A stretch of 64,000 nt of DNA from positions 124,001 through 188,000 of the forward strand of contig NZ_CAKKLP010000001.1 of assembly GCF_918698085.1 (NCBI RefSeq), read 5' to 3'. Source of the DNA: Chryseobacterium sp. Bi04 (GTDB lineage: Bacteria; Bacteroidota; Bacteroidia; Flavobacteriales; Weeksellaceae). The position numbers were made by a program, and so were the translations under genes. Every line of letters starts with the position of its first letter. Position 1 is the first letter of the stretch. The notes beneath the pieces were generated by a model. It searched no databases and was not told the origin of the DNA. It saw nothing but the letters and a program-made list of their open reading frames with translations. Shown here in pieces: positions 1 through 64,000 of this stretch.

Positions 1-240
1 GCGTACATGGCTTTATTTGGTTTAGGAACCCTACCGTTCATGTTTGCTATTGTTTTAGCCGGAAATCTCATGAATCAAGCCTTTAGAATAAAAGTTTTAA
101 AAGCTGTTCCCGTGATCATGATTATCCTGGGAGGATTATTCATTCTGAGAGGCCTGGAACTGGGAATACCTTACGTTTCCCCTAAAGCAGAAGCCATGAC
201 CATATCCAAAGATCCCAATGGAGCCGTAAACTGCCATTAA
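1..240 (+). CDS. TauE/SafE-like membrane protein, C-terminal part
   Basis: The reading frame is open from the first base, so the gene begins outside the window and only about 79 C-terminal residues are seen. They hold two hydrophobic segments, one beginning around GLGTLPFMF and a last one ending in ILRGLELGIP, followed by a short polar tail that ends in Cys-His. This pattern fits the end of the sulfite exporter TauE/SafE (DsbD-like) membrane proteins. In flavobacteria such proteins often close cytochrome cbb3 oxidase assembly clusters, which is knowledge of the family rather than something visible here. The first ATG at position 7 is internal. Family assignment is moderately sure; the substrate is unknown. 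Confidence 0.6.
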   Translation, partial: AYMALFGLGTLPFMFAIVLAGNLMNQAFRIKVLKAVPVIMIILGGLFILRGLELGIPYVSPKAEAMTISKDPNGAVNCH

Positions 241-355
241 GAAGAAAAAGAATAAAATAACTCGATGTTAATTCAAGACATTGATAATCCAATAAAGTTT
301 TCAAAGAACCAAAAATTCAGCATACATAAAAGGTTAATTTTTTTTTTCATGTGCA

Positions 356-964
356 TTAATTAAGAGGTTCAATATAACCATCCCATAGAGAATGATTAAT
401 ATCAAAGAACATAGTGTTAATTTCTCTGTTAAACCATTTATAGTCCGGATCTTTAGAATAGCCAGGATTATTGACTGCTACAAACCGAATAACTCCTCCT
501 TTTACAGTTTTGTATAAGTCATAGACCTGAAATTTATCAAAATTGTATCGGGAAAAAAATTGATTTTCATCTTCTTTATGTTTAACCGTAGTATACAATT
601 TTTTTACGTCTTCAATGTTCATGTCTTTATAAAAAAAACCTAAAATATTTGAAAACGTAGGCTGGTTGTTATACATAAACAGAAATTGTTCACCATTCTT
701 TTTAGGAACCTTGTAATGCAGTAGTTTGTGCATTTCAGAATTTTTAAAAAAAATATACTGTTTATCTATTTTTTTAAACCGATAATCTCCATAGGTATAG
801 AATGGTATATTTTGTTTTCCGTTATCAAAGGTTAAAACAAATTTATCATACTTATCCGGGTGGTCGGTTTCTACCTTTTGCTGTCCATTAAAATAATAAT
901 AATTTTTACAGCTTATAAATGAAAGCAGGACTATTACTGCTATTATTTTAACTAAACCATTCAC
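356..964 (-). CDS. hypothetical lipoprotein, about 202 aa
   Basis: I do not recognise the family. The start appears to be GTG: no ATG in this frame gives a better N-terminus, and this start leads straight into a hydrophobic signal segment ending in a lipobox-like FISC, which suggests a lipid-anchored envelope protein. The mature part is rich in Lys, Tyr and Phe, has no obvious catalytic motif, and looks like a compact beta-rich domain. It stands alone: serS lies upstream on the same strand across about 270 bases containing a terminator, and the plus-strand partial gene converges from the other side. Function unknown. Confidence 0.7.
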   Translation of the reverse strand: MNGLVKIIAVIVLLSFISCKNYYYFNGQQKVETDHPDKYDKFVLTFDNGKQNIPFYTYGDYRFKKIDKQYIFFKNSEMHKLLHYKVPKKNGEQFLFMYNNQPTFSNILGFFYKDMNIEDVKKLYTTVKHKEDENQFFSRYNFDKFQVYDLYKTVKGGVIRFVAVNNPGYSKDPDYKWFNREINTMFFDINHSLWDGYIEPLN

Positions 965-1180
965 TTCTACTTGTTTCTCACGAATATAGAAAAATATAAC
1001 TCCCTATAAAAGGAATAATAATTATTTATTATGTTGATACCCTTTTTTAGAAAACTAATAAAAATTAAAAAAACAGAAAATCCGTAACAAACAAAAGAAG
1101 GTGCATCACAACTAGACGATGGGTAATCGTTTAAACGAAAACCCTTCTCATAAAGGAGTACAGGAAAATTCCATAAAAAA

Positions 1181-1207
1181 GGCCGTTCTCACGAGTGTGA
1201 GACGGCC
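1181..1207 (-). terminator. intrinsic terminator after serS
   Basis: A GC-rich hairpin (GGCCGT..CTCAC paired with GTGAG.ACGGCC, one bulged base, four-base loop) has an A-run on its left and a T-run on its right, so it can act in both directions. It lies 26 bases beyond the serS stop codon. Confidence 0.85.
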
Positions 1208-1232
1208 TCTTCTTTTTATGAATAAAAATATT

Positions 1233-2501
1233 CTAGTTAATAGTATCAAATCTCGCGTATTCAGCGATCTTCTTAGGAAGTTTAATTCCTTCTGCCGTCT
1301 GATTGTTTTCAAGCAATGCAGCCATAATTCTTGGCAACGCCATCGCGGATCCGTTTAAGGTGTGAACCAGCTGAGACTTTCCGCCTGCTTTATAACGGCA
1401 TTTAAGTCTGTTAGCCTGGAACGTTTCAAAATTAGAAACAGAGCTTACCTCCAACCACATTTCCTGAGCAGCACTCCATACTTCAAAATCGTAGGTCATG
1501 GCAGAAGCAAAACCTGTATCACCACCACAAAGTCTTAATACTCTGAAAGGCAGTTCAAGATCGGTAAGAATTTCTTTGATGTGCTCTACCATTTCTTCTA
1601 AAACAGCATAAGAATTTTCAGGCTTCTCAATTCTTACAATTTCCACTTTCTCGAATTGGTGAAGACGGTTCAGTCCTCTTACATGAGCTCCGTAGCTCCC
1701 CGCTTCTCTTCTGTAACATTGAGAGAAAGCCGTATTTTTAATGGGAAGATCTTTTTCTTCAAGCAATACATCACGGTAAAGATTCGTTACAGGAACCTCC
1801 GCCGTTGGAATCAAATATAATTTATCTTCATTGATATAATACATTTGTCCCTCTTTATCAGGCAACTGACCTGTTCCAAATCCTGATGCTTCATTTACAA
1901 CGTGAGGAGGATTTACTTCCGTATATCCCTTATCCACATTTTTATCCAGGAAATACTGCACCAAAGCTCTCTGTAATCTGGCTCCTTTCCCCAGATAGAC
2001 AGGGAAACCGGCACCCGCAATTTTTACTCCCAATTCAAAATCAATAAGGTTATATTTTTTTGCCAGCTCCCAGTGAGGGATAGCCCCTTCGCCAAGGCCT
2101 TCCACTGTGTGAGACTGGAAAATAATTTCGTTATCATCTGCAGAAGCTCCACTCTTTACCAATTCATTTGGAATATTGGGAAGCTGGTATAAAATATCCA
2201 ATAAAGCTGTTTCTTTTGCTTCTAACTGAATTTTCAATTCTGAACTCGACTCTTTGTACTGTGCTGTTTTAGATTTTGCCGATTCCGCATCTTCTCTCTT
2301 TCCTTCCTTCATCAAAAGTCCTATTTCTTTGGAGATTTTGTTGATCTCGGAAAGCTGGGAATCTAATTCAAACTGGATTCTTTTTCTTTCTTCGTCAGCA
2401 GCGATAGCCTCGTCTACCAACTCAAGATTTTTGAATTGTCTTTTTTTAAGACCTTCTAAAACGCGCTCTTTATTGTCGCGTAAAAAATTGACTTGTAACA
2501 T
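1233..2501 (-). CDS. serS: serine--tRNA ligase
   Basis: Charges tRNA-Ser (and tRNA-Sec where present) with serine in the cytoplasm. The 422-residue length is normal for bacterial SerRS. The first about 110 residues form the antiparallel coiled-coil tRNA-binding arm (charged, Leu-rich, from MLQVNFLRDNK). The class II catalytic core follows, with motif 2 around FSQCYRREAGSYG and motif 3 around NGSAMALPRIMAA, where the invariant Arg sits. The ATG start gives the classic N-terminus. It appears to be a single-gene transcript, with a strong hairpin terminator just downstream and a 65-base gap to the upstream lipoprotein gene. Nothing unusual is seen. Confidence 0.97.
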   Translation of the reverse strand: MLQVNFLRDNKERVLEGLKKRQFKNLELVDEAIAADEERKRIQFELDSQLSEINKISKEIGLLMKEGKREDAESAKSKTAQYKESSSELKIQLEAKETALLDILYQLPNIPNELVKSGASADDNEIIFQSHTVEGLGEGAIPHWELAKKYNLIDFELGVKIAGAGFPVYLGKGARLQRALVQYFLDKNVDKGYTEVNPPHVVNEASGFGTGQLPDKEGQMYYINEDKLYLIPTAEVPVTNLYRDVLLEEKDLPIKNTAFSQCYRREAGSYGAHVRGLNRLHQFEKVEIVRIEKPENSYAVLEEMVEHIKEILTDLELPFRVLRLCGGDTGFASAMTYDFEVWSAAQEMWLEVSSVSNFETFQANRLKCRYKAGGKSQLVHTLNGSAMALPRIMAALLENNQTAEGIKLPKKIAEYARFDTIN

Positions 2502-2566
2502 TTTATTGAGATGTTAAATATTAGAAAGTTAGCTTCAAATAAACTAACAATTGTACAAATTTAAAA

Positions 2567-3088
2567 TTATTTTGTGATAGTAAAGGTATTTATCGAATTT
2601 GGTTGATCCGCTTCTTTTGAAAATTGCAGCACATCATTGTAATATACTTTAGATACCTGGAATAGAGTGGGTGTTTTACGGTACTCTATTCTTAATCTGT
2701 CTGTAATAGTATCCGCTACATTATTCACTGTTTTTATTAAACCCAGAGTCATTACAGAATAATAAGAATTACCTGTACCCGGATTGTCCGGACTTACAGA
2801 ATCCAGTCTTTTTCTTTTGGCACCGGCAATATATTCCATATAAAATGTAGAATCAGCTGTCATTCTCAGTGGAATACTGACGGGAGAAATATCTCTGTCT
2901 CCTAAACTGTCGTTCACCGAATATCCACTGAATGATCCTGGTTTTTTGCTATTCAACAAATCCTGCCCTGCACCGTTAACCATATAAATATTCATGATCT
3001 GATCAATCCTTTGTAAAGATTCATCATCACTTTTACAACTTAAAAGTGCGAAAGCCATAACCCATATTCCAAAAACAATATTTCTCAT
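2567..3088 (-). CDS. hypothetical lipoprotein, 173 aa
   Basis: Unrecognised. The N-terminus is a typical lipoprotein signal peptide (MRNIVFGIWVMAFALLSCKSDDES) with the lipid-anchored Cys at about residue 18, followed by Lys-Ser-Asp-Asp, an acidic sequence common after the Cys in surface-exposed Bacteroidota lipoproteins. The remaining about 150 residues are polar and probably beta-rich, ending in TFTITK. The gene begins 39 bases after the asparagine synthase stop codon on the same strand, so it may be the last gene of the glycosyltransferase-flippase-asnB transcript, although no functional link can be read from the sequence. Confidence 0.72.
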   Translation of the reverse strand: MRNIVFGIWVMAFALLSCKSDDESLQRIDQIMNIYMVNGAGQDLLNSKKPGSFSGYSVNDSLGDRDISPVSIPLRMTADSTFYMEYIAGAKRKRLDSVSPDNPGTGNSYYSVMTLGLIKTVNNVADTITDRLRIEYRKTPTLFQVSKVYYNDVLQFSKEADQPNSINTFTITK

Positions 3089-3127
3089 TCACAACAAAGA
3101 TAAAATATTAATCTTTAGGCTCCTTCT

Positions 3128-5026
3128 TTATTTCTTAAAATATTTCTGGTACCACAGCTCAAAAGTCACCAACTGCCAGATTTTTACCCAGTCATATTCA
3201 TTTTCCAAATGATTCCACCATTCATCGATGACTTCTGTTTTGAAAAAATTTCTTTTTTTAAGGCTCTCAAGATTTTCAATAATAAAATTTCTGATTTTTT
3301 CTTCATTCTTAATAAAATGGTTCAGAGGAAAAGAAAAACCTCTTTTTGACATATTCAAAACTTCGGAAGGAAGATATCTTTCGGCTGTTTTCCGTAATAA
3401 GGGCTTATTCTGAATCCCATTAAACCTGAAACGCTCCGGTAAAACGGCAACATAATCTATCAATCGGTTGCTGAGATAGGGATAACGAAATTCCACCCCG
3501 TATTTCATGGCACTCAGATCATCTCTGAAAACATGATGAGACGACAGAGAATATTTCATATCATATTCAAAATAGCCTGAATAATTTTTAGATTCTGATA
3601 AATGATACCTTGTAAGATCTGAATCAATATTTCTGAAAATGTCTGGTCTTATTATATTTTTTGCTTCAAAGGGAGCCATACTTATCTGGCTCTGGCGGAA
3701 AAAATCAAACATAAAATCCTGAGAAAAGTAATTTTTCACCTTTCTGGAAAAAGGATCTTTCGTAACAATAAAATGTCTGGTGAAGTTAAAATTCTTCATC
3801 AAAAGCCATTTTTTAAGTTTCAATGTATGGGAATAGCCTCCAAAAAGTTCATCTGCCCCATTTCCGCTCAACACTACTTTTATACCATTATCTTTTGCAT
3901 ATTTTGCAGCATTGATCAGTACTTCAAGACTACAGTAAGGTTCTTCAAAATGCTGTATATTTTCTTTTAACTGGTCTAAGATATCTTCATCATTTACTTT
4001 TTCAACCTTATGTGAGACTCCAAAGTGCTCAGCTGCCAGAGAAGCGTTCTGTATCTCCTCTTCAGAAAAAGGATAGGAAATAGTGTATGTACTGATATTG
4101 GCATTAAAAGGTTTTGATTTCGAGGCAATTAACGTAGAATCAATGCCCCCACTCATCATGACTGCTACGGGAACATCTGCATATAGCTGCTCCGATATGC
4201 TTTCAGACAGCAAATGATCTATAGTTTTTACAGCTTCTTCTTCAGAAATATTCTGTTCGGTCTTTAAAGGCAGTTCCCAAAATTTTTCAGTCGTTATTTT
4301 CTGATCTCTTAAACTAATGGTCATCACAGAAGCCGGTTCTACAGAAAAAATCCCCTTAAAACAGGTTTTCGGAGCTAATGTTGTCTGAAAAAGAAAGTTA
4401 GTATATACTCCATCCCAATTGATTTCAGCCGCTACCAGCTCATTTTTCAAAATGGCCTTTATTTCTGAGGCCCAAACTATGCCCTGTTCACTTTGATGAT
4501 AAAAAAGGGGTTTCATTCCTACTCTATCTCTGCCCAAAATAAGCTTCTTTGCGCTGAGATCAACAATGCAGAGTGCAAACATTCCATCCAGCTTTTCAAA
4601 CATGCCTGTTCCCCATTCCTGATAAGACTTCAGCAGTACTTCAGTGTCAGAGGAGCCTTCAAAGTGATATCCTACTATACGGAGTTCTTCCCTGAGTTTT
4701 CTGAAGTTGTAAATCTCCCCATTGAAAGTAATCACCACCTGCTCATTTTCAGTAAGCATAGGCTGATGCCCTTTTTCAGAAAGATCAATGATAGAAAGTC
4801 TTCGAAATCCTAAAGCAATGTCTGAGCTATCATCTTCCAAAATAGGAAACTGCTCTTTTATTTTTGGAGTGGAATCATTGCCGGAAAAAGATGTTCCTTT
4901 TTTTATATCAGAAAGCCAAAAGCCCTCATCATCCGGTCCCCGATGCTTAATGGCCTGATTCATCTCTAAAATATTTTTAGAGGAAATACTTTTATGAAAT
5001 GAATAATAACCGCTGATTCCGCACAT
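3128..5026 (-). CDS. asnB: asparagine synthase (glutamine-hydrolysing)
   Basis: Transfers ammonia from glutamine to aspartate, or in polysaccharide clusters may amidate another carboxylate. The start is placed at the ATG giving MCGISGYYSF, because Cys2 is the N-terminal nucleophile exposed after Met removal; an upstream in-frame extension of 18 residues would bury it. Domains: class II glutamine amidotransferase (about 1-220, with RGPDDEG and GEIYN motifs) and the ATP-pyrophosphatase synthetase domain with the SGGIDST P-loop at about 292-298. At 632 aa it is normal for AsnB. It lies 58 bases downstream of the flippase gene on the same strand, suggesting a role in surface-polysaccharide amidation as well as, or instead of, general asparagine supply. 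Confidence 0.92.
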   Translation of the reverse strand: MCGISGYYSFHKSISSKNILEMNQAIKHRGPDDEGFWLSDIKKGTSFSGNDSTPKIKEQFPILEDDSSDIALGFRRLSIIDLSEKGHQPMLTENEQVVITFNGEIYNFRKLREELRIVGYHFEGSSDTEVLLKSYQEWGTGMFEKLDGMFALCIVDLSAKKLILGRDRVGMKPLFYHQSEQGIVWASEIKAILKNELVAAEINWDGVYTNFLFQTTLAPKTCFKGIFSVEPASVMTISLRDQKITTEKFWELPLKTEQNISEEEAVKTIDHLLSESISEQLYADVPVAVMMSGGIDSTLIASKSKPFNANISTYTISYPFSEEEIQNASLAAEHFGVSHKVEKVNDEDILDQLKENIQHFEEPYCSLEVLINAAKYAKDNGIKVVLSGNGADELFGGYSHTLKLKKWLLMKNFNFTRHFIVTKDPFSRKVKNYFSQDFMFDFFRQSQISMAPFEAKNIIRPDIFRNIDSDLTRYHLSESKNYSGYFEYDMKYSLSSHHVFRDDLSAMKYGVEFRYPYLSNRLIDYVAVLPERFRFNGIQNKPLLRKTAERYLPSEVLNMSKRGFSFPLNHFIKNEEKIRNFIIENLESLKKRNFFKTEVIDEWWNHLENEYDWVKIWQLVTFELWYQKYFKK

Positions 5027-5084
5027 ATTAGATCTTAATAGTTGTAAAAATAGGAAAATGACTTTATTTGCTGGCCACAAGGAC

Positions 5085-6338
5085 CTATTTCTTTATAAAT
5101 TTTGATTTTAAAAGATAGATCTCTTCTCTTGAGATCATAAAATCACTCAGCTTAAATTCTGTAGAACGGTAAAACTTCCGGAATAACAGGAATGAAGAAG
5201 ACAAATAAGAAAATGTGGTCACAAAACACGCCCCCCAAATTCCCCATCTCGGTATAGCTATAAAAGAAAAAAGAACCGTAATGATCAACCCTACAATTGA
5301 CTTCATGTTCAGTATTTTAAGTTCTCTGATCCCTGAAAAATAATATCCAATCATATCACTTATCGCTATGGCAAAAATACCGGGAGATAAAAGAAGCATT
5401 ATTTCTTTGGTATTCCTGAATTCCCTTCCAAAGATCATTTCATAGACCTGGGCGGGAATAATAACGATTCCCAGGACAAAGCCCACCATGAGGATAAAGG
5501 TCAGCTTGAGTGAAGATTTCGTTTTTTCTATAGATTCTTCCCTGCTTTTACTGTTGACAACATCAGAATATAAAACAACAGCAATACTTCTGGTAATCGT
5601 CCATATTGCTTCTGAAAAGGTAATCCCGATCGAAAAGATCCCTACACTTGCTATTCCCTCAAAATGTTCGAGGAAATAAAATGAAAGCCTGTAGTTCAGA
5701 AACTGGACAAATGCACTCAATTGTGTTTTCCAGCCATATTCAAACATATTCCTTGAAACCTCTTTTGAAAATGATATTTCTGAAATACTACATTTTCTGA
5801 TAATTTGAAAAAAGCTGATAAAAAATAAAAGTCCCAGACATCCAATCTGGGCAAGGAAATACACAGAAACATCTTTAGTATTGAAAAGATAGATGAAAAT
5901 TCCAATAAAGACAATATGTACCAGCTGTTGTAAGACTGTATATATATTAAACTTTCTGATATTCTGTGTCCCAACAAACAAATTAATATTCGTTGATAAC
6001 AGTGAAGAAAAAACTGAGATGCCGATAAGATAGGGAAGATAGCCACTCTGAATTGAGGCAAAACTAAAGGCAAGAGGAATTACTATACCTGTCACAAGTG
6101 ACCATAGATAGGCATACAGCAAAACTTTTTCAATCTTAAACTTTGAAGCAAAATAAGAAGTACTGCTGCCTGAAAAGATACTGCTGAAAAAGCTTACTGC
6201 TGCAGCATTGGCAATGACAATAGAAATAGTTCCCTTTCCCTCGCTTCCCCACATATTCGTGGAAAAAATAACCAAACCGAAACTCAGGATCAGAATCAGG
6301 AAGCGCGAAACAAAGGTTTTAATAACAGTAAGCTTCAT
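5085..6338 (-). CDS. polysaccharide flippase (Wzx/MATE-like)
   Basis: A 417-residue integral membrane protein with about 12 hydrophobic segments spread over its whole length, the layout of oligosaccharide flippases of the MOP superfamily, which move lipid-linked sugar repeat units across the inner membrane. N-terminal residues (FVSRFLILILSFGLVIFSTNMWGSEGKGTISIV) resemble the first helix and loop of this family. The gene starts 5 bases after the glycosyltransferase stop codon and is followed by asnB, so these genes are almost certainly co-transcribed. The family is weakly conserved at sequence level; exact substrate cannot be inferred. Confidence 0.8.
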   Translation of the reverse strand: MKLTVIKTFVSRFLILILSFGLVIFSTNMWGSEGKGTISIVIANAAAVSFFSSIFSGSSTSYFASKFKIEKVLLYAYLWSLVTGIVIPLAFSFASIQSGYLPYLIGISVFSSLLSTNINLFVGTQNIRKFNIYTVLQQLVHIVFIGIFIYLFNTKDVSVYFLAQIGCLGLLFFISFFQIIRKCSISEISFSKEVSRNMFEYGWKTQLSAFVQFLNYRLSFYFLEHFEGIASVGIFSIGITFSEAIWTITRSIAVVLYSDVVNSKSREESIEKTKSSLKLTFILMVGFVLGIVIIPAQVYEMIFGREFRNTKEIMLLLSPGIFAIAISDMIGYYFSGIRELKILNMKSIVGLIITVLFSFIAIPRWGIWGACFVTTFSYLSSSFLLFRKFYRSTEFKLSDFMISREEIYLLKSKFIKK

Positions 6339-6343
6339 GGTTA

Positions 6344-7477
6344 TTATTTTTCGATAGCTTTTTTTACAAAATTAGCAAATGAATCACGAATAGCTCCCCA
6401 ATTGTATTTTTCCTTAAATTCTTTTCTGGCATTGAATGCGTGGGCATCATACAGCTCAGGGTTTGTCACATACTGTATGATGATTTCTGCAATCTGTTCC
6501 GTATTCTGAGGGTCTACAAGGCTTCCAAATGAAAGACTTCCCATATGTTTCCTGATTCCCTTCAGACGAGAATAAATTACAGGCTTTCCGGCTCCCATAA
6601 AATAAAACAACTTGATGGGAAGAGAGTGATTATTCTCAAAATTGATTTCCCTGAGGTCAAAGCAAATGTCAGCATCGGAAAATGCTTCTGTAAATTTCTC
6701 AAAAGAAACAGGTTCTTTAATTTCAATCTTATCAAACGCATATTTTTTAAGCAAAGCTGAAAAATGCACTTCATCACTTTCCTGTCTCGTTGACCCTACA
6801 ATAAGGATTTTAAGTCTAAGCCGGGGCTCCTTATTTCTTACCTGATCAGCTGCTTTAAAGAAATTATCAATCCCTTTATCTTTTGAGATCATCCCTGTAT
6901 AACAAAGGGTAATGTTACCAGGCTCAAGTTTTTTTATACTTTCCCTGATATACATTTCATCCGGATAATAAGGAAGGACCATTTGTTTTTTAAACCCAAA
7001 TAAATAACCTAAAGGAAATTTCTTTGTAGTTTCTCCAAAAATAAAATGGGTACTGAGGAAACCGGCATACAGCTGAATCAGAAAAAATTTTGCTGCCTGA
7101 ATGATCTTAACAGGAAATTGATAGACTTCAAGCATAGACATGGCAGGATACCATTCCGTAATATCATAAATACAGCTGATTTTATGGTCTTTTACAAACT
7201 TTCCGGAGGCAATTACTGCCAAAGGTTCTGAGCAGATAATACCATCCGGCTGAAAGGTCTGACAGACATCCCGGAATATTTTTATTTTCGTCTCTATGCT
7301 TTCTTCTAAAGCAGAATACGCCTCAATATCAATCCCGTCAAGAAATCCTTTATAATCTGTGTACAGACTGCAGATTTTAACGGTATACCCTTCATCTCTG
7401 AGGGCTTTAGCCTGATGATAAAAAACCCTGTCATCATCGTAGCGGTGTGAAGTCGTTAAAAAAAGTACTTTTGGCAT
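6344..7477 (-). CDS. glycosyltransferase, GT4/GT1-like (GT-B fold)
   Basis: Predicted to add a sugar to a growing lipid-linked glycan on the cytoplasmic face. The 377-residue protein begins MPKVLFLTTSHRYDDDRVF, a typical start of GT-B family 4 enzymes (short strand followed by a loop and DDDRV). The C-terminal donor-binding half carries CYTGMISKDKG (the family's usual start of the second Rossmann domain) and a region around SLPIKLFYFMGAGKPVI, which matches the E-x7-E-like nucleotide-sugar site of the family. First gene of the three-gene glycan group; a hairpin terminator separates it from the preceding gene. Acceptor and donor unknown. Confidence 0.86.
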   Translation of the reverse strand: MPKVLFLTTSHRYDDDRVFYHQAKALRDEGYTVKICSLYTDYKGFLDGIDIEAYSALEESIETKIKIFRDVCQTFQPDGIICSEPLAVIASGKFVKDHKISCIYDITEWYPAMSMLEVYQFPVKIIQAAKFFLIQLYAGFLSTHFIFGETTKKFPLGYLFGFKKQMVLPYYPDEMYIRESIKKLEPGNITLCYTGMISKDKGIDNFFKAADQVRNKEPRLRLKILIVGSTRQESDEVHFSALLKKYAFDKIEIKEPVSFEKFTEAFSDADICFDLREINFENNHSLPIKLFYFMGAGKPVIYSRLKGIRKHMGSLSFGSLVDPQNTEQIAEIIIQYVTNPELYDAHAFNARKEFKEKYNWGAIRDSFANFVKKAIEK

Positions 7478-7517
7478 TAGCGATTACTGAGTCTTTACAA
7501 AGATACATTAAAACAAA

Positions 7518-7540
7518 AAAGTGGAAATACATTCCACTTT
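7518..7540 (-). terminator. intrinsic terminator between the DUF gene and the glycan operon
   Basis: Nine-base arms (AAAGTGGAA / TTCCACTTT) around a five-base loop, with a T-run on the minus strand. It ends transcription of the gene at 7570-8058 and so isolates the glycosyltransferase operon. Confidence 0.8.
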
Positions 7541-7569
7541 CTGATTGATTAGCGTGTTTCTTTAAACAC

Positions 7570-8058
7570 TTATTTTATAGAAGCCGCCCAGCTTTTTTCC
7601 AAAGGTAAAAGGAAGTGGCTTAAGAAGTCCAGATAGGTATTTTTAGAGAAATCAAAAACCTGGATATCCCCTGAAAGCTCTCCGCTTCTCAATTGAGATT
7701 TAAAATCCTGAAGTTTTAATGTCTTCACCTCTCCGTTGTCTACAAAGCTGGCTTTCATTCTGTCGAAAAGTCCCAGTTGATATTCTTCATCAATTTCTCT
7801 CATAATCTTACCCAATGCGTCAATACTGCATCCTGAAGCCATTTCTTTTTCTTCGTCTACACAGATGATGATAAACTGATTTTTTTCAATCTTAAAAGAA
7901 GAAGAAAGTGCTTTTCCGTGGGCTGCCCATGTTGCAAGGAAGTCAAACAATTTTTCAGTAATTGCTTTTGCTTCTTTGGTTTCAAGAGGCCTTGAAGCCG
8001 GGTATATAATAACTCTGTAGTCGTTAGTTTCTACAATATTGGATTCTTCTATTTTCAT
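7570..8058 (-). CDS. conserved Bacteroidota protein of unknown function, 162 aa
   Basis: A cytoplasmic-looking protein without signal peptide or membrane segment. Close relatives in flavobacterial genomes are often labelled ABC transporter ATPase, but this sequence has no Walker A, signature or Walker B motif, so that name should not be used. Visible features are a mid-protein FIIICVDEEKEMASGCSID stretch and a C-terminal aromatic segment (YLDFLSHFLLPLEKSW). It is a single-gene unit, with a terminator downstream and about 190 bases upstream holding a possible TAATTTTG -7 box on the minus strand. Function unknown. Confidence 0.75.
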   Translation of the reverse strand: MKIEESNIVETNDYRVIIYPASRPLETKEAKAITEKLFDFLATWAAHGKALSSSFKIEKNQFIIICVDEEKEMASGCSIDALGKIMREIDEEYQLGLFDRMKASFVDNGEVKTLKLQDFKSQLRSGELSGDIQVFDFSKNTYLDFLSHFLLPLEKSWAASIK

Positions 8059-8198
8059 ATGTACGTATTTTTAATCCCATATGCTGTTATCATTACCGCT
8101 TCTTTCTGTTGACCGGAAAGTTGGGTTAAATGACGACTTCATATGCTATTAATTTAAGTATCAAAATTAAGAAATATTCTTGAGTTGATCACAAATAA

Positions 8199-8222
8199 AA
8201 ACTCAAGCCAAAGCCTGAGTTT
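8199..8222 (-). terminator. intrinsic terminator of the Fe-S/MCE operon
   Basis: Ten-base arms (AAACTCAGGC / GCTTGAGTTT on the minus strand, one G-T pair) around a TTTG loop and followed by a T-rich stretch. It lies 24 bases past the stop of the CCG-type Fe-S protein. Confidence 0.8.
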
Positions 8223-8246
8223 ATATTTGTATTGTATATAAAGGAC

Positions 8247-9026
8247 CTATAAATCCTCTGCCTCAGCAAGAAGTTCTACAATATCCTTTACGGCAACTTC
8301 TGTATTTTTATTAAAATGTTTTACTCCATCTGTCATCATTGTATTACAGAAAGGACATCCTGTAGCAATCACTTTAGGTTCAAAAGATAAGGCTTCTTCT
8401 GTACGTTCAATATTGATGTCTTTATTTCCTTTTTCAGGTTCTTTAAACATCTGTGCCCCTCCGGCACCACAACAAAGACCGTTTGTTTTACAACGCTTCA
8501 TTTCCACAAGCTCTGCATCCAGTTTTTCAAGTAATAGTCTTGGCGCTTCATACTCGTCGTTGGCTCTTCCCAGGTAGCACGGATCATGAAAGGTAATTTT
8601 CTTTCCTTTAAATGCGCCGCCTTCAATCTTTAGTCTTCCTTCTTCCATTAATGTTTTAAGGAATTGGGTATGGTGAACCACATCAAAGTGCCCGCCAAGG
8701 CTTGGATATTCATTTTTAAGGGTGTTGAAACAGTGCGGGCAGGCCGTTACTATTTTTTTCACCTCATATGCATTCAATACTTCAATATTGGTAAGGGCCA
8801 TCATCTGGAAAACAAATTCGTTTCCAGCTCTTTTTGCAGGGTCTCCGGTACAGCTTTCTTCCTGTCCCAGCACTGCAAATTCAACTCCTATTTTATTTAA
8901 TATTTTGCAAAATGCTTTTGTAATTTTTTTGGCGCGGTCATCGAAACTTCCAGCACATCCAACCCAAAATAAAACTTCCGGGGATCTTCCTTCGGCAGCA
9001 TATTCTGCCATTGTTTTAATTTGCAT
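8247..9026 (-). CDS. (Fe-S)-binding oxidoreductase subunit with CCG domain
   Basis: Resembles the catalytic-side CCG-domain proteins of the HdrB/HdrD C-terminus, GlpC and LutA type. The second CCG unit is complete: DPCYLG, then LCCGAGG, then GCPFC, matching the C-x(n)-CC-x(n)-CxxC pattern that binds a special [4Fe-4S] cluster. The first unit is degenerate: the GCAG and TACPHC elements are present but the CC pair reads SCTGDP. At 259 aa it is a single polypeptide with no membrane segment. It overlaps the end of the upstream secreted-protein gene by 11 bases and shares an operon with the membrane Fe-S protein, with which it probably forms one complex. Substrate unknown. Confidence 0.9.
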   Translation of the reverse strand: MQIKTMAEYAAEGRSPEVLFWVGCAGSFDDRAKKITKAFCKILNKIGVEFAVLGQEESCTGDPAKRAGNEFVFQMMALTNIEVLNAYEVKKIVTACPHCFNTLKNEYPSLGGHFDVVHHTQFLKTLMEEGRLKIEGGAFKGKKITFHDPCYLGRANDEYEAPRLLLEKLDAELVEMKRCKTNGLCCGAGGAQMFKEPEKGNKDINIERTEEALSFEPKVIATGCPFCNTMMTDGVKHFNKNTEVAVKDIVELLAEAEDL

Positions 9027-9639
9027 TTTCTTTTTGTTTAATTAATAAGTTAGCATAGTATTCCTTTGCCTTTTTCATGACCTCCACAGGGACTATAGAA
9101 ACATATAAAGGATTGGCTTCGTCATAATTCAGATACTTCCAGGTATTTGATGTTGTTTTATCATTGAGGGCAAGGATCATACTTTGCTTACTCATTTCCA
9201 GGGTCGTATCATTGATAAACTGTGCCTTCATTCCCTGGGCCTCCATCATTCCCAGCACCATCTTCTTTTTATCTTCATCGAACTTTTCCTTTAAAAATGT
9301 CATTTTCATTTTCATCGGATAGCTGCTGAACGCATATTTTGTGTTATCTGTGGTGGTAAAAATATCAGAAACATTAAATGTAGTCTGATCTGTATCTACC
9401 ATTTCTATTTCAAATTCATCATTCTTCTCAAACATTTTTTTGAAGCCATCGATCATTGTTTGTTTATCAATTTTTTCAAATATTGCCGGATGGGTCATAT
9501 TCAGCATTCCATCATAATCTTTCTTTTGAAATAAAGAGATGAAAGACCGTGAATCTTCAAGAATTTTCTTCTGATCAGCTGATTGAGCCAATAGAAAACC
9601 CGAACATAAGAACAGAAATATGTAGATTAGCTTTTTCAT
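9016..9639 (-). CDS. secreted protein of unknown function, 207 aa
   Basis: Begins with a clear Sec signal peptide (MKKLIYIFLFLCSGFLLAQS, cleavage probably after LLA), so the product is periplasmic or outer-membrane associated. The mature part has a Lys/Asp-rich helical start (QKKILEDSRSFISLFQKKDY) resembling NTF2/DUF-type folds where a helix pair precedes a curved sheet; this is only an impression. The gene sits three bases after the membrane Fe-S gene and overlaps the CCG-protein gene, so it is translated as part of that operon. A similar-sized secreted protein lies at 49006-49683, but I cannot show homology. Confidence 0.7.
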   Translation of the reverse strand: MKKLIYIFLFLCSGFLLAQSADQKKILEDSRSFISLFQKKDYDGMLNMTHPAIFEKIDKQTMIDGFKKMFEKNDEFEIEMVDTDQTTFNVSDIFTTTDNTKYAFSSYPMKMKMTFLKEKFDEDKKKMVLGMMEAQGMKAQFINDTTLEMSKQSMILALNDKTTSNTWKYLNYDEANPLYVSIVPVEVMKKAKEYYANLLIKQKENAN

Positions 9640-9642
9640 GAT

Positions 9643-10971
9643 TTAATCATTTGCCCAGTTCAAACGGTCTGCCTGGTTATATTGCCAAGGCGCTGCATTA
9701 TTTTCCACATTGGTCATCATCAGATTCAGTTCCTGCGGCGCAGCTGACTGTTCCATTACCAGGAATCTTCTCATGTCAAAAATAATGGAAAGTGGATCTA
9801 ATAATACGGGGCAAGCTTCTGTACAGGCATTACAGGTAGTACAGGCCCAAAGCTCTTCTTTTGTGATATAATCATTCAGCAACTTTTTGCCGTCGTCAAC
9901 AAATTTTCCGTTTTTATCTATATTTTTTCCTACTTCTTCCAATCGGTCTCTTGTTTTCATCAGGATTAATCTTGGAGAAAGTTTTTTACCCGTAATATTA
10001 GCCGGGCAAACAGAGGTACAGCGTCCACATTCTGTACAAGAATAGGCATTAAGCAATTGTACCTGATTCAGATCAAATATATCTTCTGCTCCAAATTTAG
10101 AGGGAGCAGCATCCGCCTCTCCTTCCGCCGGAGCAGCATAAGGGTCTGCATTAGGATCCATCATTAATTTGATTTCCTTAGTTACAGATTCAAGATTGTT
10201 GAATTTTCCTTTTTTATCAAGATTGGCAAACCACGTACTTGGGAAGGCCAGGATAATATGTAAATGTTTTGAATAGTAAAGATAGTTCATGAAGAAAAGG
10301 ATCCCTACAAAATGGAACCACCATGCCGCTTTCTCTGTAAAGAAAAGAAAACCATCACTAAAGCCTCCTAAAACAGGTGCTAAAAAGGTAGAACTGATGG
10401 GGAAACTTCCATGCTCAGGAAGAAGGCCTCTCTGTTGCAAAACCCAATCTGCACCGTTCATCTTAAAGAAAGCCACCATTAGGGCAAATTCTATAATAAG
10501 AATCCAGTTAGCATCTTGTTTTGGCCATCCGAAAAGTTCTTTCATGGTTAATCTTTTAACCCCATAAAAGTTTCTTCTGATAAAGAATACAACCACTCCA
10601 ATCACTACAAGAAGTGCCAGAATTTCCAATGTTGCAGTAAAGAAATTATAAAATCCATGTCCGAAAACCGAAGCCAGAAAACGGTGGGTTCCGAATACTC
10701 CATCCACTACAATTTCTATAAGCTCGATATTAATAATAACAAAACCTACATATACAAAAAGGTGCAATATCCCTGCAACAGGGCGTTTTACCATTTTGCT
10801 CTGCCCCATAGCCACTCTTGCCATGGTAGTCCAGCGCTCGGATTTCCTGTCATTTCTGTTGATTTCTTGTCCGAGCCTGATATTTCTGTAAATCTTCTGC
10901 AGGCTTTTAGCAAACAAGCCAAACCCAGCCACTAATAAAATCAGGAAAATAATGTTATCGATGTACTGCAT
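9643..10971 (-). CDS. membrane-bound Fe-S oxidoreductase (HdrE/NarI-like plus ferredoxin domain)
   Basis: A 442-aa fusion. The N-terminal about 250 residues have about six hydrophobic segments with several conserved-looking His, as in the haem-b quinone-reacting subunits NarI/HdrE/DsrM. The C-terminal domain carries two CxxCxxCxxxCP motifs (SCTECGRCTSVCP and ACTTCNACTEACP) for two [4Fe-4S] clusters. Together with the CCG protein it reconstitutes an HdrDE-like electron-transfer module between quinone and an unknown soluble substrate. An Ala/Glu/Pro-rich linker (around DPYAAPAEGEAD) separates the domains. The gene lies 8 bases after the MlaD-like gene, indicating a shared transcript. Confidence 0.9.
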   Translation of the reverse strand: MQYIDNIIFLILLVAGFGLFAKSLQKIYRNIRLGQEINRNDRKSERWTTMARVAMGQSKMVKRPVAGILHLFVYVGFVIINIELIEIVVDGVFGTHRFLASVFGHGFYNFFTATLEILALLVVIGVVVFFIRRNFYGVKRLTMKELFGWPKQDANWILIIEFALMVAFFKMNGADWVLQQRGLLPEHGSFPISSTFLAPVLGGFSDGFLFFTEKAAWWFHFVGILFFMNYLYYSKHLHIILAFPSTWFANLDKKGKFNNLESVTKEIKLMMDPNADPYAAPAEGEADAAPSKFGAEDIFDLNQVQLLNAYSCTECGRCTSVCPANITGKKLSPRLILMKTRDRLEEVGKNIDKNGKFVDDGKKLLNDYITKEELWACTTCNACTEACPVLLDPLSIIFDMRRFLVMEQSAAPQELNLMMTNVENNAAPWQYNQADRLNWAND

Positions 10972-10979
10972 AGGACGTA

Positions 10980-11930
10980 TTAGTCTTTATTATTTTTACC
11001 AAAAACTGAGAAATTAATATATCTCTTAGGATTCGCTTTCATATCTTCAATCAATGAATTCAGATTCAAAGATGCTGAATTCAGATTATTATAAAGTTGT
11101 TCATCCTTCATTAGTTTTCCTAAACTCCCTTCTCCTTTATCTATTCCACCAATTACCTGATTCAGCTTACCTACCGTGGTATCCAAATTGGCAATTGTTG
11201 CATTTAATTGTTTGGTATCAATGCTTTGTGCTAAGTTTCCATATTTATCTAAGGTTACTTTTCCACTCTGCATGGTAAGGCTTGCATCGTCCAATACTTT
11301 CTGAAGCTTAGGATCGTTATGTCCTACCAGAGTATTTACACTTCCTGCTGTAGTCTGCAATGCCCCTACCGTTTTATTCAGATTGGTCAATAGAGCCCTG
11401 ATTTCAGCTCTATTCTGGGCATCAAAGATCTGATTGGCATTAGTCATCAGAGAATCTACCCTGTGTAATACCACCTGTAGCTGATCTTTAACCGGACCTA
11501 CCTGAGAAGAAAGACTTCCCATCATCCCCAATTTAAAAGCTCCTTTCAGGGTATCCCCATCTTTTGCAGTAGGACCGCCATACACAAGGTTCACTCTCAT
11601 TTCTTTACCGGACATTAATCCCGGTTCAAAAATTTCCAGCATTGAATTTTTTGAAAACTCAAACTTGTTGTCCACTGTAATTTTGACAACAAAGCTAATT
11701 TTACCCTCTTTTGTTGTCTGAGGAATGATCTTATCCACCTGTCCTACTTTCAGTCCATTGATAGACACCGCTGAAGATTGCGCAAGGCCTTCCACATTGT
11801 CATATTTTGCATAAAATATATTATCGGTAGTAAAAAGGCTTTTCCCTTTCATGAATTGAAACAACACTACAAAGCCTACGATAGCTAGAAGTGTGATCAC
11901 ACCAGCTTTTAATTCTTTACTGAACTTCAC
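10980..11930 (-). CDS. MCE/MlaD-family lipid-transport protein
   Basis: Periplasmic, inner-membrane-anchored substrate-binding protein of an MCE phospholipid-transport system. One N-terminal membrane helix (ELKAGVITLLAIVGFVVLFQFM) is followed by the MCE domain (about residues 35-115, with FYAKYDNVEGLAQSSAVSI and NGLKVGQV motifs) and a long helical tail with repeated Asn/Leu heptads that probably forms the multimeric channel. The partner MlaE permease and MlaF ATPase are found far away at 28498-30065, so the transporter is encoded at two loci in this window if they work together. First gene of the Fe-S operon, which is an unexplained pairing. Confidence 0.9.
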   Translation of the reverse strand: MKFSKELKAGVITLLAIVGFVVLFQFMKGKSLFTTDNIFYAKYDNVEGLAQSSAVSINGLKVGQVDKIIPQTTKEGKISFVVKITVDNKFEFSKNSMLEIFEPGLMSGKEMRVNLVYGGPTAKDGDTLKGAFKLGMMGSLSSQVGPVKDQLQVVLHRVDSLMTNANQIFDAQNRAEIRALLTNLNKTVGALQTTAGSVNTLVGHNDPKLQKVLDDASLTMQSGKVTLDKYGNLAQSIDTKQLNATIANLDTTVGKLNQVIGGIDKGEGSLGKLMKDEQLYNNLNSASLNLNSLIEDMKANPKRYINFSVFGKNNKD

Positions 11931-12010
11931 TTGCTAATTTTTTTCTAATAAGCAAATATAGTACATTTTAAATAAATCTTTTCGGTTATTATTCTGCGTT
12001 AAATACAAAA

Positions 12011-12038
12011 AAAGCGACAAAAAAATTTGTCGCTTTTA
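12011..12038 (-). terminator. intrinsic terminator after the parvulin-type foldase gene
   Basis: Hairpin AAAAGCGACAAA / TTTGTCGCTTTT just past the stop codon of the gene at 12059-14212, with the T-run on the far side. It separates that gene from the MCE operon. Confidence 0.85.
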
Positions 12039-12058
12039 TATTGTTGAAATTTAATTTC

Positions 12059-14212
12059 TTATTGTTGCTGATTTCCTACCTTATTCCAGATCTCAATTCT
12101 ATAATCTTCGATTTCAGAATTATCCTGAAGACTCTTTAACCAAGCCTGTCCGAACATTCCTGCATTTCTCTGTGTAATAGATTCTGTGAACTGTTTAAGA
12201 TCTCCAGGCTGCTTGTTTATTGTTTCTGATTTTTTGATCAGAACATACACTCCTGTTCCTCCTTCAACCGGCTTGGAAAGCTGACCTTTCTTCACTCCAA
12301 ATGCAGCACCAGCCACCTTAGGTTCCATAGCACCTGCTACTGAAGGGTTCAATAGATTCACCTGAGCTGATTGTTTTGAAGAAGCAAACAATGTAGCAAT
12401 CTGATCTAAGCTAGAAGCTTTAGCTCCTGCAATTTTATCAGAAATCTGTTTTGCTGCCAATTTATTTTTAACAATCACTTCAATCTGATCTCTTACAGAT
12501 TCCGGATCAGCAAGTCCGGCTTCCTGTTTTCCGTTCAGGTATACTACAATTTTGTCCCCTGTTCCGTCTACAGTAAATAATTCTGTATCTCCTTTAGTTC
12601 TTTTCTTATCAAAAGCCCAAGTAAGGATCTCAGCGTCTTTTTCAGTACCTAAGCCCTGAAGCTGGCCTTCAAATCTTTTTGCTGCTTTTGGATTGGAGAA
12701 CTGATAATTACCTTTCTTAGCAATATTCACAAAATCGTTGAAAGATTTCCCTTGAACCTGCTGAATGAATTTTCTTGATTTCTTATCTGTTTCTGCTTCT
12801 GTAGCATCTGAAGCTTTAATTGCTTTTACTAAGTTAGCAACCTGATACCCCATTGATCCGGATTTTTTATCTTCAATATTGATGATATGGTAACCGAACT
12901 GTGTTTCTACTACCCCTGTAGCTCCTTTAGGATTATTGGCAAGGTAAGTAAGGAATTCCGGAACGAAAGGAGTTTCTGGAGTTGTCCACCCTAAACTTCC
13001 TCCTTGTGCTGCAGAGTTTGGATCATTAGAAAGCTTAAGGAATTCTGTAAATTTAGCAGGAGTTGCTTTTACAATAGCTCCGATAGAGTCTGCCAATTTC
13101 TTAGCCTGCTCCTTAGATCTTGTTACGCCTTCTCCGGCAGGGCTTCCTTTGAAAGCAATAAGAATATGTCTTGATAATGTAGAATCTGAAGTCTTTTTAC
13201 CAACAAGTTTAGACACTACATAGAAATCCTGTTCTTTATACGGACCAAAAGTCTGCCCTATGGCTGCAGTAGCAATCTGGCTCTGTATAGTAGCCGGCAA
13301 CTGAGTAGGTTTCATATACTGAGGATTGAAAGGCATATCAGAGTTTGCCATTACAAACATAGAGTCATTCTTCGTATTCTGGAAGTTTTCTGTACCTCCA
13401 CTGGCATCACTACCTACTGAGTATAATTTTGTAATTTCTTTCAATGCTGCGGCATCATCTGCTGCGCTAGGCTTAGACGGGAAAAATACAATCCCGATAT
13501 TTCTGCTAGGCTCAGCTTTGAACATTACAGGATGCTGCTTAATGTAATTAGCAAGATCTTCCGTTGTAACATTAATTTTAGTTTTCTGAAGGTAAGCCGC
13601 ATAGTCTACTTTCACAAAGTCGATATCTGCAAGCTGGTCTCTCTGCTTCATCAATTCTTCAGCTTCTTTCTTACCTGTAGTAATCCCTGCTGAAATATTG
13701 CTGAACACCTGTCTGGCCATCAGTCTGTATTCAATTGTTTTTCTTGTCTTTAACCATTGAGCATACCCCTGAGGGTTAGCACTCTGTAATGTTTCGATTT
13801 CTTTTTTAAGCTCTTGAGTTTTAAAGTTACCCTTCTCATCAAAAAACTGTTTATTCTGAGCAAACATCTGATCATACTGAATTTGGTTCCAGAAATAATC
13901 ATCAGTCATTTCAAAGCCCAATTTCTCGAACTGCTGTTTGATAAGTTTAGATTGCACCAATAATTGCCAAGCCTGCTCTTCAAGACCGGTCTTTGGACCA
14001 CCTTGTTGTTCAGCCTGTTGCTGCAGTACGAAAAGTTGATCGTTAAACTCTTCGCGGGTAATTTTTTCACCATTTACTTTTCCTAAAATGTCAGGATTTT
14101 TACCAAAAACCTTGTCAATACTGTCTGGGTTAACCAAAAACGCTAAAAGCGCTAAGGCTATTACTCCCATTAAAAGCCAAGGCTTACTCCTAATTTGTCC
14201 TAAAATTGCCAT
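12059..14212 (-). CDS. periplasmic peptidylprolyl isomerase (PpiD/SurA-like)
   Basis: A 717-aa envelope foldase. The N-terminus has a single membrane anchor (PWLLMGVIALALLAFLVNP) like PpiD, followed by a SurA-N-like helical domain (about 35-240) and one recognisable parvulin domain near 345-450 (HILIAF ... GGSLGW ... ETQFGYHII). A second degenerate parvulin-like region may follow. Parvulins isomerise proline peptide bonds and chaperone outer-membrane proteins. It is divergently oriented to lon across 260 bases, placing two protein-quality-control genes back to back. The gene symbol is left blank because PpiD and SurA-type family members cannot be separated here. Confidence 0.9.
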   Translation of the reverse strand: MAILGQIRSKPWLLMGVIALALLAFLVNPDSIDKVFGKNPDILGKVNGEKITREEFNDQLFVLQQQAEQQGGPKTGLEEQAWQLLVQSKLIKQQFEKLGFEMTDDYFWNQIQYDQMFAQNKQFFDEKGNFKTQELKKEIETLQSANPQGYAQWLKTRKTIEYRLMARQVFSNISAGITTGKKEAEELMKQRDQLADIDFVKVDYAAYLQKTKINVTTEDLANYIKQHPVMFKAEPSRNIGIVFFPSKPSAADDAAALKEITKLYSVGSDASGGTENFQNTKNDSMFVMANSDMPFNPQYMKPTQLPATIQSQIATAAIGQTFGPYKEQDFYVVSKLVGKKTSDSTLSRHILIAFKGSPAGEGVTRSKEQAKKLADSIGAIVKATPAKFTEFLKLSNDPNSAAQGGSLGWTTPETPFVPEFLTYLANNPKGATGVVETQFGYHIINIEDKKSGSMGYQVANLVKAIKASDATEAETDKKSRKFIQQVQGKSFNDFVNIAKKGNYQFSNPKAAKRFEGQLQGLGTEKDAEILTWAFDKKRTKGDTELFTVDGTGDKIVVYLNGKQEAGLADPESVRDQIEVIVKNKLAAKQISDKIAGAKASSLDQIATLFASSKQSAQVNLLNPSVAGAMEPKVAGAAFGVKKGQLSKPVEGGTGVYVLIKKSETINKQPGDLKQFTESITQRNAGMFGQAWLKSLQDNSEIEDYRIEIWNKVGNQQQ

Positions 14213-14446
14213 TTTATAAATTATAGTTTTTTATCAGTTTGCGAAAATACACATTTTTAAGAAATTACAGAAATAGAAGTGCTTTATTTTAATTTTTAAT
14301 CATCAAGTTTATTTAAAAAAGGAAATTTTGACCATATTTTTTCGTAAAAAACAAATGGCATAAGTATTGTGCAAGATAAGGTATTATAATATATCACCCG
14401 TTTTCTGGGCTTATTATAAAAAATCACTTTAACGATTAAAAACGAA

Positions 14447-14463
14447 AATGACAATTTGTCATT
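14447..14463. promoter_or_regulatory. perfect inverted repeat just before lon
   Basis: Eight-base arms AATGACAA / TTGTCATT around a single central T, ending nine bases before the lon ATG. It could be a regulator binding site or a small 5' UTR hairpin near the ribosome entry region. The factor is unknown. Confidence 0.45.
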
Positions 14464-14472
14464 TGATTGAGT

Positions 14473-16878
14473 ATGACAGAATTTGAAGATATTAGTTTAG
14501 AAGAAATGATCAGCGACGGATTTGATATCGTAACTGAGGAAATCAATCTTTCCGACTTTTCGGAAACTGATAAAAATTCCGAACAAAAAATATTCCCTAT
14601 ACTTCCTGTAAGAAATATGGTAATGTTCCCCAATGTGGTAATTCCTATTACTGCAGGGAGAAAAACCTCAATACAACTTCTTGAGGAAGCTCAGAAGAAC
14701 GGAGATTTTATTGGAATCGTAAGCCAGAAAAATTCGGATCTGGAGCAGCCTACTGAAAGAGATATTTATCTTACCGGAACACTGGCCAAGATCATTAAGA
14801 TTATAAAATTACCTGAAGGCAATATCACTGCTATTACTAAAGGTTTTCACAGATTTAAGATTAAAAAAATTGTGGGTCTTCAGCCTTATTTTAAAGCTGA
14901 AATTTCAAAATTAAAGGATTCTAAGCCTAAAAATCCTGAAGAATATGAAGCGCTGCTTGAAAACATCAAGGAGCTTGCTTTAAAAATCATCGAATTGGAT
15001 CCTAACATTCCTAACGCAGCTAATTTTGCAATCAAAAACATTAATAACAATGATGATCTTTTGAATTTCATCTGCACCAACTCCAGTTTTCCTTCTGTGG
15101 AAAAACAAAAACTGCTGGAGGAAAAAAGCATGATGCAAAGAGCTAATAAATGCTATGAACTGATGCATGAGGATTTCAGAAAGCTGGAATTAAGAAGCCA
15201 GATCCATCAGAAAACATCCAAAGATCTTGATAAACAACAGAGAGAGTATTTCCTGAACCAACAGATCAGAACAATTCAGGAAGAGCTGGGCGGTGGCCCT
15301 GAAAGCGATGTTGAAGACCTCATTGCCAAGGCTAGAACCAAAAAATGGAGCCAGGAAGTGGAAGACCATTTCCAGAAAGAGATCGGCAGGCTTCAACGTC
15401 AGAATCCTAATTCTCCGGACTATAATGTTCAGAGAAACTATCTGGATTTCTTCACGGATCTGCCCTGGGAAACTTATACCAAAGATGTTTTTGATATTGC
15501 AAAGGCGGAAAAAGTATTGGATAAGGCTCATTTTGGACTGGAAGATATCAAGAAAAGAATCCTGGAGCATATGGCTGTTTTAAAATTAAAAAACAACATG
15601 AAATCTCCAATTCTCCTATTGGTAGGGCCTCCAGGGGTAGGTAAAACCTCTTTAGGAAAGTCTATTGCTGATGCCTTAGGAAGAAAATATGTAAGATTAT
15701 CTCTGGGTGGCCTTCATGATGAAAGTGAAATCCGGGGACACAGAAAAACCTATATCGGAGCAATGGCAGGAAGAATCATCCAGTCTATTAAAAAAGCTGG
15801 CACCTCTAACCCTGTGATCGTTCTGGATGAGATGGATAAAATTGCACAGGGCATCCATGGTGACCCCAGTTCAGCATTACTGGAAGTCCTTGATCCTGAA
15901 CAAAATAAATCTTTCTATGATAATTTCCTTGAGATGGGCTATGATCTATCCAAAGTAATGTTCATTGCAACAGCCAATTCATTATCAACCATACAGAGTC
16001 CTCTTTTGGACAGAACAGAGATTATACAGATTGCAGGCTATACACTGGAAGAGAAGATTGAAATTGCGAAAAGACATTTAATTAAGAAACAGCAGGAAGA
16101 AAATGGGTTGAATACCCAGTCATTTAAACTTGGAAATCCTGAGCTTAAACATATCATAGAGGCTCACACATCAGAAAGTGGTGTAAGAAGTCTGGAGAAA
16201 AGAATTGCCTCCATTGCAAGATGGGTGGCATTACAGACTGCTCTGGTAAAAGAGTATGACTCTAAAATCTCATTGGAAAAAGTAGATGAAATTCTTGGTG
16301 TTCCAAGACCTAAAAGTCTATCTGAAATCACAGGAGTACCCGGCGTTGTAACAGGTTTAGCGTGGACAAGCGTAGGTGGAGATATTCTTTACATTGAAAG
16401 CATCCTAAGCAACGGAAAGGGAACATTAACCATGACCGGAAATCTGGGAACGGTAATGAAAGAGTCTGCAACCATTGCTTTAGAATATATTAAAGCCAGA
16501 CATGACGAGCTGGGAATTCCGCAGGAAGATCTGGATAAGAAAAATATCCACGTCCACGTTCCGGAAGGGGCAACTCCTAAAGACGGGCCATCAGCAGGTA
16601 TTGCAATGTTAACTTCCATGGTTTCTTCTTTCAAAAACAAAAAGGTAAAACCTCACCTTGCGATGACGGGAGAAATTACACTAAGAGGAAAGGTTCTTCC
16701 TGTGGGAGGAATTAAAGAAAAGCTTCTTGCTGCTACCAGAGCCGGAATTAAAGATGTCATCCTTTGTGATGCCAACAGAAAAGATGTGGAAGAGATCAAA
16801 AAGGACTATTTAAAAAATCTGAAAGTTCATTATGTCAGCAGAATGGAGGAGGTCATAGACATCGCTATTGAAAAATAA
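14473..16878 (+). CDS. lon: ATP-dependent protease La (Lon)
   Basis: Degrades damaged and regulatory proteins in the cytoplasm. Domain order is standard for LonA: N-terminal substrate-binding region beginning near [19 protein letters not shown], a helical linker, the AAA+ module with Walker A GPPGVGKT, Walker [10 protein letters not shown], and the C-terminal protease domain with the Ser-Lys dyad (the Ser in GPSAGIAM and the Lys in GGIKEKLL). The start is placed at the ATG giving [12 protein letters not shown]; a TTG two codons upstream is possible but less likely. The 801-aa length is normal. An inverted repeat precedes the start, and a strong terminator follows. Confidence 0.97.
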
Positions 16879-16903
16879 TTAGTAACATATCAACTCTCAA
16901 TAA

Positions 16904-16938
16904 AGAAACACGTTCCGGGATATCCGGGGCGTGTTTCT
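16904..16938 (+). terminator. intrinsic terminator of lon
   Basis: Nine-base arms AGAAACACG / CGTGTTTCT with an inner CCGG-rich loop, 25 bases past the lon stop codon and followed by a short T-rich run. Confidence 0.75.
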
Positions 16939-17089
16939 GTTTTACATTAAAATCAGTATAAAATACGCCTAACCTTCATTTTGATGGAATAAAATTTGCT
17001 CCGCTAAAAATAAAACTCAAGTTGATGATCAAATAATTTCTCAATTCGGTGGGTTTTCTTATTTTTAATCCATACGCATATTTTAAATT

Positions 17090-18202
17090 ATGAATTTTCT
17101 TAGACTCCCTTTCCTTATCAAGCTCACTCTTGTAGTAGTTTCCATTATAGGTATTGGCTATCTGCTGGCACTAGGACAGAGTATTTTAGCCCCTTTTTTC
17201 TTTGCATTCCTGATGGCGATGCTTTTTTTACCGTTGGCTACTTTCATGGAAAGAAAGCTAAGATTTCCAAGGTCAGTCTCTACCATGACCTCTGTTTTTA
17301 TTATGTTATTCATTTTAAGCGGTATCATCTATTTTTTCAGCACCCAACTGTCTGATTTCAGCAAAGATCTTCCCCACCTCAGAGAACAGTTTACAACGTT
17401 GTTCAATAATCTACAGCATTGGGTTTCTAAAACATTTAATGTGAAAGTAGATGAGCAGGTAGATTATATCAATCAGGGACTGAACAAGCTTTTATCTTCT
17501 TCCGGAGCCATTTTAGGTTTTACATTTGGAATATTTTCAACAGGATTTGGGTTTATTCTATTTTTCACGCTATTCTTTATCTTCATTTTAAATTACCGAA
17601 GACTTTTAAATAATTTTATAGTTACTGTTTTCAATGAGAGACATAAGAGCAGCGTGCAGGAAGCCGTCACAGAAATTCGTGTAATGACCAAAAAATATAT
17701 TTTCGGGCTCTTCCTTCAGGTTATTATCGTATCGACGCTTACGTCCATTGTTCTTACTATTTTAGGGGTGAAATATGCCATCCTGTTGGCTGTCCTGACA
17801 GGTCTGCTTAATGTTATTCCCTATCTTGGAATCTTCATTTCTCTTGTCATATCCTGTTTTATTGCTTTTGCTACCTCTACTCCATCTACCTGTATTTATG
17901 TTATTATCGGCTATATTGGTGTACATGCTGTGGACGGAAACATCGTTTTGCCATTCGTAGTGGGTTCAAAAGTAAAAATCAATGCGCTATTTTCTTTTAT
18001 TGGAATTCTTTTAGGAGAACACCTTTGGGGAATAGCGGGGATGTTTTTGTGTATTCCTGCCATTGCCATCATTAAAATCATCTGTGAAAAAGTAGATGAT
18101 TTAAAACCTTGGGGAAAGTTGCTTGGAGAAGAACAGAAACCTAATAAAAAGAAGAAGAGCTATAAAATTTCAAAGAATATTACCCTCGAGGAAATGGATT
18201 AA
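17090..18202 (+). CDS. AI-2E family transporter (TqsA/PerM-like permease)
   Basis: A 370-aa inner-membrane protein with the layout of the AI-2E/PerM family: two or three N-terminal helices, a soluble stretch (about 70-140), and a C-terminal block of helices including the segment GVHAVDGNIVLPFVVGSKVKINALFSF that is highly characteristic of this family. The C-terminal tail is very Lys-rich (KPNKKKKSYKISK) and cytoplasmic by the positive-inside rule. Family members have been tied to autoinducer-2 export or to ion transport; the real substrate is usually unknown. It appears monocistronic, with about 210 bases before it and 160 after. Confidence 0.88.
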   Translation: MNFLRLPFLIKLTLVVVSIIGIGYLLALGQSILAPFFFAFLMAMLFLPLATFMERKLRFPRSVSTMTSVFIMLFILSGIIYFFSTQLSDFSKDLPHLREQFTTLFNNLQHWVSKTFNVKVDEQVDYINQGLNKLLSSSGAILGFTFGIFSTGFGFILFFTLFFIFILNYRRLLNNFIVTVFNERHKSSVQEAVTEIRVMTKKYIFGLFLQVIIVSTLTSIVLTILGVKYAILLAVLTGLLNVIPYLGIFISLVISCFIAFATSTPSTCIYVIIGYIGVHAVDGNIVLPFVVGSKVKINALFSFIGILLGEHLWGIAGMFLCIPAIAIIKIICEKVDDLKPWGKLLGEEQKPNKKKKSYKISKNITLEEMD

Positions 18203-18339
18203 ATATTCGTGCAAGGCCATGAACAATGCGCAGTATTAAAACGCGGATATGGCTTACATCAACACATATCAATAATGAAAATTAAACATAGAAATTGTAT
18301 TTTTTATGAAAAATAAATAAACAAGTATCATATTTGTTT

Positions 18340-18347
18340 TACATTTG
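18340..18347 (+). promoter_or_regulatory. candidate Bacteroidota -7 box for the DoxX gene
   Basis: TACATTTG matches TAnnTTTG and lies 17 bases before the DoxX ATG, within an imperfect TATCA...TGATA inverted repeat. No well-placed -33 TTTG is seen, so the call is weak. Confidence 0.35.
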
Positions 18348-18364
18348 ATATAAAATTATCAATT

Positions 18365-18742
18365 ATGAAAATCGTAAAATTCATTTTCTGTCTTTTGTTT
18401 GCACTTACATTTATTAATGCTGGTTTAAACAAGTTTTTCCAGTATGCTCCCATGCCTAAAATGACGGATGAGCAAATGAAAATATATGCTGCCTTCACTG
18501 AAATCGGTTGGCTGATGCCTTTGGTGGGGGTTGTAGAAATTGTTGGAGGTATATTATTTATTTTTCCAAAAACCAGAGCATTGGGCGCTATTATCATATT
18601 GCCTGTTATGATAGGGATATTTCTTCAGAATGTATACAGAGACCCATCCCAAATGGGGATAGGAATGTCTGTTGTCTTACTTTTAATCAACTTATGGGTA
18701 ATTCTTGACAATAAAGAGAAATACAGGAATTTAATCAGTTAA
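18365..18742 (+). CDS. DoxX-family membrane protein
   Basis: A 125-residue protein with four hydrophobic segments and the DoxX-type pattern LTFINAGLNKFF near the N-terminus, followed by GVVEIVGGILFIFPKTRALGAIIILPVMIGIF, which matches the second and third helices of the family. DoxX proteins are small four-helix membrane proteins, some linked to thiosulfate:quinone reduction or redox stress; many have no known role. The length is typical. It stands alone, followed by an intergenic inverted-repeat element and a convergent acyl-CoA dehydrogenase gene. Confidence 0.8.
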   Translation: MKIVKFIFCLLFALTFINAGLNKFFQYAPMPKMTDEQMKIYAAFTEIGWLMPLVGVVEIVGGILFIFPKTRALGAIIILPVMIGIFLQNVYRDPSQMGIGMSVVLLLINLWVILDNKEKYRNLIS

Positions 18743-18748
18743 TAATTA

Positions 18749-18883
18749 GGTTGTAGGTGACAGATAATAGGAGATCACTATAGCACATGTGCTTCAAAAT
18801 TTACGGTGATTAAAAACACCAAATCATGAAATCCATGTTATTTTAGAAGCTGTCAGCTGCAACCTGTTCTATCATCTGCCACT
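18749..18883. repeat. REP-like inverted-repeat element
   Basis: GGTTGTAGGTGACAG (18749-18763) is nearly complementary to CTGTCAGCTGCAACC (18850-18864), and the overlapping GTGACAGATAATAG also pairs with CTATCATCTGCCAC at 18870-18883. The arms share an AGCTGACAG core with the palindrome at 38148-38205, so this may be a dispersed intergenic repeat family. It fills the gap between two convergent genes. Confidence 0.5.
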
Positions 18884-18889
18884 TATATC

Positions 18890-20248
18890 CTATACAAATG
18901 CACTGAATCCTGTAATCGAACGTCCTACGATGAGCGAGTTTATTTCTTTTGTTCCTTCATAAGAATAAATAGCTTCTGCATCTGCAACAAATCGTGCTAC
19001 ATCATATTCCAGCAAGATTCCGTTTCCACCCATTACTTCTCTTGCTCTGGACACAATATCTCTTGTTCTAAGGGTACAGAAAACTTTAGCTAAGGATGCA
19101 TGTTCATCTTTTAAAATCCCTTCATCCTGCATTTCAGATAACCTGAAAACCATAGTCTGCATCGCAGTAAGGTTGGATAACATTTCCACCAGATGTCCCT
19201 GAATCATCTGAAATGAAGCAATAGGCTTTCCAAACTGCTCTCTTTTTCGGGTATAATCCAAAGCACTCTCATAGGCACCTCTTGCGCAGCCTGTAGCCAT
19301 CCAGGCCACTCCTGCCCTGGTCATCCGAAGTACTTTTCCGGTATCTTTAAATGAGTTGGCATTCTGAAGCCTGTTTTCTTCAGTTACCAAACAGTCTTTT
19401 AAAGTAATAAGGCCATTCTGAACAATTCTTAAGGCCATTTTTCCTTTAATCTTTTCTACAGTGAATCCGGAATTATCTTTTTCCACGATGAACCCTTTTA
19501 CTTCTCCGCTATCCAAATCTCTTGCCCAGATAATGATAATATCTGCAAATGTTGCATTTCCAATCCATTTTTTCTGTCCGTTAAGAATCCAGCCATCAGC
19601 TGTTTTCCTGCAGGTTACGGTAAGACCTCCTGCAGCTCCGGATCCTACTTCGGGTTCTGTAAGCCCAAAAGCTCCTATCTTTTCAAATTTCTGCATTTGG
19701 GGGAGCCATTTCTGTTTTTGCTCTTCCGAACCGCAGATGTAAATAGATCCCATTGCCAACCCGGACTGTACTCCAAAAAAAGTAGCAATTGACGCATCTA
19801 CTCTAGCCATTTCCATAGCAATAACACCTTCCATCAAAAAAGGCATTCCCGGGCAGCCATACCCTTCGTAGGTAACGCCACAGATATCAAGTTTCTGAAA
19901 TTTAGGAATCAGTTCGAAAGGAAATTCATCCCTCAGCCAATAATGGTTCACCAGAGGTTTCACTTCTTTTTCCATAAAAGCCCTTACTTTAAGCTGTATC
20001 TCCCGCTGTTCAGGAGTTAAGGTATGGTAGATATCATAAAAATCACCATCAATAGGTGGCAGTTCTTTCTTTTTCTTATCCGAATCCAGCATTTTCATAA
20101 GCCCGGCAAGCTGTTTATCATCCAGCTTTGAAAAATTTTGCATCAGTTTTGGTAAATCCACTTTTTTGGAGATTGTACTCAATTGATCAAAATCTATGGA
20201 AGTGAATAGCCCTATCGCGTTTCTTATTTTGGAAAAAGTATTTGACAT
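18890..20248 (-). CDS. acyl-CoA dehydrogenase (glutaryl-CoA-dehydrogenase-like)
   Basis: FAD-dependent enzyme that introduces a 2,3-double bond into an acyl-CoA. The start is taken at the ATG giving MSNTFSKIRNA; a 13-residue upstream extension lacks support. Family signatures visible are FGLTEPEVGSGAAG (substrate/FAD loop), WIGNATFAD, and the C-terminal ARxxMGGNGI... EGTKEINSLIVGRSITG, where the EGT motif holds the usual active-site Glu region. The C-terminal half resembles glutaryl-CoA dehydrogenase, but a leading about 65-residue extension (to LDSDKKKKEL) is longer than in that enzyme, so the exact substrate is open. Length 452 aa. No neighbouring beta-oxidation genes are seen. Confidence 0.87.
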   Translation of the reverse strand: MSNTFSKIRNAIGLFTSIDFDQLSTISKKVDLPKLMQNFSKLDDKQLAGLMKMLDSDKKKKELPPIDGDFYDIYHTLTPEQREIQLKVRAFMEKEVKPLVNHYWLRDEFPFELIPKFQKLDICGVTYEGYGCPGMPFLMEGVIAMEMARVDASIATFFGVQSGLAMGSIYICGSEEQKQKWLPQMQKFEKIGAFGLTEPEVGSGAAGGLTVTCRKTADGWILNGQKKWIGNATFADIIIIWARDLDSGEVKGFIVEKDNSGFTVEKIKGKMALRIVQNGLITLKDCLVTEENRLQNANSFKDTGKVLRMTRAGVAWMATGCARGAYESALDYTRKREQFGKPIASFQMIQGHLVEMLSNLTAMQTMVFRLSEMQDEGILKDEHASLAKVFCTLRTRDIVSRAREVMGGNGILLEYDVARFVADAEAIYSYEGTKEINSLIVGRSITGFSAFV

Positions 20249-20455
20249 AATGGTTTTTTGTGAATTTGGTTTGTAAAAGATAAGCAAAAATTACTCCGAA
20301 AAAAAATAACAGATATTGAACAGTTTTTACAAAACACTTAAAATCAATATATTATATCAGAATATTTTCTTTACAAGCTTTTTACTTCAGTTTTTCAAGC
20401 ATTACAAAAGATCCTGCCCCAACTTTGACCTAAGCAAAACATTAAAACCCACACT

Positions 20456-21364
20456 ATGAAAACTACTTACATTACATTATCGCTATCTGCAGCTCTTTTA
20501 CTAGGATCCTATTCATGTAAAAAAGGAGAGGTAGCTTCTACAGACCTTGAAGCCTATGGCACTACAGATTCCGCAGCAACCATTGTATCGGACAGCATCT
20601 CAACAGTCGCTACGATGAAAGTAAAAGATAACCAGTTTATCAAAACTGCGGATATTAATATGGAGGTAAAAGATGTTTATAGTACAACGATCTCTATCGA
20701 AAAATCAGTTCAGGATCTTGGTGGATTTGTAACTAAGAGCAATCTTCAAAGTAATGTCATTTCGGAAAATACTTATAATACATCTGATGAAGAAGCTATG
20801 CTGATTAAAAAATATCAGACAGAAAACAGGATGCAGGTACGTGTTCCTACCGAAAAATTAGGAGAACTTCTGACATTGATTAATAACAGCAAGCTATTCC
20901 TTAATTCCAGATCTGTTAATGCAGAAGATATTACAGCCAGCATTAAATATGCGGAAATGGAAAGTAAAAGAAACCAAAAAACATCCGAAAACATCAGCCA
21001 GCTGAAAACAAATAAGGATAAAGTAAAGCTTGACGACGAAAATATGACAGAAGGAAATATCCAGAAGCTGACCAGTATGGATACAGCCGATAATCTGAAG
21101 TACAGTACTGTTGATATTTACATCAAAGAACCCAAATTACGCATCGCAGAAATAGCTGTTACCAATACCAATAGCATTGACAATAAATATAAAATCAATT
21201 TTATAGATCAGGTGAAAGACGGTTTTGTGTATGGATTTTATCTGATTCAGAATATTATAATAGCTCTTATCAACGTTTGGCCACTCCTATTAATTGCAAG
21301 TGCAGTCATTTATTTTTTCAGAAAAAGAAAAACAGCAAAGCATGAGCAATCAAAAATCTCATAA
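20456..21364 (+). CDS. DUF4349 lipoprotein
   Basis: A 302-aa envelope protein. The signal peptide ends in a lipobox (LLGSYSC, Cys at about 21). The body carries the DUF4349 pattern: FIKTADINMEVKDV, a central predicted coiled coil around YAEMESKRNQKTSENISQ, then a TVDIYIKEP strand, and a C-terminal membrane helix (IIIALINVWPLLLIASAVIYFF) followed by a basic cytoplasmic tail. Being both lipid-anchored and membrane-spanning is usual for this family. Function is unknown. A clear hairpin terminator follows the gene. Confidence 0.87.
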   Translation: MKTTYITLSLSAALLLGSYSCKKGEVASTDLEAYGTTDSAATIVSDSISTVATMKVKDNQFIKTADINMEVKDVYSTTISIEKSVQDLGGFVTKSNLQSNVISENTYNTSDEEAMLIKKYQTENRMQVRVPTEKLGELLTLINNSKLFLNSRSVNAEDITASIKYAEMESKRNQKTSENISQLKTNKDKVKLDDENMTEGNIQKLTSMDTADNLKYSTVDIYIKEPKLRIAEIAVTNTNSIDNKYKINFIDQVKDGFVYGFYLIQNIIIALINVWPLLLIASAVIYFFRKRKTAKHEQSKIS

Positions 21365-21413
21365 TAAAAAAAACACCTAACCAATTGGTTACCAACATAA
21401 TTTTAGATTTTAC

Positions 21414-21435
21414 AACCTCCTTTTTTAGGGAGGTT
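21414..21435 (+). terminator. intrinsic terminator of the DUF4349 gene
   Basis: AACCTCC / GGAGGTT arms around an eight-base T-rich loop, followed by a T-run. Lies about 50 bases after the stop codon. Confidence 0.85.
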
Positions 21436-21517
21436 TTTATTTTTTTCAAAAAAAAACTGTAACGATTCTAATATCCCATTTACCTACTGTTTAAAGAATA
21501 AGAAAAAAATTAATAAT

Positions 21518-22390
21518 ATGAAAAATTTAGTAAAACTTGGATTTGCAGCTTTATTATCAATGAGTCCTATTGCTGCAACAGCACAAAATAAAGATGCCGG
21601 CAATAACAGCCTGCTATGGGAAGTATCCGGGAATGGTCTCTCTAAGCCTTCTTATATTACCGGAACTTTTCATATCTTATGCAACAAGGATTTTGAAATA
21701 AAACCCAAGGTATTGAAAGCTCTTGAGAAATCTGACAATTTTGTCATGGAGATCAATTATACAGACCCTGCTGAAATAAAATCACTACAAAAAATGTATC
21801 AGACAGATAAAAAAATATCAGATCAGCTTTCTCCGCATGAAGCTAAAGAACTGAATACAATTCTGGCTGATTATGGGACAGATCTAAAAAGCATAGACTC
21901 ATCAAGTCCACAAGCACTTTATGCGCTACTTTCTACTAAAGCAATACCATGTCCCCAGACTGAAATAAAGCTCTATGAAATAGAACTTCTTCAGAAGGCA
22001 ATAAAAGATAAAAAAACGATCAGAGGTCTTGAAAAGGTAGAGGATCAGATGAAGAGCATTAATGAAGCTTATAATCTGAGAAGTACAATTATCCAACTAA
22101 AAATGGGTAAGGAATATGAAATTCTTTTTAAAAAGATGATAGAAGCTTTTAAAAATGAAAATGTACAATTACTTTATAGTCTTTTTAAGGATGAAAGATT
22201 TATGAATATCCAGCAGGAAAAAGCAATGCTTACCAACAGAAATCAAAACTGGGTAAAAGCAATGCCTGAAATAATGAAAAACCAAAGTTCTTTATTTGCT
22301 GTGGGCGGATCTCATCTTATGGGTGAAAATGGCATCATCCCTCTCCTGCAATCAAAAGGATATACCGTAAAACCTGTATCCAGCTTATAA
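21518..22390 (+). CDS. TraB/GumN family protein, secreted
   Basis: A 290-aa protein with a Sec signal peptide (cleavage probably near ATAQ) and the two TraB/GumN hallmarks: the N-terminal GTFH element in PSYITGTFHILC and the C-terminal FAVGGSHLMGENGIIPLLQSKG. Relatives of the Tiki/TraB group are thought to be metalloproteases or peptide-binding proteins, with the GTxH and GxxH histidines as likely metal ligands. It begins a possible three-gene operon: the sigma-factor gene starts 24 bases downstream, which hints at an envelope-stress role. Function is not proven for this subfamily. Confidence 0.86.
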   Translation: MKNLVKLGFAALLSMSPIAATAQNKDAGNNSLLWEVSGNGLSKPSYITGTFHILCNKDFEIKPKVLKALEKSDNFVMEINYTDPAEIKSLQKMYQTDKKISDQLSPHEAKELNTILADYGTDLKSIDSSSPQALYALLSTKAIPCPQTEIKLYEIELLQKAIKDKKTIRGLEKVEDQMKSINEAYNLRSTIIQLKMGKEYEILFKKMIEAFKNENVQLLYSLFKDERFMNIQQEKAMLTNRNQNWVKAMPEIMKNQSSLFAVGGSHLMGENGIIPLLQSKGYTVKPVSSL

Positions 22391-22414
22391 TGACAACCAA
22401 ACCATGAAACTATT

Positions 22415-22924
22415 GTGAGCAATCCAACTGAAACAGCTTTTTTAAAGCTTGTCAACCAGCACAAGGGTATTTTATATAAAGCATCCCGCATCTATGCTGA
22501 TTCTATGGAGGACCGGGAAGATCTGCAGCAGGAGATTCTTATCCAGCTATGGAAATCTTACCAAAACTTTAAAGGGAACAGTGAATTCTCAACATGGATG
22601 TACCGCGTCGCCATCAACACCTCCATTACTTACTTAAAAAAAGAAAAACAGAGAGCCACTACCCATACAGACCCATCTCATCATTTTGAAGTAGCACAGG
22701 AGGACTACAACCCGGCAAAGGATAAGCAGCTGGAAATTTTTTACAACGCCGTGCAGGAACTCAACCCGTTGGAAAAAGCCGTTATATTTTATTTCATGGA
22801 AGGGATGTCTCATAAGGAAATCGGAAGCAATCTGGGACTCAGCGAAGGCAATGCGCGTGTAAAACTCAACAGAACAAAAGAAAAAATACAGCAAATCATA
22901 AAAAAATCAGGTTATGAATTTTGA
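22415..22924 (+). CDS. RNA polymerase sigma factor, ECF (sigma-70 family)
   Basis: A 169-aa ECF-type sigma factor directing RNA polymerase to a small regulon. Region 2 is visible as EDREDLQQEILIQLWKSYQNF and STWMYRVAINTSITYLKKE; region 4 as EGMSHKEIGSNLGLSEGNARVKLNR, the DNA-binding helix-turn-helix. The start is GTG: the nearby upstream ATG is out of frame and stops after four codons, and starting at GTG gives the expected MSNPTETAF. Overlap of 11 bases with the next gene suggests translational coupling with a membrane partner that could act as anti-sigma factor. Confidence 0.9.
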   Translation: MSNPTETAFLKLVNQHKGILYKASRIYADSMEDREDLQQEILIQLWKSYQNFKGNSEFSTWMYRVAINTSITYLKKEKQRATTHTDPSHHFEVAQEDYNPAKDKQLEIFYNAVQELNPLEKAVIFYFMEGMSHKEIGSNLGLSEGNARVKLNRTKEKIQQIIKKSGYEF

Positions 22925-23519
22925 TCAATTAAAAGAACAATGGAATAATGAAGGCGACAACGTCGAAATTCCAGATACTATAGAAAAGCTAAAAGAAAGC
23001 AAACATCCTGTTTCAAAAATCCAGAAAAACATGAAAAAGGAATTCCCAATCCAGGTGGTCGCTATTATCCTTATTGGTTTTTTCCCTCTCCAATTGGGAT
23101 TCCCATCTTCGCAATACATCATCTACTATATATCTTATACAATGATGGTTGTTATATCTTCTTATTACCTCTATGGATTTTATAAGTTTTATAAACAAAC
23201 TGAATTATATACAGGTAATACTAAAAACAGCCTCTGGAAAATATACCATGAACTGCGGTTGAATATGGAAAGATACCAGTCTTTCGGATTCTTATTATTG
23301 CCACATTTTCTTATTACCCTTGGTTTGGAAATCTACAACCTTTTGGAAAAAAAGGGAAAAGCGCTGTCTGAACTTAGCAATTCATATCAGCAAGCCTTAA
23401 TAATAGCCGTATTACTGGGAACCCTTTCCATGGTTGTAAGTATTGTTTTATGGACAAAATATATCTATGGGCGCAGTGCCAAACAGCTTGAAAATATCCT
23501 GAATGAAATGGATGAATAA
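22914..23519 (+). CDS. membrane protein, possible anti-sigma partner
   Basis: A 201-aa protein with an N-terminal soluble part (MNFDQLKEQWNNEGDN, about 40 residues) followed by about four hydrophobic segments (near 45-65, 68-88, 120-140 and 155-180) and a short polar tail ending NILNEMDE. It overlaps the sigma-factor gene by 11 bases, the usual arrangement for an ECF sigma and its membrane-bound regulator, but it has no visible zinc-binding HxxxCxxC anti-sigma motif, so the role is inferred only from position. A rho-independent terminator follows. Confidence 0.78.
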   Translation: MNFDQLKEQWNNEGDNVEIPDTIEKLKESKHPVSKIQKNMKKEFPIQVVAIILIGFFPLQLGFPSSQYIIYYISYTMMVVISSYYLYGFYKFYKQTELYTGNTKNSLWKIYHELRLNMERYQSFGFLLLPHFLITLGLEIYNLLEKKGKALSELSNSYQQALIIAVLLGTLSMVVSIVLWTKYIYGRSAKQLENILNEMDE

Positions 23520-23550
23520 TATAAAACCAACCTTTTATAAGCATAAAAAA

Positions 23551-23581
23551 ACAAAGCCCCGGATGATATCTGAGGCTTTGT
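23551..23581 (+). terminator. intrinsic terminator of the sigma-factor operon
   Basis: ACAAAGCC / GGCTTTGT arms around a 15-base loop, followed by a TTCTTT stretch; about 30 bases after the membrane-protein stop. Confidence 0.75.
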
Positions 23582-23617
23582 TCTTTAAAAAAATGTTATT
23601 TATCACCTTCAAATTTA

Positions 23618-23645
23618 TTTGAGGTTTTATTTTTCCTTAAATTTG
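23618..23645 (+). promoter_or_regulatory. candidate promoter for pgi
   Basis: A TAAATTTG -7 box (TAnnTTTG type) at 23638-23645 is preceded 16 bases upstream by TTTG. Spacing is a little short for the Bacteroidota consensus. It lies about 68 bases before the pgi start. Confidence 0.5.
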
Positions 23646-23713
23646 CAGATCAGAAATAAAGTCTTATGAATTTTTATAAATACTTATTCTCTGAACTCTA
23701 ATTCCCGAAAAAT

Positions 23714-25354
23714 ATGCTATCAAAAATAAATCCTATACAAACTAACAGCTGGAAAGCTCTTGACGAACATTTCGCAGGAAACGATTTTGACCTGAGAAGC
23801 CTTTTCCAGTATAACCCGAATCGCTTTTCAGAATTTTCTTTACAAAAGGATAATTATCTTTTTGATTATTCTAAAAATTTAATTGATTCAAGAACAAAAG
23901 AACTTCTGTTACAGTTGGCCGAAGAATGCCAGTTGAAAGAAGCGGTTTCAAAAATGTTCTCTGGTGATAAAATCAATGAAACAGAAGGAAGAGCGGTATT
24001 GCATACAGCGTTGAGAGATTTTTCTGAGCGCGAAATTCTTGTGGATGGTGAAAATATCAAACCACAGATCAAAAGAGTTCTTGACCATATGAAAGCTTTC
24101 TCCGAAAAAATCATATCCGGAGAACACAAAGGTTTCAGCGGAAAAGAGATTACGGATGTGGTGAATATCGGAATTGGGGGTTCAGACTTAGGACCTGTTA
24201 TGGTATGTTCGGCTTTAAAGCACTTTAAAACCAGACTGGATGTGCACTTCGTGTCCAATGTAGATGGCAATCATATTGCAGAAGTCGTTAAAAAATTAAA
24301 TCCTGAAACCACTTTGTTCATCATTGCTTCCAAAACCTTTACGACTCAGGAAACGATGACGAATGCTAACTCAGCGAAAGACTGGTTCCTGAAAGCTGGA
24401 AAACAGGAAGATGTAGCAAAACACTTTGTGGCCTTATCTACCAACATTGAGGAAGTAAAAAAATTCGGAATTGCAGAAGAAAATATTTTTGAATTCTGGG
24501 ATTGGGTAGGCGGAAGATATTCCCTTTGGAGTGCCATCGGATTAAGTATTGTACTTGCTGTAGGATACGAAAATTTTGAACAGCTTCTAAGAGGTGCTTT
24601 TGATACTGACCAACACTTCCAAACTGCAGATTTCTCTGAAAACGTTCCGGTTTTAATGGGGCTTTTAGGAATCTGGTACCGTAATTTCTATGCAGCAACA
24701 AGCTATGCTATTCTGCCATACTCCCAGTATTTAGACAGGTTTGCGGCTTATCTTCAGCAAGGAGATATGGAAAGCAACGGAAAATGCGTAGACAGAAACG
24801 GAGAATTTGTAGAATATGAAACAGGCCCAATTATCTGGGGAGAGCCGGGAACAAACGGGCAACACGCTTTTTACCAGCTGATCCACCAGGGTACTGAATT
24901 GATTCCTGCAGACTTTATTGCATATGCAAAAAGTGCCAATGAGGTTTCTGATCACCAGGAAAAATTGCTGGCCAACTTCTTTGCACAAACAGAAGCCCTT
25001 GCTTTTGGTAAAACTGAAGAAGAAGTAGAACAAGAGCTTGTCAATGCCGGGAAATCCGATGAGGAGATAGACCGACTGTTGAACTTTAAGGTCTTCCATG
25101 GAAATACACCTACTAACTCTATGATATTTAAAGAATTAACTCCTTTTTCACTAGGACAGCTTATTGCGATGTATGAGCATAAGATTTTTGTTCAGGGAGT
25201 GATCTGGAATATTTTCAGCTTTGATCAATTTGGAGTGGAATTAGGTAAAGTGTTAGCCAATAAGATTCTTCCGGAACTGGAGAGCAATGAGCCAATAAGC
25301 TCGCATGACAGCTCTACCAACGGATTAATTAATTATTATAAAGAAAATAAATAG
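23714..25354 (+). CDS. pgi: glucose-6-phosphate isomerase
   Basis: Interconverts glucose 6-phosphate and fructose 6-phosphate in glycolysis and gluconeogenesis. The 546-aa length matches the long bacterial/eukaryotic PGI form. Both family signatures are present: the sugar-isomerase segment [11 protein letters not shown] and, downstream, the [15 protein letters not shown] block containing the catalytic Glu/His region, with a C-terminal [12 protein letters not shown]. The ATG start gives the expected N-terminus ([18 protein letters not shown]). A candidate TAnnTTTG promoter lies upstream. The same frame stays open for 28 codons past the TAG stop, which is listed separately. Confidence 0.97.
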
Positions 25355-25441
25355 TCCATAAAAGGAAGGTTCTGGAGAAATGATGTAGAAAAAGAGGGAG
25401 CTGATGAATTTCAGGATATCGTTGTATTCAATAAAATCTAA
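25355..25441 (+). other. in-frame open stretch after the pgi stop codon
   Basis: Directly after the pgi TAG, the same frame encodes 28 further residues (beginning SIKGRFWRND and ending VVFNKI) before a TAA. The composition is protein-like and there is no ATG. It could be chance, a gene remnant, or a readthrough extension; normal PGI ends before this point, so it is not part of the known enzyme. Confidence 0.25.
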
Positions 25442-25461
25442 ATAAAGTAAAAAAAGTAAAA

Positions 25462-26346
25462 ATGGCAGAAATTCTTGACGGACTTAAAGTATCCAAAGAA
25501 ATAAAAGCAGAGATCAAGGTTGAAGTAGACAAGATCCTTGAAAGCAAAAGAAGAGCACCACACTTGGTAGCAATTCTTGTTGGAAACAACGGGGCAAGCA
25601 AGGCTTATGTGAATGCTAAAGTAAAAGACTGCGAAGAAGTGGGATTTCAATCCAGCTTAATTAAATTTCCAAGTACAGTTTCTGAATCTGAATTGCTGGA
25701 AAAAATCGATGAACTGAATAAATCTAAGGCAGTAGACGGATTTATCGTTCAGCTACCTTTACCAGACCAGGTTGATCAGGAAAAAATTATCAATGCAATT
25801 GACCCAAGAAAAGATGTAGACGGATTCCATCCTGAAAACTTTGGAAAGATGGCTTTGGAAATGGATACTTTCTTACCGGCTACCCCTTTCGGAATCTTAA
25901 CATTACTGGAGAGATACAATATTGAAACTAAAGGAAAAGACTGTGTAATTATCGGAAGAAGTAAAATTGTGGGAAGACCAATGAGTATTCTAATGGGAAG
26001 AAAAGATTTCCCTGGAAACTCTACGGTTACCCTTACCCACTCTTACACGAAAGATATTGAAGAGTATACTAAAAAAGCAGACATTGTGATCACCGCTTTG
26101 GGAGATCCACATTTCTTAAAAGGAGAAATGATCAAAGATGGTGCTGTTATTGTTGATGTAGGAATTACAAGAGTAGATGATGATTCTCCAAAAGGATATT
26201 ATCTGGCAGGTGATGTAGATTTTGACAGCTGTGCTGCTAAGGCAAGCTGGATCACTCCGGTACCTGGAGGAGTAGGCCCTATGACAAGAGCAATGTTAAT
26301 GAAAAACACCATTATTGCTTACAAAACTTCGGTCTATAACGACTAA
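25462..26346 (+). CDS. folD: bifunctional methylene-THF dehydrogenase/methenyl-THF cyclohydrolase
   Basis: Interconverts one-carbon units on tetrahydrofolate. The 294-aa length is standard. Family motifs: the substrate-site SKAYVNAKVKDC with the Tyr-x3-Lys catalytic pair, QLPLPDQ, the NADP-binding GRSKIVGRPMSILM, and the C-terminal PVPGGVGPMTRAMLM. The gene starts from an ATG 107 bases after the pgi stop and is followed by queE eight bases after its own stop, so folD and queE look co-transcribed. Confidence 0.97.
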   Translation: MAEILDGLKVSKEIKAEIKVEVDKILESKRRAPHLVAILVGNNGASKAYVNAKVKDCEEVGFQSSLIKFPSTVSESELLEKIDELNKSKAVDGFIVQLPLPDQVDQEKIINAIDPRKDVDGFHPENFGKMALEMDTFLPATPFGILTLLERYNIETKGKDCVIIGRSKIVGRPMSILMGRKDFPGNSTVTLTHSYTKDIEEYTKKADIVITALGDPHFLKGEMIKDGAVIVDVGITRVDDDSPKGYYLAGDVDFDSCAAKASWITPVPGGVGPMTRAMLMKNTIIAYKTSVYND

Positions 26347-26354
26347 TTTTAAAA

Positions 26355-26984
26355 ATGAATAAAGAAGAAGATATTTTATTAAAAGAAGGTAAAATGCTCC
26401 CTGTAATGGAGCATTTTTACACTTTACAGGGCGAAGGTGCCCATACTGGGAAAGCCGCCTATTTTATCAGGTTGGGAGGCTGTGACGTAGGATGCCACTG
26501 GTGTGATGTAAAAGAAAGCTGGGATCCTGAGCTTCATCCTCTGATGAATGCCACAGAGATTGCAGAAACAGCGGCTAAACACTGCAAAACAGTTGTTCTT
26601 ACAGGAGGAGAACCCCTAATGTGGAACTTGGAGATCCTTACCTCCAAACTAAAGGAATTAGGATGTACCATTCATATTGAAACTTCAGGAGCATATCCTA
26701 TGAGCGGGCATTTGGATTGGATTACTCTTTCTCCAAAGAAAACAGGGCTCCCAAAAGAAGAAATTTATCAAAAGGCTCATGAGCTTAAAGTCATCATTTT
26801 CAATAACAACGACTTTAAATTTGCTGAAGAACAGGCTGCAAAAGTTTCTGACCAGTGCAGGCTATACCTTCAAAGCGAATGGAGCAAAAGAAATGATATG
26901 TATCCTAAAATTACAGATTTCATTCTGGAGCACCCGGAATGGCAGGCCTCTGTTCAGACCCATAAATACCTGAATATTCCGTAA
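26355..26984 (+). CDS. queE: 7-carboxy-7-deazaguanine synthase
   Basis: Radical-SAM enzyme that makes the 7-deazaguanine core of queuosine from 6-carboxytetrahydropterin. The radical-SAM cysteines are in the QueE-type arrangement GCDVGCHWCD (Cys-x3-Cys-x2-Cys). The N-terminal EHFYTLQGEGAHTGKAAYF block and TGGEPLMW (the GGE SAM-binding element) are also clear. The protein is short (209 aa), as expected for QueE with its reduced barrel. It lies eight bases after folD. Other queuosine genes are not in this window. Confidence 0.94.
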   Translation: MNKEEDILLKEGKMLPVMEHFYTLQGEGAHTGKAAYFIRLGGCDVGCHWCDVKESWDPELHPLMNATEIAETAAKHCKTVVLTGGEPLMWNLEILTSKLKELGCTIHIETSGAYPMSGHLDWITLSPKKTGLPKEEIYQKAHELKVIIFNNNDFKFAEEQAAKVSDQCRLYLQSEWSKRNDMYPKITDFILEHPEWQASVQTHKYLNIP

Positions 26985-27024
26985 AAATACGTAAATTAGC
27001 TAGCCATTCTGTTAAAATCATTAG

Positions 27025-28395
27025 ATGCAGAGAATTCGATACTCTAGATACCTGAAATCGATTATTATTTTGCTTGACCTTATGGTTATTGCATCTATTT
27101 TTATATTTTTTTTTATAAGCAGAAACGAAAGTTTAAAATACCATAAGGAAACCTGGTATCAGAATATTTTTTCTCTGATTTTGTTATTTTTGTTCTGGGT
27201 GCTTTTAAGCGGTAGGACAAAAATTTACAATATTCCAAGGAATCTGACCTATACCCTTTTCCTTGAACGGCTTTTCATCCATTTCCTTTTTTTTATACTG
27301 GGGGTTCTGCTTATTGGGAAAGTAAGTAAAAATGTTTTTTTCAATTCAGACATCTACTGGCTTTCGTTTTACCTTTTGGCTTTTATTTTTCTGGCAAAAT
27401 CGATCATTTATTTTACCATTAAATATTTCCGTTCACTGGGGATCAACTATAGAAATGTAATGTTTCTTGGAAACAACGATTCTACAGGCATTCTAAAAAA
27501 TATATTTGAGGCCAGAAAAGATTATGGATACCGGATATTTGAATATGAATATGCAGATATAAATACAGATGAACTCGTTAGTTTCTGGAAAAAAAATGGA
27601 ATACATACCTTATTTTTATCTACAGAAAATTCATTTAACGAAAATACGGAGACAAAAATTTTCAAACTGGCAGAAGACCATAAGGTACATATCTCATTGA
27701 TTCCGAGTATAACACAAAGTGACTTTTTTCTTTATGATCTCGGATATATCCAGACCCAGCCCGTTCTTAACCAGGCAAGATATCCATTAGATTATTACTC
27801 TAATTTCCTGGTGAAAAGAACCTTTGATATTGCTTTTTCCATAATTATACTAGGTTTATTCTGCTCCTGGGCATTTCCTATTATTGCTATTTTAATAAAA
27901 GCCACTTCTAAGGGGCCGGTTTTCTTTATACAGAAAAGATATGGCTTCCATGAAGAAGTCTTTAATTGTTTAAAGTTCAGGACTATGGTTCCTAATGACG
28001 AATCTGCTACCCGCACGACCCGGGAAAATGATTCGAGAATCACTAAAATCGGTAAGTTTCTGAGAAAAACCAGTCTGGATGAGCTTCCACAGTTCATTAA
28101 TGTATTGAAGGGAGAAATGTCTGTGGTGGGTCCACGTCCTCATATGCTGGCTGTAGATAATTATTATAAACCAAAAATCGGAAGATACAGCTTAAGAAGT
28201 ATGGTGAATCCGGGAATTACAGGTCTTGCGCAGGTAAGCGGTCTGCGGGGTGATTTCGGAGATGTGGAAGTAGAAATGAAAAAGCGGGTTCTGGCAGATG
28301 CATTCTATGTCAGAAACTGGAGTTTCGTATTGGATATGGTTATTATTTTAAAAACTGTATTATTGGTTATAGGTGGTGACAAAAATGCAAAATAA
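27025..28395 (+). CDS. polyprenyl glycosylphosphotransferase (WcaJ/PglC-like)
   Basis: Transfers a sugar phosphate to undecaprenyl phosphate to start glycan repeat assembly. The N-terminal half has about four hydrophobic segments; a Rossmann-like CoA-binding-type region follows (NVMFLGNNDSTG, residues about 150-250). The C-terminal bacterial sugar-transferase domain carries the re-entrant helix KRTFDIAFSIIILGL and the catalytic KxRTMxx block FRTMVPND, and ends with RKTSLDELPQFINVLKGEM and VGPRPH, all strong family signatures. 456 aa is normal. No neighbouring glycosyltransferase genes; the glycan operon at 5-7 kb is on the opposite strand. Confidence 0.92.
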   Translation: MQRIRYSRYLKSIIILLDLMVIASIFIFFFISRNESLKYHKETWYQNIFSLILLFLFWVLLSGRTKIYNIPRNLTYTLFLERLFIHFLFFILGVLLIGKVSKNVFFNSDIYWLSFYLLAFIFLAKSIIYFTIKYFRSLGINYRNVMFLGNNDSTGILKNIFEARKDYGYRIFEYEYADINTDELVSFWKKNGIHTLFLSTENSFNENTETKIFKLAEDHKVHISLIPSITQSDFFLYDLGYIQTQPVLNQARYPLDYYSNFLVKRTFDIAFSIIILGLFCSWAFPIIAILIKATSKGPVFFIQKRYGFHEEVFNCLKFRTMVPNDESATRTTRENDSRITKIGKFLRKTSLDELPQFINVLKGEMSVVGPRPHMLAVDNYYKPKIGRYSLRSMVNPGITGLAQVSGLRGDFGDVEVEMKKRVLADAFYVRNWSFVLDMVIILKTVLLVIGGDKNAK

Positions 28396-28497
28396 GGCTT
28401 ACAGCATAATAAAAAAGTTTTAATTTTAACACTTATCCGGGCTCCAGTCTTGGTATCAACCTTAGCCCAATTCAATAAAAAAGTCTAATTTAGCGCT

Positions 28498-29250
28498 ATG
28501 TTAAAAAAGTTTTTCACAGCAGTAGGCGAATACATGATTCTACTGGGTAAATCCTTGCAGAAACCTCAGAAAATGAAGGTTTTCTGGAAGCTGTTCATGA
28601 GAGAAATTAATGATTTAGGGGTCAATTCTTTTGGCCTTGTGATCTTCACTTCTATATTCGTAGGGGCAGTAGTTGCCATTCAGATGTTCAACAACTTCGA
28701 TGCATCTTCGTTCCCTATTCCTCCATCCTTTGTAGGGTATGCCACAAAGGCAGTACTTGTTTTAGAGTTTGCACCTACTATTATCAGTTTAATTCTGGCA
28801 GGCAAGGTAGGTTCTTATATCGCCTCCAGTATTGGGACAATGAGGGTTTCCGAGCAAATTGATGCGTTGGACATTATGGGAGTTAATTCACCTAATTTTT
28901 TAATTCTTCCTAAAATTATTGCCTGTATGCTTTTTAATCCCCTTCTTATCGCCATCAGTATCGTATTTGGTATTGGCGGAGGATATATTGCAGGGATCTT
29001 AACAGGAAACTGGACAGAAAACGACTATATTATCGGAATTCAAATGTATATGCCTAATCTCTTTATATACTATGCATTTAGCAAAACCATAGTTTTTGCT
29101 TTCATCATTGCTACCGTTCCTTCTTACTTCGGATATAATGTGAAAGGTGGATCTCTGGAAGTAGGTAGAGCCAGCACACAGGCTGTGGTATGGACAATGG
29201 TATTCATTATCATTTCGGAATTAATTTTAACCCAATTAATATTAAGCTAA
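28498..29250 (+). CDS. mlaE: MlaE-family ABC transporter permease
   Basis: Inner-membrane permease of an MCE-type phospholipid transporter that helps keep the outer membrane asymmetric. The 250-aa protein has the MlaE pattern of five to six hydrophobic segments, with the conserved EFAPTIISLILAGKVGSYIASSIGTMRVSEQIDALDIMG stretch (coupling region) and the C-terminal VGRASTQAVVWTM. Its TAA stop overlaps the mlaF start by one base (TAATG), so the pair is translationally coupled. The only MCE-domain partner in the window is at 10980-11930. Confidence 0.93.
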   Translation: MLKKFFTAVGEYMILLGKSLQKPQKMKVFWKLFMREINDLGVNSFGLVIFTSIFVGAVVAIQMFNNFDASSFPIPPSFVGYATKAVLVLEFAPTIISLILAGKVGSYIASSIGTMRVSEQIDALDIMGVNSPNFLILPKIIACMLFNPLLIAISIVFGIGGGYIAGILTGNWTENDYIIGIQMYMPNLFIYYAFSKTIVFAFIIATVPSYFGYNVKGGSLEVGRASTQAVVWTMVFIIISELILTQLILS

Positions 29251-30065
29251 TGATTGAGGTAAAAGATCTTAAGAAAAGTTTTGGAGATGTTGAAGTACTT
29301 AAGGGAATTTCAACGTCATTTGATAAAGGAAAGGTAAACTTAATCATTGGGCAAAGTGGCTCCGGGAAAACAGTTTTTCTTAAAAGTCTGTTGAATGTTT
29401 ATATGCCGTCATCCGGGGAAATCTTATTTGACGGAAGGAATGTCAATACCATGACAAGAGACGAAAAGCAACATCTCCGTTCTGAAATTGGAACGGTATT
29501 CCAGGGAAGTGCCTTATTTGATTCTTTAACTGTAGAAGAGAATATTATGTTTCCATTGGATATGTTTACCAATCTTACGTATAGAGAGAAAAAGAAAAGG
29601 GTTTTTGAGGTAATAGGCAGGGTTCATCTTGATAAAGCTGATAAAAAATATCCATCTGAAATTTCAGGGGGAATGCAGAAAAGGGTAGCCATTGCAAGAG
29701 CTATTGTCAACAATCCCAAATATTTATTCTGTGACGAACCCAATTCGGGGTTAGATCCATATACTTCCAAGATCATTGATGATCTTCTCTATGAAATCAC
29801 CAAGGAATATAATACAACAACCATCATCAATACACACGATATGAACTCTGTAATGACGATTGGCGAGAAAATTGTATACCTGAGATTAGGGATCAAAGAG
29901 TGGGAAGGAAATAAAGATATCCTGATCACTGCAGGCAATAAAAATCTGATCGATTTCGTTTATTCTTCAGAACTGTTTAAAGAGCTGCGAGAATATTTGC
30001 TTGAAAATAATAAAACAATTGAAAATACAAATACAAAAATAGACGATAATGAAAAAGGTACTTAG
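29250..30065 (+). CDS. mlaF: MlaF-family ABC transporter ATP-binding protein
   Basis: ATPase driving the MlaE permease. The start is placed at the ATG overlapping the mlaE stop (MIEVKDLKKSFGD); a start 60 bases upstream would run through mlaE and is rejected. Walker A GQSGSGKT, signature ISGGMQKR, Walker B LFCDEPNSGLD and the switch THDMNSVM are all present in order. Length 271 aa. A C-terminal Asn/Thr-rich tail (LLENNKTIENTNTK) overlaps by 17 bases the start of the beta-barrel gene, indicating one operon of mlaE-mlaF-barrel. Confidence 0.95.
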   Translation: MIEVKDLKKSFGDVEVLKGISTSFDKGKVNLIIGQSGSGKTVFLKSLLNVYMPSSGEILFDGRNVNTMTRDEKQHLRSEIGTVFQGSALFDSLTVEENIMFPLDMFTNLTYREKKKRVFEVIGRVHLDKADKKYPSEISGGMQKRVAIARAIVNNPKYLFCDEPNSGLDPYTSKIIDDLLYEITKEYNTTTIINTHDMNSVMTIGEKIVYLRLGIKEWEGNKDILITAGNKNLIDFVYSSELFKELREYLLENNKTIENTNTKIDDNEKGT

Positions 30066-30660
30066 TATAGCATTAATAGGGTTTTCAATGTGGGCTTCAG
30101 CACAGATTTCACTGGCTGGTAAAGCCAATTTAATATTTCCTACAGGCTCTCCTTCATGGTCAAACATCAAAGGAACGGTGAATGATGCTATTGAAGGAAC
30201 AGGAAAAAATAATGTAGGTTTCAATGTGGGACTTTCCCTAAAAGTAGGTCTGCCTACGTCATTATTTGTAATGCCCGAAATCTATTATACACACTTCAAA
30301 AATGAGTTCACGACAGAGAACACAACTTTTGATGTAAAAAGCAACCGTGTAGACGTTCCTGTTCTTTTAGGTTATAATCTTTTAGGAAATATGCTGGGGG
30401 TATTTGTAGGTCCGGTAGGAAGTTTCAATTTGAGCAAGGATAATACTTATAATGACTTCAAAGAAAATTCCAAAAATGATTTTACAGTAGGATACCAGTT
30501 TGGAGCACAGCTTGAAATCAAAAAACTGATTGTCAATGCAAGATATGAAGGAGCATTCAGTAAGGATGAAAGAAATTTCATCAATAAGGTTTCAGGATCT
30601 GAAATCAGATATGGCAACAGACCTAACTTATTTATGGTAGGTTTAGGGTATAAATTTTAA
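30049..30660 (+). CDS. outer-membrane beta-barrel protein (porin-family), 203 aa
   Basis: A signal peptide (MKKVLSIALIGFSMWASAQ) precedes alternating hydrophobic strands ending in a C-terminal aromatic strand (NLFMVGLGYKF), the beta-signal recognised by the BAM complex. Length and pattern fit the small eight-stranded OmpA/OmpW-like or PorT-like barrel families common in Bacteroidota. The start overlaps mlaF by 17 bases, so it belongs to the Mla-type operon and might provide an outer-membrane contact for lipid transport; this role is inferred from position alone. A hairpin terminator follows. Confidence 0.84.
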   Translation: MKKVLSIALIGFSMWASAQISLAGKANLIFPTGSPSWSNIKGTVNDAIEGTGKNNVGFNVGLSLKVGLPTSLFVMPEIYYTHFKNEFTTENTTFDVKSNRVDVPVLLGYNLLGNMLGVFVGPVGSFNLSKDNTYNDFKENSKNDFTVGYQFGAQLEIKKLIVNARYEGAFSKDERNFINKVSGSEIRYGNRPNLFMVGLGYKF

Positions 30661-30685
30661 TCAACTATCGAAAATAACAACTTGT

Positions 30686-30714
30686 AAATCCTCAAATTTT
30701 ATATTTGAGGATTT
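30686..30714 (+). terminator. bidirectional terminator, barrel gene and 104-aa gene
   Basis: Twelve-base arms AAATCCTCAAAT / ATTTGAGGATTT, T-run on the plus side. The stop codon of the minus-strand 104-aa gene lies inside the hairpin loop, so the two convergent genes share it. Confidence 0.85.
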
Positions 30715-31013
30715 TTATTTTGATTTTCTTCAAGCTCAGCCTGTCTTTTAGCAATCTCAGCAGCCTGTTTTTCAAGGTCTTCTTTATCCTTTTGCAGCTG
30801 CTTGAATTCTTTTTTCTTTTGCTCTGCCTTTATAGCACTTCCTTTACTTAGATAGCCTACCATCCCTCCAATGATCAATCCTATTCCAACCCCTGCCATT
30901 ACCCCCATAATATGGGAAATTTTAATCTGCTCTACGGCAAAATCAGTAGTTAAATAAAAAAGTAATGCGGAAACAGCTAAAAGTATAAGTCCGGTAATTG
31001 ATAAACTCTTCAT
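30699..31013 (-). CDS. small membrane protein with coiled-coil tail, 104 aa
   Basis: Unrecognised. Two hydrophobic segments (SLSITGLILLAVSALLFYL and the Gly-rich IMGVMAGVGIGLIIGGMVGYL, the latter like a glycine-zipper helix) are followed by a strongly charged helix (KAEQKKKEFKQLQKDKEDLEKQAAEIAKRQ) predicted to form a coiled coil. The stop codon is inside the downstream terminator hairpin. The gene has its own start ATG and stands between convergent and same-strand neighbours without an evident operon partner. Function unknown; perhaps a membrane-associated scaffold. Confidence 0.72.
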   Translation of the reverse strand: MKSLSITGLILLAVSALLFYLTTDFAVEQIKISHIMGVMAGVGIGLIIGGMVGYLSKGSAIKAEQKKKEFKQLQKDKEDLEKQAAEIAKRQAELEENQNKNPQI

Positions 31014-31041
31014 AATATTGTGTTTAGGTGGTTAATTAAAA

Positions 31042-31078
31042 AAGCCTTACCAAATTTACTAAAAATTTAATAAGGCTT
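31042..31078 (-). terminator. intrinsic terminator of the M48 gene
   Basis: Long hairpin AAGCCTTA.../...TAAGGCTT with an inner AAATTT/AAATTT stem, T-run on the minus side, 25 bases after the M48 stop codon. Confidence 0.85.
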
Positions 31079-31102
31079 ACTCAAGATTAAAATTCTATAT
31101 GA

Positions 31103-31909
31103 TTATATTTTCCCTCCTGCAGCCTTATAATACTCTAAAGCTTTAGGAAGATCCTTATTAATATCTGAAATTCTGGTTTCCGGATTCGGGTGGGTAGATA
31201 GGAATTCCGGCTGTCTGTTTCCTGAAGCTGAGGCTTCCATTCTATTCCAGAATGGGATAGCAGCTCTAGGATCATATCCTGCCATAGACATCAGGTAAAG
31301 TCCCATTTCATCGGCCTCAGACTCCTGACCTCTTCCATATTTCAATAAAGCAACCTGGGATCCGATAGGATATACCTTTTCGAAAACACCTGCCCATTGT
31401 GCATTGGAAATTGTTCCTCCTAAAATAGCGCCTCCGTATTGAGCTACCATAGCCTGAGAAATTCTTTCATTTCCGTGTCCTGCCAATGCGTGGGAAACTT
31501 CGTGCCCCATTACTACAGCAAGTCCGTTATCATCTTTCGTTACCGGCAAGATCCCTGTATAAACAGCTACTTTACCTCCTGGCATACACCATGCATTCAA
31601 CTCACTACTCTGCAAAAGATTAAATTCCCAGTTATAATTGGCAAGATCTGCTGATCTTCCAATGCTCTGGTAATATCTCTCCGCTGCGTTTTTAATTCTA
31701 CTTCCAACATTGGCTACTTTCTTTGCATCTGCCGTACCGGTAATCACTTTACCTTTAGACAATGTCGTTCTGTATTCCTGTGCAGACATTGTTAAAATTT
31801 CCGAGTTGTTGGCCAACTGTAACGATGATCTCCCGGTAATCGGGTTCGTGGTACAGGCAACAGCCGACAGAGCAATAGCTCCTATTCCAAATAGATGTGT
31901 AACTTTCAT
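31103..31909 (-). CDS. M48-family metalloprotease lipoprotein
   Basis: Zinc protease likely anchored in the envelope (LoiP/YcaL-like). The signal peptide ends in a lipobox (LSAVAC, Cys19). The gluzincin motif HEVSH is at about 136-140, and the third ligand Glu is in ESEADEMGL. The TNPITGRSSLQL segment after the Cys is a classic sequence for these M48 lipoproteins. The length (268 aa) is normal. Such proteins degrade misfolded outer-membrane proteins in E. coli, which is family knowledge. It faces the DUF4251 gene across a 107-base divergent promoter region and has a terminator downstream. Confidence 0.93.
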   Translation of the reverse strand: MKVTHLFGIGAIALSAVACTTNPITGRSSLQLANNSEILTMSAQEYRTTLSKGKVITGTADAKKVANVGSRIKNAAERYYQSIGRSADLANYNWEFNLLQSSELNAWCMPGGKVAVYTGILPVTKDDNGLAVVMGHEVSHALAGHGNERISQAMVAQYGGAILGGTISNAQWAGVFEKVYPIGSQVALLKYGRGQESEADEMGLYLMSMAGYDPRAAIPFWNRMEASASGNRQPEFLSTHPNPETRISDINKDLPKALEYYKAAGGKI

Positions 31910-31968
31910 AGTTTGAGTGTTAATAATTCAACCTTAACAATTTTTATTCCAAAACAGTATGAAAAAAA

Positions 31969-31976
31969 TATATTTG
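31969..31976 (+). promoter_or_regulatory. candidate -7 box for the DUF4251 gene
   Basis: TATATTTG matches TAnnTTTG and lies 40 bases before the ATG of the plus-strand lipoprotein gene. A -33 TTTG is not obvious. Confidence 0.4.
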
Positions 31977-32016
31977 CATACATTTTGCTATTTAAAATTA
32001 ATAATTTAATTCGATC

Positions 32017-32562
32017 ATGAAAAAGTTTATTTCTTTCTTATTTGCTTTTGGACTGTTGTTCTTTTTTCAGAACTGTGCTTCTCAAGGTTCAGCAGATCCA
32101 AAAACAGTAGAAACTTTAGTAGATTCACAGGAGTTTACATTCTATGCACAAAGGGCAAATGCTACAAACTATGATGTGATCAACATTATGAATTCAATGC
32201 CGAATTCCACAGCTACAAGAATGCTGAATCTGAATGGGGATTACACGATTGATCTCAGTAAAAATAATATGGTAGTCGTTCTTCCTTATTTTGGAAGAGC
32301 ATTTAGCCCTAATTACGGAAATCCCGATCAAAATAGTTACCGGTTTACTTCAAAAGATTTTACCGTAAAGAAATCACAAACTAAAAAAGGAAAATGGGTG
32401 CTAAAGATCAAGCCTAATGACGTAAGTAATGTTAACGAAATCAATATTGAGATCTTTAAAAATGGCAAAGCATTTGTTTCTATAGGAAGCAATGACAGAC
32501 AGCCGATAACCTACGATGGATATATTGGAAAAACTGAGATAAAAAAAGATAAGGAAAACTAG
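32017..32562 (+). CDS. DUF4251 lipoprotein
   Basis: A 181-aa lipoprotein; signal peptide with lipobox FFQNCAS (Cys at about 20). The mature domain reads as DUF4251: EFTFYAQRANATNYD near its start, followed by a beta-rich body with LNGDYTIDLSKNNMVVVLPYFGRAFSP, a recurrent pattern of this Bacteroidota-restricted family. Function unknown; family members are common in gut and environmental Bacteroidota. It stands divergently from the M48 protease gene. It converges on meaB: the two stop codons are only three bases apart, which leaves almost no room for a separate terminator. Confidence 0.88.
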   Translation: MKKFISFLFAFGLLFFFQNCASQGSADPKTVETLVDSQEFTFYAQRANATNYDVINIMNSMPNSTATRMLNLNGDYTIDLSKNNMVVVLPYFGRAFSPNYGNPDQNSYRFTSKDFTVKKSQTKKGKWVLKIKPNDVSNVNEINIEIFKNGKAFVSIGSNDRQPITYDGYIGKTEIKKDKEN

Positions 32563-32565
32563 TCT

Positions 32566-33552
32566 TTATTTTTCTTTAGATAAAAACATTTCTACAAATA
32601 ACTTTGCTTCAGTGCTTGGACTTGAAACCATCTCTGAAGCATTTTTTTTGTGCATAGTATAAGCTTCTTCCATAGCCTCATTCTTTTTCATCAGAGCTAA
32701 AATATATTCCTGAACCCAATATTCGAATCGTTTTTCAGCCTGAAGGATGCGGATTTCTTCAAACCGTCCACTTTTTTTCTTCAGATCAATAAATTCAGTA
32801 ATGGTATCGTATATTTCTTTTAATCCTTCGTTATGCAGAGCAGACCCCAGCAAAACAGGGATTTTCCAATCCTTTTCTTTAGGAGGAATAAAATCCAAAG
32901 CTCTTTTTAATTCTAATCTGGTATTTTTGGCTTTCTGAAAATTATCCTGATCTACTTTATTAATAAAGATAAGATCTACCATTTCCATGATCCCCCGTTT
33001 TATTCCCTGAAGCTCATCTCCTCCGCCGATAATTTTAAGAAACAGAAAAACATCTGTAATATCTGCAACCAATACTTCAGATTGTCCTACTCCAACAGTT
33101 TCAATCAATATGTAATCGTAACCTGCAGCTTCGCAGATCATCATCGTTTCAAAAGTTGTATTGGCAACTCCTCCTAAGAATCCAGAGCTTGGGGAAGGAC
33201 GGATGAAAGCATTTTCTTCTTTTGCAAGCTCTTCCATCCGGGTTTTATCTCCCAAAATACTTCCTTTGTTAATAGAGGAACTAGGATCAATGGCTAAGAC
33301 AGCAACTTTTTTACCCTCAGCGATAACCAATCTCCCGAAATTTTCAATAAAAGTAGACTTCCCGGCACCAGGCACTCCTGTAACCCCTACTCTAACAGAC
33401 TTTCCTGTAAGAGGCATTATCTTTTTCAGAAGTTCTTCTGCCTGCACTCTATGTTCTGCCTTTTTACTTTCAACCAGGGTAATAGCTTTTGCAATCAGGC
33501 GTTTGTTTCCTGATTGTATTCCTTCTATTAAGTCTTCTGTAGAAAATTTCAT
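32566..33552 (-). CDS. meaB: methylmalonyl-CoA mutase-associated GTPase
   Basis: G3E-type GTPase chaperone that guards and reloads the adenosylcobalamin cofactor of methylmalonyl-CoA mutase (the large mutase subunit is at 41378-43495). Walker A GVPGAGKST (about residues 61-69), the DPSSS switch element AIDPSSSINKG, the ETVGVGQSEV Mg-loop, and INKVDQDN (G4) are all present. Length 328 aa is normal. The start lies 195 bases from the divergent cytochrome gene, with a long inverted repeat in between. Separation from its client by 8 kb means it is not in the same operon as the mutase here. Confidence 0.95.
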   Translation of the reverse strand: MKFSTEDLIEGIQSGNKRLIAKAITLVESKKAEHRVQAEELLKKIMPLTGKSVRVGVTGVPGAGKSTFIENFGRLVIAEGKKVAVLAIDPSSSINKGSILGDKTRMEELAKEENAFIRPSPSSGFLGGVANTTFETMMICEAAGYDYILIETVGVGQSEVLVADITDVFLFLKIIGGGDELQGIKRGIMEMVDLIFINKVDQDNFQKAKNTRLELKRALDFIPPKEKDWKIPVLLGSALHNEGLKEIYDTITEFIDLKKKSGRFEEIRILQAEKRFEYWVQEYILALMKKNEAMEEAYTMHKKNASEMVSSPSTEAKLFVEMFLSKEK

Positions 33553-33649
33553 TGGTTCAAAAATAATTAATTAAATGGGAATAGCCAATAATTAATGGGC
33601 AATGATCAAGCAGAAACGAGGTATCATTTTATCAATACCTATTTCCTGT

Positions 33650-33684
33650 CTGTTTTAATTTTTATTTCTTCTAAATTAAAACAG
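33650..33684. promoter_or_regulatory. perfect 12-base inverted repeat in the meaB/cytochrome divergent region
   Basis: CTGTTTTAATTT (33650-33661) and AAATTAAAACAG (33673-33684) flank an 11-base spacer. It lies between divergent genes, without a T-run, so a regulator site is more likely than a terminator. Confidence 0.4.
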
Positions 33685-33717
33685 CAACACGCCTTATCAT
33701 GGGCTTATAGAATTTAT

Positions 33718-33725
33718 TACATTTG
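33718..33725 (+). promoter_or_regulatory. candidate -7 box for the cytochrome pair
   Basis: TACATTTG matches TAnnTTTG and lies 21 bases before the first cytochrome c ATG. The -33 region is not convincing. Confidence 0.4.
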
Positions 33726-33746
33726 TTATGTATCAAAAAAAGAAAT

Positions 33747-34034
33747 ATGAAAAAACTCATCGCTGTGGCGTCATTTACTTCCATTTTATGGGCTTCTTGT
33801 ACACCAAAAGCGGCTACGGCTACTGCCGGATCTTCAACCTCAACAGCAGAACAAATTGCCGAGGGGAAAACGATTTTTGAAAATTCATGTGCAAAATGTC
33901 ATAAATTACCTGATCCCACGTCTCACAATCCTGTACAATGGGTAGGCATTATGAATTCTATGGCCCCAAAAGCAAAGTTAAATGATGATCAACACCAATG
34001 GGTTTACGATTATATCATTTCTGTGAAAAAATAA
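33747..34034 (+). CDS. lipid-anchored mini cytochrome c, first copy
   Basis: A 95-aa monohaem cytochrome c. The start is placed at the ATG giving MKKLIAVASF, because an extension from an upstream TTG would precede the signal peptide. Lipobox ILWASC (Cys18) implies attachment to a membrane; a Ser/Thr/Ala-rich linker follows. The haem motif CAKCH is at about 48-52 and a distal Met lies in NSMAPKAK (about 72). The product is one of the shortest class I cytochromes and very similar to the next gene, which starts 16 bases downstream. It probably shuttles electrons near the periplasmic face; partner unknown. Confidence 0.9.
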   Translation: MKKLIAVASFTSILWASCTPKAATATAGSSTSTAEQIAEGKTIFENSCAKCHKLPDPTSHNPVQWVGIMNSMAPKAKLNDDQHQWVYDYIISVKK

Positions 34035-34049
34035 TCACCAAACAAAAAT

Positions 34050-34343
34050 ATGGCTATGAAAAAAATGATTTTAAGTGGTATTGCAGCTTCGGCACTTTTG
34101 ATGTCCTGTGGACCTAAAAGTACGGCTGTAACGGGACCTAAATATACCTCAGCTGAACAGCTGGCCCAGGGAAAAACAATTTTTGAAAACTCCTGTGCAA
34201 AGTGTCATCAGTTACCTGAACCGACAAAGCACGACAATGAGGGATGGATAAAAACCTTAAGCAGGATGGCTCCGAAAGCTAAACTGAATGATGACCAGCA
34301 TCAAATGGTGTATGATTATCTGATTTCCGTAAATAAAAAATGA
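34050..34343 (+). CDS. lipid-anchored mini cytochrome c, second copy
   Basis: A 97-aa tandem paralogue of the preceding gene. Lipobox LLMSC (Cys20), haem-binding CAKCH at about 49-53, distal Met in SRMAPKAK (about 73). The two proteins share an almost identical core (GKTIFENSCAKCHxLP and KLNDDQHQxVYDY), so the pair arose by duplication. The start may be this ATG or one two codons further (MKKMILSG). The differences in the linker and haem environment suggest they could serve different donors or acceptors; nothing visible tells which. A terminator shared with the convergent M36 gene follows. Confidence 0.9.
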   Translation: MAMKKMILSGIAASALLMSCGPKSTAVTGPKYTSAEQLAQGKTIFENSCAKCHQLPEPTKHDNEGWIKTLSRMAPKAKLNDDQHQMVYDYLISVNKK

Positions 34344-34408
34344 ATTGTCACTTAATTCAATAAAGGAGTTGAAAACAACTATTCTCAGATTGAAGGTTAA
34401 GAAAAGAT

Positions 34409-34446
34409 AAAAAGGCCAATTCCACTTGTGATGAAACGGCCTTTTT
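34409..34446. terminator. bidirectional terminator, cytochrome pair and M36 gene
   Basis: AAAAAGGCC / GGCCTTTTTT arms around a 20-base loop, with A- and T-runs on either side, between the convergent cytochrome and metalloprotease genes. Confidence 0.8.
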
Positions 34447-34468
34447 TATTATTCTGGAAAGATAACTT

Positions 34469-37048
34469 TTATCTTACAATAAGTTTTTCAGTCTGAGATT
34501 TATCTCCCTGCTGAATATAAACCATATATATCCCTTTCTGGAGGCCTTTTGTAGAAACAGCTTTTTTCGATGCAGATTCTCTGGAATCGGAAAATACCAG
34601 TTTTCCGGACATGTCAAACATTTTAATCTTAACTTCTTTAGATGACTTATCTATATTTCCTACAAAGAACTCATCATAAGTCGGATTAGGGAATATAATC
34701 AGTTTGTTATCTGCTGCTTTAGTTTCCTGAGTCGCCAAAGCAGTGTTGCATTCCGCAGGAACCGTAAAGTCTTCTACTTGGTCATTGGCCAGAGTATTAC
34801 TTCCGGCAGAAGCATTTACCCCGAGTCCTCTTTTGGCAAACGCATTCCAGATCATACATTTATCGGCTCCTGCATTTCCTACTGCATCAGCCTGAAGAAT
34901 TGCATTTCTTCCATCTATAAATGAAGGATTACATGCCTGCAACTTAAGACCATCCATTACGATCTGTAACGCCTTGGCATTTCCTGAGGCTGGGCTGGCC
35001 ATCACATCACTGTTATACCCATACTTTTCAATATACTTCCATGTAAGATCCCATAACATGGTTGCCCAAATAAATCCTATTCCATGAGGAATAATTGCAG
35101 TGTTTGTTTTTGCGTAGGTATAATCGTTTACAGAAAAATCCGGAGAATATTTCGCTGGTCTGATTCCTACTCCTGAAGTATCCTGTCCTCTAACGTATGT
35201 TCCCATACCTCTTGCCAGAGTGGAGGTATCTCCCGGTCTGGTGGTCAACATTAAAGCAAAATAATCAGACCATCCTTCACCCATCTGTTCAGCAGAATTT
35301 AGACAACTATATCCTTGCCCTGTTAATCTATTTGAAATACCATGTCCATATTCATGAGCAACAATTCCATTATCAAAACTTGAATGCTTAAATCCATTAT
35401 AATCAAAATTTAAACTCATATTAATTGTTGTTCCTCCATTCACCTGACCGGCAAGATACTCCCCTTCAGTTTTACCCAGCATAATAGAAGGAATGGTAAC
35501 TCCTGTAACAGCTTCATCATCTCCCATCGCTATTGGATTAGCATTGACAGGATCGTAAATAACAGCACCGATTGCTCCTGCTTCCTGCATTTTTTTCACT
35601 TTAGTTTTAAAGGTACAAGTACCTCTTTTTGCCACTCCAATTTTACCAGTCATACTCCCTGCAACCAATGCTGTACAAGCATCCTCCGGTGTAGAAATAA
35701 CCAAATCACCAGTTACGGTTTGTCCACCGAACAAAAGTGTACCAAACGAAGCCGGCCCTGTTATTACTTTAGGTCTACTCACAACAGATGCAGGAGAATT
35801 ATATTGATATCTTATGATAAAATCGGTATCAGTCTGTGCCCTATCATAGAGATACATTTGCATTCTAGGGGCAGCAAGATAGGCCTGTCCTGAAATGACA
35901 GTTTCGTATCCTGGGTTAAAATTCGCGTTATTAAGCCCACTACCATCAAAAGCCTCAGCTCTTACCACATCTCCCTGCATTCCTCCTTTTCCAAAATTAT
36001 TGGTCTGATAATTTCTTGCTGCTTCTGTAAATCCAAATTTATAGAATATATCATGCATCATATTATTCATATAGAATAAATTGGTGATGGCTGCATCTCT
36101 GTAAGCGAAAGGATTATCATATCTGCCATCTGCAAAAGGAAAATTGAAATTCAGTCCACTTCCTCCATCGGGAGAATATCCCGGAACATTAGCATTATCC
36201 TGGTCGGAATAAGCATACACATTATTACCTCTGGTGTTGGTATAACTGTTTACTCCATCGGAGTGCCATCCTTCAGGAGATGCCGTCAAGTTCCAGGGAT
36301 TGTTAACAACCGCACGGGCACCAAATGTGGGAGCTTCTACCGGAAGCGGAAAAACATTATAGGAAGCATCAGTGGGCAACAGCAAATTGGCTGTTGCAGT
36401 TGGCGTATTTTCTTCAACATCTGCTGGTAAGTGCTCCAAAAGATTTAATCTCTCATCAGATTTTTGATGTATATTAGAATTATCTTCAAAATCGCAACTG
36501 AGTGTCATATTATTTTTACTCAGTATTTCACCGGTACTGGCATCAGCGATCACATGCCAGACATTCGGAGAATTCTTATCCGAAACAAATAATTCTTTTG
36601 AAAGGATGTATACATTGTTTTTTTCAAAGTATACATCGGCCAGATAATCTACTTTGGAAATCTTCTCTAATCCAAGCTTCTGCTGTAGAGCTTCTTCTCT
36701 GAACCTCTCCTGTACTTTACCCTGTTTAGCTACAACCAGATTTCTGCTGAAATCATTTTTTTCAGAGATAATTTTACCTTCTTTAATGATAACTTTCCCC
36801 AAAGCATTATAAATCCTCAGCCCATTATAGGTTTGTTGTACATTTACAATATTGGCCCTTAAACTTTCGGAAACATCTTCATTGAGTATAATGACTCCAA
36901 TCTTCTCCTGACTGGAGTTTTTTTGAGCCAATTGCCCACTTTTTTGATAATAGTCCTGAATTTGTTTTGTAGAATTTTGAGCATGTATACTGCCAAAAGC
37001 AAAAAACACCGCCATTGAAATTGGCATCAAAAATAGTTTTTTATTCAT
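34469..37048 (-). CDS. secreted M36 (fungalysin-type) metalloprotease with T9SS sorting domain
   Basis: An 859-aa extracellular protease. Order: signal peptide (MNKKLFLMPISMAVFFAFGSIHAQ), FTP-type propeptide (about 30-170), the M36 catalytic region, which is interrupted by a PA (protease-associated) domain around VTGDLVISTPEDACTALVAG, and zinc motif HEYGHGIS (about 570). The C-terminus is a T9SS type A sorting domain (IIFPNPTYDEFF ... GLQKGIYMVYIQQG ... KLIVR). Such proteases digest extracellular protein for nutrition. A TAGATTTG -7 box lies at 37068-37075 on the minus strand. Confidence 0.93.
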   Translation of the reverse strand: MNKKLFLMPISMAVFFAFGSIHAQNSTKQIQDYYQKSGQLAQKNSSQEKIGVIILNEDVSESLRANIVNVQQTYNGLRIYNALGKVIIKEGKIISEKNDFSRNLVVAKQGKVQERFREEALQQKLGLEKISKVDYLADVYFEKNNVYILSKELFVSDKNSPNVWHVIADASTGEILSKNNMTLSCDFEDNSNIHQKSDERLNLLEHLPADVEENTPTATANLLLPTDASYNVFPLPVEAPTFGARAVVNNPWNLTASPEGWHSDGVNSYTNTRGNNVYAYSDQDNANVPGYSPDGGSGLNFNFPFADGRYDNPFAYRDAAITNLFYMNNMMHDIFYKFGFTEAARNYQTNNFGKGGMQGDVVRAEAFDGSGLNNANFNPGYETVISGQAYLAAPRMQMYLYDRAQTDTDFIIRYQYNSPASVVSRPKVITGPASFGTLLFGGQTVTGDLVISTPEDACTALVAGSMTGKIGVAKRGTCTFKTKVKKMQEAGAIGAVIYDPVNANPIAMGDDEAVTGVTIPSIMLGKTEGEYLAGQVNGGTTINMSLNFDYNGFKHSSFDNGIVAHEYGHGISNRLTGQGYSCLNSAEQMGEGWSDYFALMLTTRPGDTSTLARGMGTYVRGQDTSGVGIRPAKYSPDFSVNDYTYAKTNTAIIPHGIGFIWATMLWDLTWKYIEKYGYNSDVMASPASGNAKALQIVMDGLKLQACNPSFIDGRNAILQADAVGNAGADKCMIWNAFAKRGLGVNASAGSNTLANDQVEDFTVPAECNTALATQETKAADNKLIIFPNPTYDEFFVGNIDKSSKEVKIKMFDMSGKLVFSDSRESASKKAVSTKGLQKGIYMVYIQQGDKSQTEKLIVR

Positions 37049-37067
37049 GTTTTTGTTTTTAAAACAT

Positions 37068-37075
37068 CAAATCTA
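37068..37075 (-). promoter_or_regulatory. candidate -7 box for the M36 protease gene
   Basis: On the minus strand TAGATTTG matches TAnnTTTG and lies 20 bases before the M36 start codon. No clear -33 TTTG at the right spacing. Confidence 0.35.
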
Positions 37076-37266
37076 AATAACATAAGCACAAAAAACTAAA
37101 AAACATTATTAAAAAATCAAAAATGCAAACTTATTGTGTGTTTTCCAATCTTTTAGTTTTTTTATTTAACCATTCAAAAGATTTTGCATTATAAAATTAA
37201 CTTTCAATATTAAAAACAATTTCTATTACTGAAAGCTTATCCTTCTAATTGTAAAGAGTTTATAAG

Positions 37267-37446
37267 TTAATCATTCTTTCCCGGCAATCTGGTTTTAGGC
37301 ATTTTACTTTTAATCAATTTCTCTTTGTCTTCTATCATTTCAACCATACTTCTAAGCGCATAGTTCAGAGCTTCCATACATTCAGAAAGATTGTATGGAA
37401 AATAGTCTAACGCTTCAAAATAATATTTACTTTTAGTTAAGGTCAT
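37267..37446 (-). CDS. small protein overlapping prfH, 59 aa
   Basis: Starts with an ATG inside the last codons of prfH (14-base overlap) and ends in TAA, so it looks translationally coupled to prfH. The sequence begins MTLTKSKYYFEALDYF and continues as charged amphipathic helices (EALNYALRSMVEMIEDKEKL) with a basic Pro-containing tail (KMPKTRLPGKND). The first half reads like the first helical pair of a TPR-type repeat; it may be a shortened relative of a longer helical protein. Function unknown; its place at the end of an RtcB-PrfH operon suggests a role there, but this is inference only. Confidence 0.6.
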   Translation of the reverse strand: MTLTKSKYYFEALDYFPYNLSECMEALNYALRSMVEMIEDKEKLIKSKMPKTRLPGKND

Positions 37447-38131
37447 TTTTATAATTTTTCAGTTCATTTTTTAGAGTATTTCTTTCTTTTTTGAAAGAGG
37501 TATCCTTATAATTTTTCTTAAAGTCTATCCCGGAAAATATGCGGACAGGATTTCCGCGCTGTACCTGAAGATGCTGAGTCCATGTCTCCTGTACTCTTCT
37601 TTCCAGCTCCTGAATATACACTCCCATTACCTTTTCTTTTAACCTAAGGACTGACCGTTTTTTATTTTCCAGCTGTGAACGTGAATCCTGTACAAATACG
37701 GCTTGTCCTGTCGGCATATGGGTAGCACGAACAGCTGTATTCACTTTGTTTACATTCTGACCGCCACTTCCCTGGCTTCTTGTTGTCTGAAACTGGATAT
37801 CTTTTTCATTGAAGTCAATTTTTCCAAGGTTTTCCAGTTCAAAAATTCCAATAAACCAATTGCTTCTTTTATGCAGTTTTCTGAATGTACTTTTCCCCAT
37901 CCAGCAGATACTTCCTAACCAGCCTTTCAAAAAATTATTAATTTCTTTTCCTTTTAAGAGCAGGGTTACCGATTTTAGGGTCAGGTTTTCATCACCGTTT
38001 TCACGATGAATAATTTCATAGTCTATTGTATGTTGCTTTATTTCTTCAAGAAAGATTTTCAATACTTTAGCAACTACCCACTGGCATTCTAAAGGTCCTC
38101 TTCCTGAAGTTATTTGTATTAATTTTTCCAT
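37433..38131 (-). CDS. prfH: peptide chain release factor-like protein PrfH
   Basis: A 232-aa release-factor homologue lacking the usual codon-recognition domain 2 of RF1/RF2. The GGQ peptidyl-hydrolysis motif is in [12 protein letters not shown] (residues about 121-132). The middle region with GSICWMGKSTFRKLHKRSNWF is the PrfH hallmark (Trp/Cys-containing RNA-facing segment). Family knowledge: PrfH releases nascent peptides from ribosomes whose decoding-centre 16S rRNA has been cut, so that the partner RtcB ligase can repair it. It follows rtcB on the same strand, with a 78-base gap holding a long palindrome. Confidence 0.93.
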   Translation of the reverse strand: MEKLIQITSGRGPLECQWVVAKVLKIFLEEIKQHTIDYEIIHRENGDENLTLKSVTLLLKGKEINNFLKGWLGSICWMGKSTFRKLHKRSNWFIGIFELENLGKIDFNEKDIQFQTTRSQGSGGQNVNKVNTAVRATHMPTGQAVFVQDSRSQLENKKRSVLRLKEKVMGVYIQELERRVQETWTQHLQVQRGNPVRIFSGIDFKKNYKDTSFKKERNTLKNELKNYKNDLN

Positions 38132-38147
38132 TGTTTATTTATTGAAA

Positions 38148-38205
38148 GCTGTTGGTTTACAGCTAACAGTCAAGTTTTCTCAACTGTCAGCTATAAACCA
38201 TAAGC
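38148..38205. repeat. palindromic intergenic element between rtcB and prfH
   Basis: Imperfect 23-base arms GCTGTTGGTTTACAGCTAAC... and ...AGCTATAAACCATAAGC around about 12 bases. It would form a long hairpin in the rtcB-prfH mRNA. The arm core AGCTGACAG is shared with the element at 18749-18883, suggesting a dispersed repeat family. Confidence 0.55.
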
Positions 38206-38209
38206 TTAA

Positions 38210-39601
38210 TTATCGGTCCATTCTCACGATTCTTGGTTGGAATGTTCCTAAAATATCCACCAGTTCACTTTGTGCGTTCATCACCTCATTGATGTCTTTA
38301 TAAGCCATTGGTGCTTCTTCAGCATTACCACCCATTAAAGTAACATTCTTCAGTTTCAGTTCCTTTTTAATGTCATTCTGGGTGAAAAGACTTCTGCATG
38401 CTCCTCTGGAGTGGGCTCTTCCTGCCCCGTGTGATGCAGAATTCAGGGCATCCGGGTTTCCTTTTCCACGAACAATAAATCCTTTTGCCGTCATAGACCC
38501 GGGAATCATTCCCAGTTCATTTTCATTGGCTGGAGTTGCCCCTTTTCTGTGAACAATCATTTCTTTACCATGATGAATTTCCTTCCAGGCAAAGTTGTGA
38601 TGGTTTTCAATTCTGGCTTTTACTCTTCCGCCTACAGCTTTCACCAATCTCCGGTGAATATCATCATGACAGGCCGAGGCGTAGTCTCCTGCGAGATTCA
38701 TGGCGGTCCAGTATTCTAATCCAAGATGGGTACTAAGGTCCAGCCAGGCAAATTGTTGGGCTTCTTTTGGCAGCGGACACTGTTCCACAGCCACTCTTGA
38801 ATAATACTGGGCAATCTCTGCCCCTAACCCTCTGGAACCACTATGAGAGAGGATTCCCAGATATTTTCCTTTTGGTAATCCGATCTGTTCATCCTCCGCT
38901 GTAATTTCCACTTCTCCAAATTCCACGAAATGATTTCCTCCCCCTGAGGATCCCATTTGTTTAATGGCTTTACCCTTTAACCTTCTAAGAATTGGAATAT
39001 GATCAAAGGTATCTCTATCAAAGATTTCGTGGTCTATATGGGATTTATGGGTTTCATACATTCCAAATTTTGTGTGTTCTGCAAGAGCCTTTTCATATTT
39101 ATCTCGTGCTCCATTAAGATATGACACCGGTGTATCCAAAATACTAAGGCTCATCCTACAGCCGATATCCATCCCAACTCCATAAGGAATTACTGCGTTT
39201 TCTACCGCAAGAACTCCCCCGATCGGAAGACCATAGCCACTGTGTGCATCGGGCATTAAAGCTCCCTGAACTGATACCGGCAGTTTTAAAGCAGTATACA
39301 GCTGGTTTTTTGCTTCTTCCGAAATATTGCTCCCGAAGATCTGAAAAGAAGCGCGCTGGGCATTCAGCATTCTTTTTTCTGTTTTTTTGGATGAAAGCAG
39401 GCTCTCTGCAATCTGTCCAAAGGTCAGATCTTTTTCAAAATTTTCCGGATGTACCAGTATTTCCTTTAAAAGAGATTTCACATGGTGGATATTTTTGGTG
39501 GCAAAATTTCTTTTCATGACTTCCAAAGCCACATTGACACTTTGATTATTTGGATAGCCCAGTTTTAATATATCTTTTCCTTTTAGTTTTAAATTTCCCA
39601 T
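38210..39601 (-). CDS. rtcB: RtcB-family RNA ligase
   Basis: Mn2+- and GTP-dependent ligase that joins a 3'-phosphate (or 2',3'-cyclic phosphate) RNA end to a 5'-OH. Catalytic features seen: metal-ligand Cys in GVGMDIGCRMS (Cys148), GGGNHF (His224), SHSGSRG (about 252-258), and the His that becomes guanylylated in NSASHGAGR (His391). At 463 aa it is longer than E. coli RtcB (408), with extra sequence at the N-terminus. It starts ten bases after the unknown 251-aa gene and precedes prfH, so it corresponds to the PrfH-linked RtcB (RtcB2-like) type, associated with repair of cleaved 16S rRNA. Confidence 0.95.
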   Translation of the reverse strand: MGNLKLKGKDILKLGYPNNQSVNVALEVMKRNFATKNIHHVKSLLKEILVHPENFEKDLTFGQIAESLLSSKKTEKRMLNAQRASFQIFGSNISEEAKNQLYTALKLPVSVQGALMPDAHSGYGLPIGGVLAVENAVIPYGVGMDIGCRMSLSILDTPVSYLNGARDKYEKALAEHTKFGMYETHKSHIDHEIFDRDTFDHIPILRRLKGKAIKQMGSSGGGNHFVEFGEVEITAEDEQIGLPKGKYLGILSHSGSRGLGAEIAQYYSRVAVEQCPLPKEAQQFAWLDLSTHLGLEYWTAMNLAGDYASACHDDIHRRLVKAVGGRVKARIENHHNFAWKEIHHGKEMIVHRKGATPANENELGMIPGSMTAKGFIVRGKGNPDALNSASHGAGRAHSRGACRSLFTQNDIKKELKLKNVTLMGGNAEEAPMAYKDINEVMNAQSELVDILGTFQPRIVRMDR

Positions 39602-39611
39602 TGTTTTTGTT

Positions 39612-40367
39612 TTAAATAATAGCAGGACCTATATCGTCCATAAAGCTTTCTGCAATCTCTGTTGCAGACATTCTGCAGGCAATATATTTCCTGCTTTTGA
39701 TAAGATGTAAGTCTTCTTTTTTCGTTCTCCATGAATTTGATTTGCCATAGATTGTTTTCTGGACAATTCCGGCAATTTTATGATGCTTTACATAAGATTC
39801 CAACTCCGCATATTCTTTTTCCAGTTCAAAGTCTATAGGCTTATAGTGGGTAATCATATGGGGTCTTACTCTTAAGATAAACCTCCATGGCTCGATAAAT
39901 TCGTAGTACACTTCGTTGCATTTCCGATAAGGACAATATTCTTCGTATTTCAGAAAATATTGCCGCTCTTGTACAGTGAGTCCAAATTTTGGATCATTCC
40001 AGGACCAGGAAGAAACACGTTTAAGCTTCTGCTCTTTTTCTACATATATTCTTTTACCGAATTTTCTCTTCTTCTTAAGAAACTGCCGGCTTTCGGAAAA
40101 CATAGAGGTATTGATTTTCTTCAAAATCCCTTCAAAAAGCTCTCCGTCTTTGGATCTCATTACATCCTCCCTAACGACAAAGAATCTTATAAATCCTCTT
40201 TGATAAGGATTCTCTAGAGGAATCCATGGAATATTTATTTTTATACTCCAAAGCTCTTCACTACGTTTATACTTTTTTCTTATCTGCTTTATTACATCTT
40301 TTCTAACTGTTCTTTTCCTGCTTCTGGCGCTTCTAAGGCGAGAAAACAGAAGGTTATCATTTTCCAT
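39612..40367 (-). CDS. uncharacterised basic protein upstream of rtcB, 251 aa
   Basis: Not recognised. A soluble protein without signal peptide or membrane segment, very rich in Lys/Arg (N-terminus LFSRLRSARSRKRTVRKDV) and in Tyr/Trp/Phe. Visible marks are a CPYRKC pair in the middle and a C-terminal SRKYIACRMSATEIAES segment. The composition suits an RNA- or ribosome-binding protein. It is the first gene of the operon; the rtcB start is ten bases beyond its stop. Its consistent position next to an rRNA-repair ligase makes it a candidate sensor, substrate adaptor or end-processing factor, but nothing in the sequence proves this. Confidence 0.7.
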   Translation of the reverse strand: MENDNLLFSRLRSARSRKRTVRKDVIKQIRKKYKRSEELWSIKINIPWIPLENPYQRGFIRFFVVREDVMRSKDGELFEGILKKINTSMFSESRQFLKKKRKFGKRIYVEKEQKLKRVSSWSWNDPKFGLTVQERQYFLKYEEYCPYRKCNEVYYEFIEPWRFILRVRPHMITHYKPIDFELEKEYAELESYVKHHKIAGIVQKTIYGKSNSWRTKKEDLHLIKSRKYIACRMSATEIAESFMDDIGPAII

Positions 40368-40564
40368 TTTAAGACATCAGATATCTGATACAAAATCAAA
40401 GATGATGACTTGTACTGTATCTGTTTTTTCAACTTAAATTTTAGTTGAATGATTTTATGATAATAAACATCATGAATCTGAATCATAGAGATTCTTTCAT
40501 TCTGTCCTTAATGACACTGAAAAGATTTCGGGGAAACGTGAGTTTGAAATATTGCGCAATAAAA

Positions 40565-40591
40565 AACCCGAAATCTTTACGACTTCGGGTT
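40565..40591 (-). terminator. intrinsic terminator/attenuator after the 25-codon leader ORF
   Basis: Perfect eight-base arms AACCCGAA / TTCGGGTT around an 11-base loop, followed on the minus strand by six T. It sits between the leader ORF and the RtcB operon, about 200 bases before the first operon gene. Confidence 0.75.
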
Positions 40592-40615
40592 CTGATATTT
40601 CATTGTACTGTTATT

Positions 40616-40693
40616 CTATGAGTATACCAAACCGCGAAGCCTTACCACGATAAGTGGCAATCCAAGTGTAGAATTCTGTTTTGTTCTGAACAT
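40616..40693 (-). CDS. possible 25-codon leader peptide
   Basis: ATG...TAG reading frame of 25 codons, MFRTKQNSTLGLPLIVVRLRG and four more residues, rich in Leu and Val with three Arg. A well-formed promoter lies 43 bases upstream and a terminator begins 25 bases after its stop, so the transcript would be about 170 bases unless read through. Within the ORF the RNA can also form a six-base hairpin (TGCCAC / GTGGTA), and CGAAGC before the ATG can pair with GCTTCG inside it. It may therefore be an attenuator leader, an independent small protein, or a structured small RNA. Confidence 0.45.
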   Translation of the reverse strand: MFRTKQNSTLGLPLIVVRLRGLVYS

Positions 40694-40735
40694 TGCTTCG
40701 TTGTTTTTTTAATGGTTAAACTTGATTTTCAGGTG

Positions 40736-40765
40736 CAAATATATTAATTTTTCTGAATATTCAAT
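40736..40765 (-). promoter_or_regulatory. candidate promoter for the leader/RtcB operon
   Basis: On the minus strand ATTG (40762-40765) is followed after 18 bases by TATATTTG (40736-40743), matching the Bacteroidota -33/-7 pattern. Transcription would start near 40729. Confidence 0.55.
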
Positions 40766-40782
40766 TTTTTTTAATAAAAAAG

Positions 40783-40803
40783 CCTGAATATTTTATATCC
40801 AGG
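40783..40803 (-). terminator. intrinsic terminator of the stress-protein gene
   Basis: CCTGGATAT / ATATTCAGG arms (one G-T pair) around AAA on the minus strand, followed by a T-run, 19 bases after the stop codon of the gene at 40822-41322. Confidence 0.8.
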
Positions 40804-40821
40804 TTTTCCTTTATAGGGAGA

Positions 40822-41322
40822 TTAATCTTTTGATCCTAAGCTGTCCATCTCATCCTCCATTCCTTTAACTTCATTGGAATGGTAGACTCTTTCTGACCCC
40901 AGGAAATAAATATTGTGTCTTGCTTTGGCAATGATCCCGTTATATTCCTCTTCCGACATGCCTTCAGGAATGGTGTCCCGGGCTTCTGACGGTTTACGGT
41001 AAACTTCCAACGCGCCATTTTCATTTAAAACAGTTTTAGCCACCTTAGCCTGCTGAAGGTCATCCGCATACACAATAACATTGCTTCTGCCAATACTGTG
41101 TTTGCGGTAGGCCTCGAGCATTTCTGCATCGTGGGCAAAAACGTATTCAAAAAATCCTTTTGTTTGTTCGTCCTCCTGATAATGATCAGCAGACAATCCA
41201 CTTTCTACCTTAGATTTTGAAACAATAATATTTGCTTCATCAAAACCTTTTTCTTTTAAATTCTTTTTAATTTCCTCTGTATCTACAGTCACCGGAAATA
41301 CTGAAACTACTGTATAAGCCAT
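40822..41322 (-). CDS. general stress protein-like, 166 aa
   Basis: The start is placed at the ATG giving MAYTVVSVFPV; an upstream extension of nine residues is possible but adds an unlikely leader. The alternating strand-helix pattern beginning AYTVVSVFPVTVDTEEIKKNLKEKGFDEANIIV resembles the YflT/DUF1269-type domain of heat-induced stress proteins, with an acidic middle (HAEMLEAYRKHSIGR) and ADDLQQAKVAKTVL repeated-half-like part. The C-terminal 40 residues are polar and likely disordered. Cytoplasmic. Family assignment is tentative. Single-gene unit with its own terminator. Confidence 0.68.
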   Translation of the reverse strand: MAYTVVSVFPVTVDTEEIKKNLKEKGFDEANIIVSKSKVESGLSADHYQEDEQTKGFFEYVFAHDAEMLEAYRKHSIGRSNVIVYADDLQQAKVAKTVLNENGALEVYRKPSEARDTIPEGMSEEEYNGIIAKARHNIYFLGSERVYHSNEVKGMEDEMDSLGSKD

Positions 41323-41377
41323 AATGAAATTTTCACTTAAACTATACAAAAGCTGTGCACTTATTCTATAAAAAATG

Positions 41378-43495
41378 TTAATTTAAAAATTTTTCTAAGA
41401 TTTCCACGGCACATTTAGGAAGGTTGGTTCCCGGCCCGAAAATAAAATCGGCTCCATTGGCATAAAGGAACTCATAATCCTGCTGTGGAATAACCCCTCC
41501 TACCACAATGGTAATATCATCTGCTCCCAATTTCGAAAGCTCTTCTACAACCTGTGGCACCAATGTTTTGTGTCCCGCAGCCAGTGAAGATACACCCAGA
41601 ATATGAATATCGTTTTCAATGGCTTGTTTTGCCACTTCTTCCGGAGTCTGAAACAATGGAGCAACATCAACGTCAAACCCCATGTCTGCAAATGCTGTAG
41701 CCACTACTTTTGCTCCTCTATCGTGCCCATCCTGGCCCATTTTGGCTACCATAATTCTCGGACGGCGGCCTTCTTCTTCTTCAAATTTCTGAGTAAGGGC
41801 AAGGGCTTTTTCAAAATATTCGTTTTTACCGGCATTCATAGCATATACACCAGAGATTGTTTTAATATTTGCTTTATATCTTCCGAAGGTTTCCTCCATG
41901 GCATCACTCATTTCGCCAAGAGTAACTCTTCTTTTTGCCGCTTCGATGCACAAAGCCAATAGGTTTCCTTTGCCTGTTTTAGCGCTTTCACGGATATCAT
42001 TTAAAATCTGTTCAACATTTTCAGCGTTTCTTTCTGCTTTGATGGTATTCAATCTTTCGATCTGCTTTCTGCGAACTTCTGTGTTATTAATATCCAGGAT
42101 CTCTATTCCATCCTGTTTCAATGAGGATTTGAATGAATTGACACCAATAATGAATTCTTCCCCACTATCAATCTTAGCCTGCTTTTTTGCAGCAGCCTCT
42201 TCAATTCTCATTTTGGGAATTCCGGCTTCAATGGCCTTAGTCATTCCTCCTTCCTGCTCTACCTCATCAATATACCTCATCGCTTCTTCTATCATCTGCT
42301 GAGTAAGGCTTTCTACAAGATTACTTCCTCCCATAGGATCTACCACATCACAAATTCCACTTTCCTGCTGAAGGATGATCTGTGTATTTCTGGCAATTTT
42401 CGCTGAATAGTCTGTAGGCAAAGCAATAGCCTCATCCAATGCATTGGTATGCAGGGACTGTGTTCCCCCTAACGCTGAAGACAATGCTTCAATAGCTGTT
42501 CTTGTAATATTGTTAAAAGGTTCCTGCTCTGTCAGAGACCATCCGGAAGTTTGTGAATGGGTTCTTAAGGCTAAAGATTTTGGATTCTGAGGATTAAACT
42601 GCTTTAAAAGCGTAGCCCAGATATATCTTGCCGCTCTCATTTTAGCAATTTCCATAAAATGATTCATCCCGATTGCCCAGAAAAATGACAATCGTGGTGC
42701 AAAATCATCTACATTCATGCCGGCTTTAATCCCCGTTCGTACATATTCTAGACCGTCTGCAAGGGTATATGCCATTTCCAGTACCGGAGTAGCCCCGGCT
42801 TCCTGCATGTGGTATCCCGAAATGGATATCGAGTTAAATTTGGGTATATTTTGTGAAGTATATTCAAAGATATCAGCAATAATCTTCATGGAAGGTGCCG
42901 GCGGGTAGATATAGGTATTTCTCACCATAAATTCTTTCAGGATATCATTCTGAATAGTTCCTGAAAGGAGTTCCTGTTTTACACCCTGCTCTTCTGCTGC
43001 AACGATATAAAAAGACAGAATAGGAAGCACCGCCCCATTCATCGTCATGGAAACAGAGATCTGATCCAAAGGAATTTCGTTGAAGAGGATTTTCATATCT
43101 TCCACAGAGTCTATGGCAACTCCTGCTTTTCCTACATCACCTACTACTCTTGCATGATCGGAATCATATCCTCTGTGGGTGGCAAGGTCAAAAGCAACCG
43201 ACAGTCCTTTTTGCCCTGCAGCCAGGTTTCTTCTGTAAAATGCATTGGATTCTTCTGCTGTGGAAAATCCTGCATATTGTCGGACTGTCCATGGTTTCTG
43301 AACGTACATCGTGGAATACGGGCCTCTCAGAAAAGGTTCAATTCCCGGAGAAGTCTGTGTTAAAGATTCATCTTTTACATCTTTTTTTTCATAAGATGAC
43401 TTAAGCTCCAATCCGTCTTTTTCAAAATTGTATATTTCTCTTTCCTGAGGCAATACATTAAAATCCGGCTTTTTCACAGAAATTGTCTTTCGCAT
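41378..43495 (-). CDS. scpA: methylmalonyl-CoA mutase, large (catalytic) subunit
   Basis: Adenosylcobalamin-dependent mutase interconverting (R)-methylmalonyl-CoA and succinyl-CoA. The 705-aa protein contains the TIM-barrel substrate domain (start [19 protein letters not shown], with the characteristic [10 protein letters not shown] motif) and a C-terminal cobalamin-binding domain with the DxHxxG base-off motif in [10 protein letters not shown]. The usual small-subunit gene is not next to it in this window; a T9SS protease gene lies upstream instead. The chaperone meaB is 8 kb away. It may work as a homodimer or with a small subunit encoded elsewhere. Confidence 0.95.
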
Positions 43496-43590
43496 TCCAA
43501 TAATTTTTGTCTGCGTAAAGTTAATTTTTTTGAATGAAACACAAAACTTCTGTTAACATTCTATTGATCTAAAACTTAGCCACAAAAAAA

Positions 43591-43610
43591 GACCGGACAA
43601 ATGCCCGGTC
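43591..43610 (-). terminator. intrinsic terminator of the reprolysin-like protease gene
   Basis: GACCGG / CCGGTC arms around eight bases, seven T on the minus strand side, 20 bases after the stop of the gene at 43631-46672. Confidence 0.85.
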
Positions 43611-43630
43611 TATGTTGATATACGTTTTGT

Positions 43631-46600
43631 TTATTTTTTGATAAGCTTCGTATTGTACGTATTTTTCTCGTCTTTGATTGTCACTACATACATTCCTTTA
43701 ATTAATGAAGCAACGTTGATTCTTCCTTCAATCTTACCTTCCTGAACCAATCTACCGTCCGCAGAATAGATTTTGTAATCCGCTTTACCTTTAAGGTTTT
43801 TCACTTCTACAAAGGTATCAGCAGGGTTAGGATAGATAGATACTTCAGATGTTTTTGTATTGTTTACTTCACCTACTGCCAGGTTACCTGCAATTTTAAC
43901 CGGGAAATCTTTGAATGAACCAACTGAATAGATTCCTCCTCCTTCCAGGTAAGACGGGCTACTACATGGTCCACTAGCAGTAACAAAAGAGGTATTTGCT
44001 ACTCTCATTCTTAAAGTTTTATCCCCTGAATAGGTATCACCCGGAACAGTAAACGTCATTGTTCCTGCGTGCAGTGAGTTAGCGTCAGGAGTAGCACTAT
44101 TAGATCCAATCTTCTCTGTATTTTCGAAAACACCATTCCTGTTGTAATCGATCCAAACTTCTACGTTGTCAGGATAGTTATCATCTGCGATTTCGTTACC
44201 TATACCAATGTAAGACAATGTGTATTGCGTTCCCTGGGTAAGGTTAATCACTTTGGTTGCATCTTCACTGAAATCTAAATAAGTTCTGAAAATACTCTTA
44301 TAAGTTGCATCTAGGTAAGCCAAATTAGCTACGTTTAATTTAGCTAAACCACTGTTAAGTGCATAGTTGGCAAAACTATTTCCACCAGTGCTCATTAAGC
44401 AATAATCTGCTCCTGTTCTTAATCCTTTAGTTTTAAAGGTATAGTTAGAAGAAAATGTTCCTGGAACAGAATTTACTACAGCAGCAACCTGTACTTCATA
44501 ATTAGTTTCATCTTCAAGAGCGCTTAGCAATACAGAATTAGTAGGGCTCGTAGTATTTGTCCAGTTGGTAACTCCTGCTTTTCTATAATTAATAGAATAG
44601 GTAGCACCAGGAACACTATTCCAGCCTACAACAGCCGTGTTTTTCAATATATCCGCAGCAATGGCAGATACTCCTGTTGGCGCATCTGTAGTTGATGTTG
44701 GTGCAGTACCAATAGTAACTTTTGGAGATACTGCATAGAATATATTTCCAATTGCAGAAATTTTTAATTTAATAGGACCTGTAACACCAGAAGGGATTTG
44801 GCCAGTATAACTTCCTGTATTAGGAGTAGAAGCTACAAGCTCTGTCCATGATGATCCGTTTACAAGATCCGTTGTGTATTCTATTTTTACGTTAGCTACG
44901 TTGTATGGTGCAGCGTTAGTATTCACTACATCCCATGAAATTGTATTAGCAGCATTATTGTATAAGACTGTAGCTTCAGTAAGACCTTTAAACTTGAAAG
45001 GACCATCATCTTTAACATTAACCGTAGTTTCCGCCGACACTAACATTGGAGTAGCATTTTCATCCCTAACAGTTACTGCATACTTAAGAGTTCTTGGAAT
45101 ATAAGAAACGGTTTCCCATTTTGTTTTATCTGTTAGCTTTCCTGACATTACTATAGGAAGGCTTGGAAAATATCTTCTTCCACTAGCTGTTCCAAAATAA
45201 GATCTTGTCAATGCTCCCTGAGAATTATATCCCCAGCCACTGTCACCGGATATTGAATGGTAAGAATCAGCACTGTCATACTGTTCCCATGTATATTTAA
45301 TAGGATCAGCATCTGTAGCTGCAGCATCCAGATAATAAGCAGTACCTTTAGGAATATTATAAGCAGTAAGAGGTGAAATTACCGGAGCTGTATTGGTTGT
45401 TATATCCTGCCATACCCCGCATGTTGTCTTGCTATCCAGCTTGTTTAACACCTGGTTCACAGAGGAATAATGGAAATAGGCATCCGTAAAGTTCTGTACA
45501 TTATCTCCTGTAATTCCGGCATATCCCATGATGGTAGTACCACCACCTGGTTCTATGTTTACTCCCGATCCTTCTGAGTTGTGTGAGAATGTATGGTTTG
45601 CCCCTAGCTGGTGTCCCATTTCATGAGCTACATAATCAATATCAAAAGCATCTCCAGTTGGGTTTGCCATTTGAGTAAAAGCAGAACCTTTTGCTAAAGA
45701 GTTTGTATTTGCAGGGTTATTACATGTTGTTCCTATACCTCCTGCATTACCGTTACCTCCTGCTGCATTGAATACATGCCCCATATCATAGTTGGCATTT
45801 CCTACCTCTAGAGTCAGCATTCTTTGTAATTGTAAATTCAATGAAGGATCATTTTGTGTTACTGGAGGTGTATAAAAATCTGTAGCAGGATTTGTATATA
45901 TGATATTAGGAAGATCCTGAATAATTAACTTTATTCCAAAATCTTTCTGAAAAATACCATTTACGCGATTCATTGTAGCATTCATTTGCGCTACTGTATT
46001 AGCAGTTCCCCCATTTGGATCAAATTTTTGGGTGTATTCACCTGTAACTGCTAAAGCCAATCTGTAAGTTCTGAACTTTGTACTGGCTGGTCTGTTAGTA
46101 TTTCCTGCATTAATATTAGACAGAGTATTTCTACCGTAGGCTTCTAATGACTTTATATCTTTAATGCTTTTCTCTTCTGTTGTACATTCAAATCCGTGCT
46201 CTCCTTCCGTTCTCTTTGTTTTGTAGAAAACTCCATATACCTGTTTATCTGTAGTAATAGGCTCAATAAACTGGAATTTTCCATCTTTAATAATCATGGA
46301 CTGCATTTCCGTTGGAGAGGTACTGAATCTTAAATATTTAGACGGATCGTCTACCCCTACTCCCATATAAGACCCTAACTGGTATCTGTCTGCCAGAGAC
46401 TTCTCCATTACAGGATCACTGTATACAGCAAATTTTTCGATTTTCCCTTCTGCTGTAGGAAGAGAAACAATCACTGCCTGAGCTCCTTTTCCTGTTTCTA
46501 CAGCATCTTTTAAAACATTCCTAAGAGACTGTAAATCTAGTCTATAAGAATGTTGAACCTCTACTTCTTTTCTGATTTCGGACGTTCTTTGTGATGCAGG

Positions 46601-46672
46601 CGTCCACCTCTGTGCATTAAAACTGGACAGCCCAGCTGCTAGTGCACAAACTAGTAAAATTCTTTTTTTCAT
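43631..46672 (-). CDS. secreted reprolysin-like (M12B) metalloprotease with T9SS sorting domain
   Basis: A 1013-aa extracellular protease. Signal peptide MKKRILLVCALAAGLSSFNAQ; pro-region about 22-190; catalytic domain with the metzincin motif HEMGHQLGANH (about 352-362) and a downstream Met-turn region ITIMGYAG. Then two fibronectin type III-like repeats (PTGVSAIAADILKNTAVVGW and ETNYEVQVAAV), a GEVED domain (VEVWIDYNRNGVFE) and a T9SS type A tail (SIYPNPADTFVEV ... GMYVVTIKDE ... KLIKK). Typical of flavobacterial adhesive or nutrient-scavenging proteases. Monocistronic by its flanking terminators. Confidence 0.92.
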   Translation of the reverse strand: MKKRILLVCALAAGLSSFNAQRWTPASQRTSEIRKEVEVQHSYRLDLQSLRNVLKDAVETGKGAQAVIVSLPTAEGKIEKFAVYSDPVMEKSLADRYQLGSYMGVGVDDPSKYLRFSTSPTEMQSMIIKDGKFQFIEPITTDKQVYGVFYKTKRTEGEHGFECTTEEKSIKDIKSLEAYGRNTLSNINAGNTNRPASTKFRTYRLALAVTGEYTQKFDPNGGTANTVAQMNATMNRVNGIFQKDFGIKLIIQDLPNIIYTNPATDFYTPPVTQNDPSLNLQLQRMLTLEVGNANYDMGHVFNAAGGNGNAGGIGTTCNNPANTNSLAKGSAFTQMANPTGDAFDIDYVAHEMGHQLGANHTFSHNSEGSGVNIEPGGGTTIMGYAGITGDNVQNFTDAYFHYSSVNQVLNKLDSKTTCGVWQDITTNTAPVISPLTAYNIPKGTAYYLDAAATDADPIKYTWEQYDSADSYHSISGDSGWGYNSQGALTRSYFGTASGRRYFPSLPIVMSGKLTDKTKWETVSYIPRTLKYAVTVRDENATPMLVSAETTVNVKDDGPFKFKGLTEATVLYNNAANTISWDVVNTNAAPYNVANVKIEYTTDLVNGSSWTELVASTPNTGSYTGQIPSGVTGPIKLKISAIGNIFYAVSPKVTIGTAPTSTTDAPTGVSAIAADILKNTAVVGWNSVPGATYSINYRKAGVTNWTNTTSPTNSVLLSALEDETNYEVQVAAVVNSVPGTFSSNYTFKTKGLRTGADYCLMSTGGNSFANYALNSGLAKLNVANLAYLDATYKSIFRTYLDFSEDATKVINLTQGTQYTLSYIGIGNEIADDNYPDNVEVWIDYNRNGVFENTEKIGSNSATPDANSLHAGTMTFTVPGDTYSGDKTLRMRVANTSFVTASGPCSSPSYLEGGGIYSVGSFKDFPVKIAGNLAVGEVNNTKTSEVSIYPNPADTFVEVKNLKGKADYKIYSADGRLVQEGKIEGRINVASLIKGMYVVTIKDEKNTYNTKLIKK

Positions 46673-46755
46673 AATTACTTAATTGAATAAAAATTAGTAA
46701 ACTTTAAATATCCATCGTAAAAATACTAATTACAACTAAGGTAACATCGAAAAAA

Positions 46756-46784
46756 AACGACTAATTTTAATAAAATCAGCCGTT
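46756..46784 (-). terminator. intrinsic terminator of the prolyl oligopeptidase gene
   Basis: A 14-base-pair stem (AACGGCTGATTTTA / TTAAAATTAGTCGTT region, three G-T pairs) followed by eight T on the minus strand, about 25 bases past the stop codon. Confidence 0.85.
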
Positions 46785-46809
46785 TTTGTTATTTTTTATT
46801 ATTTATCTA

Positions 46810-48912
46810 TTATTTCTTAATTCCCATCTCATACAAAGCAAAAGATATAAGATCCGCATTTTCAGCAATCACTTGTTCTGTAGATCTTCCTGCCCCATGT
46901 CCTGCATTTTTTTCTATTCTTAATAAAATAGGATTTTTACACGCCTGCTTCTCCTGAAGCTCTGCTCCGAATTTGAATGAGTGAGCCGGAACTACCCTGT
47001 CATCATGATCACTTGTAATAATCATGGTAGATGGATAGCAAGTACCCACTTTTACGTTGTGAACCGGAGAATATGATTTAAGATATTCAAACATCTCTTT
47101 ATTGTCTTCTGCTGTACCATAATCGTATGCCCAACCGGCACCGGCAGTAAATTTATTATACCTCAACATATCCAAAACCCCTACTCCCGGGAATGCTACT
47201 TTTGCTAGGTCCGGACGGATAGTCATGGTAGCACCTACCAATAGTCCTCCGTTTGATCTTCCTGAAAGAGCCATATATTCTTTTGAAGTATAGCCTTTAC
47301 TTTGCAGGTATTCTCCAGCGGCAATAAAGTCTTCGAAAACGTTTTTTTTCTGCATTTTGGTTCCTGCATCATGCCATTTTTTTCCATATTCACCCCCACC
47401 GCGGATATTCGGAACGGCATAAATACCGCCATTTTCCATCCAGATGGCATTCACTACAGAGAAAGAAGGTTGTAAACTGATGTTGAAACCTCCATAAGAA
47501 TATAGAATAGTAGGGTTTTTACCATCAAGCTTAGTTCCTTTTTTATAATTAATCATCATAGGAACCTTTGTACCATCTTTAGAAGTATAGAATACCTGTT
47601 CCGAGACATAATCCTCAGGATTAAACTTCACTTTCGGCTTCTGGTATACGTCAGATTTACCGGAATCTACATTAAATTTATAAGTGGTTCCCGGTGTGAT
47701 ATAATTACTGAATGAATAATATACCTCTTTTTCCTTTTCTTTTCCTCCAAAACCGGAAATATTACCTTTTCCGGGAAGTGCTATTTCCCTGATTAATTTT
47801 CCTGTCTTATCAAATTGTTTTACCTGATCAATGGCATCAATCATATACGTAGCAAAGAAGTATCCTCCTCCCTGGGTAATCCCCAATACATTTTCTGTCT
47901 GTGGAATCACATCTTTCCATGTTTCAGGAGCCGGGTTTTTAATTGAGGTTTTCACAAGACGCATATTCGGAGCATCTTTATCCGTGAATATAAAAAGATC
48001 GTCACCTTGCGTATCTACAATACTGGCATTAATATCAAATCCTTTTGTAATCTGTACAAAGTCTCCTCCATTCTTTACATCTTTGATGTACAACTCATTT
48101 CCATTGGTTGCGTTGGCTGCAGAAATAATCAGAAATCTCTGATCTTCAGAAACACTTGCTCCCAGGTATCTTCTTGGGGTTTTCTCGCCACCGAAAATCA
48201 GCTTATCTTCAGACTGCCTGGTTCCCAATTTATGAAAATATACCTTATGTTTATCCGTCATCCCAGAAAGCACCGTTCCTTCTTTTGGTTTATCATAGCT
48301 TGAATAATAGAAACCTTCGTCTCCCTGCCACGAAATACCACTGAATTTCACATCCAGAAGGGTGTCATCAATCTGCTTTTTAGTGACCGCATCAATGATA
48401 ATAATCTTGTTCCAGTCACTTCCTCCTTCAGAGATAGAATAGGCTGCAAGGTTTCCTTTTTTGTTGAATGACAAGTTAGAAAGTGAAGTTGTTCCTTTTT
48501 CTGAAAATTTATTAGGATCTAAAAATACTTCTGTTGCTTTGGTTTTATTATTTGTTCTGTACAAAACAGACTGTGCCTGTAAACCATCATTCTTAGAATA
48601 ATATGTATAATCTCCTTCTTTGAAAGGGGCTGAAATTTTTTCATAATTCCAGATCTCTCTCAGTTGATCTTTAATTTTATCTCTGAATGGAATTTTTGAA
48701 AGATAATTCTGACTGTAAGCTACTTCTTCATCCACCCATTTTTTGGTAGGTGCCGAATCATTTTCCAAATCTCTGAAAGGATCAGCTACAGCACTCCCAA
48801 AATAGGTATCAGTCTGGCTTCCCTTTGATGCTTTAGGATAATTCATTTTTTGAGAATAAAAAGATGCTGAAAACAGAACTCCAGCAGTTAATAATAAAGG
48901 TTTAAAATTCAT
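46810..48912 (-). CDS. prolyl oligopeptidase, periplasmic
   Basis: S9A serine peptidase cutting short peptides after proline. The start is placed at the ATG giving MNFKPLLLTAGVLFSASF, a clean signal peptide; the six-residue upstream extension begins with TTG. The N-terminal seven-bladed propeller (about 40-420) is followed by the alpha/beta-hydrolase domain with nucleophile GRSNGG (Ser about 546), the Asp in SDHDDRV, and the His in NAGHGAG near the C-terminus (about 670). Length 700 aa is standard. It stands alone between two terminators. Confidence 0.95.
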   Translation of the reverse strand: MNFKPLLLTAGVLFSASFYSQKMNYPKASKGSQTDTYFGSAVADPFRDLENDSAPTKKWVDEEVAYSQNYLSKIPFRDKIKDQLREIWNYEKISAPFKEGDYTYYSKNDGLQAQSVLYRTNNKTKATEVFLDPNKFSEKGTTSLSNLSFNKKGNLAAYSISEGGSDWNKIIIIDAVTKKQIDDTLLDVKFSGISWQGDEGFYYSSYDKPKEGTVLSGMTDKHKVYFHKLGTRQSEDKLIFGGEKTPRRYLGASVSEDQRFLIISAANATNGNELYIKDVKNGGDFVQITKGFDINASIVDTQGDDLFIFTDKDAPNMRLVKTSIKNPAPETWKDVIPQTENVLGITQGGGYFFATYMIDAIDQVKQFDKTGKLIREIALPGKGNISGFGGKEKEKEVYYSFSNYITPGTTYKFNVDSGKSDVYQKPKVKFNPEDYVSEQVFYTSKDGTKVPMMINYKKGTKLDGKNPTILYSYGGFNISLQPSFSVVNAIWMENGGIYAVPNIRGGGEYGKKWHDAGTKMQKKNVFEDFIAAGEYLQSKGYTSKEYMALSGRSNGGLLVGATMTIRPDLAKVAFPGVGVLDMLRYNKFTAGAGWAYDYGTAEDNKEMFEYLKSYSPVHNVKVGTCYPSTMIITSDHDDRVVPAHSFKFGAELQEKQACKNPILLRIEKNAGHGAGRSTEQVIAENADLISFALYEMGIKK

Positions 48913-48956
48913 AGTGAACGGTTTTCTCAAAAATACGTAAAGTAGGCGAAATAAAA

Positions 48957-48982
48957 AAAGCCCCGAAAAAACAGGGCCTTTT
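48957..48982 (-). terminator. intrinsic terminator of the secreted 225-aa protein gene
   Basis: AAAGGCCCTG / CGGGGCTTT arms with one bulge around a T-rich loop, T-run on the minus side, 24 bases past the stop codon. Confidence 0.75.
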
Positions 48983-49005
48983 ACTCTTCAATACATTCTT
49001 GATCA

Positions 49006-49683
49006 TTATTCTTTTGATCCGAAACTGTCAAAATAGAAATCAGTCAGATTGGTAACAATCTCATCCGGACTACCGTTCCAGTAATATATTTTATTGTTTT
49101 CTTTAAGCTCATATAAACTAAACTCCTGATCAATGCTTACTGTTTTATCTGCATTTTTAAAATCCTGAACAGCCTGAACCAGATATTTTTTCAAATCTTC
49201 CGCTTTTACTTTCTGTGGATTTTCTGCAGGCTCCGGTGCTAATTTTGAAGGAACTTTAAAGCTTACATTATAGCTTACCTGAGCAATCTTTTGGTCTTTA
49301 ATATATTCATTAGCAACCACTTTCACATTTTTAACGGTAAGTTTTCCTTTTCTGAAGTTGTCAAACATCACTCTAAAGTAATCTTCAGCTTCTTTTTTAC
49401 AGGTTGAGGCTACTGTTTTAGGGAAAGCTGTCAGGAAGTTTTCTGCAGTCGTCTTAATCATTTCTTCAGAGGTTTCTTTAAAGTTAACCTGATAAGCATC
49501 CTGCCCTTCTACCGTAGGTCTTAAATAATCATTAAGCTTACCAATTGAAGCATCGTCGTTATTTACAAAAGCGCCAAAAAATAATTCAAAAGCTTCTGCC
49601 GGCTTTTTTACTTCTGTCTGAGCTGTAGCGTAGTTACCCAGCATGGTAAGTAATACAAATAAAATAATTTTGTAGTTTTTCAT
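49006..49683 (-). CDS. secreted protein of unknown function, 225 aa
   Basis: Sec signal peptide (MKNYKIILFVLLTMLGNYATAQ, cleavage probably after ATAQ), so the product is exported. The mature part starts KKPAEAFELFFGAFVNND, resembling the beginning of an NTF2-like fold, and contains many Lys/Asp; no catalytic motif is seen. It lies between prfA (upstream, same strand, with a terminator in the gap) and the prolyl oligopeptidase gene, and is followed by its own hairpin. Function unknown. Similar in size and start to the protein at 9016-9639. Confidence 0.7.
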   Translation of the reverse strand: MKNYKIILFVLLTMLGNYATAQTEVKKPAEAFELFFGAFVNNDDASIGKLNDYLRPTVEGQDAYQVNFKETSEEMIKTTAENFLTAFPKTVASTCKKEAEDYFRVMFDNFRKGKLTVKNVKVVANEYIKDQKIAQVSYNVSFKVPSKLAPEPAENPQKVKAEDLKKYLVQAVQDFKNADKTVSIDQEFSLYELKENNKIYYWNGSPDEIVTNLTDFYFDSFGSKE

Positions 49684-49721
49684 AGTTCGATTTTATGATA
49701 TGTTGTTGATTTGGAAAAAAC

Positions 49722-49747
49722 AAAGCCTCCAAAAAATCGGAGGCTTT
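49722..49747 (-). terminator. intrinsic terminator of prfA
   Basis: Nine-base arms AAAGCCTCC / GGAGGCTTT around an A-rich loop; 19 bases past the prfA stop. Confidence 0.85.
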
Positions 49748-49766
49748 ACTTTTATTTTTAAATATT

Positions 49767-50852
49767 TTAATAATTTTCTTCTTCTCCTTTCATCTTTTCT
49801 GCATTTTCCGCCATGATTACAGCATCTATCATTTCTGCAATATCTCCATTCATATAGGCATCAAGATTATACATAGATTTATTGATTCTATGATCCGTTA
49901 CTCTTCCCTGGGGGTAATTGTATGTTTTGATTTTTGCAGAACGGTCTCCTGTAGAAACCATTGTTTTTCTCTGAGCGGCAATATCTCCCTGAACTTCCTG
50001 CAATTTGATATCATATAATTTGGCACGAAGCATTTCCATTGCCAATTCACGGTTAGCGAGCTGAGAACGGGCCTGCTGACAAACCACTACAAGACCTGAA
50101 GGCTTGTGTGTAAGCTGAACTTTAGTTTCAACCTTGTTAACGTTCTGACCTCCGGCACCTCCTGAACGTGAAGTCTGCATTTCAATATCAGCCGGGTTAA
50201 TCTCTACATCCACTTCTTCAGCTTCAGGTAAAACAGCAATGGTAATGGCAGAGGTATGAACTCTTCCCTGAGATTCTGTTTCCGGTACACGCTGTACACG
50301 GTGAACTCCTGATTCGAATTTCATAATTCCGTAAACACCTTCACCTTCCACCTTCATGATCAGTTCTTTGTAGCCTTTTGCAGCTTCATTAGAATCTGTC
50401 ACTTCATGTCTCCATCCTTTTGTTTTAAAGTACATGGAGTACATTCTGTAGATATCTTCCACAAAAATAGCTGCTTCATCACCTCCGGTTCCGGCACGTA
50501 ATTCTACAATAATGTTTTTATCATCTGCAGGATCTTTAGGAATAAGCAATACTTTCAGCTCTTCCTCCAAACCGGGAATCTTAGCCTGGGCTTCTAATTT
50601 TTCTTCTTTTGCAAGATCTACCAAATCTCTATCCGAACCATCAGCAATGATCTCATCAGATTCTTCAATAGCATCCAAGGCTCCTTTGTACTGATCATAA
50701 ACCTTTACAATTTTACCCAAATCACTATATTCTTTGTTCAAAGAAGAATATCTTTTTTGGTCTGAAATGACATCAGGCTGTATAATAAGGTCTGCAACCT
50801 CATTATATCTCTGTTTTATAGCTTCTAATTTTGGAATTAATGATTTAGACAT
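49767..50852 (-). CDS. prfA: peptide chain release factor 1
   Basis: Recognises UAA/UAG stop codons and triggers peptide release. The codon-recognition tripeptide of RF1 (usually PxT) is seen as PET within [10 protein letters not shown], and the GGQ loop is in [15 protein letters not shown]-terminal helical domain 1 begins [16 protein letters not shown]. The 361-aa length is standard; no frameshift is involved (that is a feature of RF2). The prmC methyltransferase is not next to it. This is distinct from the PrfH homologue at 37433-38131. Confidence 0.97.
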
Positions 50853-50968
50853 TATAGAATTTTTGTGGGTGCAAAGATAAGGATTATTAATTCAAAATTA
50901 AAATTACAAATCAGCATAAATTTTTGAACAATAGAGTACAATATCAGAAGGTCAATTTACAAATTCAC

Positions 50969-52297
50969 TTATTCACTTTTGGAATCATCAGTTTCCGGCT
51001 TACTCCTTTTAGAAAGTTTTCTATCGATTAAGTACAATGTAATTCCTACTGCTACAATTCCCAACCCAATACAACTTTCCTTAGGATTGTGAATCAAAGT
51101 AAAATAAAGGATATAAATACTGAACAGTAAAAAAACAGTGGGGAAAATATAAAAAGCATTGGATTTAAATATTTTCTGGTCTTCTTTTTTAAGAAAATAT
51201 ACTGTAGAAATAGCCAGACTGGCAAATAACTGAAGAATGAATGCTGTATAAACGAAAATCTCTTTAAAACTTCCTGTTAAAATAATTACCGAAGCAATAA
51301 CAGCATGAGCAAAAACAGCTCTTACCGGGATTCCTTTTTTATTGCCTGCTGAAAGAGGCTTCCACAGATAAGTATCCTTCGCAAAAGCCTGAGTAAGCCT
51401 CGAACCTACCCATAAATAGCCACTAATGGTTGCAATCAGTTGTAAGGCAATAAAGATATTCACTATTTTTCCAAAAGCAGAGCCCAGCATATTAACCGCA
51501 GCTTCACCCATTACATCCTCTTTTCCTGCCAACTGATCCACTGAAGCGTGCTTCAGCATAATGTAGTTGACTAAAATATAGCTTACTGTCACAAAAACAG
51601 TTCCTATAATCAGAGATTTGGGAAGGTTTTTCTGTACATCCTTGATTTCTCCGGCAATATAAGATGCTGAATTCCAACCGGTATATGAATAGGTAACAAA
51701 AACCAGAGAAGTAGCAAAAGCAGGAAGCATGATTTCATTCTGCCAGCTGTCACTGAAGTTAAGACTATTTCCCATTTGGGCAGATTCTGAAAGTCCTACA
51801 CCCAAAATAACCAAAACGATAATAAAAGTGATTTTGATTAACGTGAAAAAATTATGAAATCTACTTGAAGCTTTTAAACTAAAGGATAAGGCAGCCGCTA
51901 CGATAAAAATCACTGCGATGGCAAAACCATTTCCAAACGTGTATTGAAATACTGAGAGATATTTTGACATGGCTAACGCCGCTAAAGCCACCGGGGAAGA
52001 GAAACCAATAATCAAAGATATCCAGCTGATAAGGTATCCGAATAACGGATGATAGGTTTCTTTGAGATAGATGAAATCACCCCCATTTCCTTTAAAATGA
52101 GATCCTAATTCGGCATAGCAAAAAGCCCCGAATAATGCCAGAATTCCACCAATACTCCATAGCAGAAAAATGCTGTAGGTATTTGTAATATCAGACAATT
52201 GAAATCCCAGTGTTGTAAAAATTCCGGTTCCTATCATATTGGAAACCACAATAGCTGCAGCTGTTTTCCAGCCGATCTGATGTGAAGGAGTATTCAT
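50969..52297 (-). CDS. APC-family amino acid permease
   Basis: Inner-membrane amino acid transporter of about 12 helices (442 aa), with the APC signature near the N-terminus VSNMIGTGIFTTLGF and a Gly-rich second helix; the segment around FVTYSYTGWNSASYIAGEIKD is another hallmark. It starts six bases after the TonB-receptor stop codon, so the two are co-transcribed under the SAM-I riboswitch located upstream of the receptor. That regulation makes methionine (or a precursor or derivative) the most likely substrate; the sequence alone does not prove it. The C-terminus is basic and polar (KLSKRSKPETD). Confidence 0.9.
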   Translation of the reverse strand: MNTPSHQIGWKTAAAIVVSNMIGTGIFTTLGFQLSDITNTYSIFLLWSIGGILALFGAFCYAELGSHFKGNGGDFIYLKETYHPLFGYLISWISLIIGFSSPVALAALAMSKYLSVFQYTFGNGFAIAVIFIVAAALSFSLKASSRFHNFFTLIKITFIIVLVILGVGLSESAQMGNSLNFSDSWQNEIMLPAFATSLVFVTYSYTGWNSASYIAGEIKDVQKNLPKSLIIGTVFVTVSYILVNYIMLKHASVDQLAGKEDVMGEAAVNMLGSAFGKIVNIFIALQLIATISGYLWVGSRLTQAFAKDTYLWKPLSAGNKKGIPVRAVFAHAVIASVIILTGSFKEIFVYTAFILQLFASLAISTVYFLKKEDQKIFKSNAFYIFPTVFLLFSIYILYFTLIHNPKESCIGLGIVAVGITLYLIDRKLSKRSKPETDDSKSE

Positions 52298-52303
52298 TGA
52301 TGA

Positions 52304-54748
52304 TTAAAAATTAAAATTAAGCCTTCCGAAGAAATAGCTACCCAAAGTTCCCATTTGTACAGGAGCATACTTAAATACTCCATAATATGAATTTTCATAA
52401 ATCTGACGATCAGGGAATACATCAAAGACATTATTAGCACCTACGGTAAAGTTGATATTTTTTGTAATATCATATCCTACACTGACATCTGTAATCACCT
52501 TCGGCGAAAATTCCTGAACGCTTCCAAAAGGATATCCGTCCCTTATTACTTTACCAAAATAGGTATTTCTTACGAGAAAATTAAACTTTCCAATTCCATA
52601 ATTCAATCCTAATGAGGCCTTTGTTTTGGGTGATAAAGTTTCAATAATATTGATCTGATCGGGTCCAAAAAATTCATTCTGAGGAGTTTCTAAGTTTTGA
52701 GGAAAATGAAAATCTGTAATTTTTGTTTCTGTATAATTTCCGGCAAGGTTTATATTAAGGTTTCCGCCTTCCAACTTCCAGTCATAGGAAATAACCAGAT
52801 CCACTCCTTTGGTTTCGGTATCAATAGCATTAGCAAAAAATCTTCCGCTTTCGACCTCTTTTCCCACGCCTACTACATCAGGGTCTGATAACCTGGAATC
52901 TGTAATATTACTTGTAATGACAATCCTGTCTTTCACTTTAATGAAGTATCCGTCTAAAGTAATGAATAGGCCTTTCACCGGCTTTAAAGTAAATCCAACG
53001 CTTCCATTGACAGAGGTTTCCTGTTTTAGCTTATCAAATCCAAGCACCTGTGCAGCTTTACTGTCATTATTAAAAATCCCTTTGGTTACAATCGTAGATC
53101 CTGAAGTTGAAATATCTGCATAAGAATTATTGAAATACTGCTGCTGTAGGGAAGGAGCTCTGAAACCTGTTCCTACTGCTGCTCTTACAGCATAATTTTT
53201 TATAAACTCATACCGTACGGCTAGTTTTCCATTCAGGGTATTTCCAAAATCAGAATAGTTTTCAAACCTTGCTGCTGCATTAATATTCAGCTTTTTATCC
53301 AAATCATAAGATATATCAGCATATACCGCTGTAGAATGCCTGTCTTTTTTTAAAGTATTATCCGGTGAAAAGCCAATGAATGATTGCGATCCTCCTGCTC
53401 CGATCACTGTTGATCCCGTACCAGCTACATTTCCGTTAACATCATACTGAGTATAAGATGCAGGATCTCCGGATTTGATCTGATATTGTTCAAATCTGAA
53501 TTCACCTCCAAATGCTATATTAATCCGGTTTATATTTTTAGAAACGTCAAGATTAAGGGTATTTTGCAGAAAACTGTGTGCTCCGGCATAAAATCGGGTC
53601 GGCGATTTTGCTCCTAAAGAAGCATTATTCGTATTGCTTACATTATAATTGAACGTATTGTTTCCAAATGTATTGCTTACATCAAAAAGCCAGTTGTTTA
53701 CATTATATTTTGCTCCGACGGCATAAGAGATATCATATACCTGAGATCCAAGCTCCGCCTGAAATCCATTGGGATAAATGGATGAAACAACATTAAACTT
53801 TTCACTGGGAAGCCTTCTGAAACCATATCCTTTTCCCTCTTTAATACTGAAGCCTCCAAAGGAATAAAGTTTAAAATTGTCATTAAAAGGATATTCTGAA
53901 TTAAAAAACAGCTGCGCCTGCTTGATCTGTGCATCTCCGATCTGAAAGTTGAAATCGTCACGGGTTAAACCTCTTTTTTTAATTTCCTCATCATCTGCAG
54001 CTCTTGCGGCCTCAGGATCATCAGCGAAAGGATACGCAAAATTATTTCCGAAAATATCTAAATCATGATTTTGAGTCCTTGTTGTTTTTCCTCTGTGGCT
54101 TAGCTGTAACGAAAGATTGACGTAACCTTCTTTTTTTCCTAATGATGCCCCGTAATTAACTCCTGCCTGGTAGGTGTCCCCATCATTCCTTCCGCTTAAT
54201 CCGTAGGTAATACTTGCTGATGCGCCTGCATTCTTTTTGAGAATAATATTGATTACTCCCGCAATGGCATCAGAACCATACTGTGCCGCTGCTCCATCTC
54301 TTAATACTTCAATTTTTTCAATAGCAATAACAGGAATTGTACTCAAATCTGTTCCCACAGAACCATTTCCAACTGTATTCTGATAGTTGACCAAAGAAGT
54401 GGTATGTCTTCTTTTCCCATTAACCAATACTAAGACCTGATCCGGGCCCATTCCTCTCAATGCCACTGGATCAATATGTTCGGTTCCGTCAGAAGCAGAC
54501 TGTCTTACGGAATTAAATGAGGGAATGACATAGTTCAATAAATCCTGAACCGTTATTTGTGGGGATGCTTTCTGTATTTTATCGATATTAATAACATCTA
54601 CAGGAACCGGCGTCTCTAGTTTTGTCCTTTTAACATTTCGGTTGCCTACGATGATAATATCTTCAATTTGTTTTCCTTTTTCTTCCTGTTCCTGGGCAGC
54701 GATCCCAATGGCACCAAGCAATAATACAGCTATGCTTACTTTTTTCAT
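52304..54748 (-). CDS. TonB-dependent outer-membrane receptor under SAM-riboswitch control
   Basis: An 814-aa outer-membrane receptor. The start is placed at the ATG giving MKKVSIAVLLLGAIGIAAQ (signal peptide); a TTG five codons upstream is unlikely. A TonB-box/plug domain follows (IEDIIIVGNRN ... PVPVDVINIDKIQ ... PVALRGMGPDQVLVLVNGKRRH ... VLRDGAAAQYGSDAIAGVINIIL), then the 22-strand barrel ending in FFGRLNFNF. There is no N-terminal carboxypeptidase-D-like domain and no SusD partner, so the system is unlike glycan uptake systems. Under SAM control together with the APC permease, it may import methionine or a sulfur or cobalamin compound. Confidence 0.93.
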   Translation of the reverse strand: MKKVSIAVLLLGAIGIAAQEQEEKGKQIEDIIIVGNRNVKRTKLETPVPVDVINIDKIQKASPQITVQDLLNYVIPSFNSVRQSASDGTEHIDPVALRGMGPDQVLVLVNGKRRHTTSLVNYQNTVGNGSVGTDLSTIPVIAIEKIEVLRDGAAAQYGSDAIAGVINIILKKNAGASASITYGLSGRNDGDTYQAGVNYGASLGKKEGYVNLSLQLSHRGKTTRTQNHDLDIFGNNFAYPFADDPEAARAADDEEIKKRGLTRDDFNFQIGDAQIKQAQLFFNSEYPFNDNFKLYSFGGFSIKEGKGYGFRRLPSEKFNVVSSIYPNGFQAELGSQVYDISYAVGAKYNVNNWLFDVSNTFGNNTFNYNVSNTNNASLGAKSPTRFYAGAHSFLQNTLNLDVSKNINRINIAFGGEFRFEQYQIKSGDPASYTQYDVNGNVAGTGSTVIGAGGSQSFIGFSPDNTLKKDRHSTAVYADISYDLDKKLNINAAARFENYSDFGNTLNGKLAVRYEFIKNYAVRAAVGTGFRAPSLQQQYFNNSYADISTSGSTIVTKGIFNNDSKAAQVLGFDKLKQETSVNGSVGFTLKPVKGLFITLDGYFIKVKDRIVITSNITDSRLSDPDVVGVGKEVESGRFFANAIDTETKGVDLVISYDWKLEGGNLNINLAGNYTETKITDFHFPQNLETPQNEFFGPDQINIIETLSPKTKASLGLNYGIGKFNFLVRNTYFGKVIRDGYPFGSVQEFSPKVITDVSVGYDITKNINFTVGANNVFDVFPDRQIYENSYYGVFKYAPVQMGTLGSYFFGRLNFNF

Positions 54749-54845
54749 CTTTTGTTCCTGCAAAAATTATTATACATTCCGAGAATCAATCCTCAGACAC
54801 ACAAGACTTCAAGAAATGGAATTCATATAAGAATATTGACTTCAA

Positions 54846-54945
54846 TTATCTCCCCCATCGGGTTGGAATTAGCACCTTTACACTGTTGGAATTGTGTAGG
54901 TTGCTAAGGTTTCTTTGGGCCAAATCCCTCCACCTTTCTTGATAA
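54846..54945 (-). promoter_or_regulatory. SAM-I riboswitch (S-box) aptamer
   Basis: On the minus strand, core elements of the S-box aptamer are seen in order: GGAGGGATTTGGCCC, AAAGAAACCTTAGCAACC, a variable hairpin, AAGGTGCTAATTCCAA, and the closing GGGGGAGATAA that pairs with TTATC at the 5' end (P1). It lies about 100 bases before the TonB-receptor start. When SAM is bound, expression is expected to fall. A weak hairpin (CTGAG / CTCGG) between the aptamer and the start codon could belong to the expression platform. Confidence 0.93.
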
Positions 54946-54953
54946 ATCTACTG

Positions 54954-54984
54954 CAAAAGTAGACTATTTTTTTCAATATGCAAA
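54954..54984 (-). promoter_or_regulatory. promoter of the SAM-regulated operon
   Basis: TTTG (54981-54984) and TACTTTTG (54954-54961) on the minus strand, separated by 19 bases, fit the Bacteroidota consensus closely. Transcription would begin about ten bases later, just at the 5' edge of the SAM aptamer. Confidence 0.7.
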
Positions 54985-55019
54985 AGCCGTTTTTACTATT
55001 CATACATGATAAATAAAAA

Positions 55020-55045
55020 AGGCTTATGAAAAATTTCATAAGCCT
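55020..55045 (-). terminator. intrinsic terminator of the FISUMP protein gene
   Basis: Twelve-base arms AGGCTTATGAAA / TTTCATAAGCCT, only two bases in the loop, T-run on the minus side; about 75 bases past the stop codon. It separates this gene from the SAM operon. Confidence 0.8.
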
Positions 55046-55120
55046 CCCTAATAAAAGTAATTGTAATTAAAGTGAACTATTTTAAGCAAAAGAAATACAA
55101 TGATTCTACAAGCAGACTGC

Positions 55121-56143
55121 TTATCCTTTAATAATCTTTTTAGAAACGGTCTGGCCGTTTTTTAATTTTATTTCTACGATATATAAACCGTCCGGAAGTC
55201 CTGTCATATTCATCTGATCATCTGAAAACCGGGCATCTATTTTTTGCCCTACCGTATTTGTTATGTTTATACTTTCAATCGTGGAAGTTGCTTTAATGGT
55301 CAGAATTCCTTTTGTTGGATTGGGATAAACCCCTATGTTGTTATGATTGAGTCTTACCTCCGAAGTAGCAAGTGCCGAGGTAGGTTTAATACATCTTACT
55401 GATGCTCCCTGCCCTCTGGGTGCCCCTGCTGAAGCATTCGCACTTATGGTCCCTACGTACAGATATTTCCCTCCAAGTCCGGATATATCCGAACTCCAGA
55501 AATACCCTCTCTTTCCTACAAAAGTAAAACTAGCGTCTGAAGAACTGCGATATCCTCCTGCAGGCAATTTCAGATGACTGTCGTAAGCACTTGCTGGAGC
55601 CGTAACACTTTCAAGGCTAACAATACTCGCCCAATCTGCCTGTGTTGGCATTCTCCAATCGGCGCCTATTGCCTTGCAGGGGTCTACGCCCACTGTCTTT
55701 CCTAGCCCATCTATGTTCTTTGCGGTCCATTCATCAGTAGGCTCAAGAGTGGACCACCACGCGGGTGTTCCTATGATATACGAGCTCACTCCTGCTAAAC
55801 CATCCGGTCTGTTAGGGGTTGGAGCAGAAATGGTGGCAGAATTTCTTTCCTGATGTCCGTCATCCCATCTTCCCCATTGAAAAAGATCACCATATGAAGC
55901 TTCATCATCCAGAGAAGAGGCTACCTTAGAGCTTCCCAGATTCTGCTGCAGCCATATTTTTCCATCATTTCCTCTTACCGTAGTATAAGAAACTGTTTGG
56001 CCACGGTATGTAAATTTCACACATCCTACATCTCCAGGATTATTTCCAGGATCTGTATTGGTACAGTTTTGTGGATTTCCCTGTGCATATAAACTATTCA
56101 AAGCAATGAATATCAGCATCATTCCCACATTTATTTTTCTCAT
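55121..56143 (-). CDS. secreted FISUMP-domain protein with T9SS sorting domain
   Basis: The start is placed at the ATG giving MRKINVGMMLIFIALNSLYAQ (signal peptide); an alternative start ten residues upstream (MIMFENLYFA) would shift the hydrophobic core. The body is a Fibrobacter succinogenes major paralogous (FISUMP) domain, with hallmarks GKIWLQQNLG, YGDLFQWGRWDD and DWRMPTQADW, and FxxVGxRGYFWSSD. The C-terminus is a T9SS type A domain (VYPNPTKGILTI ... PDGLYIVEIKLKNGQ). FISUMP proteins are surface beta-proteins related to lectin-like folds; their role is generally unknown. 340 aa. Confidence 0.9.
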   Translation of the reverse strand: MRKINVGMMLIFIALNSLYAQGNPQNCTNTDPGNNPGDVGCVKFTYRGQTVSYTTVRGNDGKIWLQQNLGSSKVASSLDDEASYGDLFQWGRWDDGHQERNSATISAPTPNRPDGLAGVSSYIIGTPAWWSTLEPTDEWTAKNIDGLGKTVGVDPCKAIGADWRMPTQADWASIVSLESVTAPASAYDSHLKLPAGGYRSSSDASFTFVGKRGYFWSSDISGLGGKYLYVGTISANASAGAPRGQGASVRCIKPTSALATSEVRLNHNNIGVYPNPTKGILTIKATSTIESINITNTVGQKIDARFSDDQMNMTGLPDGLYIVEIKLKNGQTVSKKIIKG

Positions 56144-56201
56144 CGCAAAATATAGATTTTCAAACATAATCAATATTATTTTTAATTATTCTAAATTTAA
56201 T

Positions 56202-56219
56202 TAATTTTGCACAAAAGTA
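56202..56219. promoter_or_regulatory. overlapping divergent -7 boxes (AraC gene and FISUMP gene)
   Basis: TAATTTTG (56202-56209, plus strand) and TACTTTTG (56212-56219, minus strand) both match TAnnTTTG and lie only two bases apart, between the divergent AraC-type regulator and the FISUMP gene. The arrangement could let one affect the other. Low information content in an AT-rich region. Confidence 0.35.
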
Positions 56220-56302
56220 GCTTTCCCGTTTAATTCAGAGTTATCATTTCCCAACTTTTAGTTATCCGGTATAGGAGTTATATATGGATATTATTAAAAA
56301 CA

Positions 56303-57172
56303 ATGCTGATTATGAGTTATTTAAATGGAGAAAAGATATTATTTGCCTCAGATAATATTAGCATAGAATTTTGTTCCGAACGATATTCAAGAACTTCAAT
56401 ACTGGAAGCTGGATCGAGCTTTACCCTGCTCTTCCTGTTGGGGTCAGACATTTATCTTGAAAAATCTGTCTGCCTCCTTCCAATGGTTTTTAGAAAAAAT
56501 CAATACATCCTTTATTATTCTTCTGAAGAAAATAAAGCTGAATTACGCTGTGACAGTCAGGAAGCACTCAAATATTTACTGATCCGGATTGACTATCAGT
56601 ATATTGTCAACCTTATTAATCCTCAATCCAGCCAGGAAAGCACGGATATACTGGAAAATATGATCGCGAATAACTTTATCTATCTGCGTAAAGAAACACT
56701 TCCCAGCATGACCGTTGAAATGCATATGATTCTTAAAGAAATCATAGATTCTTCAAAGAAAGGTGTTATTCAGAAGTTGTTTATCGAGGCAAAGATTATT
56801 AAGCTTCTTATTCTTGTATTTGAGCAGTTCCATGAAAAAAACAGGGGACCATCAAAACCGGGGACTCCGGAAATGATCAAAAAATACCTGGATGAAAATT
56901 ACCACAGCAATATAAAGGCTGAAGAAATAGGAAAACTACTCGGGATTAATCAGAATATAATCCGGCAGGAATTCAAAACCCAGTATCATATGACCATTTC
57001 CCATTATATTTCTGAACTAAGAATGCTAAAGGCAAAAAAACTGATTACCAACAGTGATGTGATGATCAAAGAAATCGCTATTGAATGCGGGTATGAATAT
57101 GTACAGAATTTTACACGCGCCTTTAAAAAGAAATTTGGTGTTGCTCCTGAAAATCTGAGAAATAACAAATAG
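56303..57172 (+). CDS. AraC-family transcription regulator
   Basis: A 289-aa regulator. The C-terminal AraC/XylS DNA-binding domain (about 190-289) shows two helix-turn-helix units: IKAEEIGKLLGINQNIIRQEF and the second around SDVMIKEIAIECGYEYVQNFTRAFKKKFGVAPENLRN, the best-conserved block of the family. The N-terminal about 170 residues may be a ligand- or dimerisation-cupin-like domain but carry no recognisable signature. The start could be this ATG or one three codons on (MSYLNGEK). It is divergent from the FISUMP gene, which it may control. Confidence 0.88.
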   Translation: MLIMSYLNGEKILFASDNISIEFCSERYSRTSILEAGSSFTLLFLLGSDIYLEKSVCLLPMVFRKNQYILYYSSEENKAELRCDSQEALKYLLIRIDYQYIVNLINPQSSQESTDILENMIANNFIYLRKETLPSMTVEMHMILKEIIDSSKKGVIQKLFIEAKIIKLLILVFEQFHEKNRGPSKPGTPEMIKKYLDENYHSNIKAEEIGKLLGINQNIIRQEFKTQYHMTISHYISELRMLKAKKLITNSDVMIKEIAIECGYEYVQNFTRAFKKKFGVAPENLRNNK

Positions 57173-57174
57173 AA

Positions 57175-57200
57175 AAACCGCCTAAAAAATTAAGCGGTTT
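57175..57200. terminator. terminator between the AraC gene and the 94-aa gene
   Basis: AAACCGC...GCGGTTT hairpin with an A/T-rich inner stem, flanked by A- and T-rich sequence; three bases after the AraC stop and shared by the convergent minus-strand gene. Confidence 0.75.
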
Positions 57201-57264
57201 ATATATGTTGTTTTGCTTTGATATTACTTTTTCAGAATTAAGGTGAAAAAGCAATGACAATCAA

Positions 57265-57549
57265 TTAATGATGATGTCCGTGATCGTGAATGAAAGGTCC
57301 GTTACCCTTAGGCTGGTTGTAAAGAACCTCTACACCTTCCTGCTCATAAATATTCTTTCTTCTGATATCTTCAGGATCGAAAGCCTTTACTTTTCCAAAG
57401 TATTCTTTCAAACCTTCAGTAAGCCACATTGGAATGACCAATCCGAAGAACATAAAAATACACCAGAACCCTACTAAGAACATAGTAATAAAGAATACAG
57501 TCCATAGGAACTGGTAGAACGGCCAAAATGCTGATAAAATAGTTATCAT
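57265..57549 (-). CDS. small membrane protein with His-rich tail, 94 aa
   Basis: Unrecognised. The N-terminal half is a strongly hydrophobic pair of segments (WPFYQFLWTVFFITMFLVGFWCIFMFFGLVI), then a charged region (KEYFGKVKAFDPEDIRRKN) and a C-terminal tail with HDHGHHH. The His cluster could bind a metal. It starts 89 bases after the class I fumarase stop and points away from a convergent regulator. Conserved-looking composition suggests a real gene, but its role is unknown. Confidence 0.7.
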   Translation of the reverse strand: MITILSAFWPFYQFLWTVFFITMFLVGFWCIFMFFGLVIPMWLTEGLKEYFGKVKAFDPEDIRRKNIYEQEGVEVLYNQPKGNGPFIHDHGHHH

Positions 57550-57637
57550 TCTCTTTAGATTTTAGGCAAAAATAGAGCTTTTTTCTTTTTTACACAAAAG
57601 ATATAGGCTCTATTTTATAATTTATTTTAATTTTAAA

Positions 57638-59248
57638 CTAACTAGTGGCAAGATTTGCGAAGAAATCATTTCCTTTATCATCTGTAATAATGAATGCAGG
57701 GAAGTCTTTTACTTCAATTTTTCTTACGGCTTCCATCCCCAATTCAGGGAAATCCACGACATCTACAGATACAATATTATCCTTTGCAAGGATAGCTGCA
57801 GGCCCTCCGATAGATCCAAGATAGAACCCTCCATATTTATTACATGCATCTGCAACATCTTTACTTCTGTTTCCTTTAGCCAGCATAATCATACTTCCGC
57901 CATGGCTCTGAAACTCGTCAACATACACATCCATTCTTCCTGCGGTAGTAGGTCCGAAACTTCCTGATGCCATTCCTTCCGGAGTCTTTGCAGGCCCGGC
58001 ATAATAAATCGGGTGGTTTTTGAAATACTCTGGCATTGGTTTTCCACTATCTATCAGTTCCTTGATCTTAGCATGAGCAATATCTCTTGCTACGATAAGA
58101 GTACCATTTAATTTTAGTCTTGTTTTGATTGGATATTTTGAAAGATCAGCTAAAATATCCTGCATAGGCTTATTCAAATCAACTTCCACGGCTTCTTCCA
58201 AATGAGGAGGTGTAGCTGGTAAGAATCTTTTTGGATCCTGTTCCAGTTGCTCAAGGAAAATTCCTTCTTTTGTAATTTTTCCTTTGATGTTTCTATCTGC
58301 AGAACAGGAAACTCCCATTCCTACCGGACATGAAGCAGCGTGTCTTGGAAGTCTGATCACTCGTACGTCATGGGTAAGATATTTCCCTCCAAACTGTGCT
58401 CCAATAGCACTTTCCTGACATATTTTCTGAACTTTAGCCTCCCATTCAAGATCTCTGAAAGCCTGTCCTGCTTCATTTCCTTCTGTCGGAAGGTGATCAT
58501 AATATTTAGCGGAAGCTTTCTTTACAGCGGCAAGGTTTGCTTCTGCAGAAGTTCCTCCAATGACTAAAGCAAGGTGATACGGAGGGCAGGCTGCCGTTCC
58601 AAGATCTGAAATTTTCTCTTTGATAAATTCTTCAAGAGATTTTTCGTTCAGTAAAGATTTTGTTTTTTGGTACAGGAATGTTTTATTGGCAGAACCTCCT
58701 CCTTTTGTTAAAAACAAGAACTCATAATAATCTCCTTTTTTAGCATAGATATCAATCTGTGCCGGAAGGTTTGATCCTGAATTTTTCTCGTCAAACATGG
58801 TTAAAGGGACTACCTGAGAATATCTTAAGTTTCTTTTTTGGTAGGTATTGAAAATTCCACGGCTTAAAAACTCACCGTCGTCTACTCCTGTGTATACATT
58901 TTCTCCTTTTTTACCCATTACAATTGCTGTTCCTGTATCCTGACAAGAAGGAAGAGCTCCCTCAGCAGCTACTGCAGCGTTCTGTAGCAAGTTATAAGCA
59001 ACAAATCGGTCATTGTCCGTAGCTTCAGGATCATCAATAATTCTTCTAAGACTCTCTAAGTGAGAAGAACGCAACATAAAAGAAACATCCGCCATAGCTT
59101 CCTCAGCAAGTAATTCCAACCCTTTAGGATCTACAGTTAAGATTTCTCTGTCTCCTAATTTTTCAACTTTTACATAATCTGATGTAAGCTTTTTATACAC
59201 CGTATCATCTTTCTGAATTGGATACGGATCCTGATATCTAAATTCCAT
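57638..59248 (-). CDS. fumarate hydratase, class I (Fe-S)
   Basis: Oxygen-sensitive [4Fe-4S] enzyme of the TCA cycle, interconverting fumarate and malate. The 536-aa length matches E. coli FumA/FumB. Domain order: N-terminal alpha domain with [15 protein letters not shown] (a cluster Cys is in PSCQDT), a middle region with GSANKTFLY and [12 protein letters not shown], cluster Cys in [13 protein letters not shown], and the C-terminal beta domain with [11 protein letters not shown]. It is divergent from the class II fumarase gene, so the two non-homologous fumarases lie back to back, with 136 bases between their starts. Confidence 0.95.
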
Positions 59249-59384
59249 TCAATTTTTTGTTTGCGCAAAAATACGGCTACCGTAAAAAATATGAGTAAAA
59301 TCAGTCATTAAAATTGATATTTATAATGATTATAAATTGCAAAATTCTGGTGTTATCAGTAACTTTATAAAAATTTCAATCACA

Positions 59385-60779
59385 ATGAATTACAGAATAG
59401 AAAAAGACACCATGGGCGAAGTGCAGGTACCTTCAGATAAACTTTGGGGAGCACAGACAGAGCGTTCCAGAAATAATTTTAAAATAGGTCCTGAGGGCTC
59501 AATGCCACATGAAATCATTGAGGCATTTGCCTATTTGAAAAAAGCAGCAGCGTACGCCAATAGCGATTTGGGAGTTCTTCCCGCTGAAAAAAGAGATATG
59601 ATTGCTAAAGTCTGTGATGAAATTCTGGAGGGCAAGCTCAATGATCAGTTTCCACTGGTTATTTGGCAGACCGGCTCAGGAACCCAGTCAAACATGAATG
59701 TCAATGAAGTTGTTTCCAACAGGGCACATGTCAATAATGGGGGTACTTTAGGAGAAAAATCTGAAATTCACCCAAATGACGATGTCAACAAATCTCAATC
59801 ATCCAATGATACCTATCCTACAGCGATGCATATTGCTGCGTATAAAAAAGTAGTGGAAATAACGATTCCTGCTGTAGAAAAATTAAAAAATACATTATCT
59901 GAAAAATCCAAAGCATTCAAGGATGTTGTAAAAATCGGAAGAACTCACCTGATGGATGCTACTCCCCTTACTCTTGGGCAGGAATTTTCAGGATATGTTG
60001 CTCAGTTGGAATTTGGATTAAGAGCTTTAAAAAATACCCTGCCTCACCTTTCTGAACTTGCACTTGGCGGAACAGCAGTAGGAACCGGATTGAATACGCC
60101 AAACGGCTATGATGTAAAAGTAGCCGAGCATATTGCAAAGTTTACCAACCTGCCTTTTATTACTGCTGAAAATAAATTTGAAGCCCTTGCTGCTCATGAT
60201 GCTATTGTTGAAAGTCATGGTGCTTTAAAACAGCTTGCTGTCTCATTATTCAAAATTGCACAGGACATCAGGTTACTGGCTTCCGGACCAAGATCTGGAA
60301 TTGGTGAAATCCATATCCCTGAAAACGAACCGGGATCATCTATCATGCCGGGAAAAGTAAATCCTACTCAAAATGAGGCCTTAACTATGGTTTGTGCTCA
60401 GGTTTTAGGAAATGATACTACGATTTCTTTTGCAGGAACTCAGGGAAATTATGAGCTTAATGTTTTTAAACCTGTTATGGCTTACAATTTCTTACAATCT
60501 GCCCAATTGATTGCCGATGCATGTATTTCATTTAATGATCACTGTGCGGTTGGCATTGAGCCTAATCACGAGAGAATTAAAGAGCTTGTTGACAAATCTT
60601 TAATGCTTGTAACCGCTCTTAATACTCATATTGGTTATGAAAATGCCGCAAAAATTGCAAAAACAGCCCATAAAAATGGGACCACTTTAAAAGAAGAAGC
60701 GGTGAATCTGGGCTTGTTAACTGCCGAACAATTTGACGAATGGGTAAAACCTGAAGACATGGTGGGAAGCCTGAAATAA
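59385..60779 (+). CDS. fumC: fumarate hydratase, class II
   Basis: Oxygen-stable fumarase of the aspartase/fumarase superfamily (464 aa, usual length). The start is placed at the ATG giving [16 protein letters not shown]; 16 upstream residues starting with a TTG are unlikely. Superfamily blocks: [38 protein letters not shown], and the mobile signature loop [15 protein letters not shown]. It forms a divergent pair with the class I enzyme. A clear terminator follows. Confidence 0.96.
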
Positions 60780-60804
60780 TGTTAAAAACAGAATATACAT
60801 CAGT

Positions 60805-60829
60805 AAAGCCCTGGGAATTTCCGGGCTTT
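60805..60829 (+). terminator. intrinsic terminator of fumC
   Basis: AAAGCCC / GGGCTTT arms around eleven bases, followed by a T-run; 25 bases after the fumC stop. Confidence 0.85.
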
Positions 60830-60925
60830 TTTGGTAATGCAAAATACTGACTAACAATTTTTTATTAAATTCAGATTCGTATATTATTTTTTCATAAATT
60901 AGTGATATAATTTCAAACAAAATCC

Positions 60926-61117
60926 ATGAAAAACTTAACGAAATTAAAGAGACAAAGCTTAAGGGAAGTATTAGGTGGAAATTCAGCTTTAAACTGCCAG
61001 GGGAAATTTAAATATCCTGCCTATTATAACGGATATTCTGCATGCTGCGTAGCACAAACAGATTATCCCTGCTCCCAGACTGTCATGTGCCAACTTCCTA
61101 TTGGAATGTGTGATTGA
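60926..61117 (+). CDS. bacteriocin-like / RiPP precursor peptide with double-Gly leader, 63 aa
   Basis: A small Cys-rich peptide. The N-terminus MKNLTKLKRQSLREVLGG is a typical Chryseobacterium-type double-glycine leader (Gly17-Gly18), the cleavage site of peptidase-containing ABC exporters. The core has six Cys (24, 40, 41, 49, 55 and 62), several Tyr, and a Cys-Cys pair. No maturation enzyme or exporter gene is next to it: its neighbours are fumC upstream and a convergent DyP peroxidase. It may be modified and exported in trans. Whether it is a toxin, signal or something else is unknown. Confidence 0.75.
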   Translation: MKNLTKLKRQSLREVLGGNSALNCQGKFKYPAYYNGYSACCVAQTDYPCSQTVMCQLPIGMCD

Positions 61118-61153
61118 GATTATCCTCTGATATCATCTCTGTAAGTAATTGAT

Positions 61154-61187
61154 AAAAAGGCTGCTTCATTATTGAAACAGCCTTTTT
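61154..61187. terminator. bidirectional terminator, RiPP precursor and DyP gene
   Basis: AAAAAGGCTG...CAGCCTTTTT hairpin with an inner TTCA/TGAA stem and T-run on both strands, about 40 bases past the precursor stop and 9 bases from the DyP stop. Confidence 0.85.
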
Positions 61188-61195
61188 TATTTATA

Positions 61196-62131
61196 TTATC
61201 CTGAGAATTCGTCAAGCATATTTCTGGTTGGAATGAAGAAAAGAGTTCCTGTTACCGCGGTACTGAAATCTAAAATCCGGTCATAATTTCCCGGAGGATC
61301 GCCAATAAACATATTTGTAAGCATCTTTTTCGTGGTGCTAAAAGTACTTGCATAGGAAATGAAATAGGTTCCGAATTCATTTTTAGAAGGATTTCCGAAA
61401 GGCATATTGTCTCTTACAATTTTAAGTTCCTCGCCATTTTCCCCTTCTATATTTGCTAACGCAATATGGGAATTTGACGGTTTCACTTCATCAGACATTT
61501 CAATATCCTTATCTTTTGACCTCCCGATTACCTTTTCCTGGTCTTCTGTAGAAAGGCTTTTCCAGGCATCCATATTATGAAGATATTTCTGAACAAAGAG
61601 ATAGCTTCCTCCCTGATATTGGGAATCTTCATTTCCAATTTTCGCAAAATAATCACGATCTTCTCCGTGTGGATTTTCTGTTCCGTCTACAAAACCAAGA
61701 ATAGACCTTGCATCCCAATATTTAAATCCATGAACTTCCAGAATACTTTCCGCCACAGAACTTAATAATTTGGATATCTCAATACCCATGTCAAAAATAA
61801 CACTTTGATTGTCTGCTCTTAAGTGAAAATGTAAATCTCCGGGAGTAGAAACGGCAGTATGTTTCAGTCCTTTAATCTCTTCAAAGTCCACAAGTTCTTT
61901 CGGCATAGGTGTCGGAAGGCTCAGCTTTTTCCACGCTTCACAACCAATTCCCATCACACAACTGGCCCTGCTGTCCGGAAATCTGTTGAAAACAGAATTA
62001 TTAAGATTTAAAACCAACGCGCATAGCTCCTGGAAAACCTCTTTCAGCTGTGGAACATCATTAAGCTTCCAAACTATGAATATGGTATTTGTGTTAGGGT
62101 AATCCGTAACATTTTGCGATTCTAAACTCAT
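61196..62131 (-). CDS. dye-decolourising (DyP-type) haem peroxidase
   Basis: Haem peroxidase of 311 aa. The catalytic GxxDG motif is present as GFVDG (Asp149), the proximal haem His is probably His222 in NSHIAL, and the distal Arg is likely in IVRDNMPFG. There is no signal peptide; a cytoplasmic class B/P-type enzyme is likely. The C-terminus (NMLDEFSG) shows no obvious encapsulin-targeting sequence, and no encapsulin gene is near. Substrate and role (haem, phenolic dyes or stress) cannot be told. Convergent with the RiPP precursor. Confidence 0.92.
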   Translation of the reverse strand: MSLESQNVTDYPNTNTIFIVWKLNDVPQLKEVFQELCALVLNLNNSVFNRFPDSRASCVMGIGCEAWKKLSLPTPMPKELVDFEEIKGLKHTAVSTPGDLHFHLRADNQSVIFDMGIEISKLLSSVAESILEVHGFKYWDARSILGFVDGTENPHGEDRDYFAKIGNEDSQYQGGSYLFVQKYLHNMDAWKSLSTEDQEKVIGRSKDKDIEMSDEVKPSNSHIALANIEGENGEELKIVRDNMPFGNPSKNEFGTYFISYASTFSTTKKMLTNMFIGDPPGNYDRILDFSTAVTGTLFFIPTRNMLDEFSG

Positions 62132-62189
62132 GTTATTTTTTTGAATTAAGGTACGTAACAGAATGCTGATCTACAAGTCTGTTAAAGTT

Positions 62190-63839
62190 TTAACCGATCA
62201 ATTCTTTAGCCTGTGCCAAAGCTGCTTCTGTAATCTTACTTCCGGAAAGCAGCTGGGCAATTTCGGTTAGCTTTTGATCCTCTGTTAAAGGAATAATTGT
62301 AGATTGGGTTCTTCCGGAAACATCCTGTTTTACCACCTTATAGTTATCATTTCCTTTTGCCGCTACCTGTGCCAGGTGAGAAATAACGATAAGCTGCATG
62401 TCTTTAGACATTTCTCTCATAAGGTTTCCGATTTCTTCAGCTACTTTCCCTGAAACACCCGTATCTATTTCGTCCAGAATAAGAGTCGGAAGGTCATCAC
62501 TTTCTGCAATAATTTTCTTTACAGCAAGCATAACCCTTGACCTTTCGCCACCAGAAATAGCAGTTTGAATAGGTCGTAACGGAAATCCTGAGTTCGCCTG
62601 AAATAAAAGCTGGATATTTTCTTTTCCGAATGCATTAAATTCAGGAATATCCAGAAGCTCTATATCTACTTTTGCTTTTTCAAGACCTAATTTTTTAAGA
62701 AGGGTTTCTGCTTTTTTTACAAAAACAGGCACATTCTTTTTTCTGTTTTTTGAAAGTTTCTCAGAAAGAGCCTGGAGTATTTTTTCTTTATCAGAAATAT
62801 TTCCTTCTGTTTCAATAATTTGTGCTTCCAATTCTGAAGCGCCTTTCTGATCGCCCGCCAGTTCATTCCTCACTGCTATCAGCTCATTTACGTCTGATAC
62901 ATTATGCTTTAAGAGTAAGGCATTGATTTTATTATTAAGCTCTGTAAGAAGTAATAAGTTCTCCGGATTAATTTCTACATTTTCGGCTTCGTTTTCAAGC
63001 TCGGAAATGATATCTTTTATTTCTACAAAAGAAGTTTCCAACCGTTGGTCCAGTTCAGCAAAGCTGGTTGAAATCTCAGAAATCCTAGACAGTTTATTCT
63101 TTGCTTCATTAAAGAAAGATAAAATCCCGATTTCTTCCTGGTGGAATCTCGATAAGATCTGACCTAGGTTTTCAGAAATCATTCCTGCATTTTCCTGAAT
63201 GGCAAGCTGATTCTGCATCTCTTCGTAATCTACTTCATCCAGCTTCAGCTCTTCCAGTTCATTAAGCAGAAAGTCTTTATAATCACTTTCTTTATTGGTT
63301 TCGGAAAGCTGTGTATGAAGCTTTTTAAGCTGCAGTTTCAAACTTTGGAAATCTGAAAATACCTGTTGATATTCTTCAATGATCTGCTTGTTTTCAGAAA
63401 GTCCGTCAATTATTTTAAACTGATATTCTGAAGTAAAAAGATTGGAAGTTTCAAATTGAGAATGAATATCAATCAGCTGTGATGAAAACTCTTTAAGCAC
63501 ATCCAGGGTGACCGGAACATCATTAATGAATGCCCGTGATTTTCCCGAAGGTAGAATTTCCCTTCTTATGATCGTCTGAAGTTCATAATCAAGGTCATTT
63601 TCTATAAAGAATTTTTTAAACTGATTATTCAGTGCAAATTCGGTTTCTACGACACTTTTTTCCTCTGTATTCGAAACTGACTTTACATCTGCCCTTTCAC
63701 CCAGAATAAGTCTGAGTGCACCCAGAATAATAGATTTACCAGCTCCCGTTTCACCGGTTATTACCTGCAAACCGTTTTTCAATGACACTTCAAGGGTATC
63801 AATCAGGGCAAAGTTTTTAATGTAAATTCTCGAAAGCAT
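62190..63839 (-). CDS. recN: DNA repair protein RecN
   Basis: SMC-like ATPase for double-strand-break repair (549 aa). Walker A GETGAGKS (residues about 29-36) at the N-terminus, a long coiled-coil middle (about 150-360), then the ABC signature ISGGERSRVMLA, and Walker B TLILDEIDTGVSG near the C-terminus, which is the standard RecN order. It begins from an ATG about 80 bases after the stop of the upstream DUF4835-like gene. Confidence 0.96.
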   Translation of the reverse strand: MLSRIYIKNFALIDTLEVSLKNGLQVITGETGAGKSIILGALRLILGERADVKSVSNTEEKSVVETEFALNNQFKKFFIENDLDYELQTIIRREILPSGKSRAFINDVPVTLDVLKEFSSQLIDIHSQFETSNLFTSEYQFKIIDGLSENKQIIEEYQQVFSDFQSLKLQLKKLHTQLSETNKESDYKDFLLNELEELKLDEVDYEEMQNQLAIQENAGMISENLGQILSRFHQEEIGILSFFNEAKNKLSRISEISTSFAELDQRLETSFVEIKDIISELENEAENVEINPENLLLLTELNNKINALLLKHNVSDVNELIAVRNELAGDQKGASELEAQIIETEGNISDKEKILQALSEKLSKNRKKNVPVFVKKAETLLKKLGLEKAKVDIELLDIPEFNAFGKENIQLLFQANSGFPLRPIQTAISGGERSRVMLAVKKIIAESDDLPTLILDEIDTGVSGKVAEEIGNLMREMSKDMQLIVISHLAQVAAKGNDNYKVVKQDVSGRTQSTIIPLTEDQKLTEIAQLLSGSKITEAALAQAKELIG

Positions 63840-63919
63840 GGATGAGGGCTGGTTACTTTAAGTAATGCAAATATAGAATTTTAGTGTTCAGTATTCAATA
63901 GCTGAATGTTTGAATTCTT

Positions 63920-64000
63920 TTATTTCCACTTATTCCACTTATTATCAATATTTTTTGGAGAAATAATAATCATGGTCTGCTTCAGATCATTAATATTGAC
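63920..64000 (-). CDS. C-terminal end of a DUF4835-type protein (partial)
   Basis: Only the last 26 codons are in the window; the frame is open to the right edge. The tail includes LKQTMIIISPKN and ends with NKWNKWK before TAA. In flavobacteria a DUF4835 protein often precedes recN on the same strand and has this kind of Trp/Lys-rich end. The match to the family is from memory and position, so identity is moderately sure. Confidence 0.6.
   Translation of the reverse strand, partial: VNINDLKQTMIIISPKNIDNKWNKWK

Follow-up and report, generated by a model that had tools for sequence, protein, structure and literature searches.

A candidate leader-peptide transcription attenuator upstream of an RtcB-PrfH ribosome repair operon in Chryseobacterium

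The minus strand of a Chryseobacterium sp. Bi04 contig (NZ_CAKKLP010000001.1) carries what is probably an RtcB-PrfH operon for ribosome rescue and repair, with an intact accessory gene that we call X, a decayed TPR accessory gene and, controlling them, a leader-peptide transcription attenuator; we hold this reading, drawn from sequence comparison, with reasonable confidence. All positions refer to the window, the 64,000-nucleotide stretch (contig positions 124,001 to 188,000) that was analyzed. The leader appears to allow transcription of the operon if ribosomes stall near the beginning of a short leader ORF, and we infer that damage to the decoding center is among the events it senses. A first-pass annotation of the locus had covered positions 37267-40367, an interval that ends before the leader (40558-40764), and had looked for a sensor or regulator in two genes flanking the rtcB-prfH pair. 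That role is best met by the leader, which lies upstream of X and was missing from its list.

Competing RNA pairings in the leader

Our comparisons show a conserved promoter, an ORF of 19-28 codons, and three competing pairings among four RNA segments (1:2, 2:3 and 3:4). The promoter (minus strand, 40736-40764, read from the sequence) consists of TTG at 40764-40762 and TATATTTG at 40743-40736, and matches TTG plus TAnnTTTG, which we take to be the promoter type of the phylum Bacteroidota. Transcription would be expected to start near 40729, giving a terminated transcript of some 165-170 nt. In a pattern-extracted set of 138 leaders, 132 have TAnnTTTG in the 90 nt that precede the leader start, with a correctly spaced TTG in 108; TAnnTTTG occurs in 3.5% of shuffled upstream stretches, a comparison that disregards shared descent. 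The leader ORF itself (minus strand, 40616-40693) has 25 codons, encodes MFRTKQNSTLGLPLIVVRLRGLVYS and ends in TAG, and its frame is open in all 138 leaders. The peptide is under weak though significant selection (65 synonymous against 111 nonsynonymous changes, for an expected synonymous share of 0.265, p 0.0015), so that the ORF test taken alone is modest.

Segment 1, the protector ACGAAGC (40695-40701), stands directly before the leader start codon and pairs with segment 2, GGCUUCGCGGUUUGG (40627-40641), which falls within the end of the leader ORF and can pair instead with segment 3, AACCCGAAGUC (40581-40591). Segment 3 in turn forms an intrinsic terminator with segment 4 and its U-run, GAUUUCGGGUUUUUU (40561-40575); all four segments are on the minus strand, the terminator precedes the first gene of the operon, and it is mutually exclusive with the antiterminator 2:3. 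Protector, antiterminator and terminator are each backed by compensatory changes. Across an alignment of 50 leaders, column pair 12:84 of the 1:2 helix reads C-G in 29 leaders and A-U in 14, and column pair 137:162 of the 3:4 helix reads A-U in 34 and G-C in 14. The 3:4 helix is paired in 98.8% of cells, with the U-run present, and the 1:2 and 3:4 helices jointly in 96.4%, against 28-60% in slid controls; the figure for 2:3 is 90.3%, against 25.5-65.1%. When the outer 2:3 pairs of 22 diverse leaders were exchanged, segments matched their own partners better than swapped ones (4.55 versus 4.03 of 5 pairs; 0 of 20,000 permutations, again disregarding shared descent).

Folding calculations, in which 2:3 is by assumption closed to pairing when a ribosome covers segment 2, are in line with a switch set by ribosome position. 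Before segment 3 is made, the mean probability of 1:2 is 0.95; once it is made, the probability of 2:3 is 0.86-0.96 for ribosomes placed at codons 1-14 and at most 0.10 for those at codons 17-24. Ribosome-free RNA extending through segment 3 favors 2:3 (mean probability 0.92, against 0.03 for 1:2), and thus a switch without any ribosome could also read ON, the sole counter-argument being the kinetic one that 1:2 is first to form.

We propose that a healthy ribosome would reach the end of the leader ORF and cover segment 2, leaving segments 3 and 4 to pair and transcription to end before the operon. A ribosome stalled within about the first 14 codons would instead cover segment 1 and leave segment 2 free to pair with segment 3, which would block the terminator and allow the operon to be transcribed. 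Since ribosomes cut in the decoding center would stall early, such damage would induce its own repair, in which PrfH would free the stuck peptide and RtcB would reseal the 16S rRNA. Within the leader we found no feature that singles out decoding-center damage among other causes of stalling.

The signal could instead be a specific one, with the leader acting as a nascent-peptide or amino-acid attenuator that senses a single drug, metabolite or charged tRNA rather than stalling in general. The leader peptides of Chryseobacterium do show some amino-acid conservation, and attenuation by a leader peptide has been put forward as a control of amino-acid operons in Flavobacterium psychrophilum (PMC9723704). 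We nonetheless consider this reading unlikely: the leader ORF contains no run of a single control codon, from one genus to another its peptide has almost nothing in common beyond LR/RG around segment 2, its stop codon varies (TAG in 120, TAA in 15 and TGA in 3 of the 138 leaders), and the operon it precedes contains no amino-acid genes.

Genes of the operon and their accessories

Downstream of the leader, the operon comprises four minus-strand ORFs, in the order X, rtcB, prfH and a 59-aa ORF, all of them where the first-pass annotation had placed them. The release factor gene prfH (37433-38131, 232 aa) scores 203 bits against TIGR03072, above the cut-off of 166.65, and its GGQ motif begins at residue 123 as claimed. 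The same-strand RNA ligase gene adjoining it, rtcB (38210-39601, 463 aa), matches PF01139 at 4.8e-79 and encodes the motifs DIGCRM, GGGNHF, SHSGSRG, ENHHNF and SHGAGR, which we take to be the active-site motifs of RtcB. Its score against TIGR03073, the E. coli-type PrfH-linked RtcB subfamily, is below the cut-off (136.5 versus 271.8 bits), and we therefore file the locus as an RtcB-PrfH operon and not under that subfamily. The genes had been described as tightly packed, which is true of the 59-aa ORF, overlapping prfH by the 14 bases reported, and does not extend to all four, because rtcB ends 78 bp upstream of prfH and the gap holds an imperfect inverted repeat. A weak Rfam match to the Lnt RNA (E 0.86) also falls in this gap.

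The 59-aa ORF (37267-37446, minus strand) had been put forward as a partner in the system, a proposal that we discard along with that of a conserved partner of any kind. It is the broken relic of a TPR accessory gene, the usual gene after prfH, and corresponds to the first 31 and approximately the last 28 residues of a protein of about 170 aa. Protein alignments show that about 109 codons were lost in frame from its interior, corresponding to residues 32-140 of a 170-aa relative (L046), which leaves the TPR region incomplete.

The first gene fared better. X (39612-40367, minus strand) encodes a 251-aa protein that is basic, as had been noted (pI 9.8, and 9.7-10.4 in 37 of 37 relatives), and its suggested link to rtcB-prfH is borne out by a co-occurrence and adjacency search of the kind the first-pass annotation had proposed. 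It occurs in 13 of 148 Weeksellaceae genomes, in all 13 adjoining rtcB and upstream of prfH; at 79 further loci in named genomes, RtcB is nearby in 78 and PrfH in 77; and it is present at 8 of 30 PrfH loci in two other families of the same class. X is thus not confined to one lineage and is rarely found apart from the pair, Capnocytophaga having X without RtcB or PrfH. It is missing from 48 of the 61 prfH loci of the family. By these gene contexts X is dispensable to the operon, and is a real, optional accessory of the RtcB-PrfH pair beyond this lineage. A 162-aa accessory is found at 4 of the 79 further X loci.

Structure prediction, also proposed in the first-pass annotation, gave a model of X by AlphaFold2 (mean pLDDT 83.4) that matched no known fold: Foldseek against the PDB returned nothing at E <=0.001 (best E 1.4), and the best VIA-align hit, Z 5.5 over 66 residues, lies in that tool's stated noise range. 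A profile search peaked at E 0.16 (translin), and these searches detected no homologous family for X, a lack of matches that does not show a new fold. In the passages of Burroughs & Aravind 2019 (PMC6514570) available to us, the accessories of RFH-RtcB pairs include TPR proteins, Pol-beta NTases and Zn-ribbon proteins with a charged C-terminus, as well as a protein with highly charged helical regions and no detectable homologues. The charge of X, its helix at 14-44, its lack of family matches and its gene context all fit this fourth, charged-helical class, to which X likely belongs, an identification resting on those text passages. Since a charged-helical protein is already listed there beside the pair, X is probably no new association. 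Both genes had been set outside the described system, a view overtaken in print in 2019 as regards the TPR and charged-helix classes, with X probably among the latter.

X is strongly basic, and from its charge, its place in the gene order and a single natural fusion to RtcB (a 724-codon ORF in L182) we suggest that it most likely acts as an rRNA-binding protein that helps RtcB to dock on the damaged 30S subunit. Alternatively, X might sense damage or process RNA ends, as first proposed; it is conserved beside rtcB, and its want of a matching fold would leave room for a novel activity. This seems to us unlikely: family and profile searches revealed no recognizable catalytic motif or family, the 23 positions that never vary in 37 relatives are occupied for the most part by basic and aromatic residues, Pro and Gly, and many RtcB-PrfH loci do without X.

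Distribution of the leader

The conserved leader RNA region (40558-40706, minus strand), comprising leader ORF and terminator, was delimited with a covariance model, R1, built from the 50 aligned leaders. The leader is present at all 61 PrfH-positive genomes or loci of the Weeksellaceae. Among 196 genomes of the order, 39 have strong R1 matches, many of them to leaders also in the training set, and these are precisely the genomes with PrfH; the 157 that lack PrfH have none. The leader is also kept on remnants of the operon (leader-rtcB-TPR and leader-TPR) in two PrfH-less genomes, at values over E 1e-8, and a weaker match precedes the TPR gene in a third. It accompanies the operon in at least four families and in varied upstream contexts. 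A DNA search of its own genome returned a single full match, at this locus, the other hits covering 21-32 nt at E >=0.17 and giving no sign of a repeated element; Rfam and plasmid searches gave no match to the leader.

We consider it very unlikely that the leader ORF and terminator form an independent small gene, or that the terminator belongs to an upstream gene, with no regulatory role: ordinary genes in these genomes do end in CCCGAAG-TTCGGG-like stems, as all five weak R1 matches inspected did (L224-L227 and L229), but the leader tracks the operon in no fewer than four families and in many upstream contexts, has its own promoter, and has a covarying 2:3 helix that excludes the terminator, a feature for which a simple terminator would have no use. 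We also rejected the idea that the terminator mimics the 16S decoding center. GAAGTCGTA, presumably the string from the 16S cleavage site, is present in 69 of the 138 leaders and GAAGTCGTAA in 25, but the idea arose post hoc, and the string occurs only with a Chryseobacterium-like segment 3, five of its bases being fixed by pairing.

Relation to known systems

Attenuators of the trp type, which control amino-acid operons, have a translated leader with protector, antiterminator and terminator. The Chryseobacterium leader has the same three RNA elements and a putatively translated ORF, and differs in preceding a ribosome-repair operon, in having no run of control codons and in placing its protector at its own initiation region. 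A second likeness is to toiL, a uORF of E. coli topAI-yjhQ that, according to passages of PMC12121999, reports several kinds of ribosome stalling; it does so through RBS occlusion and Rho-dependent termination and controls a toxin-antitoxin pair, whereas the leader described here would use an intrinsic terminator and precedes a repair operon.

Repair of decoding-center-cut ribosomes by RtcB-PrfH is known for E. coli only, from the parts of PMC9223846 available to us: RtcB2-PrfH of E. coli ATCC 25922 performs it and acts against colicin E3. That module has the same pair and gene order as the Chryseobacterium operon, which in addition has X and the TPR relic; the Chryseobacterium RtcB shares 29% identity with the plasmid copy from E. 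coli and belongs to another subfamily, below the TIGR03073 cut-off. In the available text of PMC9223846, "leader" and "upstream" each occur 0 times and no leader is mentioned; the passages of PMC6514570 describe no leader ORF or attenuator; and a limited literature search found no description of a leader before RtcB-PrfH. Different leader ORFs lie upstream of the pair in other Bacteroidota, in Proteus and in E. coli, where that of strain ATCC 25922 has 15 codons. We tentatively raise the possibility, which we rate below even odds, that RtcB-PrfH operons are widely under the control of leader ORFs on which broken ribosomes signal their own presence, by an attenuator in Flavobacteriales and by unrelated leaders with other pairings in those other bacteria.

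The leader upstream of the operon is probably what is new at this locus, the association of X probably being in print already and the 59-aa ORF a leftover; the earlier reading of these two partners is corrected to an optional helper and a relic. If our proposal is right, the leader would be an attenuator that senses ribosome damage, as against those that sense drugs or amino acids. A conserved candidate attenuator before the operon makes damage sensing directly and cheaply testable, and the leader ORF of E. coli ATCC 25922, if it is alike, would allow the test where the module is known to act.

Genes of the RtcB-PrfH operon

The window's operon contains all four open reading frames (ORFs) that the first-pass annotation described in the window sequence. 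Its PrfH is a full TIGR03072 member whose GGQ starts at residue 123, and its RtcB has intact motifs and belongs to a subfamily other than the PrfH-linked one of E. coli. The closest named loci are from Chryseobacterium, those of C. rhizosphaerae and C. viscerum, whose copies of X, the 251-aa basic protein encoded by the first gene (39612-40367, minus strand), are 89% identical to the window's; the C. rhizosphaerae RtcB is 99% identical. The rtcB-prfH gap (38132-38209), where other strains carry an NTase gene, holds an imperfect inverted repeat and a weak Lnt RNA match (E 0.86).

The partner genes of this operon are largely already published: the neighbours of RFH-RtcB described by Burroughs & Aravind 2019 (PMC6514570) include a TPR protein, a Pol-beta NTase, a Zn-ribbon protein whose C-terminus is charged, and a protein that has highly charged helical regions and no detectable homologues, a class that X fits by description. 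The proposal that the operon's 59-aa ORF is a further partner was not borne out. It is a TPR relic, with residues 1-31 fused in frame to about the last 28 and residues 32-140 of the L046 protein gone; the intact protein is ~170 aa. A TPR gene or its remains lie 3' of prfH in 50 of 61 loci of the family Weeksellaceae, the window relic counted, and C. rhizosphaerae (L104) no longer has one.

The parallel proposal for X holds in part: X adjoins rtcB and precedes a co-oriented prfH in all 13 family genomes that encode it, and extends beyond one lineage, but it is optional (13 of 148 family genomes, versus 61 with PrfH over its cut-off). With descent ignored, the probability that all 13 fall among the 61 by chance is 4.3e-6. 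The order is X-rtcB in 12 of the 13 and rtcB-X in L055. A search through 84,980 species genomes gave 172 stretches encoding relatives, and the best of these gave 79 loci in Chryseobacterium, Empedobacter, Algoriella, Capnocytophaga, Paenimyroides, Flavobacterium and unplaced Flavobacteriales bins, with RtcB nearby in 78, PrfH in 77, TPR in 70, NTase in 54, Zn-ribbon in 15, and genes of ~162 aa and ~206 aa in four each. The former sits between X and rtcB (L142, L146, L148, L149) and the latter before prfH (L142, L149, L152, L157); Pfam gave no convincing match for the L142 copy of either. Capnocytophaga catalasegens (L168) has X alone, with PrfH over its cut-off nowhere in its genome, and in Flavobacterium araucananum (L178) X and RtcB occur with no PrfH. 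X is also present, once as a partial match, in eight of 30 PrfH loci from two further families of the class. L182 joins X and RtcB in one 724-codon frame (5938-8112), a single case that may be either a true fusion or an artefact of assembly. Profile and structure searches found no family, fold or solved relative for X; that it is a helper binding rRNA or RtcB is possible, if somewhat doubtful.

A leader shared by PrfH operons of Flavobacteriales

Upstream of X, the window carries a leader (40558-40706, minus strand), consisting of a short ORF and an intrinsic terminator, that is very probably a conserved regulatory element. One layout is common to all 61 family loci, upstream of X or, if X is absent, of rtcB: CGAAG or a near variant directly before the ATG of the leader ORF, and, 15-46 nt past its stop, a stem of the form CCCGAAG...TTCGGG, with some variation, and a U-run. 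The identical scan found it at 78 of the 79 other loci, and the remaining one, L182, has a leader with a GTG start; the two sets are not independent, since they have some genomes in common. In 138 leaders extracted by pattern, 50 of which differ by more than about 7%, the ORF has 25 codons in 111, 26 in 15, 27 in nine, 28 in one and 19 in two, and stops at TAG in 120, TAA in 15 and TGA in three; 132 have an upstream promoter motif.

A covariance model built from 50 leaders, R1, gave 63 strong matches in the 148 family genomes (E <= 5.5e-9), namely the 61 PrfH genomes and two without PrfH, the next match having E 3.1e-5. Both genomes without PrfH keep a remnant of the operon, G051 (L222) as leader-rtcB-TPR and G006 (L223) as leader-TPR. 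A weaker match upstream of a TPR gene in G041 (L228; E 2.2e-4) is also a leader-TPR remnant, L168 is a leader-X remnant, and five other weak matches inspected are ends of unrelated genes. Across 196 genomes of the order, matches at E <= 5.5e-6 occur in 39, exactly those with PrfH over its cut-off; 16 of the 39 are from outside the family, and in every one the leader precedes prfH in the same orientation; the next best match has E 9.3e-5. The scored leaders include R1's training set, comprising most family leaders and a few from Flavobacterium, while four matches from more distant genera (G212, G159, G170, G235) were not used in training; the genome searches used stricter filters, under which weak matches can be missed.

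Alternative pairings in the leader

Segments 1 (the initiation region) to 4 can form a protector (1:2, segment 2 being the ORF end), an antiterminator (2:3) and a terminator (3:4). In A2, the alignment of the 50 leaders, 1:2 and 3:4 are paired in 96.4% of cells, versus 28-60% when slid, and 2:3 in 90.3%, versus 25.5-65.1%. Compensatory changes occur in both structures, at column pairs 12:84 (C-G 29, A-U 14) and 137:162 (A-U 34, G-C 14), and at 84:145 (G-U 30, U-A 11) and 93:137 (U-A 30, C-G 5). Paired-cell counts and the covariation score exceed shuffles (0/500 shuffles), while counts of both-sides-changed pairs and of further pair types in A2 show no excess. In 22 diverse leaders, partly from other families, the five outer 2:3 pairs score 4.55 with their own partner versus 4.03 swapped, and 0/20000 permutations reach 4.55.

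Stepwise folding gives 1:2 a mean of 0.95 at the first step (> 0.5 in 48/50 leaders); once segment 3 is made, 2:3 reaches 0.92 and 1:2 falls to 0.03, and in the full leader 3:4 is at 0.96. With a ribosome modelled at codons 1-14, P(2:3) is 0.86-0.96, and it then falls to 0.55 at codon 15, 0.29 at 16, 0.10 at 17 and ~0 at 18-24, with 0.16 at 25, a drop expected because the ribosome footprint covers segment 2. Within the terminator, GAAGTCGTA, at 40575-40586 in the window and present in 69 of the 138 leaders, is identical to what we take to be the 16S rRNA decoding-centre cleavage site, a post hoc likeness limited to Chryseobacterium-like leaders.

Leaders in other lineages and a reading of the element

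A second type of leader, unrelated to that of Flavobacteriales, has a CATATC[AG][TC]CC-like motif near a short ORF, found with a pattern devised after the loci had been viewed, at 27 of the 30 PrfH loci from the two further families of the class, and at an Aureibacter plasmid locus. Some of its ORFs have merely 4-5 codons, and in several loci the motif lies past the stop. It stands upstream of the first operon gene (L242, L243, L255-L260, L262, L263, L265-L280, L282, L244), its ORF often reads MTE...ISPLSLIA, and GGGTATATCC...GGACGAA follows farther downstream in several loci; Rfam gave no match at this leader in 17 loci scanned. The remaining three are L264, with a Flavobacteriales-type leader, L261, partly so and without a terminator, and L281, which ends at a contig edge.

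On an E. coli plasmid and on six E. coli chromosomes, that of ATCC 25922 among them, a 15-codon ORF (MTNPLSMTLCRPFQD, one with MK) precedes rtcB2-prfH, behind a strong Shine-Dalgarno site to which the end of the ORF can pair; Proteus mirabilis shares this layout, its ORF being MTTTNMNTLCGQSQK (regions L245 2670-2790; L249 1265-1370, E. coli ATCC 25922; L248 2735-2850, Proteus). The potential partners are the Shine-Dalgarno stretch CUGCAAGGAG and the ORF end CUCUUUGCAG, which can also pair downstream, with GUCUGC in E. coli and, by a matched change, UGUCCGC in Proteus. This evidence is suggestive only, because the seven E. coli sequences are near-identical. No such leader was seen in the Skermanella upstream stretch.

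We consider the Flavobacteriales leader to be probably a transcription attenuator read by translation. Any early stall on its ORF should act; decoding-centre cuts are the natural candidate trigger, since colicin E3 cuts there, between A1493 and G1494, and RtcB2-PrfH is protective (PMC9223846). That damage sensing is the leader's main use is slightly less likely than not. On this reading the leader would gauge whether ribosomes can complete a short ORF, and the genes that follow would serve ribosome repair.
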